From: Pycnococcus provasolii
Taxonomy: Eukaryota; Chlorophyta; Pseudoscourfieldiophyceae; Pseudoscourfieldiales; Pycnococcaceae
NCBI GenBank assembly: GCA_938743325.2
Contig: OW568889.1
Location: 496,001 to 560,000, forward strand
Length of the DNA: 64,000 nucleotides
Reading direction: 5' to 3'
A program made the position numbers and the translations under genes. Numbering within the stretch: the first letter of the stretch is position 1; each line of letters opens with the position of its first letter. The notes below the pieces were generated by a model. The model did no database searches. It had not been told where the DNA came from and was given only the letters and a program-made list of their open reading frames with translations. Shown one piece after another: positions 1-64,000 of the stretch.

Positions 1-306
1 CGAAGGTTGGCTCTTCGCCACCTTGGCAAGTGCGAGACATGCGCACTGCATCATCTCCCGCAGGTTGTTTGTATATTCGTTCTGTGGAGCATCGTTTCCT
101 ATCATCACCGCTCTATTATATGCGTGCGTCGCTTTCCTTGCTAAGTTAGCAACGACGTCAAGAGGTACATCACTCCACGCCGAGGTACTCTTCTCCTGCT
201 TTTCTTTCATAGCGACGAGAAGCATATGCATGTCTTGCACATGATGACGCACGGATGATGATGCTTGCAAGGATCCCTGCAACAAGGATCCCTGCAACAA
301 GGATCC
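1..306 (-). CDS. Partial gene at left edge, internal or terminal exon, unknown protein
   Basis: On the minus strand a frame is open from position 306 to the left edge (102 codons) with no stop. It starts directly after a textbook 3' splice site: a pyrimidine stretch (CTCCTTCCTCCTTGCAG) ending at 307. The product begins with a short GSLLQ repeat and continues as a mostly helical, Ala/Met/Asn-rich segment with well-mixed residues, unlike a random frame. I do not recognise the family. Upstream exons must lie at higher coordinates but I could not place a donor. Alternatively translation could begin at the Met near position 209. Only the exon and its acceptor are supported; the frame choice is inference from composition and openness. 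Confidence 0.45.
271..306. repeat. 15-bp tandem repeat that triplicates a splice acceptor
   Basis: GGATCC recurs at 271-276, 286-291 and 301-306, exactly 15 bp apart, each time followed by CTGCAA. Read on the minus strand, every copy presents TTGCAG/GGATCC, so three candidate 3' splice sites lie in the same frame, each adding or removing five residues (GSLLQ). Confidence 0.75.
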
Positions 307-1462
307 CTGCAAGGAGGAAGGAGACGTCTCGTCCTCGAAAAGGGCAAGAGCACGCTGACACAAAGAGAGCGAACACGACACGCTTGACGAGCTTGAGGAG
401 GCACCCCCATGGCGTGGGTTCCCGGGAGCCCACAAGAGGCTGGCCATGTTTGTGACAAATGCGGCAAATGGCGGCGGCGCCGGAACGTCACCCCTGGGGC
501 CGAGGACTCAGAAAACCCCGAGGGGCGAGGAACGCTTTTTTTAATTAGGGGTTGGGGAACAACTCCACCCCTAATTTTCTTCGACCTATTCCCACTCCAC
601 CCGCGGGGCCCCAACCGCCTCACCCCAAGGTCCCTTTATACCACCTCCCCCGCCCGCCTCACCTCAAGGCTCAAGGTCCCTTTATACCACCTCCCCCGCC
701 CGCCTCACCTCAAGGCTCAAGGTCCCTTTATACCACCTCCCCCTCCTCCCCCTTGGAGGGACGGGACCCCCTCTTCCTTCCTCCCTTTTTTTCTTTTTCT
801 GTAGTTTCCTCACCCTACCGGGTACCCTCTGGCAGTCTGGCTGCCTGCCTGCCTGGGCATGAAAAACGACTTGTCGACTGGTCAGGTAAATTTTTTAAAC
901 TTATGGTTAGGTGTCTTTCATAATGAAGGCTGGCATACGTAGTCTATGTATACCCGGCCGGGACCCGGGTACTGTATAGTAAGTTACTTTTATGTAGTAC
1001 TACTTCAAAATCAGAAAGCCTTGTGCTTGGATGGTCCTTCACTCAGACAGACTCACGGGTAAGACGCGTAAGTTCATCTATCTTAATTTATTATGTGGTA
1101 CCGTAGGGCCTAGGGGAATCAAAAGTGGGTGTTGCCATACATGTACTGTATGTATTCCAAGACAAGATCTTGATTCGTGTGACCGTTTACAGCTTTATAA
1201 ATATGAAAAATACGACAATTAATAACCTGCGAATCCATGAAATGTATCGCACGAAACTCATTAGACTATGTAAGGTACAAACATAGTAGATGTAACGTGC
1301 GAGAATGGAGTCTTGACATGACATAAACACAAAAACGATCTGCGAAGTGGAGGAGCGCAGGGACTTTTCAAAATCCTCTTCATGCTGCTTCCTCCGCGCA
1401 TATGCATTTCATGTGCGTGTCACGCATATCTCCGCGGATTGCGCGCTGTTCAGATCTTTGCT
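307..1462. other. Intergenic or intronic, no gene recognised
   Basis: No reading frame here looks coding. The left half is GC-rich and holds a 46-bp tandem repeat; it may contain the missing upstream part of the minus-strand gene at 1-306. The right half (about 880-1400) is AT-rich with scattered TATGTA and TACATAC motifs and is the 3' flank of the giant repeat gene. Confidence 0.5.
617..750. repeat. 46-bp tandem repeat, about 2.7 copies, with a TTTATA core
   Basis: AAGGTCCCTTTATACCACC begins at 627, 673 and 719, an exact 46-bp period. The first copy has a slightly different left flank and the third breaks up into a CT-rich run. Each copy carries a TTTATA box and, on the minus strand, a GGTGAGG stretch resembling a splice donor. 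Function unknown. Confidence 0.8.
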
Positions 1463-4400
1463 CTAGGAACTTGGAGAGATGGCCGACTTGTCATTAGCCA
1501 TTTTGGGGCTCAAAAGAGCCGCGCGGCGGAATGTCCCCTCGACCGTCGTCACGATGGACGACAGCGCGGACTCATCGAGAGCATCGCCGCCTCGTAGACG
1601 CACGGTGAACACCCAATCGCCGCCATTCGACGCTCCCCTGTCGACTCGGCTCAAAATCTCAATCGACGATGAGGATGTGTCAGTAGTGCCATCGGTTGAT
1701 TCTAGCGCCGATCGAGGCGACGACAATGACCGGCTTTTGCCTAATGCTGCAATATCATCCTCAACCATTGGATTTGATAGACGTAGCTCACCAACGTCAA
1801 CAAATGGAACGACTGTCGATCCCACCTTGCGACGCGAAACAACAGTAATTCGGACATAAGCGGCACCCATGTGTGGCACGGATATTGTCATAATGTCATC
1901 AAAGGACAAGGCGTGAAGTTGAGCATTTCCAGATGTCACCATCTGATGAGGAATCAACGAATAATCCAAATCGGCCTCTGACCCATCATCGGTCATCAAT
2001 TCATGGAGGCCGCTGCCAATATCCAAAGATGCGCCGACATGAAGGTATGGCACAACATAGGGCTGGTTTTCTCGGCGTGTTAAATCATACTCACCCACGG
2101 GGTACGAAATGTCCGAAAATTTGTCTTTTTTCTCATCGACAAAAGAATCCGAAAATTCTGAGGAGAATAAATCTTGAAGACGTCGCGACCTTCTTCTTCC
2201 AGAACCACTTGATGTCACAGTTCCAGTGACAACAACATTTCCACCAACATACAAGTTCTCATTGATGCCGACACCGCCATTCGACACGATCAATGCTCCC
2301 GAAGATGTGGACGTAGATGACGCTGCAGACGATACACTGACGGCTGCGTCCATCGTGACCGTGTCACTAGCAGCATTGTCGCCGAGCACGGTGTTGCCAG
2401 CGACGGCGGCGGCGCCAGTGACGGCGAGGTTGCCACCCATGTTGAGATTCTCCGCAATGCCGACGCCGCCCATGACAACCACCGCACCGGCGTTATAGGC
2501 GCCTGATGTCGTCGTCGCTGCAAAATGGGAGTTACCGTTAACGCCAATGCCTCCAGCGACCTGTACCGCGCCCGTCGTTGCCGAACTCGACGCCGTGGTA
2601 TCGGATACCGTGACGACACCAGAGGATACCGTGACGGCACCACCGAAGTTGGATGCAGCACTCGTGCCCACGCCGCCTGTCACGACGAGCGCGGCGGTCG
2701 TTGGATTAGCCGCCGCCGTGCTGTCGGATATCGTGACGACACCACCGAAGTGGGATGCAAGATCCACGCCCACGCCGCCTCCGACGATGAGCGCGCCCGT
2801 CGTTGCCGAACTCGACGCCGTGGTATCGGATATCGTGACGACACCAGAGGATACCGTGACGGCACCACCGAAGTTGGATGCAGCACTCGTGCCCACGCCG
2901 CCTGTCACGACGAGCGCGGCGGTCGTTGGATTAGCCGCCGCCGTGCTGTCGGATATCGTGACGACACCACCGAAGTGGGATGCAAGATCCACGCCCACGC
3001 CGCCTCCGACGATGAGCGCGCCCGTCGTTGCCGAACTCGACGCCGTGGTATCGGATATCGTGACGACACCAGAGGATACCGTGACGGCACCACCGAAGTT
3101 GGATGCAGCACTCGTGCCCACGCCGCCTGTCACGACGAGCGCGGCGGTCGTTGGATTAGCCGCCGCCGTGCTGTCGGATATCGTGACGACACCACCGAAG
3201 TGGGATGCAAGATCCACGCCCACGCCGCCTCCGACGATGAGCGCGCCCGTCGTTGCCGAACTCGACGCCGTGGTATCGGATACCGTGACGACACCAGAGG
3301 ATACCGTGACGGCACCACCGAAGTTGGATGCAGCACTCGTGCCCACGCCGCCTGTCACGACGAGCGCGGCGGTCGTTGGATTAGCCGCCGCCGTGCTGTC
3401 GGATATCGTGACGACACCACCGAAGTGGGATGCAAGATCCACGCCCACGCCGCCTCCGACGATGAGCGCGCCCGTCGTTGCCGAACTCGACGCCGTGGTA
3501 TCGGATACCGTGACGACACCAGAGGATACCGTGACGGCACCACCGAAGTTGGATGCAGCACTCGTGCCCACGCCGCCTGTCACGACGAGCGCGGCGGTCG
3601 TTGGATTAGCCGCCGCCGTGCTGTCGGATATCGTGACGACACCACCGAAGTGGGATGCAAGATCCACGCCCACGCCGCCTCCGACGATGAGCGCGCCCGT
3701 CGTTGCCGAACTCGACGCCGTGGTATCGGATATCGTGACGACACCAGAGGATACCGTGACGGCACCACCGAAGTTGGATGCAGCACTCGTGCCCACGCCG
3801 CCTGTCACGACGAGCGCGGCGGTCGTTGGATTAGCCGCCGCCGTGCTGTCGGATATCGTGACGACACCACCGAAGTGGGATGCAAGATCCACGCCCACGC
3901 CGCCTCCGACGATGAGCGCGCCCGTCGTTGCCGAACTCGACGCCGTGGTATCGGATACCGTGACGACACCAGAGGATACCGTGACGGCACCACCGAAGTT
4001 GGATGCAGCACTCGTGCCCACGCCGCCTGTCACGACGAGCGCGGCGGTCGTTGGATTAGCCGCCGCCGTGCTGTCGGATATCGTGACGACACCAGAGGAT
4101 ACCGTGACGGCACCACCGAAGTTGGATGCAGCACTCGTGCCCACGCCGCCTGTCACGACGAGCGCGGCGGTCGTTGGATTAGCCGCCGCCGTGCTGTCGG
4201 ATATCGTGACGACACCACCGAAGTGGGATGCAAGATCCACGCCCACGCCGCCTCCGACGATGAGCGCGCCCGTCGTTGCCGAACTCGACGCCGTGGTATC
4301 GGATATCGTGACGACACCAGAGGATACCGTGACGGCACCACCGAAGTTGGATGCAGCACTCGTGCCCACGCCGCCTGTCACGACGAGCGCGGCGGTCGTT

Positions 4401-7400
4401 GGATTAGCCGCCGCCGTGCTGTCGGATATCGTGACGACACCACCGAAGTGGGATGCAAGATCCACGCCCACGCCGCCTCCGACGATGAGCGCGCCCGTCG
4501 TTGCCGAACTCGACGCCGTGGTATCGGATATCGTGACGACACCAGAGGATACCGTGACGGCACCACCGAAGTTGGATGCAGCACTCGTGCCCACGCCGCC
4601 TGTCACGACGAGCGCGGCGGTCGTTGGATTAGCCGCCGCCGTGCTGTCGGATATCGTGACGACACCACCGAAGTGGGATGCAAGATCCACGCCCACGCCG
4701 CCTCCGACGATGAGCGCGCCCGTCGTTGCCGAACTCGACGCCGTGGTATCGGATACCGTGACGACACCAGAGGATACCGTGACGGCACCACCGAAGTTGG
4801 ATGCAGCACTCGTGCCCACGCCGCCTGTCACGACGAGCGCGGCGGTCGTTGGATTAGCCGCCGCCGTGCTGTCGGATATCGTGACGACACCACCGAAGTG
4901 GGATGCAAGATCCACGCCCACGCCGCCTCCGACGATGAGCGCGCCCGTCGTTGCCGAACTCGACGCCGTGGTATCGGATATCGTGACGACACCAGAGGAT
5001 ACCGTGACGGCACCACCGAAGTTGGATGCAGCACTCGTGCCCACGCCGCCTGTCACGACGAGCGCGGCGGTCGTTGGATTAGCCGCCGCCGTGCTGTCGG
5101 ATATCGTGACGACACCACCGAAGTGGGATGCAAGATCCACGCCCACGCCGCCTCCGACGATGAGCGCGCCCGTCGTTGCCGAACTCGACGCCGTGGTATC
5201 GGATATCGTGACGACACCAGAGGATACCGTGACGGCACCACCGAAGTTGGATGCAGCACTCGTGCCCACGCCGCCTGTCACGACGAGCGCGGCGGTCGTT
5301 GGATTAGCCGCCGCCGTGCTGTCGGATATCGTGACGACACCACCGAAGTGGGATGCAAGATCCACGCCCACGCCGCCTCCGACGATGAGCGCGCCCGTCG
5401 TTGCCGAACTCGACGCCGTGGTATCGGATACCGTGACGACACCAGAGGATACCGTGACGGCACCACCGAAGTTGGATGCAGCACTCGTGCCCACGCCGCC
5501 TGTCACGACGAGCGCGGCGGTCGTTGGATTAGCCGCCGCCGTGCTGTCGGATATCGTGACGACACCAGAGGATACCGTGACGGCACCACCGAAGTTGGAT
5601 GCAGCACTCGTGCCCACGCCGCCTGTCACGACGAGCGCGGCGGTCGTTGGATTAGCCGCCGCCGTGCTGTCGGATATCGTGACGACACCACCGAAGTGGG
5701 ATGCAAGATCCACGCCCACGCCGCCTCCGACGATGAGCGCGCCCGTCGTTGCCGAACTCGACGCCGTGGTATCGGATATCGTGACGACACCAGAGGATAC
5801 CGTGACGGCACCACCGAAGTTGGATGCAGCACTCGTGCCCACGCCGCCTGTCACGACGAGCGCGGCGGTCGTTGGATTAGCCGCCGCCGTGCTGTCGGAT
5901 ATCGTGACGACACCACCGAAGTGGGATGCAAGATCCACGCCCACGCCGCCTCCGACGATGAGCGCGCCCGTCGTTGCCGAACTCGACGCCGTGGTATCGG
6001 ATATCGTGACGACACCAGAGGATACCGTGACGGCACCACCGAAGTTGGATGCAGCACTCGTGCCCACGCCGCCTGTCACGACGAGCGCGGCGGTCGTTGG
6101 ATTAGCCGCCGCCGTGCTGTCGGATATCGTGACGACACCACCGAAGTGGGATGCAAGATCCACGCCCACGCCGCCTCCGACGATGAGCGCGCCCGTCGTT
6201 GCCGAACTCGACGCCGTGGTATCGGATACCGTGACGACACCAGAGGATACCGTGACGGCACCACCGAAGTTGGATGCAGCACTCGTGCCCACGCCGCCTG
6301 TCACGACGAGCGCGGCGGTCGTTGGATTAGCCGCCGCCGTGCTGTCGGATATCGTGACGACACCACCGAAGTGGGATGCAAGATCCACGCCCACGCCGCC
6401 TCCGACGATGAGCGCGCCCGTCGTTGCCGAACTCGACGCCGTGGTATCGGATACCGTGACGACACCAGAGGATACCGTGACGGCACCACCGAAGTTGGAT
6501 GCAGCACTCGTGCCCACGCCGCCTGTCACGACGAGCGCGGCGGTCGTTGGATTAGCCGCCGCCGTGCTGTCGGATATCGTGACGACACCAGAGGATACCG
6601 TGACGGCACCACCGAAGTTGGATGCAGCACTCGTGCCCACGCCGCCTGTCACGACGAGCGCGGCGGTCGTTGGATTAGCCGCCGCCGTGCTGTCGGATAT
6701 CGTGACGACACCACCGAAGTGGGATGCAAGATCCACGCCCACGCCGCCTCCGACGATGAGCGCGCCCGTCGTTGCCGAACTCGACGCCGTGGTATCGGAT
6801 ATCGTGACGACACCAGAGGATACCGTGACGGCACCACCGAAGTTGGATGCAGCACTCGTGCCCACGCCGCCTGTCACGACGAGCGCGGCGGTCGTTGGAT
6901 TAGCCGCCGCCGTGCTGTCGGATATCGTGACGACACCACCGAAGTGGGATGCAAGATCCACGCCCACGCCGCCTCCGACGATGAGCGCGCCCGTCGTTGC
7001 CGAACTCGACGCCGTGGTATCGGATACCGTGACGACACCAGAGGATACCGTGACGGCACCACCGAAGTTGGATGCAGCACTCGTGCCCACGCCGCCTGTC
7101 ACGACGAGCGCGGCGGTCGTTGGATTAGCCGCCGCCGTGCTGTCGGATATCGTGACGACACCACCGAAGTGGGATGCAAGATCCACGCCCACGCCGCCTC
7201 CGACGATGAGCGCGCCCGTCGTTGCCGAACTCGACGCCGTGGTATCGGATATCGTGACGACACCAGAGGATACCGTGACGGCACCACCGAAGTTGGATGC
7301 AGCACTCGTGCCCACGCCGCCTGTCACGACGAGCGCGGCGGTCGTTGGATTAGCCGCCGCCGTGCTGTCGGATATCGTGACGACACCAGAGGATACCGTG

Positions 7401-10400
7401 ACGGCACCACCGAAGTTGGATGCAGCACTCGTGCCCACGCCGCCTGTCACGACGAGCGCGGCGGTCGTTGGATTAGCCGCCGCCGTGCTGTCGGATATCG
7501 TGACGACACCACCGAAGTGGGATGCAAGATCCACGCCCACGCCGCCTCCGACGATGAGCGCGCCCGTCGTTGCCGAACTCGACGCCGTGGTATCGGATAC
7601 CGTGACGACACCAGAGGATACCGTGACGGCACCACCGAAGTTGGATGCAGCACTCGTGCCCACGCCGCCTGTCACGACGAGCGCGGCGGTCGTTGGATTA
7701 GCCGCCGCCGTGCTGTCGGATATCGTGACGACACCACCGAAGTGGGATGCAAGATCCACGCCCACGCCGCCTCCGACGATGAGCGCGCCCGTCGTTGCCG
7801 AACTCGACGCCGTGGTATCGGATACCGTGACGACACCAGAGGATACCGTGACGGCACCACCGAAGTTGGATGCAGCACTCGTGCCCACGCCGCCTGTCAC
7901 GACGAGCGCGGCGGTCGTTGGATTAGCCGCCGCCGTGCTGTCGGATATCGTGACGACACCAGAGGATACCGTGACGGCACCACCGAAGTTGGATGCAGCA
8001 CTCGTGCCCACGCCGCCTGTCACGACGAGCGCGGCGGTCGTTGGATTAGCCGCCGCCGTGCTGTCGGATATCGTGACGACACCACCGAAGTGGGATGCAA
8101 GATCCACGCCCACGCCGCCTCCGACGATGAGCGCGCCCGTCGTTGCCGAACTCGACGCCGTGGTATCGGATATCGTGACGACACCAGAGGATACCGTGAC
8201 GGCACCACCGAAGTTGGATGCAGCACTCGTGCCCACGCCGCCTGTCACGACGAGCGCGGCGGTCGTTGGATTAGCCGCCGCCGTGCTGTCGGATATCGTG
8301 ACGACACCACCGAAGTGGGATGCAAGATCCACGCCCACGCCGCCTCCGACGATGAGCGCGCCCGTCGTTGCCGAACTCGACGCCGTGGTATCGGATATCG
8401 TGACGACACCAGAGGATACCGTGACGGCACCACCGAAGTTGGATGCAGCACTCGTGCCCACGCCGCCTGTCACGACGAGCGCGGCGGTCGTTGGATTAGC
8501 CGCCGCCGTGCTGTCGGATATCGTGACGACACCACCGAAGTGGGATGCAAGATCCACGCCCACGCCGCCTCCGACGATGAGCGCGCCCGTCGTTGCCGAA
8601 CTCGACGCCGTGGTATCGGATACCGTGACGACACCAGAGGATACCGTGACGGCACCACCGAAGTTGGATGCAGCACTCGTGCCCACGCCGCCTGTCACGA
8701 CGAGCGCGGCGGTCGTTGGATTAGCCGCCGCCGTGCTGTCGGATATCGTGACGACACCACCGAAGTGGGATGCAAGATCCACGCCCACGCCGCCTCCGAC
8801 GATGAGCGCGCCCGTCGTTGCCGAACTCGACGCCGTGGTATCGGATACCGTGACGACACCAGAGGATACCGTGACGGCACCACCGAAGTTGGATGCAGCA
8901 CTCGTGCCCACGCCGCCTGTCACGACGAGCGCGGCGGTCGTTGGATTAGCCGCCGCCGTGCTGTCGGATATCGTGACGACACCACCGAAGTGGGATGCAA
9001 GATCCACGCCCACGCCGCCTCCGACGATGAGCGCGCCCGTCGTTGCCGAACTCGACGCCGTGGTATCGGATATCGTGACGACACCAGAGGATACCGTGAC
9101 GGCACCACCGAAGTTGGATGCAGCACTCGTGCCCACGCCGCCTGTCACGACGAGCGCGGCGGTCGTTGGATTAGCCGCCGCCGTGCTGTCGGATATCGTG
9201 ACGACACCACCGAAGTGGGATGCAAGATCCACGCCCACGCCGCCTCCGACGATGAGCGCGCCCGTCGTTGCCGAACTCGACGCCGTGGTATCGGATACCG
9301 TGACGACACCAGAGGATACCGTGACGGCACCACCGAAGTTGGATGCAGCACTCGTGCCCACGCCGCCTGTCACGACGAGCGCGGCGGTCGTTGGATTAGC
9401 CGCCGCCGTGCTGTCGGATATCGTGACGACACCAGAGGATACCGTGACGGCACCACCGAAGTTGGATGCAGCACTCGTGCCCACGCCGCCTGTCACGACG
9501 AGCGCGGCGGTCGTTGGATTAGCCGCCGCCGTGCTGTCGGATATCGTGACGACACCACCGAAGTGGGATGCAAGATCCACGCCCACGCCGCCTCCGACGA
9601 TGAGCGCGCCCGTCGTTGCCGAACTCGACGCCGTGGTATCGGATATCGTGACGACACCAGAGGATACCGTGACGGCACCACCGAAGTTGGATGCAGCACT
9701 CGTGCCCACGCCGCCTGTCACGACGAGCGCGGCGGTCGTTGGATTAGCCGCCGCCGTGCTGTCGGATATCGTGACGACACCACCGAAGTGGGATGCAAGA
9801 TCCACGCCCACGCCGCCTCCGACGATGAGCGCGCCCGTCGTTGCCGAACTCGACGCCGTGGTATCGGATATCGTGACGACACCAGAGGATACCGTGACGG
9901 CACCACCGAAGTTGGATGCAGCACTCGTGCCCACGCCGCCTGTCACGACGAGCGCGGCGGTCGTTGGATTAGCCGCCGCCGTGCTGTCGGATATCGTGAC
10001 GACACCACCGAAGTGGGATGCAAGAGCCACGCCCACGCCGCCTCCGACGATGAGCGCGCCCGTCGTTGCCGAACTCGACGCCGTGGTATCGGATACCGTG
10101 ACCGGCTTCACTGCCACGATCAGCTCTCCTCCGGTATCTTGCGTGTCGAATTGCATGTAGTTGTTCGTGCCTTCCCTGATGAGGAACGCATTCTGCTCGT
10201 TATCTTTGAGATTCAATGTGACAGCTCCAGTGATCGTGAGCGTGTCAGCACTGGCAAGGTCACCAAGCGCAGTGTTGCCGCCCACGTTGAGATTCTCCGC
10301 AATGCCGACGCCGCCACTTACAATCAATGCTCCCGTCGATGTGGTAGTAGATGAAGTCGTCAATTCTACCTTCACAGCCTCCTGATTATCCGTAGTGTCA

Positions 10401-11254
10401 AAGGACAAATACGTCGTAGGGCTGCCGGTTCCCTCTTGAATCGAGGAAGCGTTGCCTGTGTTGTCAGGCAGCGTGTGCGTCAATGAGCCAGTCAGCGTGT
10501 GAGCAACTGATGTGGACGCTCCTATGTTAACGCTGCCGCTGACGCCCATGCCGCCAGCTACGACAAGTGAGCCGGTGCTAACATCGCTAGACGCCGTCGC
10601 GTCTGATATGAGCGTTTCGACGTGAAGCTCAATCTGCTCCTGCCCGTCAACTGTGTCGACTGTGAGGTAATTGTTTGATCCTTCGAAAAGCTGGAATCCG
10701 TTGTTCGTATTGTCGGGCAGACTGGCGTTGATGTTGCCGAAGATGTCCACCGTGTCTTCCGTGCCCGAGCCGAGCACGCTGTCGCCAGTGATGTTCAGGT
10801 CCTGGTTGTCAATCAGGTGAATCTCCTGGTTGAAGTAGATGGGTTTGTCCACGACGACGCGCTCGTTGCCGCTTGTGGTTTCGAAAGTGAGGTACTTCGT
10901 GCCAGTTGGCGACCTGAACTCCAAGGCGCTCGTCAAGCCATCGTTGATGACAAAGCTACTGCTGCCACCATCCTCGGCTAGAACCTCAATGGTGCCACGC
11001 AACTTCGTGGCACCATCTACCTCAAGTAATGCTGTGGGCGGCGAAGACGCGTTGTATGTCGTTCCTATGCCCACGTATCCTGTACTTTCTCTGACAAATA
11101 TTGAGCCGATGGCACTGAAGTCTTCGACATCAAAGCTTGACGGCAGTTGCGCGCGCACGTTCGTCACGAACAGACAGACACATAGAGTCGCGAGCATCCA
11201 TGCTGTGCGTGGACGTTCTGGTCTCCGTACGCGTAGAGATGTGCTCGAGCTCAT
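1463..11254 (-). CDS. Giant secreted repeat protein (3,263 aa), two-module tandem array
   Basis: A single uninterrupted frame. The first ATG in frame is at 11254-11252; the 16 codons before it begin with GTG. Residues about 10-36 form a basic stretch plus a hydrophobic segment (AWMLATLCVCLFVTNVRAQ), a likely signal peptide, so the protein is probably secreted or on the cell surface. After it comes a VGIGTT...LLEVDG motif of the kind found in phage tail fibres and bacterial surface proteins, then about 300 residues of degenerate repeats, then some 2,500 residues of nearly identical repeats (residues about 385-2895). The remaining 370 or so residues hold further degenerate repeats, a basic RRRSRRL stretch and a unique C-terminal domain I do not recognise. 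The array is rich in Gly, Ala, Val, Ser and Thr, as expected for stacked beta structure. Cell-wall, scale or adhesin function is inference. Confidence 0.85.
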   Translation of the reverse strand: MSSSTSLRVRRPERPRTAWMLATLCVCLFVTNVRAQLPSSFDVEDFSAIGSIFVRESTGYVGIGTTYNASSPPTALLEVDGATKLRGTIEVLAEDGGSSSFVINDGLTSALEFRSPTGTKYLTFETTSGNERVVVDKPIYFNQEIHLIDNQDLNITGDSVLGSGTEDTVDIFGNINASLPDNTNNGFQLFEGSNNYLTVDTVDGQEQIELHVETLISDATASSDVSTGSLVVAGGMGVSGSVNIGASTSVAHTLTGSLTHTLPDNTGNASSIQEGTGSPTTYLSFDTTDNQEAVKVELTTSSTTTSTGALIVSGGVGIAENLNVGGNTALGDLASADTLTITGAVTLNLKDNEQNAFLIREGTNNYMQFDTQDTGGELIVAVKPVTVSDTTASSSATTGALIVGGGVGVALASHFGGVVTISDSTAAANPTTAALVVTGGVGTSAASNFGGAVTVSSGVVTISDTTASSSATTGALIVGGGVGVDLASHFGGVVTISDSTAAANPTTAALVVTGGVGTSAASNFGGAVTVSSGVVTISDTTASSSATTGALIVGGGVGVDLASHFGGVVTISDSTAAANPTTAALVVTGGVGTSAASNFGGAVTVSSGVVTISDSTAAANPTTAALVVTGGVGTSAASNFGGAVTVSSGVVTVSDTTASSSATTGALIVGGGVGVDLASHFGGVVTISDSTAAANPTTAALVVTGGVGTSAASNFGGAVTVSSGVVTISDTTASSSATTGALIVGGGVGVDLASHFGGVVTISDSTAAANPTTAALVVTGGVGTSAASNFGGAVTVSSGVVTVSDTTASSSATTGALIVGGGVGVDLASHFGGVVTISDSTAAANPTTAALVVTGGVGTSAASNFGGAVTVSSGVVTVSDTTASSSATTGALIVGGGVGVDLASHFGGVVTISDSTAAANPTTAALVVTGGVGTSAASNFGGAVTVSSGVVTISDTTASSSATTGALIVGGGVGVDLASHFGGVVTISDSTAAANPTTAALVVTGGVGTSAASNFGGAVTVSSGVVTISDTTASSSATTGALIVGGGVGVDLASHFGGVVTISDSTAAANPTTAALVVTGGVGTSAASNFGGAVTVSSGVVTISDSTAAANPTTAALVVTGGVGTSAASNFGGAVTVSSGVVTVSDTTASSSATTGALIVGGGVGVDLASHFGGVVTISDSTAAANPTTAALVVTGGVGTSAASNFGGAVTVSSGVVTVSDTTASSSATTGALIVGGGVGVDLASHFGGVVTISDSTAAANPTTAALVVTGGVGTSAASNFGGAVTVSSGVVTISDSTAAANPTTAALVVTGGVGTSAASNFGGAVTVSSGVVTISDTTASSSATTGALIVGGGVGVDLASHFGGVVTISDSTAAANPTTAALVVTGGVGTSAASNFGGAVTVSSGVVTVSDTTASSSATTGALIVGGGVGVDLASHFGGVVTISDSTAAANPTTAALVVTGGVGTSAASNFGGAVTVSSGVVTISDTTASSSATTGALIVGGGVGVDLASHFGGVVTISDSTAAANPTTAALVVTGGVGTSAASNFGGAVTVSSGVVTISDSTAAANPTTAALVVTGGVGTSAASNFGGAVTVSSGVVTVSDTTASSSATTGALIVGGGVGVDLASHFGGVVTISDSTAAANPTTAALVVTGGVGTSAASNFGGAVTVSSGVVTVSDTTASSSATTGALIVGGGVGVDLASHFGGVVTISDSTAAANPTTAALVVTGGVGTSAASNFGGAVTVSSGVVTISDTTASSSATTGALIVGGGVGVDLASHFGGVVTISDSTAAANPTTAALVVTGGVGTSAASNFGGAVTVSSGVVTISDTTASSSATTGALIVGGGVGVDLASHFGGVVTISDSTAAANPTTAALVVTGGVGTSAASNFGGAVTVSSGVVTISDSTAAANPTTAALVVTGGVGTSAASNFGGAVTVSSGVVTVSDTTASSSATTGALIVGGGVGVDLASHFGGVVTISDSTAAANPTTAALVVTGGVGTSAASNFGGAVTVSSGVVTISDTTASSSATTGALIVGGGVGVDLASHFGGVVTISDSTAAANPTTAALVVTGGVGTSAASNFGGAVTVSSGVVTISDTTASSSATTGALIVGGGVGVDLASHFGGVVTISDSTAAANPTTAALVVTGGVGTSAASNFGGAVTVSSGVVTVSDTTASSSATTGALIVGGGVGVDLASHFGGVVTISDSTAAANPTTAALVVTGGVGTSAASNFGGAVTVSSGVVTISDTTASSSATTGALIVGGGVGVDLASHFGGVVTISDSTAAANPTTAALVVTGGVGTSAASNFGGAVTVSSGVVTISDTTASSSATTGALIVGGGVGVDLASHFGGVVTISDSTAAANPTTAALVVTGGVGTSAASNFGGAVTVSSGVVTISDSTAAANPTTAALVVTGGVGTSAASNFGGAVTVSSGVVTVSDTTASSSATTGALIVGGGVGVDLASHFGGVVTISDSTAAANPTTAALVVTGGVGTSAASNFGGAVTVSSGVVTISDTTASSSATTGALIVGGGVGVDLASHFGGVVTISDSTAAANPTTAALVVTGGVGTSAASNFGGAVTVSSGVVTVSDTTASSSATTGALIVGGGVGVDLASHFGGVVTISDSTAAANPTTAALVVTGGVGTSAASNFGGAVTVSSGVVTVSDTTASSSATTGALIVGGGVGVDLASHFGGVVTISDSTAAANPTTAALVVTGGVGTSAASNFGGAVTVSSGVVTISDTTASSSATTGALIVGGGVGVDLASHFGGVVTISDSTAAANPTTAALVVTGGVGTSAASNFGGAVTVSSGVVTISDTTASSSATTGALIVGGGVGVDLASHFGGVVTISDSTAAANPTTAALVVTGGVGTSAASNFGGAVTVSSGVVTVSDTTASSSATTGAVQVAGGIGVNGNSHFAATTTSGAYNAGAVVVMGGVGIAENLNMGGNLAVTGAAAVAGNTVLGDNAASDTVTMDAAVSVSSAASSTSTSSGALIVSNGGVGINENLYVGGNVVVTGTVTSSGSGRRRSRRLQDLFSSEFSDSFVDEKKDKFSDISYPVGEYDLTRRENQPYVVPYLHVGASLDIGSGLHELMTDDGSEADLDYSLIPHQMVTSGNAQLHALSFDDIMTISVPHMGAAYVRITVVSRRKVGSTVVPFVDVGELRLSNPMVEDDIAALGKSRSLSSPRSALESTDGTTDTSSSSIEILSRVDRGASNGGDWVFTVRLRGGDALDESALSSIVTTVEGTFRRAALLSPKMANDKSAISPSS
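2568..10102. repeat. Tandem array of 102-bp A and 123-bp B modules inside the giant gene
   Basis: The basic unit is 225 bp (75 aa): module A, 34 residues, followed by module B, 41 residues. A modules recur at 225-bp steps, except at six places where the step is 348 bp because a second B module is inserted. That gives 30 A+B units, six extra B modules and a hybrid A module at the C-terminal end. Copies are identical except for one A/G site that makes codon 4 of module A Ile or Val, plus one Asp-to-Ala change in the first (N-terminal) module near 10026. This implies very recent homogenisation by unequal exchange or gene conversion. Confidence 0.95.
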
Positions 11255-12150
11255 GATCGCCACGAGCAGGCTTAAGGAGACCACCCTTTGCGGCCGGCCC
11301 ACCCTGCCGCAAAGCCTCCTGCCCTTTATTTATTTTTTTTCACCTTAACAGAAAAAGGTATGCGCTCGCTCTCACCCAGCTGTTCACTCACGTGTCCACG
11401 GGATCCAACCCACACGCAGGAGGAGGCGACAGATGACTAGTCGACCCGTGTTTCAATCCTGGCAAGTAGTTCGCTGTTAAGTAAGGCCAGCCTGCTGTTC
11501 CCCAGCTGTTTGAAAACAGCTCCAGGCACCAGGCTTCCTGCGGCTTTGTCAAGGGAAAACTTCTTTTTTTTTCAATGTCAAGAAAAACAAACGCAAGATT
11601 CTTTTTTCTCTTTCTTAAAGAAGTGGCCACAATGAAGCCGTGTATCACGAGAAGGAAAACTCAGGTTTACTGTACTGTATGAAGTAAAAGTACCGTACTG
11701 TGAAGTACTATGAATGTCGCTATGATGTATCTCTTCACTGAGAGAACGAGAACGAGAACAAGATGGACTTTAATTTAAGTAAGATAAAAGCCAGACAAGA
11801 TTACGCCTATCTATCTATCTAGGGTAGCGTAGCGTAGCGAGAAACACGCCGTGCACAACACAACACAACACACAACACACACACACAGATGACAGAGAAT
11901 ACAACAGCTGAGCTGAGAGAGTGCAGCACTTGACGGGAAAACGCGGCTGGCGAGTGACGAACCAACCGGCTAATGAGCGCTGCGCACGACGCTGAAATGA
12001 TTCGCGCAGCTCCGGAGAGCACGAACGAGTTAAACTGCTTAAGCGAACAGGCCAAGAACAACGCCTTAAGAGGGAGAGAAGCAGGCCGGTTCAGATTCCA
12101 TGCAAGCCAAGGACGGATCCCCCCCTTGCGATTAGACTAAGGCGAGTAGA

Positions 12151-12184
12151 CTTTAGGGTTTTAAATTAGGGTCTTATTAGGGTA
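12151..12184. repeat. Degenerate telomere-like (TTAGGG) cluster
   Basis: TTTAGGGTTTTAAATTAGGG is followed by a further TTAGGG; three units with spacers, in intergenic DNA upstream of the TMCO4-like gene. Confidence 0.6.
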
Positions 12185-12935
12185 GCCTCCTTATTCACCT
12201 TGCGGGCTGGGCCCCACCTTACCTTGCATCCTTCCTTGACCTTGGTGGATCCAACGTGGTTTGCAAACGTCCCCCTTGGCCCCTTGCACTCTGGCCTCCC
12301 ACTTACTTGCCTCCGGAGCAGTTGTTCCTTTTCTTTCTTTTCTTTTCGTTTTCCTTTCTTGCTCGCTATGTTACAGTACGATAGGTCTCGCGACTTCAAC
12401 AGCGGCTTTGATGAGGAGCCTTTGAAGACAACCTTGGTGCTTGGGCAACCTTGCGGAATACTGTATTGGCCTGAAATACGGTATTTTGGCCGATCCCGAT
12501 CCCGACGACGACGCTCACGAGTCTACGTCTCTACCCGATCGCATCCCTCGTCCTTCCTCCTTCCTCCTTCCTATGAGTAAAGGTTAGTTGGGAAATAAAA
12601 AGAGGGGTGTTGGCCATAAACTGCATCCATAAAACGCATCTTGTGTGTGTGTTCGCAAAGCCTTCCTTATTCCCCTCTTCCCCGTCCTCTTTCCCCCTCT
12701 TCCCATTTCCCACTCTTCAGCAAGCTGCAAGCACGGTGGTGGAAGATCGGCGACCTGGCCAGATCTCGTCGCAACTTGCAAACGGACGAAGATGCTGAGA
12801 CGGCGAGAGGACGAAGAGACGAAGAAGCTGATGAGACGAAGGGAAGGGGAACGCGGGTGAGGAATCAGGAAGCGCCACCTGGAAGAAGAAGAGGAAGAAA
12901 GAAGAAGAAAGAAGAAGAAAGGGAAAGGTACCCTA

Positions 12936-12997
12936 TAGGGTTAGGGTTTGATAAGAAATAAATTAGGGTGTAGGGTTACAACTAGGGTTATGTAGGG
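12936..12997. repeat. Degenerate telomere-like (TTAGGG / telo-box) cluster
   Basis: At least five TAGGG or TTAGGG units within about 60 bp, including the plant telo-box complement TAGGGTTT, ending about 60 bp before the start codon of the gene at 13060. Confidence 0.65.
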
Positions 12998-13059
12998 CAG
13001 TTTACTCTCTGGTAGCAGCTTCAGGATTCTTTGTTTTTTCTGCGCAGGAGCGAGCGAGC

Positions 13060-14892
13060 ATGGCGGTTGACGAAAGCGCCAAAGACGTGTCTCTGCGCGC
13101 CGCGGCGCTCGCCCTGTCCCTGGCGGAGACGTCGTCGGAGTCTCTGGCGGAAGATATCACACTGACGCTGCAAAACGACGCCGTCGACGCACTCAGGAGC
13201 ACGTTCCTGCTCTCCAGCCTTACCCCGGACGTGCTCCGCGCTTCTGTTGTTCACGGATTCGTCGAGTACCTCGCGTGCGCGATTGCGGAATCAGCGTCAT
13301 GCGAACAAGGGAAGTACATCGTGGACGCGAGAGCAATCTACGCCACAAAAGCGGCATGCCTCTGGACCGCAAAACACCTCGAAGGCGCGCACGATATCGA
13401 CTTCCAAAAAGACATCCTACAAGCGGACCTGCCGAAGCGATTGATAGTGCAAAACGAAAGAGCCGCGGAGTCGGACCGCGGTAGCAGCGATGAAACCGCA
13501 AGCGGCAGATTAGATAGCGACTCGCAAGCGACGCCTGAAACGGCCGTTGAGCCTGCTACCACCACAAAGTCGACGTGGGCGCGACGAGCTGCCATCGGCA
13601 TGAGCGCACTCGTCGGAGGCGTGGCACTGGCAGCCACCGGTGGACTCGCAGCACCGGCAATTGCGGCTGGATTTGCAAGTGCCAGTGCCGCCGCTGGTGC
13701 AGGAGCTGTTGGGGCGGCTGTCACAACTGCCGCCACGACGGGAGGAGGTGCACTCGCTGTGGGTGTTGCCGGAGGTGTGGGAGCTGCTGCGGCGGCACAC
13801 TCGACAGCGGAAAGACTGGCAGAGCTCGAGGGTGTGAAAGTTCTGGAAGTTCCAATGCCACAAACGGCAAACGGCGAAACCGACGAGCATCCAGCCGTGC
13901 TGACGGAACTATGTTTTCCAGGCTGGATACCCGCGCCTGCCACGGAGGAGGACAACGAAGAAGGAGGCGAGGAGGAGGAGGAGGAGGAGGAGGAGGAGGA
14001 GGAGGAGGAGAAGAAGAAGGAGAAGGAGAAGGACGAAGACGCTGACGTTGCACGGCGGATCTGCCAGCCATTTGCGGACGCCGGCTTTCCTTCTTCGGGC
14101 ACTTGTCGCGCCATCGTAGGAACCTTCACGGGAATGGCGGACCTCCTGGCATCTCTTAAGACAATTGAACGCACCGCGGTGGAAGGCGCCGCAACAGCTG
14201 CTGGTGTACGCGGCTTGCAGATGACAGTTGCAGGCGCGATGGCTGTTGCCGCAGCCCCCGCGATGATTGCTTACGGCGCCGTAACCGCGCACGGTGGAGC
14301 CTTTGCGACGGCGATGTCCCAGCTGAACGAGCTCGGAGCAAACCTTGCCGAGCGTCACGTGCAGACATATCTGAGGAGATTGGTGGATGACGACGATTCG
14401 CTGCGCGCGGCATTTCGCCGACCGGTGGCGCTGGTCGGCGTTGGCGTTGGATCGTGCGCCGCGGTTGGGTACGCGGAACGCGTGAGAGCCTTGGCAAAAG
14501 AGCACGGCTTCTCTGCGCAGAAGATTGTAGGTTCCATCTGGCTTGTGGGTGCGCCGATAGGTCACAGCCGCAGTCGAGCGCAGAGCCTGGCGAAGTCATG
14601 CGCATCTGGCATGGTCTGCTCCGCCTTTAGCACGCACGATTACACGATGAAAGTGCTGCCCCGTTGCAATGTAACAGCCGAAGGTCTCGCACTTGGAGGC
14701 GTTGCTGGCGCAAGTGCGAGCGGCTTTAAAAGGGACGGCAACGGCCGGCGCTTCTGGCACGACGTCGACTGTTCCGACATCGTGGGAGCTCACGAAGACT
14801 GGCGTGATCACCTCCCCGAGGTTCTCTCGAGAATGCGAGCGGCTGAGCTGGATGCCATGCGGTGCATTGGTGAAGCCGCCGTTGACGGCTAA
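13060..14892 (+). CDS. TMCO4/DUF726-like membrane protein lacking the hydrolase serine
   Basis: 610 aa, ATG at 13060. The order of parts fits the DUF726 (TMCO4/YFL034W) family: a helical N-terminal region, a Gly/Ala-rich membrane hairpin (residues about 170-250), then an alpha/beta-hydrolase-like domain. The acidic spacer at about 290-330 is a Glu run with a GAGGAG microsatellite beneath it. In the family the segment after RPV carries a GxSxG nucleophile elbow; here the matching stretch is GVGVG (residues 460-464), so Gly462 stands where serine is expected. The downstream LVGAP motif, a HD pair and a C-terminal VGAHEDW histidine region remain. This suggests a fold kept without classical esterase chemistry. 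Family membership is by motif order, not a database search. Confidence 0.75.
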   Translation: MAVDESAKDVSLRAAALALSLAETSSESLAEDITLTLQNDAVDALRSTFLLSSLTPDVLRASVVHGFVEYLACAIAESASCEQGKYIVDARAIYATKAACLWTAKHLEGAHDIDFQKDILQADLPKRLIVQNERAAESDRGSSDETASGRLDSDSQATPETAVEPATTTKSTWARRAAIGMSALVGGVALAATGGLAAPAIAAGFASASAAAGAGAVGAAVTTAATTGGGALAVGVAGGVGAAAAAHSTAERLAELEGVKVLEVPMPQTANGETDEHPAVLTELCFPGWIPAPATEEDNEEGGEEEEEEEEEEEEEEKKKEKEKDEDADVARRICQPFADAGFPSSGTCRAIVGTFTGMADLLASLKTIERTAVEGAATAAGVRGLQMTVAGAMAVAAAPAMIAYGAVTAHGGAFATAMSQLNELGANLAERHVQTYLRRLVDDDDSLRAAFRRPVALVGVGVGSCAAVGYAERVRALAKEHGFSAQKIVGSIWLVGAPIGHSRSRAQSLAKSCASGMVCSAFSTHDYTMKVLPRCNVTAEGLALGGVAGASASGFKRDGNGRRFWHDVDCSDIVGAHEDWRDHLPEVLSRMRAAELDAMRCIGEAAVDG

Positions 14893-14982
14893 TTGTATAT
14901 CAGTTTTAAATTATCATATTCGACGTCTTTACATGTTTGTTTAGTTTTTGAAGAAAAGAAAAGGTAGCAGAGGGCCACAATT

Positions 14983-15915
14983 TTACGCTCTCCTCCTTCT
15001 CCTCTCCTCCTGCGACGCGCCACCTCCATTCTCGTCGATCGCCTGCGCCTCGAGTTCGACGTCACTTGACGGCTCAGGTTCGCTCGCCGCGCTAGGCCTT
15101 GCGGCGTTGTTCTTTGATGCACGCTGTCGTCTATTCGCCTGTCCAGAAAGCTGGCTCGACGGGTTGTGCCACTCGACTCTCTGCGAGTGTTTGAGGATCG
15201 AGCCAGGTTCCTCCATCATGCGCGCACTCCCTCGCGTCACGTCTCCGGCGCGTCGCACAGCCTCCTCGCGTGAAGCGCCAGCCATGAGACTCTGCGCCTT
15301 GGAGTACGCGGACTTGCAGCATAGCGCGAGAGGTTGTATTCGGTCGCTGAGCTCGTTTCGTTCTTTGACGATGCGTGCGAGTTCGTCCTTAACATCTCTC
15401 AGGTGCTTTTGAGCCGAGAGGCGAAATTCCGCGAGTGCATTCTCGTTGAGTTTCTTGCACCAGTCCTTTTGTCTGCTGTGGTCGCCTTCTCTGTAGTAGT
15501 TGAGCAGTGCTTCCGTCTTTTCCTCCGCGGACTGGTACCTTTTCAGTTGCACGTTGCACTGCTGCCTGCTTATTTTGAGCGCCTCTTTGTGTGCCTGTAG
15601 GTCCGCGAGCGCGTTGTCAAGTTCGCCAACGAGTCTCGTTCGATCGCTCTGTATGCGCGCGACGAAGACGTGTCCAAGTCCGAGCACGACGATGGTTAAG
15701 ACAATCAGTGAGCGCCGGACTGTGCTTTGGTTCAGTGGGCCTCCTCCACCATATGGCACGGTGGCGAGTGAAGAGGCCATATGCGCACTTCTCCTCCCGA
15801 ACGTGCTCAAGCTACCCCCTGGAGTGGCTACCGGGTGGCCCTTGAGCCCTTCTTCAAACGACACATTAGCATTAGCGGAGGACGACATCGGCAAGGGAGC
15901 ACTGTTCGCGGGCAT
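14983..15915 (-). CDS. Single-pass membrane coiled-coil protein, unknown function
   Basis: 310 aa, ATG at 15915-15913. A Ser/Gly-rich N-terminal tail of about 65 residues precedes one transmembrane helix (residues about 67-87), followed by a long charged helical region likely to form a coiled coil (about 88-205) and a disordered, basic C-terminus. Without a signal peptide this is the layout of a type II membrane protein, as in many Golgi or endomembrane tethers. I do not recognise a family. It converges on the TMCO4-like gene with 90 bp between stops, and its start lies 60 bp from the left end of the recombinase element, which therefore occupies its promoter side. Confidence 0.65.
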   Translation of the reverse strand: MPANSAPLPMSSSANANVSFEEGLKGHPVATPGGSLSTFGRRSAHMASSLATVPYGGGGPLNQSTVRRSLIVLTIVVLGLGHVFVARIQSDRTRLVGELDNALADLQAHKEALKISRQQCNVQLKRYQSAEEKTEALLNYYREGDHSRQKDWCKKLNENALAEFRLSAQKHLRDVKDELARIVKERNELSDRIQPLALCCKSAYSKAQSLMAGASREEAVRRAGDVTRGSARMMEEPGSILKHSQRVEWHNPSSQLSGQANRRQRASKNNAARPSAASEPEPSSDVELEAQAIDENGGGASQEERRRRRA

Positions 15916-15975
15916 GATTTATTTATGCGGTTCGGCGATCTCTCTGCGGGATGATTTGGGACGCCCGCGGCTCAT

Positions 15976-16130
15976 TTTATGTACGATTCTACCGAAAGGT
16001 TTAGTCGGGGTAAACGGTAGAGGACCCCCTCTGAGGTGCCGAGCCGCGGGGTGGCTCGGCTGCTAGGGTTTAAGGTGGTCTCCCTCGGACCACCATTCCT
16101 GCTGCTGGTTGCGCTGTTCGCGCAACCTTT
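15976..16130 (+). repeat. Split direct repeat A1 (155 bp), four hairpins
   Basis: Matches 17947-18101 base for base (offset 1971). It contains four consecutive perfect stem-loops: 15990-16019 (TACC/GGTA plus GTTTA/TAAAC), 16038-16060 (GCCGAGCC/GGCTCGGC), 16074-16094 (GGTGGTC/GACCACC) and 16107-16127 (GGTTGCGC/GCGCAACC). Confidence 0.92.
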
Positions 16131-16271
16131 GCAGCCACACGTGTCGAGACGCGTGGGATCACTGACGTGAGGAGTTCACAAGTGAACTACCTATCTTGTT
16201 ACTCCGAGGAGATTTCTGATTTAGTTACTACTCCGAGGAGATTTTGATTAAGTGCTTGAGGGCACTTGCAT

Positions 16272-16910
16272 ATGGCAGCTGTTGCACAAGAGCCACCTGA
16301 GATTGTGGCCTTGCGTTTGCAGTTGCAGATTGCGGAAGCTCAACGTGATCAAGCTGTGGCTGAGGCCCAAGGCAGAGCTGTTGCGCCTGTAGGACAACAG
16401 CCGGTGCAGCTTAACTATTTGCTTCCGAGGGATTTCGAGGAGGTCGTCTCTGCTGATCTTTTCCCTCGCGACGGTGTTGGTCGTCAAGGTGCAGTCAACC
16501 CGCTTCGCCTTGATAACGATCTTGCCATAACCGAGTACTCTAGACGCAAGTCTAAGCACCAGGTGTGGACGTATCGGCGATCGCGTACAGCTGGTGCTTA
16601 CCTCGAGCTTGTTGTATCCGCTTTGGGAGACGTCATAGCTGACGGTCAAAACTTCGAGGACGGTCTAGCCCCTCTAGCTGGCGAGGACGCAGCTGCTTGG
16701 CGAAACAGAATTAGGCCGGTGCTTGCTCAACGCTCCGCGACTCTTGACCGGACGCTTAACACTGCCACTGGGATCCTTTCGAGGCTCAACGAACTCAACG
16801 ATTTCTTGTACGTGAAGGGTGCTCCTGACTACGCGATCGCGCCGGAAAAGCGTGCAGCGGTAGAAGACGTACCGCTCAGCGTTCAATCAGTTCAAGAAGT
16901 TCAGCGCTGA
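16272..16910 (+). CDS. Element ORF1, N-terminal part of the recombinase protein, frameshifted
   Basis: 212 aa from the ATG at 16272. A short coiled-coil segment (residues about 10-33, rich in Gln, Ala and Glu) is followed by a helical domain I do not recognise. Its last 16 or so residues look out of frame: in the +1 frame the same DNA, open from 16864, encodes the start of the recombinase core-binding domain (KTYRSAFNQFKKF). ORF1 and the recombinase were therefore probably one protein, split by a one-base insertion or two-base deletion near 16861. A programmed frameshift is possible but I see no convincing slippery site. Confidence 0.6.
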   Translation: MAAVAQEPPEIVALRLQLQIAEAQRDQAVAEAQGRAVAPVGQQPVQLNYLLPRDFEEVVSADLFPRDGVGRQGAVNPLRLDNDLAITEYSRRKSKHQVWTYRRSRTAGAYLELVVSALGDVIADGQNFEDGLAPLAGEDAAAWRNRIRPVLAQRSATLDRTLNTATGILSRLNELNDFLYVKGAPDYAIAPEKRAAVEDVPLSVQSVQEVQR

Positions 16911-17919
16911 GATTGGGATCAACCCCTACGCGGCAATTGAGGGTGACATCATCGACTACATCGCTTGGTTGGGGCGCAACGGTACGGTGTCTGCTCGCAG
17001 CTTGCAGCCCTATCTGACAGCAATTAACTGTGTCTATGAAGACACTGGTCTGGGCGACGGCCCAGCTAAAGGACCGACAGTCTCTGCCGTTCGTAATGGT
17101 CTTCGGGCCGCGCAACGCGAGACGATCAGTACTGCCCGGCGTGGCGCCCTTCCCGCCGCCAGTGCACTCCGGATTGCTGAATTCACGTTTGACCTGGCTG
17201 CCAACTGGGGCGTGTTGGCACTGGCCAAACCTCGGCTCGACGACAACGACCGCAAAACGTTGCGGACTCTGCGTAATGGGCTGGGAGTCACCTCAGGTTA
17301 CATGACCGGATCACGGCCTTCGTCGATTGTCTTCCTGGATCAGACTGTGGGTGTGTCAGCCTCCGACGGTCATGGAGTGGTCGTCAATCGGGACTTCGTC
17401 AAGGGCACTACGGACGAACCAGATGACGCCAGGGGCAAGATCTCGCTGACCTATCCGCTCACCGATTTCTACCGCCGATACCGCAGCGCCATGGCGACTT
17501 ACGTCGCCTTGTGGGAACGTTGTTTCGGTGGCGCCGCGGGATCTCGGCAACCGTACCTGTTCGAGCTGGACCCGGCTGACACGTCATCCTCCGCGATGAC
17601 CGCATGGCTGGACGACATGCTGAACGTCGTTGGCATCCTGCCGCCAGCTGGTGTTAAGTATTTGCCAGGCAGTCTACGCTCGGGCATGGCGTCAGCTTGC
17701 AATGCTCTCGGCGTTAACATGTCTCGCATCGAATACATTGGCGGATGGGCTCCCGGCTCCACCGCTCTCATACAGCACTACATCGACCCTACTGTTCAAG
17801 CCGATGCTGCTGCTGCTGTCTTCTTTGGACATCTTCTTCCTGCTCTGTCTCATCCCGCTGCGGCGGCTGGGCCAGCAGCGCCGCGCGGTGCGCCGCACGG
17901 TGCTGCAGGCGGAGTCTAA
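16864..17919 (+). CDS. Tyrosine recombinase (integrase) of the split-repeat element
   Basis: The frame is open from 16864 (351 codons); it probably continues ORF1 after a frameshift. The first 90 residues form a helical core-binding domain. The catalytic part shows the first arginine in a TGSRPS motif (codon at 17314), the second in SLRSG (17677), the tryptophan in GGW (about 17745) and the nucleophile tyrosine in QHYID (17779). The usual HxxR histidine is replaced: three residues before the second Arg is Gly. The protein would cut and rejoin DNA through a 3'-phosphotyrosine link. The sole enzyme seen in the element, it presumably integrates or circularises it. Whether the frameshifted copy is active is unknown. 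Confidence 0.75.
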   Translation, partial: KTYRSAFNQFKKFSAEIGINPYAAIEGDIIDYIAWLGRNGTVSARSLQPYLTAINCVYEDTGLGDGPAKGPTVSAVRNGLRAAQRETISTARRGALPAASALRIAEFTFDLAANWGVLALAKPRLDDNDRKTLRTLRNGLGVTSGYMTGSRPSSIVFLDQTVGVSASDGHGVVVNRDFVKGTTDEPDDARGKISLTYPLTDFYRRYRSAMATYVALWERCFGGAAGSRQPYLFELDPADTSSSAMTAWLDDMLNVVGILPPAGVKYLPGSLRSGMASACNALGVNMSRIEYIGGWAPGSTALIQHYIDPTVQADAAAAVFFGHLLPALSHPAAAAGPAAPRGAPHGAAGGV

Positions 17920-17921
17920 GA

Positions 17922-17950
17922 TGGCAGAATTGTTTGGGTCCTCGGGTTTA
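17922..17950 (+). repeat. Split direct repeat B1 (29 bp)
   Basis: Matches 18183-18211 exactly and overlaps the first 4 bases (TTTA) of A2, giving the fused B1-A2 junction expected of a circle-junction template in PAT/Ngaro-type elements. It follows the recombinase stop codon at once. Confidence 0.88.
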
Positions 17951-18101
17951 TGTACGATTCTACCGAAAGGTTTAGTCGGGGTAAACGGTAGAGGACCCCC
18001 TCTGAGGTGCCGAGCCGCGGGGTGGCTCGGCTGCTAGGGTTTAAGGTGGTCTCCCTCGGACCACCATTCCTGCTGCTGGTTGCGCTGTTCGCGCAACCTT
18101 T
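17947..18101 (+). repeat. Split direct repeat A2 (155 bp), four hairpins
   Basis: Second copy of the element's terminal repeat, identical to 15976-16130, carrying the same four stem-loops. Confidence 0.92.
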
Positions 18102-18182
18102 CCCACCCGCCCGCCCTGACTATGGGTTGCTGGGGGCCATTCAGGATTTAATTTTGGGTTGTAACCACGTCATTTGACCTTT

Positions 18183-18211
18183 TGGCAGAATTGTTTGGGT
18201 CCTCGGGTTTA
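18183..18211 (+). repeat. Split direct repeat B2 (29 bp), right end of element
   Basis: Copy of B1 at offset 261. The 81 bp between A2 and B2 (18102-18182) have no counterpart elsewhere in the element. Confidence 0.85.
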
Positions 18212-19213
18212 GCATACATACACGAGTTTAGTCTATGGAGAACTGCTCAGCTCAGCTCACCTGGGGAGGCCTAACCCTAACCCTAACTCCTACCACTCTC
18301 TGTAGCCTGTAGGTTGGCTCAAGAATGTTGGATCTTGTCCTTCTCACCCAACACCTTTAAACCACGACATACTCAACTACTCATCGTCGCCGTCGTTGTC
18401 CTGCGTCATCATCATTACCGCGCCGTCGACGACGACAACCTCCACCTCCGTCGCAGCTGTTTGAGCGTGTACGACTGTCCTTGTCATCGGCTCATCGCCT
18501 TGCGGTAACGCGTCAGCCAGCTAGCTGATGGTGTTCGCGATGCTCACTGTCGAGCACATGTGCCGCTCGCTCGATGTCTTCGACGGCTGTTGTGATGACT
18601 CGCATCGTGCAAGCATCGAACAACCTGTTGAACCCCCTTGCCAGTGGGATCGTAATGACCTAATGGGTGGGTGACCCTTCCTCACGTCAATACTTGGTAA
18701 AGTGTTACACTGTGTTACAATGTTAACTTCAAGTTCAGTGGGAGGTCCCGTCCACATGCGAAGACTGCATTCTGCATATGTATTCAGAACTAAGACCAAG
18801 ACCATGAATGCACCTAGGTCTTCCAAGAACCTTGTCAGCCTCTTCATCCATCCAACCATCTGCAGTGCATTGACTGGCCGACTTGGGTAGTTGTTGGCCG
18901 TTGGGGGCCGGGCTTGGGGCGCGGAAACTTGAACCAAAAGGCGTGTAGTCAATCCACTCAATCGCGGCTGTTGAGGTGGAGGCGGCGGCGGCGGCTGACG
19001 TGGAGGGAGCGCCGGAGCGGCGGCGGCGGCGCCGGCCAATCGGCCATTGCTTTCGTTCCTCCTCAAACCGTCCATTCGCTATGAATGCCCCACTCAAATC
19101 TTCTCTGGACAAGGTTTTGGTCGGGATCCCCCCCTATGTGCCCGACCGGGATCCCGGGGGGGAAAAAGGGCTCCGAAAGAACCTTTGCCCATTATAGATA
19201 AATAGTCCTTGAC
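18212..19213. other. Intergenic, no gene recognised
   Basis: About 1 kb between the mobile element and the oxygenase gene. It contains a short telomere-like run (18271-18290), a GGCGGC-rich stretch (about 18976-19035) and a GGGATCC-centred imperfect inverted repeat at about 19120-19165. An A/T stretch at 19190-19205 (TTATAGATAAATA) could be a TATA-like element for the gene at 19214. Confidence 0.45.
18271..18290. repeat. Short telomere-like run (CCTAACCCTAACCCTAACT)
   Basis: Two and a half units of TTAGGG (on the complement) lying 60 bp outside the right end of the recombinase element. Confidence 0.7.
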
Positions 19214-20470
19214 ATGCCCGCCGATGCCGATGCCGATGCCGATGCAGATGTCAGCGCCCTCTCTCGGTCTCTTTATTTTGTCTTAAGAAGTCCCCCGTGC
19301 GCCTCTGCTCTCTATAGTCATGGATACTATGTCGGTTCCTTGCTTGAACCTTCCACCTCAGAAGAAGCTTGTGCTTCAGCTTGTGCTTCAGCAGCTTGTG
19401 CTTCCGCTTCTTTGTCTCCAGAGATGATGGGATCGGATAAGCTTGATTCAAAGTTTGGTTCGGAGGAGGAGTCGGAAATTTCTGCTCCGTCAACTTCTGC
19501 TTCTTTGTTGCGTTGTTCCTTACAATCTCTCCATGCGGAAATTCTTCATCTGCACGCTCTTCAGTTGATGTCGCCGAATGCGATTTCGTTCAAGACGAGC
19601 CAGGCATCAACTCCGCACATTTTAATTAAACCGCACATCTTTGAGGCGGACATGCACCTTGAAAAGACGCAAACGCACGCGCCTGTGGCGTGCGCACTGT
19701 GGAAGTCAAACCAAGTCGTCGACGCATTCCAACAAAACGAACAACACGCGTACCTGAACATCGCGTCGCACGCAAACGAAGATAGACCCGCATTCAAACT
19801 GCAACTCAACGAAGGGAACGGCGCGTGCTTTCCGTGGCACCACGACAACGCGGGAGGAGGAACGACCGCGAGAGACCGAGGGAGCAGACGCAAAATTACC
19901 GTCATCGTCTATCTCTCCGAACCACCCACGCAAGGAGGAGAGCTCGTGCTTATGCCATTCTGCAAGCCGGAACTCGAACGACGCGTCACGCCCGTCGTTG
20001 GGACCGTCGTCGCATTCAGGTCGGAGTGCGTGCTCCATCGAACGCTGCCCTCGTTCTGCGACAAAGCGCACAACCAAAGAACGTGCTTCACCATATGGCT
20101 CGAAAGCGACGACGCGGCCAACGCGCCGCTGTCTTGCGCACTGCCGCCGGAGCTGCTGACGAACCTGCGCGAAAGGCGCGGTGATGATGCTGGTGCCGTG
20201 CCGTACAGTCCGATGTGGCGTGAGTTTGCCGACAAGCTGAGCACGTCGCCTGCCAATCGCATCTTCGCGCGTCTCGTCTACCGGGAAATGTTCGAAGCGA
20301 GCCTGAGAGAGTGCTTCTCGGTAGGTGGGGGAGAAACGGCGGAGAAGAGAACGCGCGTTGCACTGGCGATGCATGAAGCGCACATGCGCTCGGCATCAGA
20401 TGCCCTTCGCGAGGTGGCAGATGCGCTCACGTGGGTTCTTCGGCAACGCATCGAGGAAAACAAAGAGTAA
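19214..20470 (+). CDS. 2-oxoglutarate/Fe(II)-dependent dioxygenase, prolyl-4-hydroxylase-like
   Basis: 418 aa, ATG at 19214. The first 90 residues are low complexity (Ala-Asp and Ala/Ser/Cys runs encoded by GATGCC and GCTTGTGCTTCA microsatellites), so the true start might be a later Met. The catalytic double-stranded beta-helix is clear: the metal triad is His209-x-Asp211 (WHHDN) and His275 (LHRT), and Arg289 (QRTCF) is placed to bind the 2-oxoglutarate carboxylate. The GGELVLMP and VGTVVAFRS stretches fit the family. The enzyme would hydroxylate a protein or small-molecule substrate that cannot be read from sequence. A TGTAA poly(A)-like signal lies 10 bases after the stop. It converges on the mannosyltransferase gene with a 44-bp gap. 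Confidence 0.8.
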   Translation: MPADADADADADVSALSRSLYFVLRSPPCASALYSHGYYVGSLLEPSTSEEACASACASAACASASLSPEMMGSDKLDSKFGSEEESEISAPSTSASLLRCSLQSLHAEILHLHALQLMSPNAISFKTSQASTPHILIKPHIFEADMHLEKTQTHAPVACALWKSNQVVDAFQQNEQHAYLNIASHANEDRPAFKLQLNEGNGACFPWHHDNAGGGTTARDRGSRRKITVIVYLSEPPTQGGELVLMPFCKPELERRVTPVVGTVVAFRSECVLHRTLPSFCDKAHNQRTCFTIWLESDDAANAPLSCALPPELLTNLRERRGDDAGAVPYSPMWREFADKLSTSPANRIFARLVYREMFEASLRECFSVGGGETAEKRTRVALAMHEAHMRSASDALREVADALTWVLRQRIEENKE

Positions 20471-20479
20471 ATTAGTTAG

Positions 20480-20484
20480 TGTAA
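20480..20484 (+). terminator. TGTAA poly(A)-signal candidate
   Basis: TGTAA 10 bases after the oxygenase stop codon; UGUAA is the usual polyadenylation signal of chlorophyte green algae. Confidence 0.45.
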
Positions 20485-20514
20485 AATCAAAAATGTACAT
20501 TGAATACTAACATA

Positions 20515-22305
20515 CTAGATTCTAAGGTTAGTATACACATTAAGGCACAAAGACTCGTACGCGCGCCGCCACGCCGAGCGAGTATCGCCGCGATGCAGGA
20601 GGTCGTCGAAAAGCGCCTTCGACATCTCGTCCGGCGTTGTTTCGCCGCTGAAATGCGGGAACAGGATGCGCTCCACACGCCACGTCGTCATCTTGCGCAT
20701 TGCTCTCGGTGGCGCGACGACGACGTGTGCCATTTGCAGAGAACGTGCCATACATGCTGCATCCTCCATACAGTCTGTCACGCGAATGCGCACACCGTCA
20801 CTGATGGTGGTATCGAAGAGCGCGGCGGACGGCGGGTACGTTTGTGCGTATGCAACCTCGAGCGAGCACGGCACCTCTGTGGCATTCATTCGCAGGCACG
20901 TCAATGGCGCGACACCGAGCACGGCGAGCTGCGAGCGGACGACGCCGCCTTGGTGCGCTGCGGCGTACACGAGGGGCATAATGAGCTGATGGGTGGCGTG
21001 CGCTGTCCTCCAGAACGCCCCGAGGTTTCCAAATCCGTCAATGGATGCGCTCCACTGCACCGTCCAAGCCACGGGAAGCAGAAAACGCGGTTCTTGGTGA
21101 GGTGAGATCGAAAGTAGCGCAAGTGGCAGGATGACGGATGCAAAGAGTGCAGCGCGCAGAGCCACGGCAGGATTCCGATAAGCGACTCGAACGGCATCTC
21201 GCGGCGCGCGCATTGTCCTCGCAAACGCAAGTGCGCCTTTCCACATGAAGAAGACATACGCCGGGCCACACAGCCACGGCATGGACACGAGCACGTGCGT
21301 GAGGCGATGGTGCCTTCCATGCTCACGCGCGACGCGTTCACCGTCCGCATTGTAGCGCAGGTTGTTCAGCCACGTGAACAGAAAGCGTGGCACTTCACCA
21401 AGCCTAGATTTTGCTCCAGAAAGAGCGTCAAATGTCGCGCCGTGACGCTCGTAGCACGCCGCGTCGAGCCGCGCGGTTCCCAGAAGCCCGACGGCGACGA
21501 CGGTCGCGACGACGGTCGCGTGTGTCACCGCGCGCACGCCGGCGTCTGTGATCGAGCCTCCTTTTTTTTGGTGGCTACACGCCGCCATCCATGCGCCGTG
21601 CGCGACGAGCGGTGCTGCAAACGCGACGAACGTGAACCTGACTGTGCACCCGACAGCGACGACGACGCCCGTCGCCACAGCGAGCATGGCGAGTTTCCCT
21701 TGCGTTGGATTTCTCAGACTTCTGGCGTTCATGGCGATTAGACTTGCATAGAGCACAGCCTCGACTGCGTTCGCGAGCGGCTTTGCGCCGAGCACGTAGG
21801 TTGGCCATGCGAGCGGCACGAACGTGTATGCGTTTGCGTTTGCGGTTTGTATGGCCGCCTGAGCAGCTTGCGTTGCGGCGTTGTGCGCTGTGGCGGTAAG
21901 CATAGCGGCGTTGATTTTCGTCATTGCGATTCGCAAAAAGGCCGTGGTGGTGGCACCTAAAGAAGCATGCTGCTGCTTGAAAAATCGCCGGCGAAAAGAG
22001 TTGATGGCGTGAACAGCTTTAAAAGATGGCAGGGCCGTGATTGCGGGTACGAAACAAGATCGCGCTCTGTACGAAGACGTGAACTCCCAAGGCACTGCTG
22101 CCGATGATGATGATGATGATGTTCCCCAAGGCGTGGAAGAACGTGCATCACTGACCTTCTCAGTATTTAATACCCGTGTGGATGAGGAGGAGTCAATGAC
22201 AAGAGCGGGCACCAAAGACTGCGCGAGTTCGTCCGGGTGCAATAAAGAGAAAGAGGTGCAATATAAGAATAACAACACGTGGAACAGCCTCGAAATGGAC
22301 GCCAT
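20515..22305 (-). CDS. GPI mannosyltransferase, GT22 family (SMP3/PIG-Z-like)
   Basis: 596 aa from the ATG at 22305-22303, chosen because the N-terminal hydrophobic helix and the catalytic HPDE (residues 23-26) follow at once, as in GT22 enzymes; in-frame codons extend a further 33 residues upstream. Many hydrophobic segments indicate a multi-pass ER membrane protein. The HQEPRFLLP motif (about residue 403) is the form typical of the SMP3/PIG-Z subfamily, rather than the HKEERF form of PIG-B and ALG9. Known members add a dolichol-phosphate-mannose-derived mannose to the GPI anchor precursor in the ER lumen. The subfamily call rests on this motif; substrate is inferred. Confidence 0.75.
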   Translation of the reverse strand: MASISRLFHVLLFLYCTSFSLLHPDELAQSLVPALVIDSSSSTRVLNTEKVSDARSSTPWGTSSSSSSAAVPWEFTSSYRARSCFVPAITALPSFKAVHAINSFRRRFFKQQHASLGATTTAFLRIAMTKINAAMLTATAHNAATQAAQAAIQTANANAYTFVPLAWPTYVLGAKPLANAVEAVLYASLIAMNARSLRNPTQGKLAMLAVATGVVVAVGCTVRFTFVAFAAPLVAHGAWMAACSHQKKGGSITDAGVRAVTHATVVATVVAVGLLGTARLDAACYERHGATFDALSGAKSRLGEVPRFLFTWLNNLRYNADGERVAREHGRHHRLTHVLVSMPWLCGPAYVFFMWKGALAFARTMRAPRDAVRVAYRNPAVALRAALFASVILPLALLSISPHQEPRFLLPVAWTVQWSASIDGFGNLGAFWRTAHATHQLIMPLVYAAAHQGGVVRSQLAVLGVAPLTCLRMNATEVPCSLEVAYAQTYPPSAALFDTTISDGVRIRVTDCMEDAACMARSLQMAHVVVAPPRAMRKMTTWRVERILFPHFSGETTPDEMSKALFDDLLHRGDTRSAWRRAYESLCLNVYTNLRI

Positions 22306-22525
22306 GGATGATGCGAAACATGTATAAATAGGTATGTGATTCTGCGCATGATTCGATTCGTTCATCAACGGACGGGTAGGGGAACCCCGAATGGAATTGT
22401 CCACGGGAAAGAATGAGAACTAGTTGGGGGTTTCGTTTTTCTCCCCCGTGCTTCGAGGACCTGGTCACTCGCCCATTCACACCTCGCACCTCCAGGGGGT
22501 GACTCGTGCATGGCCCAATCAAATC

Positions 22526-23494
22526 ATGTCAGAGTCTCTCGCGTACTCCATGATGCGCGTCTTCGTCAACTGGCAGCGTGAACGTAGGTTAAACAAGGTG
22601 CGGGAGCGGAAACAAGCCGCGCGAATGGCAAACGAACTGCTCGCAACAGGTGGCGACTATTTCGAAGTAGACGGTCAATCGTTAGCGATAAGAGTCGACG
22701 GCAATATCGCGTGTTGGGGCCTTAACGATTGCGGCCAGGCGCCTCCCGACGGCGTTCCGGGAAACTTCGTCGCAATCGCTGCGGGTGACAACCACTCGCT
22801 GGCACTACGAGTCGACGGCAATATCGCGTGCTGGGGTTGGAACGGCGACGGCCGGGCACCTCCCGACGGCGTTCCGGGAAACTTCGTTGCAATCACCGCA
22901 GGTGGGGATCACTCGTTGGCACTACGAGTCGACGGCAGTATCGCGTGCTGGGGACACAACGGCGACGGCCAGGCACCTCCCGCTGGCGTTCCGGGCAACT
23001 TCGTCGCAATCGCCGCAGGTGATGCGCACTCTTTGGCGCTACGAGTCGACGGCAGTATCGCGTGTTGGGGATACAACGATCTCGGCCAAGCCCCTCCCGC
23101 TGGCGTTCCAGGCAACTTCGTCGCAATCGCTGCGGGTCCTGCGCACTCTTTGGCGATACGAGTCGACGGCAGTATCGCGTGCTGGGGAAGCAACATCCGC
23201 GGCCAAGCACCTCCCGCTGGCGTTCCGGGTGACTTCGTCGCAATCGCTGCGGGTGTGCGTCACTCGTTGGCACTACGAGTCGACGGCAGTATCGCGTGTT
23301 GGGGATACAACGGCGACGACCAAGCACCTCCCGACGGCGTTCCGGGTGACTTCGTCGCAATCGCTGCGGGTTTTGCGCACTCTTTGGCGCTTCGGCGCGA
23401 CGGCAGTGTTGCATGCTGGGGCCTCAACCACGAAGGCCAAGCACCTCCCGACGGCGTCTCTGGTCCATTCAGGGTTACGCAGGCGGATTCGTAA
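22526..23494 (+). CDS. Seven-blade RCC1/BLIP-II-like repeat protein
   Basis: 322 aa from the first in-frame ATG at 22526; a short out-of-frame ATG at 22510 precedes it. After a basic helical lead (about 50 residues) come seven repeats of 39 residues (117 bp), each with a HSLALRVDG...ACWG.N..GQAPP pattern, then a short tail. The WGxNxxGQ signature places it in the RCC1_2 group. Exactly seven compact blades of about 39 residues match the closed beta-propeller seen in BLIP-II and related RCC1-like proteins, shorter than classic RCC1 blades (51-68 residues). No signal peptide is evident. A role in protein-protein binding is likely; target unknown. The DNA repeats are very similar, so the copies are young or kept alike. 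Confidence 0.8.
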   Translation: MSESLAYSMMRVFVNWQRERRLNKVRERKQAARMANELLATGGDYFEVDGQSLAIRVDGNIACWGLNDCGQAPPDGVPGNFVAIAAGDNHSLALRVDGNIACWGWNGDGRAPPDGVPGNFVAITAGGDHSLALRVDGSIACWGHNGDGQAPPAGVPGNFVAIAAGDAHSLALRVDGSIACWGYNDLGQAPPAGVPGNFVAIAAGPAHSLAIRVDGSIACWGSNIRGQAPPAGVPGDFVAIAAGVRHSLALRVDGSIACWGYNGDDQAPPDGVPGDFVAIAAGFAHSLALRRDGSVACWGLNHEGQAPPDGVSGPFRVTQADS

Positions 23495-23517
23495 AAAGGA
23501 TTTTTGTTTACTCAACT

Positions 23518-23522
23518 TGTAA
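23518..23522 (+). terminator. TGTAA poly(A)-signal candidate
   Basis: TGTAA 23 bases after the stop codon of the RCC1-like gene. Confidence 0.4.
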
Positions 23523-23653
23523 CACCTCTTCATATTCAAGGTGTCATTCTACCCACTGTCACTGTCACTGTCACGTCATCCGTCACAGGTCAAGCACCAA
23601 ACGCACCGGGTTCTCGACGATGTCCTTGATGAATCTAACCCCGGTTTGGTAGT

Positions 23654-24406
23654 TTAGAGGTCATCTTCGTCCTTGCCTGACGCTGGTGAGCTCTCCTCCG
23701 ATGTTGATGTTAGGCTTGTGCTTATGCTTGTTGTCTTGACGTATGTGAGTTTTGGAAACTTCGTCTTCAAGTAACGGCTGCCCTGCTCCTGAATCATACC
23801 CTGCTGAGGACTCTCGCCGTACTCCTGGTTGATCGCATCCACCGCGTCCATGCCCTCGACCACCTCGCCGAAAGGAGGGAAACCCATGCTGTCCAAGTTG
23901 CCGTTGTCGCTGAAGTTGATGAAAATCTGCGTCGTGCGCGTATTCTCACCGCTCTTCGCAAACGTGACAGTTCCTCGCTTGTTGGATATGTTCGGAACCG
24001 CCGGGTCGTCCTGAATTTTGTTGTCGCGCCACTGCTTCGACACGTCGGGGTTTCCGTGGATTCCGATTTGTGCGACGAAGTTCGGAACGACGCGAAAGAA
24101 CCTCGTTCCCTTGTAGAAGTTCTTCTCCGCGAGTTCTCGGAAGCGCGCCGCACCGAGTGGCGCCCATTCGGGGTGAACACGAATCACGATGCGTTTCGTG
24201 ACATCCTTGCCTAGATTTGGGTACGCGACATCCCACACAACGTCAAACGGGGAAGACGACGATGACTCAGACGCTGCAGATGAAGACGCTGCAGATGACG
24301 ACACTGCCAAGCCCCCTGCTAAGACTAAATAAAATAGGCAGAGCAGCAGGCCTATGATCCGTGAGCGTGAGTGGTTTCCTATGGGGGAGAAAACGAGTAA
24401 CGCCAT
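23654..24406 (-). CDS. Secretory-pathway cyclophilin-type peptidyl-prolyl isomerase
   Basis: 250 aa, ATG at 24406-24404. Residues about 14-40 form a hydrophobic signal sequence or anchor, then a Ser/Ala linker. The cyclophilin fold follows (about 52-235): the catalytic-arginine motif appears as FFRVVPNFVAQ, followed by GTVTFAKSG, TTQIFIN and FPPFGEVVEGMD, matching the conserved active-site order. The tryptophan that confers high cyclosporin affinity in CypA appears absent (LDSMGFPPFG region). The C-terminus is acidic (KDEDDL) and only loosely like an ER-retention signal. It would speed proline isomerisation of proteins in the ER or lumen. It is divergent from the KDM4-like gene, sharing a 287-bp intergenic region with telo-box motifs. 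Confidence 0.85.
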   Translation of the reverse strand: MALLVFSPIGNHSRSRIIGLLLCLFYLVLAGGLAVSSSAASSSAASESSSSSPFDVVWDVAYPNLGKDVTKRIVIRVHPEWAPLGAARFRELAEKNFYKGTRFFRVVPNFVAQIGIHGNPDVSKQWRDNKIQDDPAVPNISNKRGTVTFAKSGENTRTTQIFINFSDNGNLDSMGFPPFGEVVEGMDAVDAINQEYGESPQQGMIQEQGSRYLKTKFPKLTYVKTTSISTSLTSTSEESSPASGKDEDDL

Positions 24407-24502
24407 AGATTCGAATACAGGGAGGCGGGGGATGAGTGAGCCCTAAAATGACTACCTTTATGGAAGCCACAAACCACCGGAACGAACGAGAAGAAGTTAA
24501 CC

Positions 24503-24577
24503 TTAGGGTTAGCAAGTTAGGGTTTCGGGTTAGGCTGTTAGGGTTAGGAAGTTAGGGCTAGGCTGTTAGGGTTTCGG
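24503..24577. repeat. Telomere-like / telo-box cluster in a divergent promoter
   Basis: At least six TTAGGG or TTAGGGTTT units with 5-8 base spacers between the divergent cyclophilin and KDM4-like start codons. Confidence 0.7.
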
Positions 24578-24693
24578 GCTCGTTTTTCGAACCAATCTTT
24601 TCAGCTTTTTTTCATTTTTTGTCATTTCTGCCCCCTCCCTTTTTTCGTTTTTTTGTCGTTTTCGTGGTTGTTAACACTCAACGGCCTTTAAAG

Positions 24694-25842
24694 ATGTCTG
24701 CACACGGCGGCGGCGGCAGTAATTGTGGTGGTGGTGCTTACAACAAGTCAGCAGGCTCAGGATCAGGGGGGTTGAAGTACCCGCACCGCTTTGCCAACTC
24801 CCTGCAGCTCCAAGACTCGTTCGAACGTTTTGTAGAAAGCATGGAAGATGCCATGGAAATTGCGGGTGTGGGAAAAGTATCCACACCCAAGTCGTGGGCG
24901 CCGACGACACGCGCGTACGAACGGCTAGACGTCACGATACCGTCGCCAATACGCCAGCACATCACAGGAAGAGCCGGCTTCTATCGAACCCTCTTGGTGG
25001 AAAAACCAACCATGTCTCTCCTGCGTGACTTCAAGCCTATCGCAGCCTCTGAGGAGAGAGTTCCGAACGCAAGGGAAACGAACGACAGAGCTGCTGCACC
25101 GGCGTCGGCGTCAGCGTCAGCCTCGGCATCCTCAGCGGACGTCAACCAGGAAACTCCTGAAGAAGCGGCGGCAGAGCGCGCATTCTGGAAATCCATCACC
25201 AGAGCACCTGCGCTGTACGGAGCGGACGTGGAAGGAAGCCTGTTCGACGTGCACAAGCCTGGCTGGAACCTAAGGAGGCTGGACACTCTGCTCAGCCGAA
25301 CACTCGCGAGAGAAGACGTACACATACCTGGCGTCATGAGCCCATACCTGTACTTTGGAACGTGGCGAAGCGTGTTCGCGTACCACACGGAGGACTTCGA
25401 CTTGTACAGCGTCAACTACCTTCACACGGGCGCGCCGAAAACGTGGTACTTCATACCGCCGTCCGCCAAGGAAAGATTCGAGCAGCTGTGCATGGGTTTC
25501 GCGCCTGACCTTTTCAAGGAGTGCAAGCAATTTCTCAGACACAAGGAAATTATCGTGTCGCCGCAGCTTCTGAAAAATCACAACATACCGTACGTCAAGG
25601 TGATCCAGCGACCAGGCGACTTCATCTTCACCTTCCCAGGTGCTTACCACTGTGGCTTCAACCACGGATTCAACATCGCGGAGAGTACCAACTTCGCCAC
25701 AAGACGGTGGGTCAAATATGGATGCAGGGCACGTCCGTGCGAGTGTGTGGCAGATAGCGTGCGCATTAACATGCGTCTCTTCGAGAATTCGTGTTGCACC
25801 AAGAGGAAACGGGACGACGACGACGACGACGACGATGAGTAG
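24694..25842 (+). CDS. JmjN/JmjC histone lysine demethylase, KDM4-like
   Basis: 382 aa from the ATG at 24694 (upstream in-frame codons begin with a non-ATG codon). A JmjN-like segment (about 28-95) precedes a JmjC domain (about 170-340) very close to KDM4/JMJD2. Iron ligands are His231, Glu233 (HTED) and His319 (YHCGFNHGFN). The KDM4-specific zinc site is present as Cys277, His283, Cys349 and Cys351. A Ser/Ala run at about 145-155 interrupts the region between JmjN and JmjC, and the protein ends in a KRKR plus poly-Asp tail. PHD and Tudor readers of animal KDM4A-C are absent. Members remove methyl groups from H3K9 or H3K36 in the nucleus using 2-oxoglutarate and O2; the exact site cannot be told. 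Confidence 0.88.
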   Translation: MSAHGGGGSNCGGGAYNKSAGSGSGGLKYPHRFANSLQLQDSFERFVESMEDAMEIAGVGKVSTPKSWAPTTRAYERLDVTIPSPIRQHITGRAGFYRTLLVEKPTMSLLRDFKPIAASEERVPNARETNDRAAAPASASASASASSADVNQETPEEAAAERAFWKSITRAPALYGADVEGSLFDVHKPGWNLRRLDTLLSRTLAREDVHIPGVMSPYLYFGTWRSVFAYHTEDFDLYSVNYLHTGAPKTWYFIPPSAKERFEQLCMGFAPDLFKECKQFLRHKEIIVSPQLLKNHNIPYVKVIQRPGDFIFTFPGAYHCGFNHGFNIAESTNFATRRWVKYGCRARPCECVADSVRINMRLFENSCCTKRKRDDDDDDDDE

Positions 25843-26182
25843 CATCATGTAAACTATTCTTTGTTCCTTCTTTTCTTCACACATACTCAAATCACACAAA
25901 CATCTCTCCCTCTCACTCACATTCTCTCACTCTCCTAACTCTGCTCTCTCTCCCTCTCACCCTCACTCTGCTCTCTCTCTCGCTCTCTCGCTCTCTCGCT
26001 CTCTCTCTTCACTCTACTCTCACTCACTCTCTCTCTCTCGTCTCCCGACACCACCCAAACAAATCATTTTTCCACGTCACGAGATCCCACGCCTTTCCTT
26101 TGTGGTAAGCCAAAGCCCGCCACAAAGCAAATCAAACTTATTGAAACAGCACAACGAACATCAACGCAACAGTAGCATTTCA
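25843..26182. other. Intergenic with long CT microsatellite
   Basis: Between convergent genes. Contains a TGTAA poly(A)-like signal at 25848-25852, six bases after the KDM4-like stop, and a run of CTCT/CTCA/CTCG repeats at about 25895-26045. No gene seen. Confidence 0.6.
25895..26045. repeat. Degenerate (CT)n / CTCTCG microsatellite
   Basis: About 150 bp of pyrimidine-rich repeats dominated by CTCT with periodic CTCG and CACT variants. Confidence 0.85.
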
Positions 26183-27433
26183 TCACGCCGGTGCTGGTCC
26201 CACAGCGAGCGTTTTCGTGACGTCGTCGACGAAGGCCAGCGTCTCCAAGTATGGAATGAGTTCAAGCAGCTCACGATCCTCCGGATCGTCGATGTATGTT
26301 CCAATGGCAATGGCATTGTCGGGCTGGAAGATGTAACTGTGCGGGCTGTTGTCGACAATGATGGTGTCCCTCAGCGGCCGTCCAAGGCGTCTCAGGTCCT
26401 TGACATAGTTTCCCTCGTACGGACAGCAAGCCTCGCGGAACAGGCGTTGGCGTATGCACCTCGTGCTGTCGAGCAGGTCAAGCAGTGGGTCCGCATACTT
26501 GCTCAGGCTCGCGGTGAAGACGACCACCTCGAATCGCTGTGCGACACAGGCAAGGAAGTGGTCAACCCACGGCCTTTTGAGCACGTACACGTCAGTCACT
26601 CTCCCGTCGATTTCCACGGGTATCACGTAGTCAGGATTTGGTATTGGCTTGAATGACGAGTGCACGAGTGTCTCGTCGAGGTCGAGCACGAGCGTCTTCT
26701 TTCCCTTGTCTTCTACTGCGAGCGGCGGCATGTACGCCTCTCCGTCGTACGCGGGTGCGGGCACAGGAATGGGCGGTGGTATGGCGCGCCAGTTGGTGTC
26801 GTACCCTGGCGTTCCATAGTGCGGCGTTGAAGCGCTGACGCTGTGTATGACGCTCCCTCCCGGGCTCGCGGCGAGTCCCGCCGCGACGTGTCCAGGCTGT
26901 GGTGTGGAAGCTCCGGCTGACGACGAGGTGAGTCCGACTTGCATTTCGACTCCGTCCACGCCGTCGTACCCTCGCGGTTCCCTGACGCTCGCTCTCAGAC
27001 AGCAGAACATGAGTCGCGATCTTGCGAAGAATCCTCCATCATTTCCGTTTTGTGCGGCGGTACTTCCCCCGTTCGCTGCCGCCGCAGCCTTGGCGGGTGC
27101 GGCACTTCTGTTGTGTGTTTGCATGGGTGCAGCTGACGCGCCCGAGGCTGCGGTAGAGGATGCGTGTTCCGGCGCCGTTGCTGCGCTGTCACTGGTCCTT
27201 GCTACCGGTCCTGCGTTGGGATCGGACATGCCCGAGAGCGCCCGTCCGAGTCGTGGCGATCCGAGGTTACCGGCGTGCTGCTGCTGCTGCTGTTGTGCGT
27301 GTTGACCACCTGGGGTGCTTGTATTTTCTTCATTCAAAGAAACCTGCGGCCCTGACGAAGAAGAGTCCCCGAGATCGACATCCATGTTGTCGACATCCCC
27401 GCCTCGACCTCGCATGGGCACGTACGACGACAT
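26183..27433 (-). CDS. SCP/NIF-type (FCP1-like) CTD phosphatase
   Basis: 416 aa, ATG at 27433-27431. The first 240 residues are low complexity (poly-Gln, Ala, Gly and Ser). The C-terminal domain (about 240-410) is an HAD phosphatase of the NLI-interacting-factor type: DLDETLVHSS (near residue 248) supplies the DxDxT nucleophile and acid, KRPWVDHFL and VVFTAS supply motif II, and DTIIVDNSPHSY supplies the distal acidic motif. No BRCT domain follows, so it resembles small CTD phosphatases or Dullard rather than FCP1. Such enzymes dephosphorylate Ser-P in the RNA polymerase II tail or other targets. Substrate unknown. Confidence 0.88.
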   Translation of the reverse strand: MSSYVPMRGRGGDVDNMDVDLGDSSSSGPQVSLNEENTSTPGGQHAQQQQQQHAGNLGSPRLGRALSGMSDPNAGPVARTSDSAATAPEHASSTAASGASAAPMQTHNRSAAPAKAAAAANGGSTAAQNGNDGGFFARSRLMFCCLRASVREPRGYDGVDGVEMQVGLTSSSAGASTPQPGHVAAGLAASPGGSVIHSVSASTPHYGTPGYDTNWRAIPPPIPVPAPAYDGEAYMPPLAVEDKGKKTLVLDLDETLVHSSFKPIPNPDYVIPVEIDGRVTDVYVLKRPWVDHFLACVAQRFEVVVFTASLSKYADPLLDLLDSTRCIRQRLFREACCPYEGNYVKDLRRLGRPLRDTIIVDNSPHSYIFQPDNAIAIGTYIDDPEDRELLELIPYLETLAFVDDVTKTLAVGPAPA

Positions 27434-27837
27434 ATCAATCTATCTGTGTACTGTATGTGTCCCAACACGATAGATACACGTGTGATGATAAAGTGTGCCG
27501 TGAACCCAAAACACAAATACAAGAGATGAGAGACGAACCAAGCACGCTTGTTAACACCTACGCTGATGTCTGCAATGGCCAGTAGACACCCCTGAGGTGA
27601 GGGGGAATCCCGGACCAGGATCGGCCGGCCCCCACTTCCACTTGTCGCACACACAAAGAAACACAAAGGGTTGTTCGTGGGTGTGTTGTTGCGTTGGTGG
27701 GTTGTCGTAATACAACGTCGCGGAGTGGGAGAAAAAAACAAGAGCCGTTGACAAGAGGCCGATCAGCGAAGGCGGGGAGAGCGAGTTACATAGACTAGTG
27801 AGAGACCAGGTCCAGGTGGGAGGCAGGTGTTTCAATC

Positions 27838-27921
27838 CTAGGGTTTGGGGCTGTTGGGGTTTTCGTTTTAGCCTTTCTTGTTAGGGTTTGTGAGGGGTTA
27901 GGGTTAGGGGTTAGGGTTTGC
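27838..27921. repeat. Telomere-like / telo-box cluster
   Basis: CTAGGGTTTGG, TTAGGGTTTGTG, TTAGGGTTAGGGG and TTAGGGTTTGCG within about 85 bp. Confidence 0.75.
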
Positions 27922-28082
27922 GATAATCGACCTTGGAGGCACCTCTTGGAGGCCCATGCTGCTGCGCAAGTCTTCCCGAGGACGACGAGTCCGTTCCCAT
28001 ACGGGTTCCCATAGGGGACCCATAGGTCCCAGAGGTTGGTGGGCTTGTATCAGTTGTACATATGTGACTTGGCAAGAGCTGT

Positions 28083-28192
<110 letters not shown>

Positions 28193-28422
28193 TGAATCCT
28201 TCATCCTTGTATGAGGCTGTGTCTCGTGCAATGCCGAACGTTGTGTTGTTTTGTTTTGTGTTGCTTTGTTGTTTTCAAACATGTTGGGATATATTTAGTA
28301 TAGTATATATTATAGTATGTACTTGGATAGTTTACAATTTTAATCTACGATTTCATATTTCGTTCAAAGAGGCTCTTAGTTAGTGAGGAAGAGATATTTA
28401 GTAGACTTAACCTTACCTGTAT

Positions 28423-29349
28423 CTAGCCGAACCGCCTGGACATGTCAGCATGCTTCACTAATACGGAGCCAGGTCGACGTGTTTCTTTGACCGACTCGTC
28501 AAGGATTTTAGGCGCCTCATCTTCGTGGGCATCCGCCTGCTCCTCTTGCTCGAGCAGTTGCGCGAGCGCGTGCTTGTGCCTTTCGCGACGAAGCCTTAAC
28601 ACCAGCGGCGGGTCAAGGGCGGCGTCAGACACATCCGGCGCATCGCCGCCGCGTTCCCTTGGCACAAACTCGTGGCGGCATTGCCCGACGCGATCTCCCA
28701 TCAGTCGCTCGTGGTGGCAGTCGGCGTCGGCGACGAGGTCGACGCCCATCAGGTCGTCCGTAAGCTCCTGAACGCACGCCTCCGCCTCCGTGAGGAGCTG
28801 CTCGCAGACCGCGACGAGCACGAGCGCCGTTCGCGACGAGCTGCTGAGCTCCGCAAGGCTGGTTGCGTGGCGTGCCGCCAACGTCTCTTGCTGCACGTCG
28901 CAGTACCTTCTCAGGCGCGTGACTGCGCGCACCGCCTGGCGACGCAGTAGCGTCGCGAAGTCGACGAGGTGTTTCTGAGCCGCACTGTTTCCTAGTTGTT
29001 TGAGCGCGTCGCTGTAGGCGAGGAACTCGCGTTCGTGCACCCTCGCGTCGAACTGCCTGCGCATGGCTGTGTTGACGTCCTGCGCCACCTTCGCCTGTCT
29101 CGCGGCCCGTCGCAGGTTCCCTCTCGCGGTTGTGAAGTCGTATGCGAGCATGTTGTTGTTGTGTTCGCGTTCGAGTTTATCTTGCATCGCGTTCATTTGC
29201 TCCATCGCTTGTTTGTGCACGTGTTCGGAAAGTTGCTCGACGCACATGTCGCACACGCTCGCGAGTCTGCACCTCTGGTGTTCCGCCGCGCGCGCGAACT
29301 GCACGTCCTGCGGCGTTTTTTTGCGAAACATCGCGAGGTTGCGTTCCAT
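28423..29349 (-). CDS. Helical/coiled-coil protein, unknown function
   Basis: 308 aa from the ATG at 29349-29347 (MERNLAMFRKK). The reading frame extends upstream, but with composition unlike coding sequence. The protein is rich in Ala, Arg, Glu, Gln and Leu, predicted mainly helical over residues about 20-230, with two Cys close together (VCDMCV) and His/Asp clusters, and an acidic low-complexity tail. No signal peptide or membrane segment. I recognise no family; a structural or cytoskeletal role is possible. Confidence 0.6.
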   Translation of the reverse strand: MERNLAMFRKKTPQDVQFARAAEHQRCRLASVCDMCVEQLSEHVHKQAMEQMNAMQDKLEREHNNNMLAYDFTTARGNLRRAARQAKVAQDVNTAMRRQFDARVHEREFLAYSDALKQLGNSAAQKHLVDFATLLRRQAVRAVTRLRRYCDVQQETLAARHATSLAELSSSSRTALVLVAVCEQLLTEAEACVQELTDDLMGVDLVADADCHHERLMGDRVGQCRHEFVPRERGGDAPDVSDAALDPPLVLRLRRERHKHALAQLLEQEEQADAHEDEAPKILDESVKETRRPGSVLVKHADMSRRFG

Positions 29350-30329
29350 GTTGATCAGGAGAGGATCCCAAACAAAGAACAAAGAAGGCGGAGAGCAAAG
29401 GACGAGGAGTGAGAAGCGAAACAAACAAGTGTATCTTAAGGCTGAGCAAGTTATGAATTCATGGTGAGATGTACAAAGGTGGATTGGTAAAATACTGTAG
29501 GGTGAACCAGTCAAGGGGATACAACTGTGACAAACGGACGCGTGGCAAAACCGACAAGAAAGGGCCCCCTTCGTGAACCTTATTACGGTTGGTAGTGGCG
29601 TAGTGTGAGCCTCCCCTGTTGTTTTCCTCCTCATATGTACAACTGAAGGACTCCTCGAGGCAAGCTTTGCCCTGGCCTTCTTCCCTCGCCCCTGATACCC
29701 TCGCACCTGATAGTTAATCACCTGCGGAGGACACTTGCGGGAGTCAACAACCAACTCCCTATGAGGTAATAAGGTTTAGGTTCTTCTTGTCCGCTGTTTG
29801 CTTTCGCCTCCTCCGTAAACCTTTACCCTACTGTAAGTCCATAAAAACAGGCCTTTCCTATTACCTTAGACTAGGGTACCGTAGTCACAAAGGCTCACAT
29901 ACATAGTCTACATACATGGTCTGACCGGCTGGACACACCATTGACCATGCGCGAGAGAGAGACCACAGGGTTAAAAACATTATGTAAAAAAAATGACATA
30001 CCTTATCACATACATACCGGGTATGCCGGTTTGGTCCAGGCCTTGTATGTACCTTTAACTGGGCTGTTTTTCTTGCAATTGTGACTTGTACCACTATGAG
30101 ACAAAGCTTGGCCTCAGGAACGGAGCGGAGCCTCACAAGCAAGAGTTGGCAGGTGACAGGTGACAGGGAGGGGTCAGTCAACTCCCCCTAATAAAGGGAG
30201 TTAACTGCCTCCTTGCCTCCTCCTCTCCCGGCATCCGGCGGGGGGCCTTGGGGGTGTGGCCCCCATCATCGTCCCGGGGAGTTTTCCTGACTTTTCCTTC
30301 TCCACGGCGACATTCGGTCATTCTCGGCC
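29350..30329. other. Intergenic between divergent genes, no gene recognised
   Basis: About 1 kb. It has TACATAC-type motifs near 29895-30035, similar to those at 905-1200 and 35380-35580, but no supportable reading frame. It is the shared promoter region of the two flanking coiled-coil genes. Confidence 0.5.
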
Positions 30330-33300
30330 ATGGCGACTTCCAGTCCGCGCCTGCCTCCAGTGGCCCTTAAGCTTGCTACTCAGGTGGATTCTTCTTCGCG
30401 TGGTGGTGGTGGTGCCGGTGGTGGTGGTGGATCGCCGGCCTCCAGGAGGAGTTCACTCCAAGTTAGTTCTCGGCCGTTGTCAGGGGGTCATGGGAATGGG
30501 GGTGCAGGGGGTCTACCTATAGGTGGTGGACCGAACAAGGCGCGTCGGCGTCTCATTCAAGTGCAAGGCGCTCATCACTCAAGTGCAAGTGCGAGTGGCT
30601 GGCAAGAAGGTGGTGGTGGTAATCTTGCGGGTGCAACCGTGCACCACTCTCGAGCTTCGTACGCGGCTTCCGTGCACGCGTCAGGCGCGCAGACGGAGAG
30701 AGCAGCAGCAGCAGCACATCCAGGGATAGCGCACAGACGAAACCTGCCGTCAAAAAGGAACCTGCTCGACCCCGCTGTCTCCGACAGCAGTGACACAACA
30801 TTACACGCGCGGCAGCAGCAGCAGCAGCAACAACAAATCAGGCTGAAGAAAAAAGCCGCACTCATGGCCACGGACGCGCGCGTCGCCGCCGCGCAAATCG
30901 CCAACGCCGCAGGGAAGACGCTCTTCATGGAGGCGTGGCTCGACAGCGCGCTCGCGCCCGGACAACACGCGAGAAACGCGGGGCCGATCGACGCGCCGGA
31001 GTGGCTCGCAGCAACAGTCAACTCGTCGTTCCCACCGCCCACCACGGCGAACGACCTCGGACTCAGCACGCACGGACTCAGCAGGTCGCAGCTTGCAGGC
31101 TGCGGGGTACACGCGGACAAAGTACAGGACATATACCGCGGCATATTCGTGCACGCCGTCGGATTCCAAGACGCGCTCAGAAGAGCGACGGCGGGCGCGT
31201 CCAAACCAAGGCAGGTGATGGCCTCGGCGTGGAGGGCGTTCGCGAAAGTCACCGAAGGTGCCGTGGGACAGGCGTATCATGCACCGCCAAACTTTCTTGA
31301 CGACCTCGACCTCGACGACCCGACGCCGCAAGAGGTGCTCGAGCAGGATGCGTACGACGCGCACGCCCTCGGCGGAGGCAACCAGCACATGGTCTCCGCT
31401 GACGTACAAGAGGAGAACAGCGAGCTGATGACGTCGAACGACCTTCTGCGTGATCGCATTCGCGAGCTCGAGGGACACGTGAGAGACCTCACGCAGAAGT
31501 GCGGTGCCAGCGCGGATCTTGCTGCACAGGCAAAAAGGAGGTACCAGGCGGAGGTGCGCCTGCGAACGGAGATGCAGACGCGGGAGAACGACGCGACCGT
31601 CTCGGCGGGGATTGCACGCGCGGCTGAGGCTGAGGCGATTGGCGAACTGCAGACGTGCCGGAACGTGCAGGCGAAACTCGAGGAGTCGTGCGGCGAGGCG
31701 AATGTCTCCATCGAAAATCTCAGTGCGGAACTCGCGACGGCGAAGAGCCAAATCGAAGGATTCGAGGAGCAGACGGCGGTGCTCACCGAGCGCGTGGAGC
31801 AGACAGAACAACAGAGGGACAGCTTCGCGAAGAACCTCGCGGATGCCTACAAGCAGGCTATGCAGGATAAGGAGGCAACGCGCACCGCCACGAAGGAGCG
31901 GGACGTCCTGCAAATGTCCCTCGACGATAAGGTGGAGGAGATCAAGCGGCTCGAGGATGAGCTGGAGCTGAGCAAGTCGAAAGCCGAGGGCCATGCGGGT
32001 CGCATCATCGCGCTTCAGGAATCGAATGATGCGCTCGTCGAGGAACGCGAAGATTCGTACCGCGAGGCGATGGAAGCGCGGACGGAGGCGGAGACGGCGG
32101 ACAGGAGGTGGGAAAAGTCGCAAAGAGAGCTGCAGGGTGTGACGGGCGATCGCGACGGTCTCCACGAGACAATCGACTCGCTCAACGAGAGGTTGGAAGC
32201 TGCGGAGGAAATGCACCACAACAACTTGGACATTCAGGACGCCCTGAAGTCGGAACTCGACCGAACAAGGACCAAGATGTGCAACCTTGGCGTCGCTGCC
32301 GCGTCTATTCACGCGAACGGGTCGGCAATCCGCGCGGAGAATGAGGTGTTCAAGATGCGAATTCGCGAACTGCTTGGCGAGAAGGTGATGCAAAAGGCGC
32401 TAATGGAATCGTCGCACACGCGCCTGAATAATCTGGTAAAGCAGCTCGACGACGCCACAACCTCCATCGGCAAACTTCGCGATCAAAACAGCGAGCTCGT
32501 TTTGAAAAACGCGCTACTTCAGAATAACGAACAGTCTGCGAGTGAAACGCAGAAAGTGACAAGCGCAAGCCTGAGCGCGGCGAGAGAGTCGATCGCACGG
32601 CTTGAAGCTAAAGTCGCAGAGCTGCAACGCACCATCGACGAGCGCGACGAGCAGGTGCGCCACCTCGCCGAGCGCGCGGAAGTGGCGGAAAGCGAGTCGA
32701 ATATGCTCGCGGAGAATCTCGATCGCACGTGCGCGGACCTTGCTGACAGCATATCCGAGTCGGAGCTTGTCGGCCGTGTTGTCGAGGACGAGCTGCGCGA
32801 GAAGCTTACTGAGACAGAGCGTGAGCTTGAGCGATTGCGCGGCGATTATGCCATGGTTTCGAGGGAATTGCACCAGCTGACGGCGTGGAAGGTGTCGGCA
32901 GAAGAGGAAATGAATTCTCATCAAAACGAGAAAAGCGCACTGGGCGACGAAGCGTCAACGATGAGGCTGAAATTCATTCACTGTCAAGCGCAAATTGACA
33001 TGCTTCAAACAAAGATCAGGTCAGAGGTTTGCCATAACATGGTAACTCGAGCCATCGCCAAGGTGGGGCGTGAAGAACTCTTCGCCGAATACGACGATAT
33101 GCGGAATTCGGCTGATGAATCTAGATTAGCTCATGAGAAAGAGATGCGCATGCGACTGGACGAGCTGCGCAGTGTAGGAGACGAACTTGCGGAGATGAAG
33201 TTTGAGCGCGACCACCTTCTGGAATCCGAGGAAAGGGCCGAGGTCGTGTTGGCTGAGCGCGATAGCCTGTTGAAAAAGCTCAACGACGCCGAGAGCGATA

Positions 33301-35309
33301 CAGCCTACCTGCGCGAGCAGTCGGCGCGACTTGGTGACTCGAAGACTGAAATCTTGACGCTGGGAACGAAACTGGAGGAGAAGAAAAGAGAACTGGTGGA
33401 ATCAGAGGAGCGTTACCACGTCGCGTACCGGGATCGCGTGGAGTCAGATAAGGTGCTGTTCGCCCGGATTGAAGAAATGGAGAAAGAGATGCACGATGAG
33501 CACGAACGCATTAAGAAGAGGGAGGAGGAACTAGAGGCTGCTTCGCATCAGCGCATCAAGCATCGAGAGATAGAAATCCAGGCGATGATGAGCAAGCTGC
33601 GCGATAAGACCAACATGATGGGCCGAGAATGGCAGGCAATGCACAAGGAAAGTACCGCCAAGCTTGAAGCTTGGCGTGCAAGGGCAACCTCCATTAGCAA
33701 GATGGTTGGATGGGACGAAACGCTGCACACCGACGACGAATCGTTGCCGCCGAGCGTGCACGAGACGCGCGTGCTTGGCGACGTGCTCGTGTTTGGCATG
33801 CACAACTCGTCGCTCAACCTTCCCATTGCACATGCGACGTCGAGTGCGCTCGGAGGCTCGTGGATCAGCGCTCTGCCCGCAACGTTTGTGGGAAGTACGA
33901 CGGGGGACAACGATGAGGAGACGGGCGGCATGTCGGGTCGCCAGGGAGGGTACACGATACAGTCCATGCCTCTGCCGGCAGTCAACTTCACCGTCGAGGA
34001 TGCGGAGATGATCGTGCTTATGCTCTACCTGACGAAGATCCACGAAGACGCATCGGCCATATCTACCGTGACGCCATCCACTCTGAAGACATTCGTTCAC
34101 GAGTGGTTCATGTCGAAGTTTGGGGATCGCGTCGTGGGCGAATTTGTCCTCTACTGCTTCGCGAAGTCCGTGCTTCACCATTCGTCGACCTCGCAACGTC
34201 TCGATCTATTCTGCCGTCTGTGCGGCATCCGCGGAAGGCTCTCAAGCGACAATGGCAGCGCGTCATCGCGTTTGCCCGCGCACTGCGCATTCTTCGTGAT
34301 TGAATTCCTGAGTCAGCTGGTGGATGCGAATACCGGCGCGCTTGCTGCGTCTTACAGCCTCAACGACGCGCTTGATGCGATTACTCGCATGACCGAAAGC
34401 CGTGTAGGCAACAGCAAGTCTGGCCTGGCCATGCGCGCGTGCGAGACGTTCCGCTCGCTGCTTGGCGACGCGGCGAAGGAGAAATCCATCAGCTTGGACG
34501 CGTTGTTAGACGCTGCGGCTGGAGTCGAGTGTGAGCTCGAGGCGGAAGGAATCCGCCAGATTCGCGAGCTGTACGCGAGTGCCGTGCAGGATGGCGAAGG
34601 TGAGGATGCGGAATCTTCGTTCGATGCGCTACGCCATGGTGCATACGAGCGTGCGATTTCCATCGTGCCGTCTCTTCCTGGCTACCGCGAGCGATGCGGC
34701 CTTCGTGCTGAGGACGAATCGGATGCACCGGAGCTGAGCGCCGCTGAAAGTCGCCAGCTCTTCCGGACCGCGCTGATGATGAGCAGCCGCGACAAGAGCA
34801 GCGAAGATTCGGATGCGGGTGTGATTACCGCGCAGGGATTTGCGATGGCCACCTACGTTCACGGCATGTCGCACGGAACGATGCATTCTTACAAGCCACG
34901 CCGATTTGGCGAGAAGGTGGATGCCAGTCCGCTTCTGATCAAGGGCGAGTGGACATTGCTTCAGGATGTCTGGGCATCGTTTCAGTCCGAGATTAACTTC
35001 GTTCTGCACAAGTACGCGTATTTGATGTCCGACAACGACGACGGGCGTGTGTCTGCCGTCACCGCCGCACCCACGGTGGCGGAGCAGCTGAAAAAGGAGC
35101 GATGCGAGGAGCTTCGTTACAGCGCGGAGGGCGTTGGTCTGCTCGTGGCATCACGGCATCGTCTGGCGGAGGCTTGGAGACTCGCACAGCGCAGCGTTTC
35201 GATGTACCAGGCGTTCATGAAGATTGAGCGCAAGGAAGTTGAGGCGTTGGTGTTGTCGGAGATTGGTGAGAACGAATCGAGTATTCTACCATCATCTTCA
35301 TCTTCATAG
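30330..35309 (+). CDS. Large coiled-coil protein (1,659 aa), possibly cytoskeletal/flagellar
   Basis: ATG at 30330. Residues 1-170 are low complexity (Gly, Ser, Gln runs). About 170-340 is a globular helical stretch. Residues about 360-1120 form a long, nearly continuous coiled coil rich in Glu, Leu, Arg and Gln in heptad spacing. The C-terminal 500 residues are globular and helical, with a hydrophobic segment (VHEWFMSKFGDRVVGEFVLYC region) followed by repeated amphipathic helices; a similar pattern occurs in protist flagellar and cytoskeletal proteins, but I cannot name the family. No motor or nucleotide-binding motif is visible. A TGTAA signal lies at 35363. Confidence 0.8.
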   Translation: MATSSPRLPPVALKLATQVDSSSRGGGGAGGGGGSPASRRSSLQVSSRPLSGGHGNGGAGGLPIGGGPNKARRRLIQVQGAHHSSASASGWQEGGGGNLAGATVHHSRASYAASVHASGAQTERAAAAAHPGIAHRRNLPSKRNLLDPAVSDSSDTTLHARQQQQQQQQIRLKKKAALMATDARVAAAQIANAAGKTLFMEAWLDSALAPGQHARNAGPIDAPEWLAATVNSSFPPPTTANDLGLSTHGLSRSQLAGCGVHADKVQDIYRGIFVHAVGFQDALRRATAGASKPRQVMASAWRAFAKVTEGAVGQAYHAPPNFLDDLDLDDPTPQEVLEQDAYDAHALGGGNQHMVSADVQEENSELMTSNDLLRDRIRELEGHVRDLTQKCGASADLAAQAKRRYQAEVRLRTEMQTRENDATVSAGIARAAEAEAIGELQTCRNVQAKLEESCGEANVSIENLSAELATAKSQIEGFEEQTAVLTERVEQTEQQRDSFAKNLADAYKQAMQDKEATRTATKERDVLQMSLDDKVEEIKRLEDELELSKSKAEGHAGRIIALQESNDALVEEREDSYREAMEARTEAETADRRWEKSQRELQGVTGDRDGLHETIDSLNERLEAAEEMHHNNLDIQDALKSELDRTRTKMCNLGVAAASIHANGSAIRAENEVFKMRIRELLGEKVMQKALMESSHTRLNNLVKQLDDATTSIGKLRDQNSELVLKNALLQNNEQSASETQKVTSASLSAARESIARLEAKVAELQRTIDERDEQVRHLAERAEVAESESNMLAENLDRTCADLADSISESELVGRVVEDELREKLTETERELERLRGDYAMVSRELHQLTAWKVSAEEEMNSHQNEKSALGDEASTMRLKFIHCQAQIDMLQTKIRSEVCHNMVTRAIAKVGREELFAEYDDMRNSADESRLAHEKEMRMRLDELRSVGDELAEMKFERDHLLESEERAEVVLAERDSLLKKLNDAESDTAYLREQSARLGDSKTEILTLGTKLEEKKRELVESEERYHVAYRDRVESDKVLFARIEEMEKEMHDEHERIKKREEELEAASHQRIKHREIEIQAMMSKLRDKTNMMGREWQAMHKESTAKLEAWRARATSISKMVGWDETLHTDDESLPPSVHETRVLGDVLVFGMHNSSLNLPIAHATSSALGGSWISALPATFVGSTTGDNDEETGGMSGRQGGYTIQSMPLPAVNFTVEDAEMIVLMLYLTKIHEDASAISTVTPSTLKTFVHEWFMSKFGDRVVGEFVLYCFAKSVLHHSSTSQRLDLFCRLCGIRGRLSSDNGSASSRLPAHCAFFVIEFLSQLVDANTGALAASYSLNDALDAITRMTESRVGNSKSGLAMRACETFRSLLGDAAKEKSISLDALLDAAAGVECELEAEGIRQIRELYASAVQDGEGEDAESSFDALRHGAYERAISIVPSLPGYRERCGLRAEDESDAPELSAAESRQLFRTALMMSSRDKSSEDSDAGVITAQGFAMATYVHGMSHGTMHSYKPRRFGEKVDASPLLIKGEWTLLQDVWASFQSEINFVLHKYAYLMSDNDDGRVSAVTAAPTVAEQLKKERCEELRYSAEGVGLLVASRHRLAEAWRLAQRSVSMYQAFMKIERKEVEALVLSEIGENESSILPSSSSS

Positions 35310-36353
35310 GAAGTACTTTTGTGGACGATTGTTCTTCTTTCACGTGAAAAAACACAAGCAGGTGTAACACTACTACTACTACACATGATGTATTATTATC
35401 CTATATTGAGTCCGCTATGCCCCCACTCATTTAAGTCTGCCAATTCTCAAGTTGTTAATATCCCCATATGTCTTGTTCCCACCACCCCTCGACGTCACAT
35501 ACATACTGCCTGGACGACCTCTTCAGGTTGCCAACAGTGTATGTATACTGGAACGCAAAATTTGATCCCACATACATGGCCAGCCTTTTTGGGAAGAATG
35601 GAATGATAATTGCGCCGATTTTACTTCGACGCGCCGAGGAGGAGCCAGGGACGCGCCATTCCACACGCCATTCATCTCAAAGTCGCAGATAGAGTTGAAC
35701 TCTACCTCGACGTTTCAACTCTACCTCGGCGACGCCTGAATGAGGTGCAAGAAGGAACGCGCGGCATCAGCTACGACTGCTGACCTTTGCGCACTTACCA
35801 GCGCCGCCGTACCCGCGTTCAAGCGGTTTACTTTTTTTGCGGTGATCTTGGCTTTAGCCTCGGCACTTTGCTTCCCCCCTCTCCTGCCAGGCCCGGGTTG
35901 CGCGCTGCCTCAATCCATACCGCGAGGGGGAGACAAGTGAGACAACCCCTTCCTGGCGACGGTACAAGCCTGCCGCATGGAAGAGTATTACATCTCCCCT
36001 CTACAAGCGGGCCGTGACGACTCTGCCGTGACGTCGCCTTGCTATCAGGTGTGCCGTAGAAAACCCGCCGACCGGGATCCCAAGAAGACAGCTCCCTCAA
36101 GAAGACCCACCAAATGAGGACGAAAGGGAAAAAACCAAGGACGTCTCCCCAACCGGGAACCGGCAACCAGCGTCGACGTCGTCGGTCGGCGCCGCCGCCT
36201 GGTTTGGTGTTGGAAAAATCTTCCCCTTGGTTGGAAACAACCGTTGGTGCCTACCGCGGTGTTCCCCGCCCCTTCGGTTTCGGTTTCGGTGTTGTCGGCG
36301 CGTCGAGTTTGAGATCAAAACAAGTCCCATCACTCTTTTTTATTGCTCTCGTC
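35310..36353. other. Intergenic, no certain gene
   Basis: About 1 kb between two plus-strand genes. It contains a TGTAA signal at 35363-35367 for the gene before, a short tandem repeat of CAACTCTACCTCG at about 35695-35730, and, from 36114, in-frame codons that could extend phosphoserine aminotransferase by 80 residues. That extension is basic and Pro/Gly-rich and less transit-like than the chosen start. Confidence 0.5.
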
Positions 36354-37604
36354 ATGCCTGTCTCTGCTGCTCGTGTTGTTGGTGTTTCCTCTGGTGCTCG
36401 TGTTGGTGTGTGCCGTGTTGGTGGTGCTCGTGCTGGCGTACCTGCTCGTGCGGCGTCTTCCCCGTCTTCCTCTCTCGATCTTGCGGGTGTTAGTGGAGGA
36501 CGTGTGTACAACTTCAGTGCGGGACCTGCTTGCATCTACGAAGATGTCCTCACGACCGCGTCTTCTGAAATGATGAACTGGGAAAATAGTGGAACGTCTG
36601 TTATGGAAATGTCGCATAGAGGTAAGGAGTTCATGGGAATTCATGCCAAGGCGATCGCGGACCTGCGAGAACTTCTGTCCATCCCTGACAACTACCAAGT
36701 GCTCTTCCTCCAAGGAGGTGCGTCGCTGCAGTTTGCATCCATCCCGCTCAACCTCGCGTCGGCGGAGGATACCGCGGACTACGTCACCACCGGATCGTGG
36801 GGTGCCAAGGCGATCGGAGAGGGAAAGAAGTTCCTCAAGAACGCCAACGAAGCAGCCAGCACAAAGTCGAGCGGATTCACGTCCATACCCGCCACGAGCG
36901 AGTGGAGCCTCTCAGACGACGCCAAGTACGTGCACATCTGCGCAAACGAGACGATCCAGGGTGTTGAGTTCAAGACCGACGTCGTGCCGGCGAACGGCGC
37001 GCCGCTCATCGCCGACATGTCGTCCAACTTCGTCTCCAAGCCCATCGACGTGTCCAAGTACGGAATCATCTACGCCGGCGCGCAGAAGAATGTCGGACCT
37101 GCGGGACTCACGGTTGTGATTGTGCGCGACGACCTTATTGGAAACGCACGTGCGGACTGCCCGACGATGCAGAACTACGCCATCATGGCGGAGAACGACT
37201 CCATGTACAACACGCCGCCGTGCTACTCCATCTACATGGCTGGCTTGGTGTTCGACAAGCTCAACAAGATGGGCGGACTCGAGGCTGTGGAGAAGGTGAA
37301 CATCGAGAAGTGCGCGCACATCTACGATGCCATTGCCGGATCCGACGGCTTCTTCAACTGCCCCGTCGACATGACGTGCCGCTCGGCGATGAACATCCCG
37401 ATCACGATCGTGAACGAAGACGCTGACAAGCGTGCGGAGCTTGAGAAGGCGTTCATCGCCGAGGCGGGAGATCTGGGCATGGTGGCGCTCAAGGGACACC
37501 GCAGCGTGGGTGGTATGCGCGCGTCCATCTACAACGCGATGCCCATCGAGGGTGCGGAGGCACTCGCAGCGTTCATGAAGGAGTTCAAGGCAAAGCACGC
37601 GTAA
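36354..37604 (+). CDS. PSAT: Phosphoserine aminotransferase, plastid type
   Basis: 416 aa from the ATG at 36354, chosen because the next 45 residues (Ala/Arg/Val/Ser-rich, no acidic residues) form a typical plastid transit peptide; another in-frame ATG lies at 36114. Mature enzyme starts near VYNFSAGPA. Family marks are [10 protein letters not shown], the FLQGGAS phosphate/PLP loop, ADMSSN with the PLP-pairing Asp, and AGAQKN with Lys245 as Schiff-base lysine. It converts 3-phosphohydroxypyruvate and glutamate to phosphoserine and 2-oxoglutarate, the second step of the phosphorylated serine pathway, a plastid route in green plants. The mature length of about 365 residues matches SerC. Confidence 0.95.
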
Positions 37605-38072
37605 ATCTCTGTCTTGATGAAGCATTTGACTGAAAAAAAAAAAGTTTGAAAAGAAAACGAAATCGAAATTGGGGTGAACATTTATATAGGTACGTACTTT
37701 AATTTTTTTTTTGCTAAGCGTTGGGGAAAAAAGGCCGGCTAATTACCGCCACGAATGTTGATTTGGTCGTTCGTTGCGGCAGTCGCCGAATGCCAAGATT
37801 GCCAATGGGGGAGCTCGTCCAGAAATAACCACTCGATGCGTTTGCGGGTCGCATAAACTAACCACGCGCTGAAACGCTCTACCCACATGACCTTTTATTT
37901 TTCACAAAAAAACAACACAGATGAGACACATATATACTACAGCTAAGATCGCTCATTCAGTAATTTGAACGTACTTTACTTTGTCCAACGATTCCTCTAG
38001 TAGATAACCACTCGCGGCAACAACACTTTTTTTTTTTCAAAAACAAAAGAGGAGGAAGAAATTCCTTGTGCG
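37605..38072. other. Convergent intergenic region
   Basis: AT-richer than its surroundings, with poly-A and poly-T runs at about 37634, 37705 and 38025. Holds the 3' ends of the two converging genes; no gene seen. Confidence 0.55.
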
Positions 38073-39342
38073 TTACACCGATCGACGCAGATAACGCATC
38101 GCCGCCTCCTCTGCCCATGGCAGCTCGTAGAACCGTGACCGTGCATGTTGACCCGTCTGGCCACGACTCTGGCCAATTGCCATCACGCGTAGGTCACGTG
38201 CCTGGCTTGCGCACAAAGCCGCGACAAAGTCTGCGGGGCTGTGCGCAAAACCAAGGTAAAATGCACGCCTTCGCAGGCGTTCCTGTATCGCCTGCATCGC
38301 CTTGGCGATACGCCGATCCTCGTCATCCTCCTCACCTGGTGCGAGGTTTGGCGCAAGAACGCGGCCGGCGACACGCTGCCACTCGTTCGCCTGCGCCGTT
38401 CGCATCGCACCTGCGAGGCTCACCTCCATGTCGTACACAAGCTCCGGCGTGGTGCTGGTGGGCATGTGCACGTCAATGCGAACAGGCGGAAGCTTCTCGA
38501 GTCGTGACGTGAGTTTCTGAGCAAGCATGGGAAGTCGAATGCGCTTCTCCGAAGGTGCGAGCCCCAGTGCATGCGCGAGTGCGTCGTCGACGTCGACGAC
38601 GCTCGGATCCGACGCGTTCTGAAGCTTCTGCAGCTTGAGATACTGCCACAAGCTCGTGGCTGCCGCGGCACGCGTTGCATGAGGCATTCCGAATAGGTCC
38701 GCGAGGCCCTGCGGCAGGCTAACGAGCTCCGGCTCGTGTTTGACGTGCAGCAGCACGTGCGCGGCTGTCGGAATGGGCGCGGCACGGCGCACCTCGAAGC
38801 TTCCGATTCTCTCAGGCTCGCCTCGGCTCGCTTCCTCCGCGGACGGTGCGGACCACGTCGCCGTCTCCACCTCGCCGTCTGGTTGCTGCATGACCACCTC
38901 TAGTTTGGACAGAAGCTGGCTCATCGGCGGCGCGTCTGACCCCAAGCTTTCCGACGACGTCGACGCGCCGTCGGTGGTTTCCTTGATGAGCCGTCCGGCG
39001 ACGCGCACGACGAACCCTCCTTCCGTCGGTTCGCACCACGTGCGCACGCGCAGCGTGGCTGGAATGCGCTCGAGATTTCCCACCATGTCCTGGTACTCGA
39101 GTCGTTTCCGCTCAACCACCGCGTCGATTCTCTGCTCGAATTCGACGAGTTGGCTAAACACGCGGCTTTCGGGCAGGAAGTGCCTCGTCCTTTCGACGAC
39201 TTGCCTGTCGCTGAGTTTTCTCTTCTTTTTGCGTTTCGAGGCTGGCGCCACCTCCGCGCCTCGCGGTGGCAGTATTCCTGTTGGCGCGGGCGGTGCCGGC
39301 TGCGGCGGTGCTGTTGGCTGAGTCCGTCGTTGTTGCTGTTGT

Positions 39343-39378
<36 letters not shown>

Positions 39379-39863
39379 TGCTGCAGTTGTTGTTGCGTTT
39401 GCTGCAGTTGTTGAGCGTGCTGTTGTTGATTCACCATCCCGGTACCTTGTTTTGGCGGTCCCGGCGGCGGCGGTGCACCCGGCGGCGGCGGTCCCGGCGG
39501 CGGTCTGCTTCCCGTGAAGTTGGGCGGTCCCGGTGGCGGCGGTGCCCCCGGCGGTGGCGGGTGCCTGCTTCCCGGCGGTGGCGGTGGCGGCGCGCCCCCT
39601 CTCGCGAAGTTTGGCGGCGGTCCCGGCGGTGGCGGTCCCGGCGGCGGCATACTGCCCGGTGGCAGAGGCAGTTGTCCGTAGTAGTTGTTGTTATTATTAT
39701 TACTGTCTCCGTTGATTGATTTTTGCTGTTTGTGCGCCGCCTGTGCCAAGGATGACGCGTGCGGTAGTTGCTGCGCGAGTTGTTCTGCGTGCGCCTTGGT
39801 CGTGACTTGGCGCGTCAATCGAGGTTGGTCAAACAAATCTTGGATTTCTCCTGTGGAAGTCAT
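38073..39863 (-). CDS. SWP73: SWI/SNF chromatin-remodelling subunit BAF60/SWP73 (SWIB domain)
   Basis: 596 aa, ATG at 39863-39861. The first 210 residues are Pro/Gly-rich with a long poly-Gln run (CTG/TTG codons on the plus strand). A KRKKKRKLSDR basic stretch leads to the conserved LPESRVFSQLVEFEQRIDAVVERKR segment typical of SMARCD/BAF60. A SWIB/MDM2 fold spans about 380-460 (LADLFGMPHATRAAAATSLWQYLKLQKLQN), followed by the family's C-terminal helical region. It is an accessory subunit linking transcription factors to the SWI/SNF or RSC ATPase in the nucleus. The overall length is near that of plant and animal homologues apart from the low-complexity head. Confidence 0.88.
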
Positions 39864-40576
39864 CCACGTCCAATAGCGAGAATAGAATGACTAACACAAG
39901 CTAACAAGCCTTTGATCTATCTGATCTGCCTACGAAGCCTGTCGAACTGTCCTAAGGAGGTGGAGGTGGTGTGTGAGAAAGAAAGTGTGCGAAATGGCGC
40001 CCTCCTCTCGAAATAAGAAGAATGGGGGAAGGGTTTTTCACCCCTCCGGCTGTCCGGGGAAGGCGGAGCCCTCTGAGACTCACAGAGGATTCCCGAGCAG
40101 ACACCAGAGGATAGGGGATACAATTCTTCCTGTCGGTGATTGATGCTTGCTTGGGGATCCGCTGTTGTCTCTATGATTGGGTCTTTTCATTTCACATGAG
40201 TTGGTTGTCTCTCTCGTAACCCCGAATCCTTAACCCCGAATTGAAGAGTCACTAGACTCGTCGTGTTGTTGCAATTCAAATTCGAAAACCAGACCGGAAA
40301 AGACAGACGGCTTTCCCCTCCCCCTGTTCTCTCAAACTTCGAAGGCCATTGCGAACACGCGCACACACAAACAAACAAACATAAGAACAAACATACTTTT
40401 CGCTGCCTGCCTCACTCACTCACACTCACTCTCTGTGTGTCACTCCCTCTTTTGAGTCTTGTACTTCGCTTCACTTCACTTCACTTCACTTCACTCCAGG
40501 GAGTTTAGCCTTACCTTGCTGAGTGGAGTGAGTCTCAGAGAGAGAGATTGTATTGTGTTCTCTCGTCAATCCATCC
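39864..40576. other. Divergent promoter region with TTCAC microsatellite
   Basis: About 700 bp between BAF60/SWP73 and MYB start codons. It contains CACTCACT and (TTCAC)n repeats (40428-40497) and an AGAGAGAG run near 40537. The 5'UTR and promoter of both genes lie here; no gene seen. Confidence 0.55.
40467..40496. repeat. (CTTCA)n microsatellite
   Basis: Six near-perfect copies of a 5-base unit upstream of the MYB gene. Confidence 0.9.
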
Positions 40577-42634
40577 ATGGACGTCGGTGTCAAGATGAAT
40601 ATCAATATACCTGCTCATCATGTTGTTGATGACGAGCACGAGGAGGGAAACAAGCACTCGTGGCACATCTCCGTCTCGCCTGATGCCACAACCAGCCAAC
40701 ATGACGACGACGATGCGGATATGACACCCGTCTCCACGGACGGGAAACCTTCGTCGCACACGCCCGTTGATGTCATGCCGCACAGGGAGTTTGAGAAAGG
40801 AACAACTTCTTCAGAACTCGCCAAGGAAAAGGCAAGTGAACAAGAGAATGGCGCAGCGGGTGGTGGCGTTGTGAAAAACGACGAGAAACATGTGCACGCA
40901 GCAGACGCAGGTGACGACAGCACTGATCAAGCAGGTACTGGGGCACAGCCACCGCCACAAACAGCAGCAGCAGCAGGAGCAGCAGCAGCAGCAACCGCCG
41001 CGGTGGCGACACCTGAACAGCAAGACAAGGAAAATGTCAACCCACACGCCTCCGTGAACTTCTCCGACGACGACCTTGACCCGGAACAGCAGCAGCAGGA
41101 CGGCGCCGGCGCCGGCGCGCGCAAACCCAAACAGCCGCTCTCGCCTGAGGAAGAATGCGAGGCACGCTCGCGTGCCGAAGCTCTCGTGAAAACGCTTCCC
41201 GACTCCATCACGGGAAAACTCGGCGGGCCGACGCGAAAGTCCTCCAAAGGCGGGTGGACGCCAGAGGAGGATGACGTCCTTCGACGCGCCGTGCAGGCGC
41301 AGGATGGCAAGAACTGGAAAAAGGTGGCTGAGTACTTCCCAGACAGAACGGACGTGCAGTGCCTGCACCGCTGGCAGAAGGTACTCAATCCAAACCTTGT
41401 GAAAGGGCCGTGGAGTGACGATGAAGACGCGAAAATCATCGAGCTCGTTCGCGTGCACGGCCCCACGAAGTGGTCCGTGATTGCGCAGAAACTGCCCGGC
41501 CGTATCGGAAAGCAGTGCCGCGAACGATGGCACAACCACCTGAATCCTGACATCAAGACGGGAGGGTGGGGCGAGGAGGAGGATAAACTACTCGTCGAGC
41601 AGCATCGCCTGCACGGCAACAAGTGGGCGGAAATTGCAAAGGCTTTGCCCGGCAGAACGGACAACGCCATCAAGAATCACTGGAATTCCACAATGAAGCG
41701 TAAGGTGGAGATGGCGGAGCTCGGCGAGAGCGCGAGGTCTGCCAAGGCAGAAGCCGCGGCGGCTAGGAGATTGGCACAGGCGGCAGCCTCGGCTGACGCC
41801 GCCGCCGCGAAGCAGCAGAAGAAGCCAAAGCAGCCGAAGCAGCCGAAGCGCCCAGGATCGTCGTCGTCGTCGGCAGCAGCAGCCGCAGCAGCCGCCGCCG
41901 CCGCAGCAGCAGCAGCACCTGTTCCGCCGCCACCACCTTCTCGCGTCAACAACGATGCCGGAAAGAGGGACGGGGCACGCAAGGGTGGAAACACATCCAA
42001 GCGCGCGGCAGCATCCGTGCCTCCGCCACCCGTGCCGCCACCACCTGCGGCACCCTTGCCCCCTCCGCCGAAAAAGCGAAAGATGGAAGCAGCATCCGCG
42101 GGATCAGCCGCCGCCGCCGCGCCGTCAGCCCACCCTCCACCACCGCCTCCGCCGCCGCCGAAAGCCACTACCCAACCGCCACCAGCCAGGGCGCCGAAGG
42201 CAGCTCCGAAAGCAGCGCCTGCGCCACCGCCGCCGCCACCGCCGCCAGCTGCTGCTGCCCCACGTGCAGCTGCCCGAAAAAGAGGCGCCGCTGGTGCAAG
42301 CGGCAAGGCTCCAGGTACAGCCGCCCGAAAACGAGGCGCTGGCGAGTTGGCTGCATCTTCCATGGACGAGCTTGGATCCGTGCCCCCTTCGCCGTACGCG
42401 TGGGACCCTCTCGCGATGGAGCTCGACGCATCACCACTTCTCGGTGGCCTGCCGTCGCCCATCACGCCAACCGCGTTCTTGCATGACGCACCGCCACGCC
42501 TGACACCGCCACCGCCGATGGGAGCCGTCCAGTGGACAGCCGCCGCCGCTGGCCCTGCTTGGCACCCGCCTGGGCGACTGACGGGTCTCTTCAAGCGTCA
42601 GGACCTCTTCTCTGACGCGTTCGGAAGCGGGTAG
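40577..42634 (+). CDS. MYB3R: Three-repeat MYB transcription factor (MYB3R / c-Myb type)
   Basis: 685 aa from the ATG at 40577 (preceding in-frame codons start with TTG). R1, R2 and R3 lie at about residues 222-376, each with the regularly spaced tryptophans (GGWTPEED / KGPWSDDED / GGWGEEED) and the recognition-helix motifs [20 protein letters not shown] and [10 protein letters not shown], as in animal c-Myb and plant MYB3R proteins that bind AACNG sites and control G2/M genes. The 200-residue acidic head and the Ala-, Lys- and Pro-rich tail (including poly-Ala and poly-Pro microsatellites) look disordered. Regulation of cell-cycle genes is inference from the family. A TGTAA signal follows at 42704. 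Confidence 0.93.
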
Positions 42635-42707
42635 GTACTTGCACGGGAATGGTTTTTTTAATGGATTCGGGATACTAAGTAAGGTTGCTCATTTCGTAAT
42701 TAATGTA

Positions 42708-43088
42708 ATGAAGTTGACTTCGTCCAACGGCCCACCACCATCACCACCGTGCAGCGACGATTCCGAGGAAGAACCGCCATCATCAGATGAGAACACAACG
42801 TGTTCCACGGCGCCAGTCATGTTCTACGTCGCTAACGCCGCAATCGTGCTGGCACTCGTCGCCCTCGCGTTGTGGGTCGTCCATTCGCTCCATTCACATT
42901 TACTATTCATACAAGCATCATCATTACAATTACTTACAGATATTTCAGTTCTTTTTTACTCGTCCGGCAGTCTCCGTCCCAACGTGAAGCTTGGGCCGAC
43001 GGGGGCGGGTGGTGCAGCCGTCCCACCAACTAATGGTGTCTCGGGCTTCGCGCCCTCGAAGCCTGCACCTCCACCACCCATCGTGTAG
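42708..43088 (+). CDS. Possible small single-span membrane protein, partly antisense to the STPGR gene
   Basis: 126 aa from the ATG at 42708. An acidic Pro/Ser-rich head is followed by a clear hydrophobic segment (residues about 41-65: FYVANAAIVLALVALALWVVH). The last 133 bases overlap the 3' end of the STPGR gene on the other strand, where the Pro-rich tail is probably a shadow. The part with the membrane segment lies outside the other gene. No homologue recognised; may be non-coding. Confidence 0.3.
   Translation: MKLTSSNGPPPSPPCSDDSEEEPPSSDENTTCSTAPVMFYVANAAIVLALVALALWVVHSLHSHLLFIQASSLQLLTDISVLFYSSGSLRPNVKLGPTGAGGAAVPPTNGVSGFAPSKPAPPPPIV
42924..42938 (-). terminator. Two TGTAA poly(A)-signal candidates
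   Basis: TGTAA on the minus strand at 42938-42934 and 42928-42924, 18 and 28 bases after the STPGR gene stop. Confidence 0.5.
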
Positions 43089-46000
43089 CTGGGACCCTTC
43101 GAAACTGCCTTTGGTTTGTACTTCCCAGGACCGGGTGCGTCGCCCGTCCTCGGGTACGGCTCTGACGACGCAGATGCACGAGGCATGCTATACGACGGAC
43201 CTGCGCCCTTACCAGATGTCGACGAGGTGGAAGCGTAGTCGCCTGGTGCTGGTGTGCCAGAGCCACCACCGCCCATCGCTCCGCTTCCAGTCTTACCTCC
43301 CAACGTGTAGCTCGGCGCATCGCCTCCGAAGAATGTGACGCCACCCTTTGGTGTGCCCACCGCACCGCGACGCAGCGCACTCGTCGGCCCGCGTGGCGTG
43401 GGCGAAGGTGCTGGCGCTGAGCGCGGCGCGACGAATTCATAGTCCCCAGGGGCGGGGGTTTGGGCAGCAAGCTGCTCACGACGCCGTGCCGCGAAGGTGA
43501 AGTGAAAGCCGCTGAGCTTTTCCGTGACGGTCTCCACGCCTCGACTCGCCGGCGCCGCAGGCGTCTCAGGATGGTAATCTCCGGGTGCTGGCGTGTCCAT
43601 CTGCGCCTTGGTCATCGGGCGGCCAGCGAACGTGAAGGCGGGGCCAGGATCAGCCTCCGGTGGAGCGTAGCCGCCAGGGCCGGGTGTGAGCGGTTCACCT
43701 CGAGAGGCGACGGCGGCGCGGCGCCCGAAGGTGTAGTGATTGCCTTGCGGCCCCTTGTTTGTTGCATCGTATGCGCCAGGCCCAGGTTTCTCATCAGGCT
43801 TCTCGTCGGGTGCACGAGGCGCGAAGGTGAAGCTCGCAGCGGGACCGTGCGGAGCATCAGGCTGATGGTACTGCCCTGGACCAGGTCCTGGCTTCGGTGG
43901 ACGAGTCGTACCCTTCACGCCGATCGTGTACGCTTTGTCTCGCTTTGTCGGCATCTCATAGTCACCAGGTCCCGGTCCATCTGGTATCTTGCTTCCACGT
44001 TCCTCGTACAGGAAGATTGGTCCCCTGCGCGGCTGCCGCGGTTCCACGTATTCTCCAGGACCCGGCGTCGTTTCACTTTTGGAATGCGCCGCTTTTCCAC
44101 TCATGGTGTACTCCGGCGCCCATCGGCCGACCCATCCGCCGTCATATTCACCAGGTCCGGGAACCTTACCTCCGTCGACATCCTTTCGCCCGGCGCTTGC
44201 CATCGTGAATCGCGGCCCAGCCGGGAGGTCAGGAAGCTTGTACGTCATCGGGTGAGGCGAATCTTGGCCCAGCGCTGGTCCGTCGCCGTCACCCGGCGTT
44301 ATCAATTTGCCGATGCGTGGGTACATTGTGAACGCAAGTCCTTTCTCGAGAGGCAAATCGTAGTAACCTCGATCGTCCGCCTGCTCAGGTTTGGGTGGCC
44401 TTCCGGGCATGGTAAATGCGGGTCCACTCGGTTCCACATGATGGTAGTCAGCTGGCCCTGGAGTTTGCACAGCCTCCGGCTTTTCATGCGGACGACCTGG
44501 TATGGTGTACGCAGGTCCGCCGAGCGATGTGTGATCCGGATCGTGGTACGCGCCAGGTCCAAGACCATCCTTCGCCATCGGCTTCTCCTCAGGACGACCT
44601 GCAATACTGTATGCGGGGCCAGTAGGCACGTCTTCGCCGTAGTACGCGCCGGGACCTGGGCCGAGATCAACGGGCTTCTTGCTCGGCGCTCGACCAGGCA
44701 TCGAAAATGCTGGCCCGCGCGATGCAGGATCAGGCTGGTAATACTCGCCTGGGCCTGGCTCGGCGTCGGCATCAGCGCTCTTCGCATTCTCCGCCGGACG
44801 TCCGCCCATCGAAAATGCAGGTCCCTTCTTCGACTCCGCAACCTCGTAGGCGCCAGGCGGCGGTGCCTCTGACTTGTTCTCATCGTGTCGTCGCACGCGC
44901 CGGCCGAACGTGAACGCCCTGCCCGATTTTTCGTCACCGTCGCGTGTGTATGCACCAGGTCCTGGCATGTCGCTACCGTCTGCGTCAATTGCACCATGCT
45001 CGGGTCGGCCGGCGAGCGTGAAAGCAGGCCCACCGAGTGTCGTGCTTTCTGGATCATAGTATGCTCCAGGTCCCAGATCATCCTTCGTTGCAGTTTTTGG
45101 CTCCGGCCGGCCTGCAATGCTGAATGCAGGTCCGCCGAGCGATGTGTGATCCGGATCGTGGTACGCGCCAGGTCCAAGACCATCCTTCGCCATCGGCTTC
45201 TCCTCAGGACGACCTGCAATACTGTATGCGGGGCCAGTAGGCACGTCTTCGCCGTAGTACGCGCCGGGACCTGGGCCGAGATCAACGGGCTTCTTGCTCG
45301 GCGCTCGACCAGGCATCGAAAATGCTGGCCCGCGCGATGCAGGATCAGGCTGGTAATACTCGCCTGGGCCTGGCTCGGCGTCGGCATCAGCGCTCTTCGC
45401 ATTCTCCGCCGGACGTCCGCCCATCGAAAATGCAGGTCCCTTCTTCGACTCCGCAACCTCGTAGGCGCCAGGCGGCGGTGCCTCTGACTTGTTCTCATCG
45501 TGTCGTCGCACGCGCCGGCCGAACGTGAACGCCCTGCCCGATTTTTCGTCACCGTCGCGTGTGTATGCGCCAGGTCCTGGCATATCGCTACCATCAGCAT
45601 CGAGCACGCCACGACCAGGTCGGCCGGCGAGCGTGAAAGCAGGCCCACCGAATGTCGTGCTTTCTGGATCATAGTATGCTCCAGGTCCCAGATCATCCTT
45701 CGTTGCAGTTTTTGGCTCCGGCCGGCCTGCAATGCTGAATGCAGGTCCGCCGAGCGATGTGTGATCCGGATCGTGGTACGCACCAGGGCCGATTTCGTCT
45801 TTTGCCTGCTGTCTTGTCTCAGGCTTTGCACCCATGCTGTATGCCGGTGCCGAGCTCTTCCTCGTCTGCAACTCGTCCACGTCGTATGCACCAGGACCTG
45901 GGCCACAACCCGCCTGCGCCTTGAGAAACCCGTCACGCTTCAGCTGAATTGCAGGTGGTGGTCCAAAGCTGAATGCCGGTCCTTCTCCCGCACGTACTGC

Positions 46001-48097
46001 CGTCGTCTCTTCTGCCGTCGATTCCATCTTCTCGGGCGTCCGAGGGCCCGTGATAAGTTTCTCTTGATCTGGTAAGCTCGTCGCGGAATCGCCACGCCAT
46101 GCGATCAATGGAGCTTTGGGCGGCAGATTGAATGAAAGAGCCTTTCCAAACTCGAATGGCGTTCCAAATCGTCGCGATGGCATGGCATGGGTAGTTGTAC
46201 GATGTGCCACGTCATAATGTGCTGAAGGTGTATGCGACGACGTTTTCTTTGCCACCTTGCGCTGTTTCCGCTTGGGCTCCTGCGGATCTGTTCGCATACT
46301 CATGGTGAATGCAGGTCCACGGGGTGGCGCTGGTAACTCGTATCGCCCAGGAGTTGGGACGCTGTTATGCTTATCGCCAGTCTGCGAAGGCAGTCTCACG
46401 CCTATACTGAACGACAGCCCCGTCTCGCGAGATGCCACATCGTAGCGTCCTGGTGTCACCCCGGAGTCGGCTTCTGCGGCGTTTGATTGTCCGGGCAATC
46501 TCGTAGCTATGGAATATGCTGGCCCAGATGGATGAAGATGTGCTGTAGGATCGTACCATCCGACGGGTGGTACATCGTTATCATAGTTGATGGCATTGCT
46601 TGGAAGGCGCTGCGACATGGTGAAGGCTGGGCCACTTGGACCACTGTCGACGTCATACCAGCCAACGCCAGGTGCATCGTCGTCATCTTGGGTAAAGGCG
46701 CTTCGCCTCGACCCGCCAAATGTGTACGCATTTCCAGAGGGCATCGCGGGTGGCACATCGTACACGCCTGGTCCCAGGTGATGTTCAGGCTCGTCACGTA
46801 GCTGGTACCGTGATCCAAGTGAGTACTCAGGTCCGCGGTGAGGTTGGTGCGTGGGATAGTGGCCTGGTCCTGGAACGCCTGAATTGGTGTCGTACGGCTG
46901 TCGCTGTATGTTAAGTCCGCCGAACGTGTGCTCCGGCCCACCGTGCGGCGCAGCACCGAGCGGGTGCGCACCCGGTCCGGGCGTTGTCGAGTTGTCCACG
47001 AACGCGCTTCCGTGCTCGCGGTGTGCGCCGCCAACGGTGAACGCCGGACCGCGGCGAGGCGGATGCATAGGGTACTGCCCTGGTCCTGGAACGTCGACGC
47101 TCGTCCCAAGAGACTGCGTCGGCTGTCGCTGTATGTTAAGTCCGCCGAACGTGTGCTCCGGCCCGGCGTGCGGCGCGGGGCCTGTGGAGTGCGCACCCGG
47201 TCCAGGCGTTGTCGAGTTGTCCACGAACGCGCTTCCGTGCTCGCGGTGTGCGCCGCCAACGGTGAACGCCGGACCGCGGCGAGGCGGATGCATAGGGTAC
47301 TGCCCCGGTCCTGGAACGTCGGGGCTCGTCCCAAGAGACTGCGTCGGCTGTCGCTGTATGTTCAGTCCGCCGAACGTGTGCTCCGGCCCGGCGTGCGGCG
47401 CAGCTCCGAGCGGGTGCGCACCCGGTCCGGGCGTTGTCGAGTTGTCCAAAAGGAAGGCGCTTCCGTGCTCGCGGTGTGCGCCGCCAACGGTGAACGCCGG
47501 ACCGCGGCGAGGCGGATGCACAGGGTACTGCCCCGGTCCTGGAACGTCGGCGCTCGTCCCAAGAGACTGCATCGGCTGTCGCTGTATGTTAAGTCCGCCG
47601 AACGTGTGCTCCGGCCCGGCGTGCGGCGCAGGGCCTGTGGAGTGCGCACCCGGCCCTGGCCCATCCGTATTCTGGGTCATGCTTCCGTGCTCGCGGTGTG
47701 CGCCGCCAACGGTGAACGCCGGACCGCGGCGAGGCGGATGCACAGGGTACTGCCCTGGTCCTGGAACGTCGGCGCTCGTCCCAAGAGACTGCGTCGGCTG
47801 TCGCAGTATGTTAAGTCCGCCGAACGTGTGCTCCGGCCCACCGTGCGGCGCAGGGCCTGTGGAGTGCGCACCCGGCCCTGGCCCATTTGTGTTCTGTGTG
47901 TTTATATTATTGTAAGTTCTTCCCGCTCCGTGGATGGTGTATGCGGGACCCCTCCCGCGTACATTGGCCGAGGAATGGCCCGCGGTAGTTAGAGTAGGTG
48001 ATGGTGATGCCGTGAACGCCTGAACCGGTCCCTCTTGCAACGCGCGTATTACGACAGACGCACGACGACGAGGCAAGGGACCAGGAGGAGGGTCCAT
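42956..48097 (-). CDS. SHIPPO/STPGR-repeat protein (1,713 aa), flagellar microtubule type
   Basis: Start taken at the ATG 48097-48095, whose context (gccATGg) is better than that of the in-frame ATG at 48169-48167, 24 codons upstream. Along the whole length the STPGR motif recurs dozens of times as PGPGAY, PGPGQY and GPGAYHD, each followed by GPAFS, GPAFT or YTMGG, the pattern of ODF3/CIMAP and other SHIPPO proteins that line the inside of ciliary microtubules. The N-terminal third carries five longer near-identical units (75-80 residues) and the middle contains a 615-bp tandem duplication. No signal peptide. It points to a flagellated life stage. Exact microtubule position is inference. Confidence 0.88.
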   Translation of the reverse strand: MDPPPGPLPRRRASVVIRALQEGPVQAFTASPSPTLTTAGHSSANVRGRGPAYTIHGAGRTYNNINTQNTNGPGPGAHSTGPAPHGGPEHTFGGLNILRQPTQSLGTSADVPGPGQYPVHPPRRGPAFTVGGAHREHGSMTQNTDGPGPGAHSTGPAPHAGPEHTFGGLNIQRQPMQSLGTSADVPGPGQYPVHPPRRGPAFTVGGAHREHGSAFLLDNSTTPGPGAHPLGAAPHAGPEHTFGGLNIQRQPTQSLGTSPDVPGPGQYPMHPPRRGPAFTVGGAHREHGSAFVDNSTTPGPGAHSTGPAPHAGPEHTFGGLNIQRQPTQSLGTSVDVPGPGQYPMHPPRRGPAFTVGGAHREHGSAFVDNSTTPGPGAHPLGAAPHGGPEHTFGGLNIQRQPYDTNSGVPGPGHYPTHQPHRGPEYSLGSRYQLRDEPEHHLGPGVYDVPPAMPSGNAYTFGGSRRSAFTQDDDDAPGVGWYDVDSGPSGPAFTMSQRLPSNAINYDNDVPPVGWYDPTAHLHPSGPAYSIATRLPGQSNAAEADSGVTPGRYDVASRETGLSFSIGVRLPSQTGDKHNSVPTPGRYELPAPPRGPAFTMSMRTDPQEPKRKQRKVAKKTSSHTPSAHYDVAHRTTTHAMPSRRFGTPFEFGKALSFNLPPKAPLIAWRGDSATSLPDQEKLITGPRTPEKMESTAEETTAVRAGEGPAFSFGPPPAIQLKRDGFLKAQAGCGPGPGAYDVDELQTRKSSAPAYSMGAKPETRQQAKDEIGPGAYHDPDHTSLGGPAFSIAGRPEPKTATKDDLGPGAYYDPESTTFGGPAFTLAGRPGRGVLDADGSDMPGPGAYTRDGDEKSGRAFTFGRRVRRHDENKSEAPPPGAYEVAESKKGPAFSMGGRPAENAKSADADAEPGPGEYYQPDPASRGPAFSMPGRAPSKKPVDLGPGPGAYYGEDVPTGPAYSIAGRPEEKPMAKDGLGPGAYHDPDHTSLGGPAFSIAGRPEPKTATKDDLGPGAYYDPESTTLGGPAFTLAGRPEHGAIDADGSDMPGPGAYTRDGDEKSGRAFTFGRRVRRHDENKSEAPPPGAYEVAESKKGPAFSMGGRPAENAKSADADAEPGPGEYYQPDPASRGPAFSMPGRAPSKKPVDLGPGPGAYYGEDVPTGPAYSIAGRPEEKPMAKDGLGPGAYHDPDHTSLGGPAYTIPGRPHEKPEAVQTPGPADYHHVEPSGPAFTMPGRPPKPEQADDRGYYDLPLEKGLAFTMYPRIGKLITPGDGDGPALGQDSPHPMTYKLPDLPAGPRFTMASAGRKDVDGGKVPGPGEYDGGWVGRWAPEYTMSGKAAHSKSETTPGPGEYVEPRQPRRGPIFLYEERGSKIPDGPGPGDYEMPTKRDKAYTIGVKGTTRPPKPGPGPGQYHQPDAPHGPAASFTFAPRAPDEKPDEKPGPGAYDATNKGPQGNHYTFGRRAAVASRGEPLTPGPGGYAPPEADPGPAFTFAGRPMTKAQMDTPAPGDYHPETPAAPASRGVETVTEKLSGFHFTFAARRREQLAAQTPAPGDYEFVAPRSAPAPSPTPRGPTSALRRGAVGTPKGGVTFFGGDAPSYTLGGKTGSGAMGGGGSGTPAPGDYASTSSTSGKGAGPSYSMPRASASSEPYPRTGDAPGPGKYKPKAVSKGPSYTMGGGGAGFEGAKPETPLVGGTAAPPAPVGPSFTLGRRLPDE
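44516..45745. repeat. 615-bp tandem duplication inside the STPGR gene
   Basis: 44516-45130 and 45131-45745 are near-identical 615-bp copies (205 codons), each holding about six STPGR motifs; the opening 40 or so bases recur a third time at 45746. The copies differ mainly around 44945-45050 versus 45560-45665. Reading frame is kept. Confidence 0.92.
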
Positions 48098-48169
48098 GGC
48101 TGTATATCTGTCAATTAAATTATTGGGCAAGGGAAATTGGGAGCGGAGTCGGAGGGGTTTGAAAAACAT

Positions 48170-48355
48170 GCCTCATGTGGGGTCTTCGTAGGCCTTCCTA
48201 AACTTAGTGGGAAAGGGTTGGGCCAAGGAAGCCTCGAGGGGAAGGGGAAGGAGGCTCAAGGCCTTGGTGAAGAGGCCTTTGGGAAGGTCGTTGGTGAAGA
48301 GGCCTTTGCAAGGGGAGAGACTGTCGACGGAGAGGCAAACCCACAACCACCTGGC

Positions 48356-48408
<53 letters not shown>

Positions 48409-48888
48409 CACCTCTCTCTTTCTTTCTGGCTGAGTGGCTGAGTGGCTGGCCGAGCCGCCGAGGAGTTTTTCTCTTTTTGGCCGCGTAGATACCATCACTG
48501 ACGTGCGCGGAGCCGCGGAGGGATGGAGGAGGAAGTAAGCCAGTAAGGTAAACTTTTACCAGTCGCACGACAGGCAGGTTGATCCGAGTGAGGTCGTTGC
48601 CTGGAGCCTGGAGGGAAGGATGTTCCACTCCAGACAACGACCAAGTCAGAGCTCCTCATGCGACATGCGACATGCGTAGTACTATGGTCAGGTCGTATGG
48701 TCCGAGACTCCTCCTTCTACGATAGGGTAAAACCCCCAAACAAAGCGTTCTCCAAAATACCACTAATAATATCTCCGCGGGGGGGAAAATCAATCTAAAA
48801 AATCCTAGCCCTTATCCTTTTCCTCCGTTTCTATCTAACTTAAGTTGTTTCCGATTTTTCCGCCATACTCCTATTAAAAAAAGAGATT
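48170..48888. other. Intergenic with CT microsatellite
   Basis: About 720 bp between divergent genes. It contains a direct repeat of GGTGAAGAGGCCTTTG (48262 and 48293 regions), a (CT)n run at 48361-48401 followed by CTTT variants, and AT-rich sequence just before the thioredoxin-like gene. No gene seen. Confidence 0.55.
48361..48427. repeat. (CT)n microsatellite
   Basis: Twenty CT units followed by CTTT and CTCT variants. Confidence 0.9.
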
Positions 48889-49671
48889 ATGCTTGCGCCC
48901 CTACGTTCGAACCCGCACGCTCCAACTGCGCCTCGGGTCTGTCCCCCCTCGCATGGTACCTCGGCGTCAGTCGTCTCGTTGCGGTCTCGTTGCTCACATG
49001 TAAGGGCTCATCAAGACGACTCGTCATGTTCACCCACTTTCACTTTTAAGAAAGACTCGCATCGTCACGTGAGTGGTGGTGATGATCGCTTGGCGCTCTC
49101 TCGTGCGATCGTCGTGGGTGCGCTCTCCAGTGCGCTTGTGGTGGGAGCCGTCACGACACCATTTCAGGCGCTCGCTGACTCGGAAGGACCGCCGCCAATC
49201 GAAGTGCCGTACACGCCGTACGAAGTCCAGAAAGAATCCAAGGAAGACGCCGTCGCGCTCGCCAAGGCGCTGAAAGAACTTCCGGCGGGAACCGTCAAGG
49301 GATACGGCGCGTTCTGGTGCGAAGGGTGCAACAAGCAGAAGGACGTTCTCGGAAAGCAGGCGGTGGACATCCTCTTCGAAAGCGGCGTATACGTCGAGTG
49401 CTTTCCGGAAGGTGTGCGCAAGAACGTGCCTGGCAAGGAGGACATCACGAAGCCCGCGGCGGTGTGCAACGGGTTTGACAAGCCTGGTTGGCCTCTTTGG
49501 GTGGTGAACGACCCTCAGAGTGGAAAGGAGCTGCGTCGCATCACAGGCGTCAAGACCACGGAGCAGCTTGAGAACGCGCTCATTGGAAGCGGCGGCGTTG
49601 TCGGCGACGTGCTTTCTGGCGCCAAGTCGTTGGTCGACCGCAACCTGATTAGCGGCGAGCGCATGTTCTAG
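48889..49671 (+). CDS. Thylakoid-lumen thioredoxin-like protein (LTO1/VKOR-type Trx domain)
   Basis: 260 aa, ATG at 48889. Residues 1-70 resemble a plastid transit peptide (Ser, Arg and His-rich, few acids). A hydrophobic segment (about 70-92) ending in QALA-DSEG is a Sec-type lumen-targeting signal with an AxA cleavage site. The mature part (about 105-235) matches the thioredoxin domain fused to VKOR in cyanobacterial and plant LTO1: active-site WCEGC (Cys144 and Cys147), then KQKDVLG, VECFPEG and GWPLWVV. No VKOR membrane domain is present, so this is a free-standing version. It probably makes or shuffles disulfides in the lumen. No twin-arginine is seen before the hydrophobic core. Confidence 0.78.
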   Translation: MLAPLRSNPHAPTAPRVCPPSHGTSASVVSLRSRCSHVRAHQDDSSCSPTFTFKKDSHRHVSGGDDRLALSRAIVVGALSSALVVGAVTTPFQALADSEGPPPIEVPYTPYEVQKESKEDAVALAKALKELPAGTVKGYGAFWCEGCNKQKDVLGKQAVDILFESGVYVECFPEGVRKNVPGKEDITKPAAVCNGFDKPGWPLWVVNDPQSGKELRRITGVKTTEQLENALIGSGGVVGDVLSGAKSLVDRNLISGERMF

Positions 49672-49778
49672 TAAAGTCTAACAAAAATAAACCTTCGAAA
49701 GTGGTGTGGAATGGACAACCGTCCGTCTGACGAAGAAAACACAGTTCCATTACTGAATGAGCAAACCATCTTAGGAGT

Positions 49779-52700
49779 TCACTTCTCCTCCACACCAGCG
49801 CCCGCGCTCACAGAAACCTGAACAAAGACGTCATCCAAAGTCGCACTTGAAACGCCCCAGTCGACAAGACCCCAGTCGTCGCGGTTCGCCTCCATCACGT
49901 CGAACAGCTGCGCTAAAGTAGCGCCCGAATTGGGAACTTCGAATCTCATCGACGTGCCAAGCGCGTATGCGGCACGAACTTCACCTCCAAATGCTCGGTT
50001 CATGCGTGCAAGCCAGCGATCGTGAAGAGCTCGCGTCGTTCGTCCAGCGTCGCCGTCATCCTCTGCAGTCACCGCGACGACGTAGTACCCGGCAAAGCGT
50101 GATGCGAGCGCGCGTGGCTCGCCAATGCAGCGCAGCCGTCCGCCAACGATGATGCCAATGCGATCGCCAAGCACGTCCGCCTCCTCCATGCTGTGCGTCG
50201 TCAGCACCACGCACGCGTTGCGCTTGTACTTCAAGATGATATCCCACACGTACCGGCGGCTGACGGGATCCATGCCCGTCGTCGGCTCATCCAAGAACAC
50301 CACGCTCGGCGAACCGATGAGTGCAATTGCCACACTCAGGCGTCGGCGCATGCCACCGCTGAACTTCCCGCAAGGCACGTCGGCGACACTGAGTAGTGCG
50401 ACGCCGTCGAGACCTCGCCTCACCTCGGCACGAAGCGTCGCGCCGGAGAGATTCTTCAGGCGACCGTAGAAGAGGAGGTGCTCTCGTGCGGTGAGTTGTC
50501 CCCACAGCAGGTCGTGCTGCGGACAGACACCAACTTTCCCGTACACCTCGTCCATCGTCGTTCCTCCGAGCTTCAAGCCGCAGATGTGCGCCTCGCCAGA
50601 CGTGGGTTCCGACAGACCTGTCAGCACGCCAAGCGTCGTTGACTTGCCTGCGCCATTTGGGCCGAGCAAGCCGAAGCACTCCGTTCGACCAATCGCCATG
50701 CTCAGGTCGTGCACCGCAAGCTTGCGCGGGTACTGTTTTCGCAGGTGCGAAATCATCACCGCAGGAGCTGCGGCGGACGCCGCCGCCGATGCCGACGAGG
50801 AGGCGTGCTGTCGAAGCAAATGCTCGACGCGCGAAGCCTCCCCCACCACGTCCTCCGCATCGCATTGCTGCTCATCCGACGACGACGACGACACGTCGAC
50901 TACCGACGGACGCCCGGCGGATGCGGCGGCGGCGGCGGTGGTGGTGGCATTTGCTGTCATCTCCACCTCCTCCATCTCCATCTCCTCACGGCGGAGCTGC
51001 CGCTCGCGGCGCCTTGCGCAGCATCCGCGAAGGAACCACAGCCAGTGCTTGCGCACGCCGGTGCCGCTGTCAGTCACCTGGTCAAGATAGTAGCTCGCAA
51101 TCAGCAGGACAAACCAATCGACGATCATGATGTAGAGAACCATAAGCATGCCATTGCCCTCGTCGCTTGTCAGGCTCGCCCACGTCATGCCCACGCCACC
51201 AACCTGAGGTGCGAGCAGGCCGTACTGCCCAAATTCCCAAAGTCCGCGATACAGCGCGAAGGGTGGGAAAATCTGAAGCGCCCACATGCCTTTCACGCTT
51301 GAGACGACAATTTCCTGGATCGCGACGTTCGCCACAAGCCCCGAGATGAACACGAACAGGAGCATCATGACGAGCGACGTCCGCGCGTTGCTGAAGAAGC
51401 ACGCGAAGAAGAAGGACAGCGCGGTGATCACGTGGCCGTACACCAGGTAAAACACAATCTGCAAGCCAATGTCGTTATTCTTGAAGTACGGAAGCTGGAA
51501 GACGAACGCGCCGGCAATCACAAACAGCAGCGAGTACACCGCGTAGATGAGCCACATGTACCAGTACGTGACGAAGTAGTACGTCACGTCGCTCAGTCCG
51601 CCCATCTTCATCATGATGCGCAGGTGACTTCCCTTTTCGTACACGAGCGCGTACACGTTCACGGGAAGCATGAGATTCAGCAGCCACAGGTAGAATACGG
51701 GGCCGATGAGCGTGGAGAACTCGATGAGCAGCTCACTGCTTGGCTTGGGCGTGTCTTTCAGGCCGCGCAGGTTCGCGCTAGGTTTGTAGTCGGACAGGCT
51801 GGTGGGCCACATTGCGCGCAGTGCGGCGTTGGAAGCGAGGTTGATGGGCGCGTTGACACGATCCAGCTTCGGAACGGCTCCCGGCCCGCCATCAGGCCTC
51901 GTCGAGCTCGCGAGCTGGCTGGAGTTGAACCACAGCGAGACGTCGAAGCGCTGCGACTTGCCCCCGATGACCGCGGTGCGCACCGCTGACGCCGCCTGCG
52001 GCTCGAGAGAGCTGAACCCAAAGTCGAATTGCGCATTGCCGTACTGCGGAATGCCGTCGCGCACGTTCGGCGGCGGCGCGTACTCCCCCTCGCACGTGCT
52101 CGACTTCCAGGCGCAGTAGATCGCCTCGTCGATGTCCTCCGGCTGCGTGAGCCAGACGGGCGGTGCGGATGTGCATCGCAGCTCGATGCCCAGGTTGTCT
52201 CTGAGCGCCTCGCTCGCGGTTTGCATCGCGCCCGCCGCCGCCTCCGAGATGCTGCCGCAGTCTATGAATGCATACCACAGTGGCCTTGGCTCGAGCATGG
52301 CGGTAATCTCATCCTCGAGCGCGCCACTTGAGCGTGAATTCGCCGCCGCGCCGACGACCGCTTCGTTGGGATCATCGCCGCCGCTGAACCCGCCCGTGCC
52401 GCCGGAGTTCGAACCGAGGACGTTGACGGCACCTACGTCGGCGGACGGCATAAATGCTGGCTCCAGATAGAGCGAGTACGATGCCGGCGCCGCAGTAGCG
52501 TAGCGCAGGTCCAGGTTTTGGAATGCACGCGAAATGTCCCGCATCGCCTGCACTTGTTCTGGCGTGGGTGGCGATTGTGACGTTGGGTCGCCGCCAAACA
52601 TCGCGGAGCTTAGAAACTCACCAACACCTCCACCGGACTGTGCGGACGCAAGCACATTTTGCAGCAGGCGCTGACGCCGATCCTGGTCAGCCTGCTTTCG

Positions 52701-53903
52701 TTGAAACTCCTCCACTTCCTGCTCAGGTGTCGTGGGAGTTGTCGTGGCATTGTTGGTGGTAGTGGCATCGGTGGGTGTGACGAAACGGCTGAGCATGTCG
52801 TTCGATTCTGCCGACTGCGGGAACACCGCCTGTGCGGTGAGCGCGGCGACAATCAGCCGGTTTAGAGCCTCTTCAAGCGTCTCGCTCCTTGCGAGCAGTC
52901 CGTCCGCGAGATATTCTGCCGCGGCACGGTCCGAGCCGGTGAACATCATGGGCGTTGCGTTCGTTGGCCACAGCAGCGGGCTGACACCCGTAATTTCCCC
53001 GTCTGGTCCGACATCCTCCGATCCCGGCGGCGGGTCAGGAGCACGGTTGCCGTCTTTTGGCAGCTGCAGCAGAGGTGGCCATGCGAGCGGCCTTTCGATG
53101 GCGCAGAATATGCTCTGATCCGAGGTGGAGTACTGCAGTCCACAGTTCGTTTCGTTGTAGAGTTCGCACTCGGCATACGGCGAGCACAGCCGTCCTTCTT
53201 CCGGATCGTCGCTGCTGTCGCGGCATACGCGCTGAAAGGTGGCTGAGTTTGTGACGTTATCGTATACCTTTTCGTATGAGCAGCATCGGAGGCACTCACA
53301 CCCGCACCGGTTGGATGGCGTGCTGAGCTGGCGGTTGACGACGAGCTGGAGCACGACGAGCAGGGCGAGGAAGGCGATGGGCGTGATCACAAGAGCAAGG
53401 TTGGTTCCCCAGTTGCGAAACTGGAAGGTGAGATTCTTGCGGAGGAGCGCATTCGTTTGCTGCCAAAACCCCGCGCGCGTGTCCGTGCGCGGTTGATGTT
53501 GACGACGACGATCTGGATCAGCAGCTTCGTCGTTGTGTTGTTTTTTATTGTTCCTTTGCTGTTTCCGTTCGATCGAAGCGTACACACCCTTCACACCACC
53601 CATGCATCCCACACCTCCACCTCCTTCTTCTTCTTCGTGAAGAAGTTCTTCTGAAGACGGCATCGATGAGAAGGACGATTTGTCGTCGTCGTCGTCGTCG
53701 TCACCGTTGTGCTGATGCTGCTGCTGCTGCTGCTGCCCTCGCCGTCGTCGTCCGAGCGCGTGATCATCATCCTGGAAGACGACATCCGTTGGCAGCCACA
53801 TCATCATGGAGTCATCACGAGCGGGCTGAGCGGCTGCGGCGGCATCATGATTACTATTATTACTATCGGGTCCCGACGACGAGGAGTTGATCTGCGGCGC
53901 CAT
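49779..53903 (-). CDS. ABCA-family half-transporter, copy 1
   Basis: 1,374 aa from the ATG at 53903-53901. An acidic, Gln-rich cytosolic head is followed by the first membrane helix (near residue 175). A large exocytoplasmic loop of more than 500 residues follows, with a Cys cluster (CGCECLRCC) at its start and many Asn-x-Ser/Thr sites. Six or so helices span about 728-938, then a linker with poly-Ala/Ser. The single nucleotide-binding domain has Walker A GPNGAGKS (near 1080), the signature SGGMRRRLS (near 1183) and Walker B VVFLDEPTTGMD (near 1203). One membrane half plus one ATPase equals a half-size ABCA (plant AOH/ATH type), which works as a dimer, usually moving lipids. Substrate unknown. 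Confidence 0.92.
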   Translation of the reverse strand: MAPQINSSSSGPDSNNSNHDAAAAAQPARDDSMMMWLPTDVVFQDDDHALGRRRRGQQQQQQHQHNGDDDDDDDKSSFSSMPSSEELLHEEEEGGGGVGCMGGVKGVYASIERKQQRNNKKQHNDEAADPDRRRQHQPRTDTRAGFWQQTNALLRKNLTFQFRNWGTNLALVITPIAFLALLVVLQLVVNRQLSTPSNRCGCECLRCCSYEKVYDNVTNSATFQRVCRDSSDDPEEGRLCSPYAECELYNETNCGLQYSTSDQSIFCAIERPLAWPPLLQLPKDGNRAPDPPPGSEDVGPDGEITGVSPLLWPTNATPMMFTGSDRAAAEYLADGLLARSETLEEALNRLIVAALTAQAVFPQSAESNDMLSRFVTPTDATTTNNATTTPTTPEQEVEEFQRKQADQDRRQRLLQNVLASAQSGGGVGEFLSSAMFGGDPTSQSPPTPEQVQAMRDISRAFQNLDLRYATAAPASYSLYLEPAFMPSADVGAVNVLGSNSGGTGGFSGGDDPNEAVVGAAANSRSSGALEDEITAMLEPRPLWYAFIDCGSISEAAAGAMQTASEALRDNLGIELRCTSAPPVWLTQPEDIDEAIYCAWKSSTCEGEYAPPPNVRDGIPQYGNAQFDFGFSSLEPQAASAVRTAVIGGKSQRFDVSLWFNSSQLASSTRPDGGPGAVPKLDRVNAPINLASNAALRAMWPTSLSDYKPSANLRGLKDTPKPSSELLIEFSTLIGPVFYLWLLNLMLPVNVYALVYEKGSHLRIMMKMGGLSDVTYYFVTYWYMWLIYAVYSLLFVIAGAFVFQLPYFKNNDIGLQIVFYLVYGHVITALSFFFACFFSNARTSLVMMLLFVFISGLVANVAIQEIVVSSVKGMWALQIFPPFALYRGLWEFGQYGLLAPQVGGVGMTWASLTSDEGNGMLMVLYIMIVDWFVLLIASYYLDQVTDSGTGVRKHWLWFLRGCCARRRERQLRREEMEMEEVEMTANATTTAAAAASAGRPSVVDVSSSSSDEQQCDAEDVVGEASRVEHLLRQHASSSASAAASAAAPAVMISHLRKQYPRKLAVHDLSMAIGRTECFGLLGPNGAGKSTTLGVLTGLSEPTSGEAHICGLKLGGTTMDEVYGKVGVCPQHDLLWGQLTAREHLLFYGRLKNLSGATLRAEVRRGLDGVALLSVADVPCGKFSGGMRRRLSVAIALIGSPSVVFLDEPTTGMDPVSRRYVWDIILKYKRNACVVLTTHSMEEADVLGDRIGIIVGGRLRCIGEPRALASRFAGYYVVAVTAEDDGDAGRTTRALHDRWLARMNRAFGGEVRAAYALGTSMRFEVPNSGATLAQLFDVMEANRDDWGLVDWGVSSATLDDVFVQVSVSAGAGVEEK

Positions 53904-54483
53904 TACTACTACCACTACTTACTTAGATCCAGTCAGTGACGAGTTCTTCAATAATAACCGCGACTGACTGACAGACTGAGTGACGAGTGAACAACAACTG
54001 AAGACGAAAGAAAGTATATATATGTCACGCAAAAAAAGGCACGAAAACACCTTCTACCTACAATGTTAGTTCATTTATTACAGGCAGGCAGGCGCAGCAG
54101 CACCGACTGACCCGGGAAACTAAAAATAACCACCACCGCACATTTAATCCAAATAAATAGGTCGTCGAAGTCAAAAGGGGGACGTTCGTTCGGGGACCCT
54201 TTCGCCCTGAGCCCGAGGGGGTTTCCGCGTCTGAAGAGTTCCCTCCCTGCCCACCCGAGTCTCGAGGTACCCGTAACTCCGTAAGAATAATAGAACTTTT
54301 AGTTCCGGGGATGGAGTGAGCGGGGTACGTTCCCGACTGGTTCGCAGAATAAAATTTAACCTAACCCCCAATCAATCAATCCAATCGCAATCCCACATTT
54401 GGTTCCTATGATCCACGCTCTTTATGATTCTCGACGGCTTGGATGGGCTCGGCAGGCTACTAGCTACTTATTAGGAAGTATAC
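53904..54483. other. Divergent promoter region between ABCA copy 1 and the MFS gene
   Basis: 580 bp with no gene; AT-rich stretch near 54013-54160 and an A/T element (TATATATATG) at about 54015. Confidence 0.5.
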
Positions 54484-56442
54484 ATGTCGTCGTCGTCGTC
54501 TTTTCCACTTGACATTGATCCGTACCACAACAACGTGTCTGGTGGTGGTGGTGGTGGTGCCTTTGGTGGTGGTGGTCTTGGTGGTGGTGGCTTTATTAGT
54601 AGTGCGATTTCAACACGACGTGCTGGTGGTGGAGGAGGAGCCTCAGCCGGTGGACTGGGTGGAGGAGGAAAGGTTAGTAGTAGAAGAGGTGTCGTCATCG
54701 ATGGTGGTAGTGGTGGTGACGCTGCCGCTGCCAATAATCCTGCCATGGTAGTAGTTGATGATGGCGATAGCAGTGACGACGATAATAAGAATACCAACAC
54801 CACCGTCAAGTCCTCCTCGTCACCTCCACAGCCATCACCATCTTCATTATGGTACCGCCGAAAGTCTGGCGTTGGCTTGATCCTTGCGATTGTCGCGAAT
54901 GCCATCACGTACGTTGCAATCCTGGCATACTCCATCCACACGCCGCCAGTGACGTACTCATTCTTCGCTTCGGAAATCTATGGTGCCCCTGTGGCCTACA
55001 CGGAATCGCTTCGTCTGGAGCTCAGCCCAACTTCCTTGGCATGCCCGCCACCACCTCCGCCGACGACGAACGGCGATGCTGCGGCTCCTCCTCCTGCTGA
55101 CATTGTTAGCCTTGCTCATGCGTGCGAGCTGTCTCTCGGTCGAGCTACCACTTGGCAAAGTGGAATCCTCGCAATCGGCGAAGGCTTTGGGTTCTTGCTT
55201 GGGCCTGCCATCGGTGTGTTGTCTGATGCGTATGGACGAATGCGCTTCCTTCTTCTATACATCATAGGCACCTTTGCAGCCGTCGTGCCATTGGCTGTCT
55301 ACGCATGGACTGGTATGTCCGCAGGAAATACGCTAGGAGGATTATATCCATATTTCGCGATGGCCATCATCCAAGGTGTGCTTTCTCCGCGGTCAATCAA
55401 TGACATCGTCCTTGCGGCTGGAGTTGGCGATGCCGCACCGCAAAAGCACTACACGTGGCTCACAGGACTCGGGCAATCAGGATTCGCATTTGGGCTAATT
55501 GTGGGATCTCTCGCTGCGAGTCACGTGGACACCAAGATCGCGTACCTCATCGCGATCGCTCTATTTGTCGTCGCAATGTGCATCGTTGCCTTCTCACCGG
55601 ATACTCTACCACCCGAACGGCGCAGTACCCTGCGTCTTCTCCCAAAAAATCAAGAACAACAACAACAGCGGCAATGCGGTGCATGGAATGCAACGACTTC
55701 AATCCTCCGCGGATTCTCCGTCCTCGCCGAGTCACGCGAGCTGATTCTTTTGGCAGTGGGTAGCTTCTGGGGATCCTTTGGGCTCTTCGTAATGATCGTG
55801 GCCGTGCCTCCATTTTTCTTCGGCGCACTGCGATTCACGGTGTTTGAATATGGTATGATTTTAGTCATTATTGGTCTAAATATGGTGTTCTTCAAAACGA
55901 TTGGTGCGCAACTTCTCGATCGTTACCTTGGTCGCAAAGTGGCCATCGTTGCTGTGAGTTTTTTCGGCGCGTCCATCTTCGTGCTCGAGGGGCTCGTGCA
56001 ACTCTACGCAAAGACACACACACAAATTCTGATCGCGACATTCCTCCTCTGTGCATTCCAGACTGCCGCCGCCGCCCCGCCACTTCTCATATCAGCAGCT
56101 CTCCACGTCGTGGATCATGATGCTGCTGCTGCTGAAGACAACAAAGCCAACAACCAAAACATGGTGGTGAACAACAACAAAATGATCGATGGAGGAGCAG
56201 GCAAGCACGGGCGAGTGCAAGGCGCTCTTCAAGGTGTGATCGCCATCGCGGGCATGGCAGGTTCGCTATCGGGTGCGGCTGTTTACCAAGCGACGAGTCG
56301 ACCAGGTGCCCTCGGCGGATTTGAAGCTTCACAAGGCGTTCCTTTCATCGTCGCTGCAGCGTCCGTGATTCTAACGGCACTACCTGTTTTGTTTCTCAGC
56401 CGCACGGATCGCATCGGCGGCGGTCGGTCGGTCGATGAATGA
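54484..56442 (+). CDS. Major facilitator superfamily transporter
   Basis: 652 aa, ATG at 54484. A 120-residue Gly/Ser/Asp-rich cytosolic head precedes about 12 hydrophobic segments (first near residue 130). After helix 2 the loop carries GVLSDAYGRMRF, the MFS motif A (GxxxDxxGRR/K type), and QSGFAFGLIVGS resembles helix 5 of drug/H+ antiporters. A long exofacial loop lies between helices 1 and 2, with Pro runs, and a Asn/Ala-rich insert comes before the last helices. Most similar in layout to the TetA/HIAT1-like group. Substrate unknown. It is transcribed away from ABCA copy 1. Confidence 0.85.
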   Translation: MSSSSSFPLDIDPYHNNVSGGGGGGAFGGGGLGGGGFISSAISTRRAGGGGGASAGGLGGGGKVSSRRGVVIDGGSGGDAAAANNPAMVVVDDGDSSDDDNKNTNTTVKSSSSPPQPSPSSLWYRRKSGVGLILAIVANAITYVAILAYSIHTPPVTYSFFASEIYGAPVAYTESLRLELSPTSLACPPPPPPTTNGDAAAPPPADIVSLAHACELSLGRATTWQSGILAIGEGFGFLLGPAIGVLSDAYGRMRFLLLYIIGTFAAVVPLAVYAWTGMSAGNTLGGLYPYFAMAIIQGVLSPRSINDIVLAAGVGDAAPQKHYTWLTGLGQSGFAFGLIVGSLAASHVDTKIAYLIAIALFVVAMCIVAFSPDTLPPERRSTLRLLPKNQEQQQQRQCGAWNATTSILRGFSVLAESRELILLAVGSFWGSFGLFVMIVAVPPFFFGALRFTVFEYGMILVIIGLNMVFFKTIGAQLLDRYLGRKVAIVAVSFFGASIFVLEGLVQLYAKTHTQILIATFLLCAFQTAAAAPPLLISAALHVVDHDAAAAEDNKANNQNMVVNNNKMIDGGAGKHGRVQGALQGVIAIAGMAGSLSGAAVYQATSRPGALGGFEASQGVPFIVAAASVILTALPVLFLSRTDRIGGGRSVDE

Positions 56443-56797
56443 ATGATAGCTAGGGTCGGTACTAGTACTACTAGTAGTAGAGGAGGAAGGTGAAAGAAGA
56501 AGAAGAAGAAGGACATGAGCACAGTGATGATGGCGCCGACGCCCGTTGCCCGATATGGAAAAATTGTTGTTGCTTGGTCGTGCATGCATGCTGCACAACA
56601 AGACTGAATTTCATGAGTAAAATACTCGCAATCCCCCCTCGCATCATAATCCCCCAATCAGCTCAATAATGAATCCACCGTGTCACCCAGATATTCTCCT
56701 GACTGGATTTTTCTGTTGTGTTTTCTTCACCCTTTTTTTCTGTGTGTGTGCAGCTTCCTCTTATTCCTGTTTCTGCCTTGCTTGTTGTTGTGTTGTG

Positions 56798-57709
56798 ATG
56801 ACGACGACGATGAGCCTGAGGATGACGACGACCTTTAGTAGGAGTCGTAACTCCTGCTGCGTTACTACTACAGCTACAGCTACGCCACCGTCGTACCTCC
56901 AACAACAAGGGTTACGTCGCCATCGTCGTCGTGCTGGTGGATTTTTCTTCATCGGCAGCAAGAATGAGAACAAGCACACACGCATCAGCAGCCGCGTAGT
57001 ACGGTCAGCAGCTTCTTCAGCAAATCGGGATCAACAACAACAACCCTCCTCCTCCTCTAACGACGACGACGAAAAAACGGCGATGAAGAAGGTGGATGCG
57101 CCATGGATGCACGACAGCGCCATGTGGCCGGAGACACTCGAGGAGGCTGCGAAGGAAGTCGAGGTCTTGGCGGATGAAATGCACCACCACAAGGCGCAAA
57201 AAATCTTGGACAGCAAATTCTACGAAATGGTGGCAAAGGACGTCGCACGACGCTGGCCAGATTCCGAGGGGGAGGCGCGGCGCTTCGATGACAAGCCAAT
57301 GTACAATTCCACGTGGGTGGCGGCGGAAGAGGCGGCAATCGCCGCGGACGCGGCTGGACATCACGCGGAGGTGCAAGCGCGACGTGTGGCACGCATGGGA
57401 TGCCCTGAGGTTGCCGCCCGCACATTTGCCGCCGCCAACGAAGCGTACGCGACGGCGAGGGCGGCTGCCAAAGAGTTCGCCACGGAAAAGGAGGCTCAGG
57501 CTGCAGAATTTGCCGCACACAAGGCGATCGCGGCGGCGACGGAGGCTGACTTGGTAGTCAGCGAAATGCCTCTCGACGAGACGGAGACGGAGCTTGAGCT
57601 CGAACCTTCGGAACGACACCGCGTTCAGACCGCGTATGACTGGCCATCGCCGCTAGATTCGTGGGACGAACCGGAGGGTGACATGCGCAACTTCTCGAGG
57701 CAGACGTAG
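56798..57709 (+). CDS. Putative plastid-targeted Ala-rich helical protein, unknown
   Basis: 303 aa from the ATG at 56798. This start gives a Thr/Ser/Arg-rich head like a transit peptide. An earlier in-frame ATG at 56669 would add 43 Cys/Phe-rich residues encoded by a pyrimidine tract that looks more like leader or intron sequence: TTCTGTGTGTGTGCAG near 56752 resembles a splice acceptor. The mature part is acidic, Ala-rich and helical, with a DSKFYEMVAKDVARRWPDSEG segment. No family recognised; plastid location is inferred from the N-terminus only. Confidence 0.6.
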   Translation: MTTTMSLRMTTTFSRSRNSCCVTTTATATPPSYLQQQGLRRHRRRAGGFFFIGSKNENKHTRISSRVVRSAASSANRDQQQQPSSSSNDDDEKTAMKKVDAPWMHDSAMWPETLEEAAKEVEVLADEMHHHKAQKILDSKFYEMVAKDVARRWPDSEGEARRFDDKPMYNSTWVAAEEAAIAADAAGHHAEVQARRVARMGCPEVAARTFAAANEAYATARAAAKEFATEKEAQAAEFAAHKAIAAATEADLVVSEMPLDETETELELEPSERHRVQTAYDWPSPLDSWDEPEGDMRNFSRQT

Positions 57710-57862
57710 TAGGAGGAGGATGAGTGAGGAGGTGATTCAAGGAGAAAGGAAAAAGAAGAAGTAGAAGAAGAGTTGGCCCGTCGTGGTGATGGTGTGGTTG
57801 CAGTGATTTTTGTTTTTGAAAGGAAACTTTTTCAACGTTCTAAGTCATTGGTCTGCTACTAT

Positions 57863-58885
57863 TTATATGGCGCCCACCTCCTTCAGCCACGCAGTGTGCG
57901 TCGGAAACGGGTCTGCGCCACCACTCGACTTCTGGCTGATGCCATAGAAGTACCCGTTGCGCCACTCGAATTCTTTCACCGCCGTTGGGAAGTGCGCGAC
58001 GCTTCGCGCGTACGCACACAGGCGATCCGCGACATCCGCGCCGAACGTGACGCTCGGATCCGTCGCGCTCGTGCCGGCGGCAAGCTCGTTAATCAAAGAG
58101 CGTACCTCGTCGCTGTACTTGCTCTCAACGTCGCCAACCGTGCTGCCCTCGTGACGTGCGCCGACGAGCATGAACGCGCTGATCCAGATGAGTTTCTCCA
58201 GCATGCGCACCTTGTACGCATCGGCGTCGAGGATGTGACAAGCGAGGTTTCCATGTTTCAGGCGCGCGGCGATCGCGTCGGCGTGCTTGCCAGTGACGCT
58301 CGTCAAGCCTTCTGGGTTGAGGTCCGTCACGCCGTCTGTCGGCGCCTCTCCAAACTTCGCCACCGCGAAGTAGATGAGCGCCTGCGTGTTTGCTCCGATG
58401 CCCTGTGCGTCTAGGAACGGCTGGAGCATGCCGTTCTGAATGAACACGAGGTCTTCCCTTCTGTCTGCGGGCGTCGCTTTGATGATATCCTCGAGTACGT
58501 CGTTACGCGTGCACACGACGATCGGCCCCGGCGGCGCGTCAGCGGGCACGCTTTCTCCTCTTTTGACTAATATATCGTTTCCTTCAGGGTTCATGGCCGC
58601 GAGCGCGTTTCCGACTCGTCCTCCCGCGCCAATGATGATAGCTCTAGGTACCGCCGCGGCCATACTCGTAGACGCACAACAAGTCGTCAACGACGACCTA
58701 AAATTCCTAGAATTCCTCGTCTTGTTATTAATGCGGCAGAAAGAGTATGTTGAATCCTGACGACAAGAAACCGCCTTTATTAATGCGTTTTTACGAAGAA
58801 TCCTACTCCTACCCGTGCTACTACTACTGCTAGAGCCTGTGCAATTATTACTAAGAAGGACTCGACAGGACGACAATGACGCCAT
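57863..58885 (-). CDS. Plastid ketopantoate-reductase-like (PanE/ApbA-type) oxidoreductase
   Basis: 340 aa, ATG at 58885-58883. The first 75 residues are Ser/Arg/Asn-rich with almost no acids, a plastid or mitochondrial presequence. A Rossmann fold begins at AIIIGAGGRVGNALA (about 82-96), followed by VVCTRNDV and LVFIQNGM, then the helical C-terminal dimer domain (KVRMLEKLIWISAFML region) with the AHFPTAV segment. The layout matches the 6-phosphogluconate-dehydrogenase-like ketopantoate reductase group, which reduces ketopantoate with NADPH. The glycine loop is GAGGRVG rather than the usual GxGxxG with Ala, and key catalytic Lys and Glu cannot be assigned with certainty, so the substrate may differ. 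Confidence 0.65.
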   Translation of the reverse strand: MASLSSCRVLLSNNCTGSSSSSSTGRSRILRKNALIKAVSCRQDSTYSFCRINNKTRNSRNFRSSLTTCCASTSMAAAVPRAIIIGAGGRVGNALAAMNPEGNDILVKRGESVPADAPPGPIVVCTRNDVLEDIIKATPADRREDLVFIQNGMLQPFLDAQGIGANTQALIYFAVAKFGEAPTDGVTDLNPEGLTSVTGKHADAIAARLKHGNLACHILDADAYKVRMLEKLIWISAFMLVGARHEGSTVGDVESKYSDEVRSLINELAAGTSATDPSVTFGADVADRLCAYARSVAHFPTAVKEFEWRNGYFYGISQKSSGGADPFPTHTAWLKEVGAI

Positions 58886-59464
58886 AAGAAAGACTATAAA
58901 CAGCTATGGAAGTGATGGGGAACTCCTCTGTGGATAAAAATGAAATGGATGGTGATATGATCGCTCGGGGTGATTTTTTAGATTGAGTTTTCGGGGTTTG
59001 TTTCCGAATCCAGTCGTATTCGGGGTCTGGTCAACCAATTGTCGTGGAAGAGGCCTCTGGGAGCGAAGAACTAATAAACTGGGGCGACCCCGACCGGGAT
59101 GGATTGGGAAAGACGTCCCACGACGGATCCCCGTATAGAATACCACAACAGGAATTCCCCCCCCCCGGGAAACTCGGAACTCCGGGGTCCCTCGAGAGAA
59201 GAGTTTCCCCCTGAGTGAAATCTCCCTCCAATGAATGCCAATACGGTAATGCGTGATGTCAAGCCTTTTCCCCTAACCCTCCCTGTGGTCCTGCGGTGGT
59301 TGGAGGTGGATTTGTTTGTGCGGTCACCAAACCCCCCCTTCTTTCTCGTTCGTTCTGTGTCACACAACTGCCTGAACCTGCCTGAACCTGCTTCATTCAT
59401 TCATCCTCGACTCGACTGTCCAGACGGTTGGTTCATTCAGTTCATTCTCGAAGGTTGATTGATC
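58886..59464. other. Divergent promoter region, no gene seen
   Basis: 579 bp between the reductase-like gene and ABCA copy 2. Contains a C run at 59157-59167 and short CCTGAACCTG direct repeats near 59373. No supportable gene. Confidence 0.5.
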
Positions 59465-62400
59465 ATGGCTGCTGCTTCTGCTGCTCTTGCTGGTGGTGGT
59501 GATCGTAATGGTGGTCACTCCTCTCCATCGTCAACATCCTCAACATCATCCTCAACATCATCATCATGCTGGTTCGTCTTGTTCCTCGTGCAAACAGCCG
59601 CACTCGTGTGGAAAAATGTTCTCATGGCGACGAGAAACTGGAGAGCGACCGCAACGCAACTTGCGGCACCACTGCTGTTTGTTCTCGTCATCTTTGTCGT
59701 CGATGTGGGCGTGCGCGCGAGCCGAGCGAGGCAGCCCGCATTCCTAGACGTGCGACGAAGTACGCCCGAGGCGATTCGACATATACCCGACTGCGAAAAG
59801 GACGCGTTCGTGATGAGAAACGCAGAACAGTGCCTCGACTTCGCGTACGCGCCGGCGGGGAACGTGCACGCCGACGCGCTTGCCGCGAACATTGCCGCGA
59901 ACAATCAACCACCCATACCGCAACGCAGGTACCGTGGATTTCCTGACGAGGCGTCGATTGATGCCTACCTACTCAACCACCCGAACGAAGTGCTTGGCGC
60001 TGTGATTTTTCATTTCGACGACGACGACAACAACAACAGCAACAACCTTCGCATCAACTCCTCCTCCTCCTCCGAGGTCGAGGTTGTTCCCGTGGCAATC
60101 GACTACACGCTTCAGACAAACAGCTCGGTAAAATTCTGGCGAGGCGAATTCCGCGATCCCAACACATTCGCACAGCTACCCCTGCAAGTTGCAACGGAAC
60201 GCGAGATCGTGCGGTACCTCGGCAATCAGGCTCGTCGCAGCCTTGGAGCGGTGGAAGATGATCAGCTCGACCTCACGTGGAACATCGCGCTTCGCACCTT
60301 CCCTCATCCCGCGGCTGTCGCGCCGAGCATCGTGGGTGGAATCGCACCAGGATTCCTGTTCGCGGCGACGATGTTCAGCTTCGTTCTCGTCGCCAGCAAC
60401 GTCGTGCACGAGCGAGAGCTCCAGCTGCGACAGGGCATGGAGTCGATGGGCATGCTGCTGAGCTCGTACTGGACGAGCTGGATCCTGTGGGAGGGACTCA
60501 TGAACGTAGTCAGCAGCGGCATCATCACCGCCACGGGATATCTGCTCGGCTTCTCGCTGTTCGTGAAGAACAGCCAAGCGCTGCTGTTCGTGGTGTTTTT
60601 CACGTTCCAGAATGCCATGCTCGCATTCGCGCTGCTGATTTCCGTCTTTACGAAAACGAGCCAGGGTGCGACGAGCCTGTCATTCGGCATCTTCATCATC
60701 GGGTGGATCTTCCAGAGCACCGTGCTGTTCGGATTTCCGTACCAGCCGCAATACAAGAGCGACGTGCTTCGCGTGATATTCAACCTGCTGCCGTGGAATC
60801 CGTTCACGAAGGCGATCACGGATCTCGGTGCGGCAACGATGACGCTGCCCAGCGACGGAGATGGATTTGGAATCACGTGGCGACGCCGATTCGCGTACTG
60901 CGTGCCGCCGTCGTCGTCAGGAATCGATACGCTGCCACAGTCTTCGTCGTCGCACTCCATGCTAGTAGACTCGCCAACGAACACAAACGTGGGCACGGGC
61001 GCCTCAGCTGGTCACCACTACACCGTCGGCGGGTGCTATCTGAGCGTCGGAGATGCAATCGTATGGATGAGTGTGATGTTCTTTGTATTTGCCTTTCTTG
61101 CCGCGTACCTCGACCAGATTATTCCAAACAGCTACGGTACGCGACGACCTTTCTACTACTTCTTGATGCCCAACTACTGGTGCGCGCGGCGGAGCCGTGT
61201 GTGCCAAACATCGTCATCGTGCTGTGGTGGTGGTGGTGGTGGAGAAGAAGAAGGAGGAGGAAAGGATGGCGAGCCAACGGCGGCGGAAGCAGCAGGCCGC
61301 AACAACAACAACGACAAAATGATGAGCAATCGGACGAAGGCTGCTCTTCGTGCTTCACTCGCGACTCCACCGCTCGCTCAGCGTGTGTCAAGCCACAACG
61401 TCGATGAGGACGTGGAAGCAGAAGAGCAGCGAGCACGCTTGCATGCGCGCATCTTGCTTGCGAAAGCTGGCGAACGTGATGGTGGTGGTGATGGTGGCGA
61501 TGATTCCGCCAGAGCAGATGGCTCATCTCTTCTCGAAGAAAATGTGCCACAATCATCAGCACTACCGCCGTCGCGATTTGCCACAATCGAGGAGGGGGAG
61601 GAGGAACTCGAGCAGCAGCAGCAGCAGCAGCAGCGAGCTGCGATTGAGCTGTTTGGACTTGGCAAGACATACACACTCCCGCCGTCATCGGCAAGTGGAC
61701 CGCAGGATCCCATCGAGGAGGAGGAGTCGGCGGCGTCGACACGTAACAGGCTGAGGAGGCCCACCGCGATGAGCCGCATACGCGGATGCCTATCTCGCTG
61801 GTTCCCTCTCTGCGCATCGCTGCGTCGCAAGCCCAAGATCAAGGTGGCTGTTGGTGGAACCTGGCTTCAGTTGGAGACGGGTAAGGTATTCGCGCTGCTT
61901 GGCCCGAACGGCGCAGGCAAGACGACGACGATACACATGCTGACAGGCCTCGTCGTTCCCACGAATGGCGACGCGAACATTCTTGGCAACAGCCTCGTGG
62001 GTGCGGGAGGAGTGGATCGCGTTCGACAGATTTCCGGCGTGTGCCCACAGTTTGACATACTGTGGAACGAGCTGACGGGTATCGAGCACATGCGCCTCTT
62101 CTACGCGCTCAAGGGTCTGTGGGCACAAAACCTCGATCACGAGCATAGCAGCCGTGCATTGCTGGAGCGCGTCAAGCTTGATAAAGTTGCAAGCAGGCGC
62201 ACGGAGACGTACTCGGGTGGCATGCGCCGACGCCTGAGCGTGGCAATCGCGATGCTGGGAAATCCACCCGTCGTGTACCTGGACGAGCCGACGACGGGCA
62301 TGGATCCCGTCAGCCGCCGGTACGTGTGGGACATTATTGACGAGTACAAGCGCAACGCGTGCGTGGTGCTGACGACGCACAGCATGGAGGAGGCGGACGT

Positions 62401-62863
62401 GCTTGGCGATCGCGTTGGCATCATGTCACGTGGGTACCTTCAGGTGCTTGGCACGAGCCTTCACCTGAAGAATCGCTTCGGAGCTGGCTATCGCATCTCT
62501 GTCGCGCTGGAAGGGTCGACGACGACGATGTCGAAGCGCAAGGCGGAGCTGAAGCGGATCGTCGAGTCGACGAGGAGCGATGACGAGTTGGTTGCTGTTC
62601 CTTTGCTGGAGGAGGGCGCGACGAGGTACTCGATGGAGGGCTCGAGGTCGATGGAGGGCTCGAGGTCGATGCGCGGGAGTGACCAGAACTACGGTTCGTA
62701 CGAGCACTTCGTCGTCCCTTGCGAGGAGAAGCGCCGTCTTCCTGATTTGTTTGCACGTCTCGACGAGTGTCGCGTTCGTCTCGGGATTGCAGACGTGCAG
62801 GTGAACTTGAGTCCGTTGGAGGAGGTGTTTTTGCAGGTGACAACGAAGGAGGAGGAGTCATAA
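59465..62863 (+). CDS. ABCA-family half-transporter, copy 2
   Basis: 1,132 aa from the ATG at 59465. A Ser-rich head leads to the first membrane helix (about 57-82), a 200-residue exocytoplasmic loop, then about six helices (about 290-560) and a long Ser/Gln/Glu-rich linker. The ATPase has Walker A GPNGAGKT (near 815), signature SGGMRRRLS (near 916) and Walker B VVYLDEPTTGMD (near 940). The exocytoplasmic loop is much shorter than in copy 1 and lacks the Cys cluster. The C-terminus repeats a SMEGSRSM motif, a small tandem repeat in the DNA. Probably a lipid or sterol exporter as a dimer. It lies in the opposite orientation 5.6 kb from copy 1 and shares a nearly identical tract with it. Confidence 0.92.
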   Translation: MAAASAALAGGGDRNGGHSSPSSTSSTSSSTSSSCWFVLFLVQTAALVWKNVLMATRNWRATATQLAAPLLFVLVIFVVDVGVRASRARQPAFLDVRRSTPEAIRHIPDCEKDAFVMRNAEQCLDFAYAPAGNVHADALAANIAANNQPPIPQRRYRGFPDEASIDAYLLNHPNEVLGAVIFHFDDDDNNNSNNLRINSSSSSEVEVVPVAIDYTLQTNSSVKFWRGEFRDPNTFAQLPLQVATEREIVRYLGNQARRSLGAVEDDQLDLTWNIALRTFPHPAAVAPSIVGGIAPGFLFAATMFSFVLVASNVVHERELQLRQGMESMGMLLSSYWTSWILWEGLMNVVSSGIITATGYLLGFSLFVKNSQALLFVVFFTFQNAMLAFALLISVFTKTSQGATSLSFGIFIIGWIFQSTVLFGFPYQPQYKSDVLRVIFNLLPWNPFTKAITDLGAATMTLPSDGDGFGITWRRRFAYCVPPSSSGIDTLPQSSSSHSMLVDSPTNTNVGTGASAGHHYTVGGCYLSVGDAIVWMSVMFFVFAFLAAYLDQIIPNSYGTRRPFYYFLMPNYWCARRSRVCQTSSSCCGGGGGGEEEGGGKDGEPTAAEAAGRNNNNDKMMSNRTKAALRASLATPPLAQRVSSHNVDEDVEAEEQRARLHARILLAKAGERDGGGDGGDDSARADGSSLLEENVPQSSALPPSRFATIEEGEEELEQQQQQQQRAAIELFGLGKTYTLPPSSASGPQDPIEEEESAASTRNRLRRPTAMSRIRGCLSRWFPLCASLRRKPKIKVAVGGTWLQLETGKVFALLGPNGAGKTTTIHMLTGLVVPTNGDANILGNSLVGAGGVDRVRQISGVCPQFDILWNELTGIEHMRLFYALKGLWAQNLDHEHSSRALLERVKLDKVASRRTETYSGGMRRRLSVAIAMLGNPPVVYLDEPTTGMDPVSRRYVWDIIDEYKRNACVVLTTHSMEEADVLGDRVGIMSRGYLQVLGTSLHLKNRFGAGYRISVALEGSTTTMSKRKAELKRIVESTRSDDELVAVPLLEEGATRYSMEGSRSMEGSRSMRGSDQNYGSYEHFVVPCEEKRRLPDLFARLDECRVRLGIADVQVNLSPLEEVFLQVTTKEEES

Positions 62864-63190
62864 GGCCTGAGGAGAAGAGAGTAACTGTGAAACGTGACGT
62901 GACGTGATTGATGACGTGTACCGTCTGTCTGTCTGTTTTGGTCGTCGTATTTTTTTCAAGGGGAGGGGGAATGGGGGTTTGGGGGATGATGCCAAACTGC
63001 CAAACTGGCGATGGCGACGACGCCAACAGAGCGCAGGACACTCTGACAGAAGCTTCCACGGTTAAACGTGCTGTGAGTGGCGCGTCTGAACGGTAAAGCT
63101 TTATAGTTGAATGTGAACGGTGTGCCTGGACGACACATTAAACAAAGTACACTACATCATTCCACAGACTATTTGAGTGAGCCAACGCAG
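62864..63190. other. Convergent intergenic region
   Basis: No gene seen; GTCTGTCTGTC and poly-T/G runs between the stops of two converging genes. Confidence 0.5.
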
Positions 63191-63699
63191 CTACCAGTTT
63201 CCCTTTCCAGCGACGCGCGGGTCCCTCGGTGGTGGCCACGAGTCTCCGACCCACGAGAACCTGTCCGACGTCTCAGCCGCCTTAGTGTTCGGAATCGGCT
63301 TGGCAAAGTTGGCGGGTCCCTGGATCATCTTAACAATGCGCAGAAACACGCCTTTTGCCTGGATGGAAAACGTGTGTGTGTGTTTGTGTTTGTGTTTGTG
63401 TGTGTGCGGAGTTGAGTGAGTGACGAGAGTTGTCGCGCGATGTCGCGAGAGCAGATTCATCGTTGCTTGTAACTTACGTGAGCCATGGGACCCAGTTTGG
63501 TTTTTCCTTCCCACTTCCTTGCTTCGATTTCCTTTTCCGACGCGCCTCGCTTCACCATCTTTTTGATTTCGCGCTTGTCGTCTTTGACTTTCTTCTTCCA
63601 GAACCTCTCGTACTCCTCGAGCGTGCCCTCTTCTTTCATGTCGTAGTACGCCTTGCGGCGGAACTGGTACTTGTGGCTGTCAGCGCGACGGCCCTTCAT
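63191..63699 (-). CDS. Small two-exon gene, 129 aa, unknown
   Basis: Exon 1 is 63699-63478 (ATG at 63699-63697), exon 2 is 63358-63191 (stop TAG). The 119-bp intron 63477-63359 begins GTAAGT and ends TTTTCCATCCAG, both consensus, in phase 0, and contains a CA/AC-rich run. Spliced, the protein is very basic and helical in exon 1 (KYQFRRKAYYDMKEEG, then Lys/Glu-rich) and ends with a Pro/Gly-rich tail (GPANFAKPIPNT). Unspliced reading would stop 7 codons into the intron. No family recognised; small, basic, two-exon proteins like this are often ribosomal or mitochondrial, but that is a guess. Confidence 0.6.
63359..63477 (-). other. Intron of 119 bp with consensus splice sites
   Basis: Donor CAC/GTAAGT at 63477 and acceptor CCATCCAG/GC at 63359, joining two in-phase coding stretches. 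Carries an (AC/AAC)n microsatellite. Confidence 0.65.
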
Positions 63700-64000
63700 A
63701 GTGGTAACAGCTAACAGCTAACAGAAGAACTTTCTTGGTGATACGAACGTTCTCTCGAACGAGATTCCGACGAACTGCGAGATTATTTAGTTTCACTGCA
63801 GGGAGTTGGGGCGGCTCTTTCTTCGCAACAAGAAACGGATAAGATCCCCCCCCCCTACCTTTATGAATTTAGAAGAGGGTGTCTTGATTAGGGGTTAGGA
63901 GTCCGCATCCGTCGTGGAGGATTCCATTCGGGGTTGAGTACTGGGTGGGCCCCAGTCACTTTTCTCGTAGGGGGAGGTGAATTCGAATTGGCGGCGGCGG
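63700..64000. other. 5' flank of the two-exon gene
   Basis: No gene seen. A TTAGGGGTTAGG telomere-like motif lies at about 63888, again upstream of a gene start. Confidence 0.5.

Follow-up and report, generated by a model that had tools for sequence, protein, structure and literature searches.

Internally deleted, probably PAT-type retrotransposon copy in Pycnococcus provasolii and its differently deleted relatives

The 64,000-nt stretch of the Pycnococcus provasolii genome analysed here (the window) carries at 15976–18211 a short mobile element, which we identify with high confidence (probability about 0.94) as a PAT-type copy (order DIRS, tyrosine-recombinase retrotransposons) that is young, internally deleted and non-autonomous. 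It belongs to a known retrotransposon kind, not to a new class of mobile element. In this copy and its relatives we observed the split-repeat geometry, a missing middle, sister copies bearing either reverse transcriptase (RT) or RNase H/methyltransferase-like pieces, a full-length cousin, T-rich target sequence on the left, and one base that only the A repeats of the window copy have.

Sequence comparison within the window showed that the left split direct repeat A1 (15976–16130) is identical to A2 (17947–18101) over 155 of 155 bases, and that B1 (17922–17950) agrees with B2 (18183–18211), with which the element ends on its right side, in all 29 bases. The parts follow each other on the forward strand in the order A1-ORFs-B1-A2-B2. 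B1 and A2 overlap by the 4 bp TTTA (17947–17950), which we read, after descriptions of DIRS1, as a putative circular junction, i.e. crossover site; the first four bases of A1, likewise TTTA, may represent host target. Repeat identity by chance is excluded, and the initial annotation, made from the letters alone, had both repeat pairs, their order and the 4-bp overlap exactly right. Between A1 and B1, a gag-like ORF1 (16272–16910, first ATG at 16272) is severed by the deletion at 16864 and terminates out of frame, and a 5'-truncated tyrosine recombinase frame (16867–17919, 350 aa open) follows on the same strand. At the internal deletion junction (16864..16865), RT, RNase H and a methyltransferase-like region are absent, and all terminal sequences (A1, B1, A2 and B2) are retained. 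A 310-aa reverse-strand ORF that has no Pfam hit (14983–15915) starts about 60 bp from the insertion, which is upstream of its ATG and may affect its promoter. Also near the element is a forward-strand ORF with a 2OG-Fe(II) oxygenase domain (19214–20470; PF13640, E 1.7e-12). A short interstitial telomere-like sequence, CCTAACCCTAACCCTAAC, stands at 18270–18287, immediately past the right end, and stretches resembling it were seen by eye near two other places of the family (L014 and L019).

The recombinase frame is open from 16864 to its stop codon at 17917–17919, and no ATG occurs in it before 17302, which indicates a gene truncated at its 5' end. Its identity as a tyrosine recombinase is supported, but weakly by sequence. 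In Pfam, the window protein gave SAM-like core-binding matches alone (E 0.029 and 0.093, both below the cut-off), and no catalytic domain was matched in any of 11 aligned relatives. An AlphaFold model made from 11 sequences, of low confidence (mean pLDDT 55), has Cre as its best Foldseek match (E 5.7e-05, TM about 0.45), and the 50 Foldseek matches listed are named recombinases or integrases, suggesting a Cre-like fold. At the position of the HxxR motif where His is presumably expected, the window protein has Gly and the cousins have Lys. The PDB sequence search returned no match, PADLOC found nothing, and a scan of viral contigs gave one 17-residue match, which was disregarded. The initial annotation had described the coding content as a recombinase alone; the recombinase stands on the evidence above, but the element is not recombinase-only, as the gag-like ORF is also present. 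The label gag-like derives from the position of ORF1 and from short tblastx matches of five sister copies (L009, L010, L012, L014 and L017) to ORF1 of the full-length cousin described below, with the window copy itself not among the matches listed. In Pfam, ORF1 of the window copy had no hit, and neither it nor ORF1 of this cousin matched a zinc finger; Toc3-like PAT elements have a Gag that lacks one.

Pieces of the missing middle were found in sister copies. A 3177-bp copy at C2:710383–713559 is 98.9% identical to the window element in the shared parts, on both sides. Past its position 889 it continues via ORF1 into an open RT frame (RVT_1, E 4.1e-20) that the window lacks, and the window match resumes at its position 1954. 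What separates these two matches in the window is a 123-base part of the recombinase core-binding domain, absent from the C2 copy; at 16864 the window passes from the gag side, which matches the C2 copy, into this domain. Another copy, on C16, has retained two adjoining pieces between its junctions, as judged by alignment to the full-length cousin: the last part of RNase H and the first part of the methyltransferase-like region. It also has about 50 bp of a foreign repeat at its junction. In this foreign repeat (L011, C16 around 701355–701408; L075–L078) the 5' part, 150 bp or more, is constant and stops close to an ATG (ATGCGCCACGAC), after which three different 3' sequences occur among the four copies read; its last ~50 bp have 25 matches outside C16. 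No full-length copy of the window's own family was found in the assembly, and the RT, RNase H and methyltransferase-like pieces never occur all in one of its 12 places; the ~4.7-kb form is therefore pieced together from these fragments and the cousin.

The full-length cousin (C4:115324–120100, L035/L064, 4777 bp) has the geometry of the window element, with a 169-bp A1, a 24-bp B1 overlapping A2 by 2 bp, A2 and B2, and both repeat pairs 100% identical. It encodes an ORF1 of 273 aa, an ORF2 of 675 aa and an overlapping recombinase frame. In Pfam, ORF2 matches RVT_1 (E 1.7e-16) and RT_RNaseH (E 4.2e-4, bits below the cut-off), and also Dam with E 0.04 for the whole protein and 0.006 for its C-terminal part alone, both below the cut-off; a search for Dam in a more distant element at C2:111767 gave no hit. 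Identity between the C4 cousin and the window family is 54% in RT and 36% in the recombinase. On the cousin map, the window deletion covers very roughly positions 950–3420 (~2.5 kb), and this map and the C2 comparison together suggest a window-family progenitor near 4.7 kb. Likewise of PAT type, the cousin family (C4:115324–120100 and L036–L073) is more abundant than that of the window: a stretch of 72 bases in gag has at least 34 matches outside the L010 copy (40 of 44 candidates scored), two of them in one inverted place.

Across the 32.3-Mb genome (46 contigs), the window family occupies 12 places. The A repeat matches at 18 positions in these 12 places (18 of 18 candidates scored) and the B repeat at 14 positions, 13 of them exact and one with 3 mismatches, with none for a reversed-pattern control. 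Every A and B match sits in copies of the same element, except a lone 59-bp A fragment at C10:797761. Both outer ends are kept in 6 of the 12 places (the window, L009, L010, L011, L012 and L017), and five of these six have the complete A1-B1-A2-B2 set, L017 having lost roughly half of A2 and the whole of B1. Truncation or rearrangement marks the remaining six: L013, L014, L018 and L019 retain the 5' side only, L015 the 3' side only, and L016 is inverted. The five full A1-A2 spacings (1971, 1493, 1247, 1525 and 2912) are all unequal, which makes the 2.2-kb form a single copy. A1 and A2 of the window copy have in common one base that none of the other 15 A sequences in the comparison (17 in all) shows; such sharing is expected if one template gave both repeats. 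Some places show further arrangements. In L016 (C4:799k), the left part of the element stands inverted and meets the B2 end at an internal TTTA, which looks like a recombinase-made self-insertion or a rearrangement. In L014 (C10:672750), a 5' fragment of the element apparently has, by eye, one host flank on both sides in inverted orientation (a foldback). The L010 copy (C23:164.1–164.7 kb) directly adjoins a truncated cousin copy (cousin positions 1–610).

In the available part of PMC4157794, PAT elements are defined by split direct repeats, RT, RNase H, a methyltransferase (MT) and a recombinase, and Ngaro elements as being without the MT domain. The split direct repeats A1-B1-A2-B2 are present in both the window and the C4 cousin. 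RT and RNase H occur in the family but not in the window copy, with RNase H recognized in the C16 copy by similarity to the cousin, and the recombinase enters through the Cre-like fold of the low-confidence model. The family shares with PAT the RT, RNase H and recombinase and perhaps, as an MT-like region, the MT; the window copy lacks RT, RNase H and MT, and the MT identity of its relatives is weak by Pfam. It also resembles PAT, possibly its Toc3-like members, in having A1-B1-A2-B2 split repeats with internal repeats downstream of the recombinase, as described in the same part of that source (PMC4157794). Ngaro of Cafeteria burkhardae, in the portion of its description consulted, has the same A1-[ORFs]-B1A2B2 geometry, three ORFs and a tyrosine recombinase (PMC8547959); whereas Ngaro is without an MT domain, the start of an MT-like region is seen in the C16 copy of the window family, and an MT-like region in the C4 cousin. 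Membership of the family in PAT rather than Ngaro hinges on this weak region and is likely. SIRE, the truncated non-autonomous form of VIPER, is likewise a shortened derivative of a split-repeat recombinase retrotransposon, but it is described, in the part of PMC6681497 available, as one defined form, whereas the copies examined here are each deleted differently.

As it stands, the window copy has a recombinase without RT, as Cryptons do. To our knowledge, Cryptons have no split direct repeats of this sort; the window copy has them, and it has RT-bearing sister copies. The initial annotation had left the choice between a recombinase-only derivative of a DIRS element, moved in trans by a full one, and a new, self-mobile compact class combining Crypton-like coding content with DIRS-type ends. 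What speaks for the latter is that a gag-like ORF and a recombinase alone stand between intact split repeats. However, RT and RNase H/MT-like pieces occupy the deletion site in sister copies, the window junction recurs in no second copy, the spacings all differ, and the recombinase frame lacks an early ATG, so we consider such a class extremely improbable. A search for longer relatives with RT and RNase H, suggested at the outset, succeeded (RT in the C2 copy, the RNase H end in the C16 copy and the full-length C4 cousin), and the several copies of one 2.2-kb form that would have favoured a compact class were not found among the five spacings. The window copy derives by internal deletion from an RT-bearing element of the DIRS order, the very finding named in advance as fatal to the new class. 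That proposal falls, and the derivative reading, in which movement in trans is putative, is right in kind but not as recombinase-only, given the gag-like ORF. A Crypton/DIRS hybrid class is ruled out by the RT-bearing sister copies and the lack of same-junction copies. A single shared nonautonomous master is unsupported, the junctions being unique to each copy examined.

The ends of the copies bear on how such elements insert. In all 10 unrearranged left ends, TT stands at −4 and −3 before TGTACG, with −2 and −1 variable (the rearranged L016 left end, which does not fit, was excluded), and all 8 right ends read GGG-TTTA; the frequency of TT in the window is 0.049. These flanks fit recombination of a circular TTTA junction with a T-rich target without duplication. 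Recombination at a 3-bp circular junction has been described for DIRS1-like elements (PMC3266345, part of the text). When the joined flanks of three of the six two-ended copies were queried for an empty site, only their own halves and cousin repeats matched; the left flank of the L010 copy is a cousin fragment repeated across the genome. Taken with the layout of the element, a possible life cycle would begin with a progenitor of ~4.7 kb, probably having a gag-like ORF1, an RT-RNase H-methyltransferase-like ORF2 and a recombinase ORF3. RNA would be made from A1, with RT and recombinase supplied in trans by fuller copies, and B1-A2 would bridge both ends to give a circle. The recombinase would then join the TTTA junction of the circle to a T-rich host site, with no target duplication.

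The deletions differ from copy to copy. In C2-copy coordinates, the own-family junctions are 889/recombinase (window), 1040/2458, 1020/2684, RT/recombinase (C2), 413/filler/RNase H/2117 (C16) and 665/2989 (C6), i.e. different in all six two-ended copies. Mapped cousin copies are also internal deletions, each different, C4 excepted. Among 17 counted cousin copies, every one has different breakpoints (left 409–2233, right 2261–4478) and reaches the B2 end, and A1 was seen in 16 (not in the part of L053 examined). Each deletion is at least 1586 bp, which has P 1.6e-7 under the simple null of uniformly random internal breakpoints. The 17 were drawn from the recombinase and RT matches listed, so that the total may be larger (at least 17); L048 and L069 are the same copy and were counted once, as were L051 and L067. 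Excluded were L045/L071 (two deletions), L050 (inverted), L039 and L047 (partial), L058 (a fragment beside L010), L034, L041 and L055 (own family or distant) and L035/L064 (full length). A copy with a small deletion would have retained the probed part of RT or recombinase, and the absence of such copies would thus not be due to the probes alone. L046 has lost 8 bp of B1, and L053 has ~250 bp of extra sequence. Pairing A1 with A2 gave a related count: 28 of 40 full-size matches form 14 pairs and 12 are unpaired (40 of 100 candidates scored), and 13 of the 14 pairs are shortened, with all 14 spacings different and only C4 full length among the pairs scored. Since ten of these 13 belong to the 17 as well, neither count is independent of the other. 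Identity to the full-length copy is at least 97.8% in 10 of the 17 and only 89–97% in the other seven, indicating that not all are young. The stretch 2234–2260 is common to all 17 deletions, which is not unusual given their lengths (0.53). Microhomology averages 1.14 bp at 14 junctions versus 0.72 bp by chance (p 0.08), and exact junctions share 0–3 bases. Left out of this mean were L061, L062 and L073 (exact-match values −20, −17 and −11), whose alignments have no filler, merely mismatches near the junction; for L036 and L037, overlaps are 4 and 5 by alignment versus 1 by exact match.

Two accounts of these deletions were weighed. If the middle is lost during retrotransposition, through cDNA template jumps or in the circle, every insertion would be born with its own deletion, and we hold this tentatively, at slightly less than even odds. 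The different junctions of all two-ended own-family copies and of all counted cousin copies, the latter running to B2 with A1 almost always seen, point to such an origin, as do the shortened and unequal A1-A2 pairs (largely the same copies), the uniformly large size of the deletions and the foreign repeat at the C16 junction. However, microhomology is not clearly over chance, 6 of the 12 own-family places show truncation or rearrangement resembling ordinary post-insertion decay, and the 17 come from the matches listed and include the seven more diverged copies. It is also possible, and to us not quite an even bet, that the deletions arose after insertion by host end-joining repair, with selection or chance removing long elements. 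The truncations into flanks in L013, L014, L015, L018 and L019 (a type of event that the set of 17 was not chosen to catch) and the 0–3 shared junction bases are consistent with repair, but the 17 cousin deletions are confined to the element and all large, 10 of them in copies nearly identical to the full-length one. That PAT-type retrotransposition is deletion-coupled in this host, nearly every insertion being born with its own large deletion and intact ends, is the boldest form of the first account, and we think it unlikely. Defective-interfering genomes and internally deleted P and Ds elements are comparisons for deletion-coupled insertion. In the available parts of PMC4157794, PMC8547959, PMC12477816, PMC6681497, PMC3266345 and PMC9210276, we found no DIRS-order element described as carrying a different, unique deletion in every copy, which does not prove that print holds no such description; in Saccoglossus, multiple large deletions were suggested to underlie variable domain lengths (PMC3266345, in part).

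These results show the claim of a new transposon class to be false and add a full-length cousin of PAT type. More notable than the window copy itself are the large internal deletions, unique from copy to copy: one different large deletion per copy could show how such retrotransposons lose autonomy, and the pattern could show whether deletions arise in their poorly understood circular replication. If the deletion-coupled reading were true, the genome would fill with RT-less derivatives, each of them unique, of a very small number of full-length elements.
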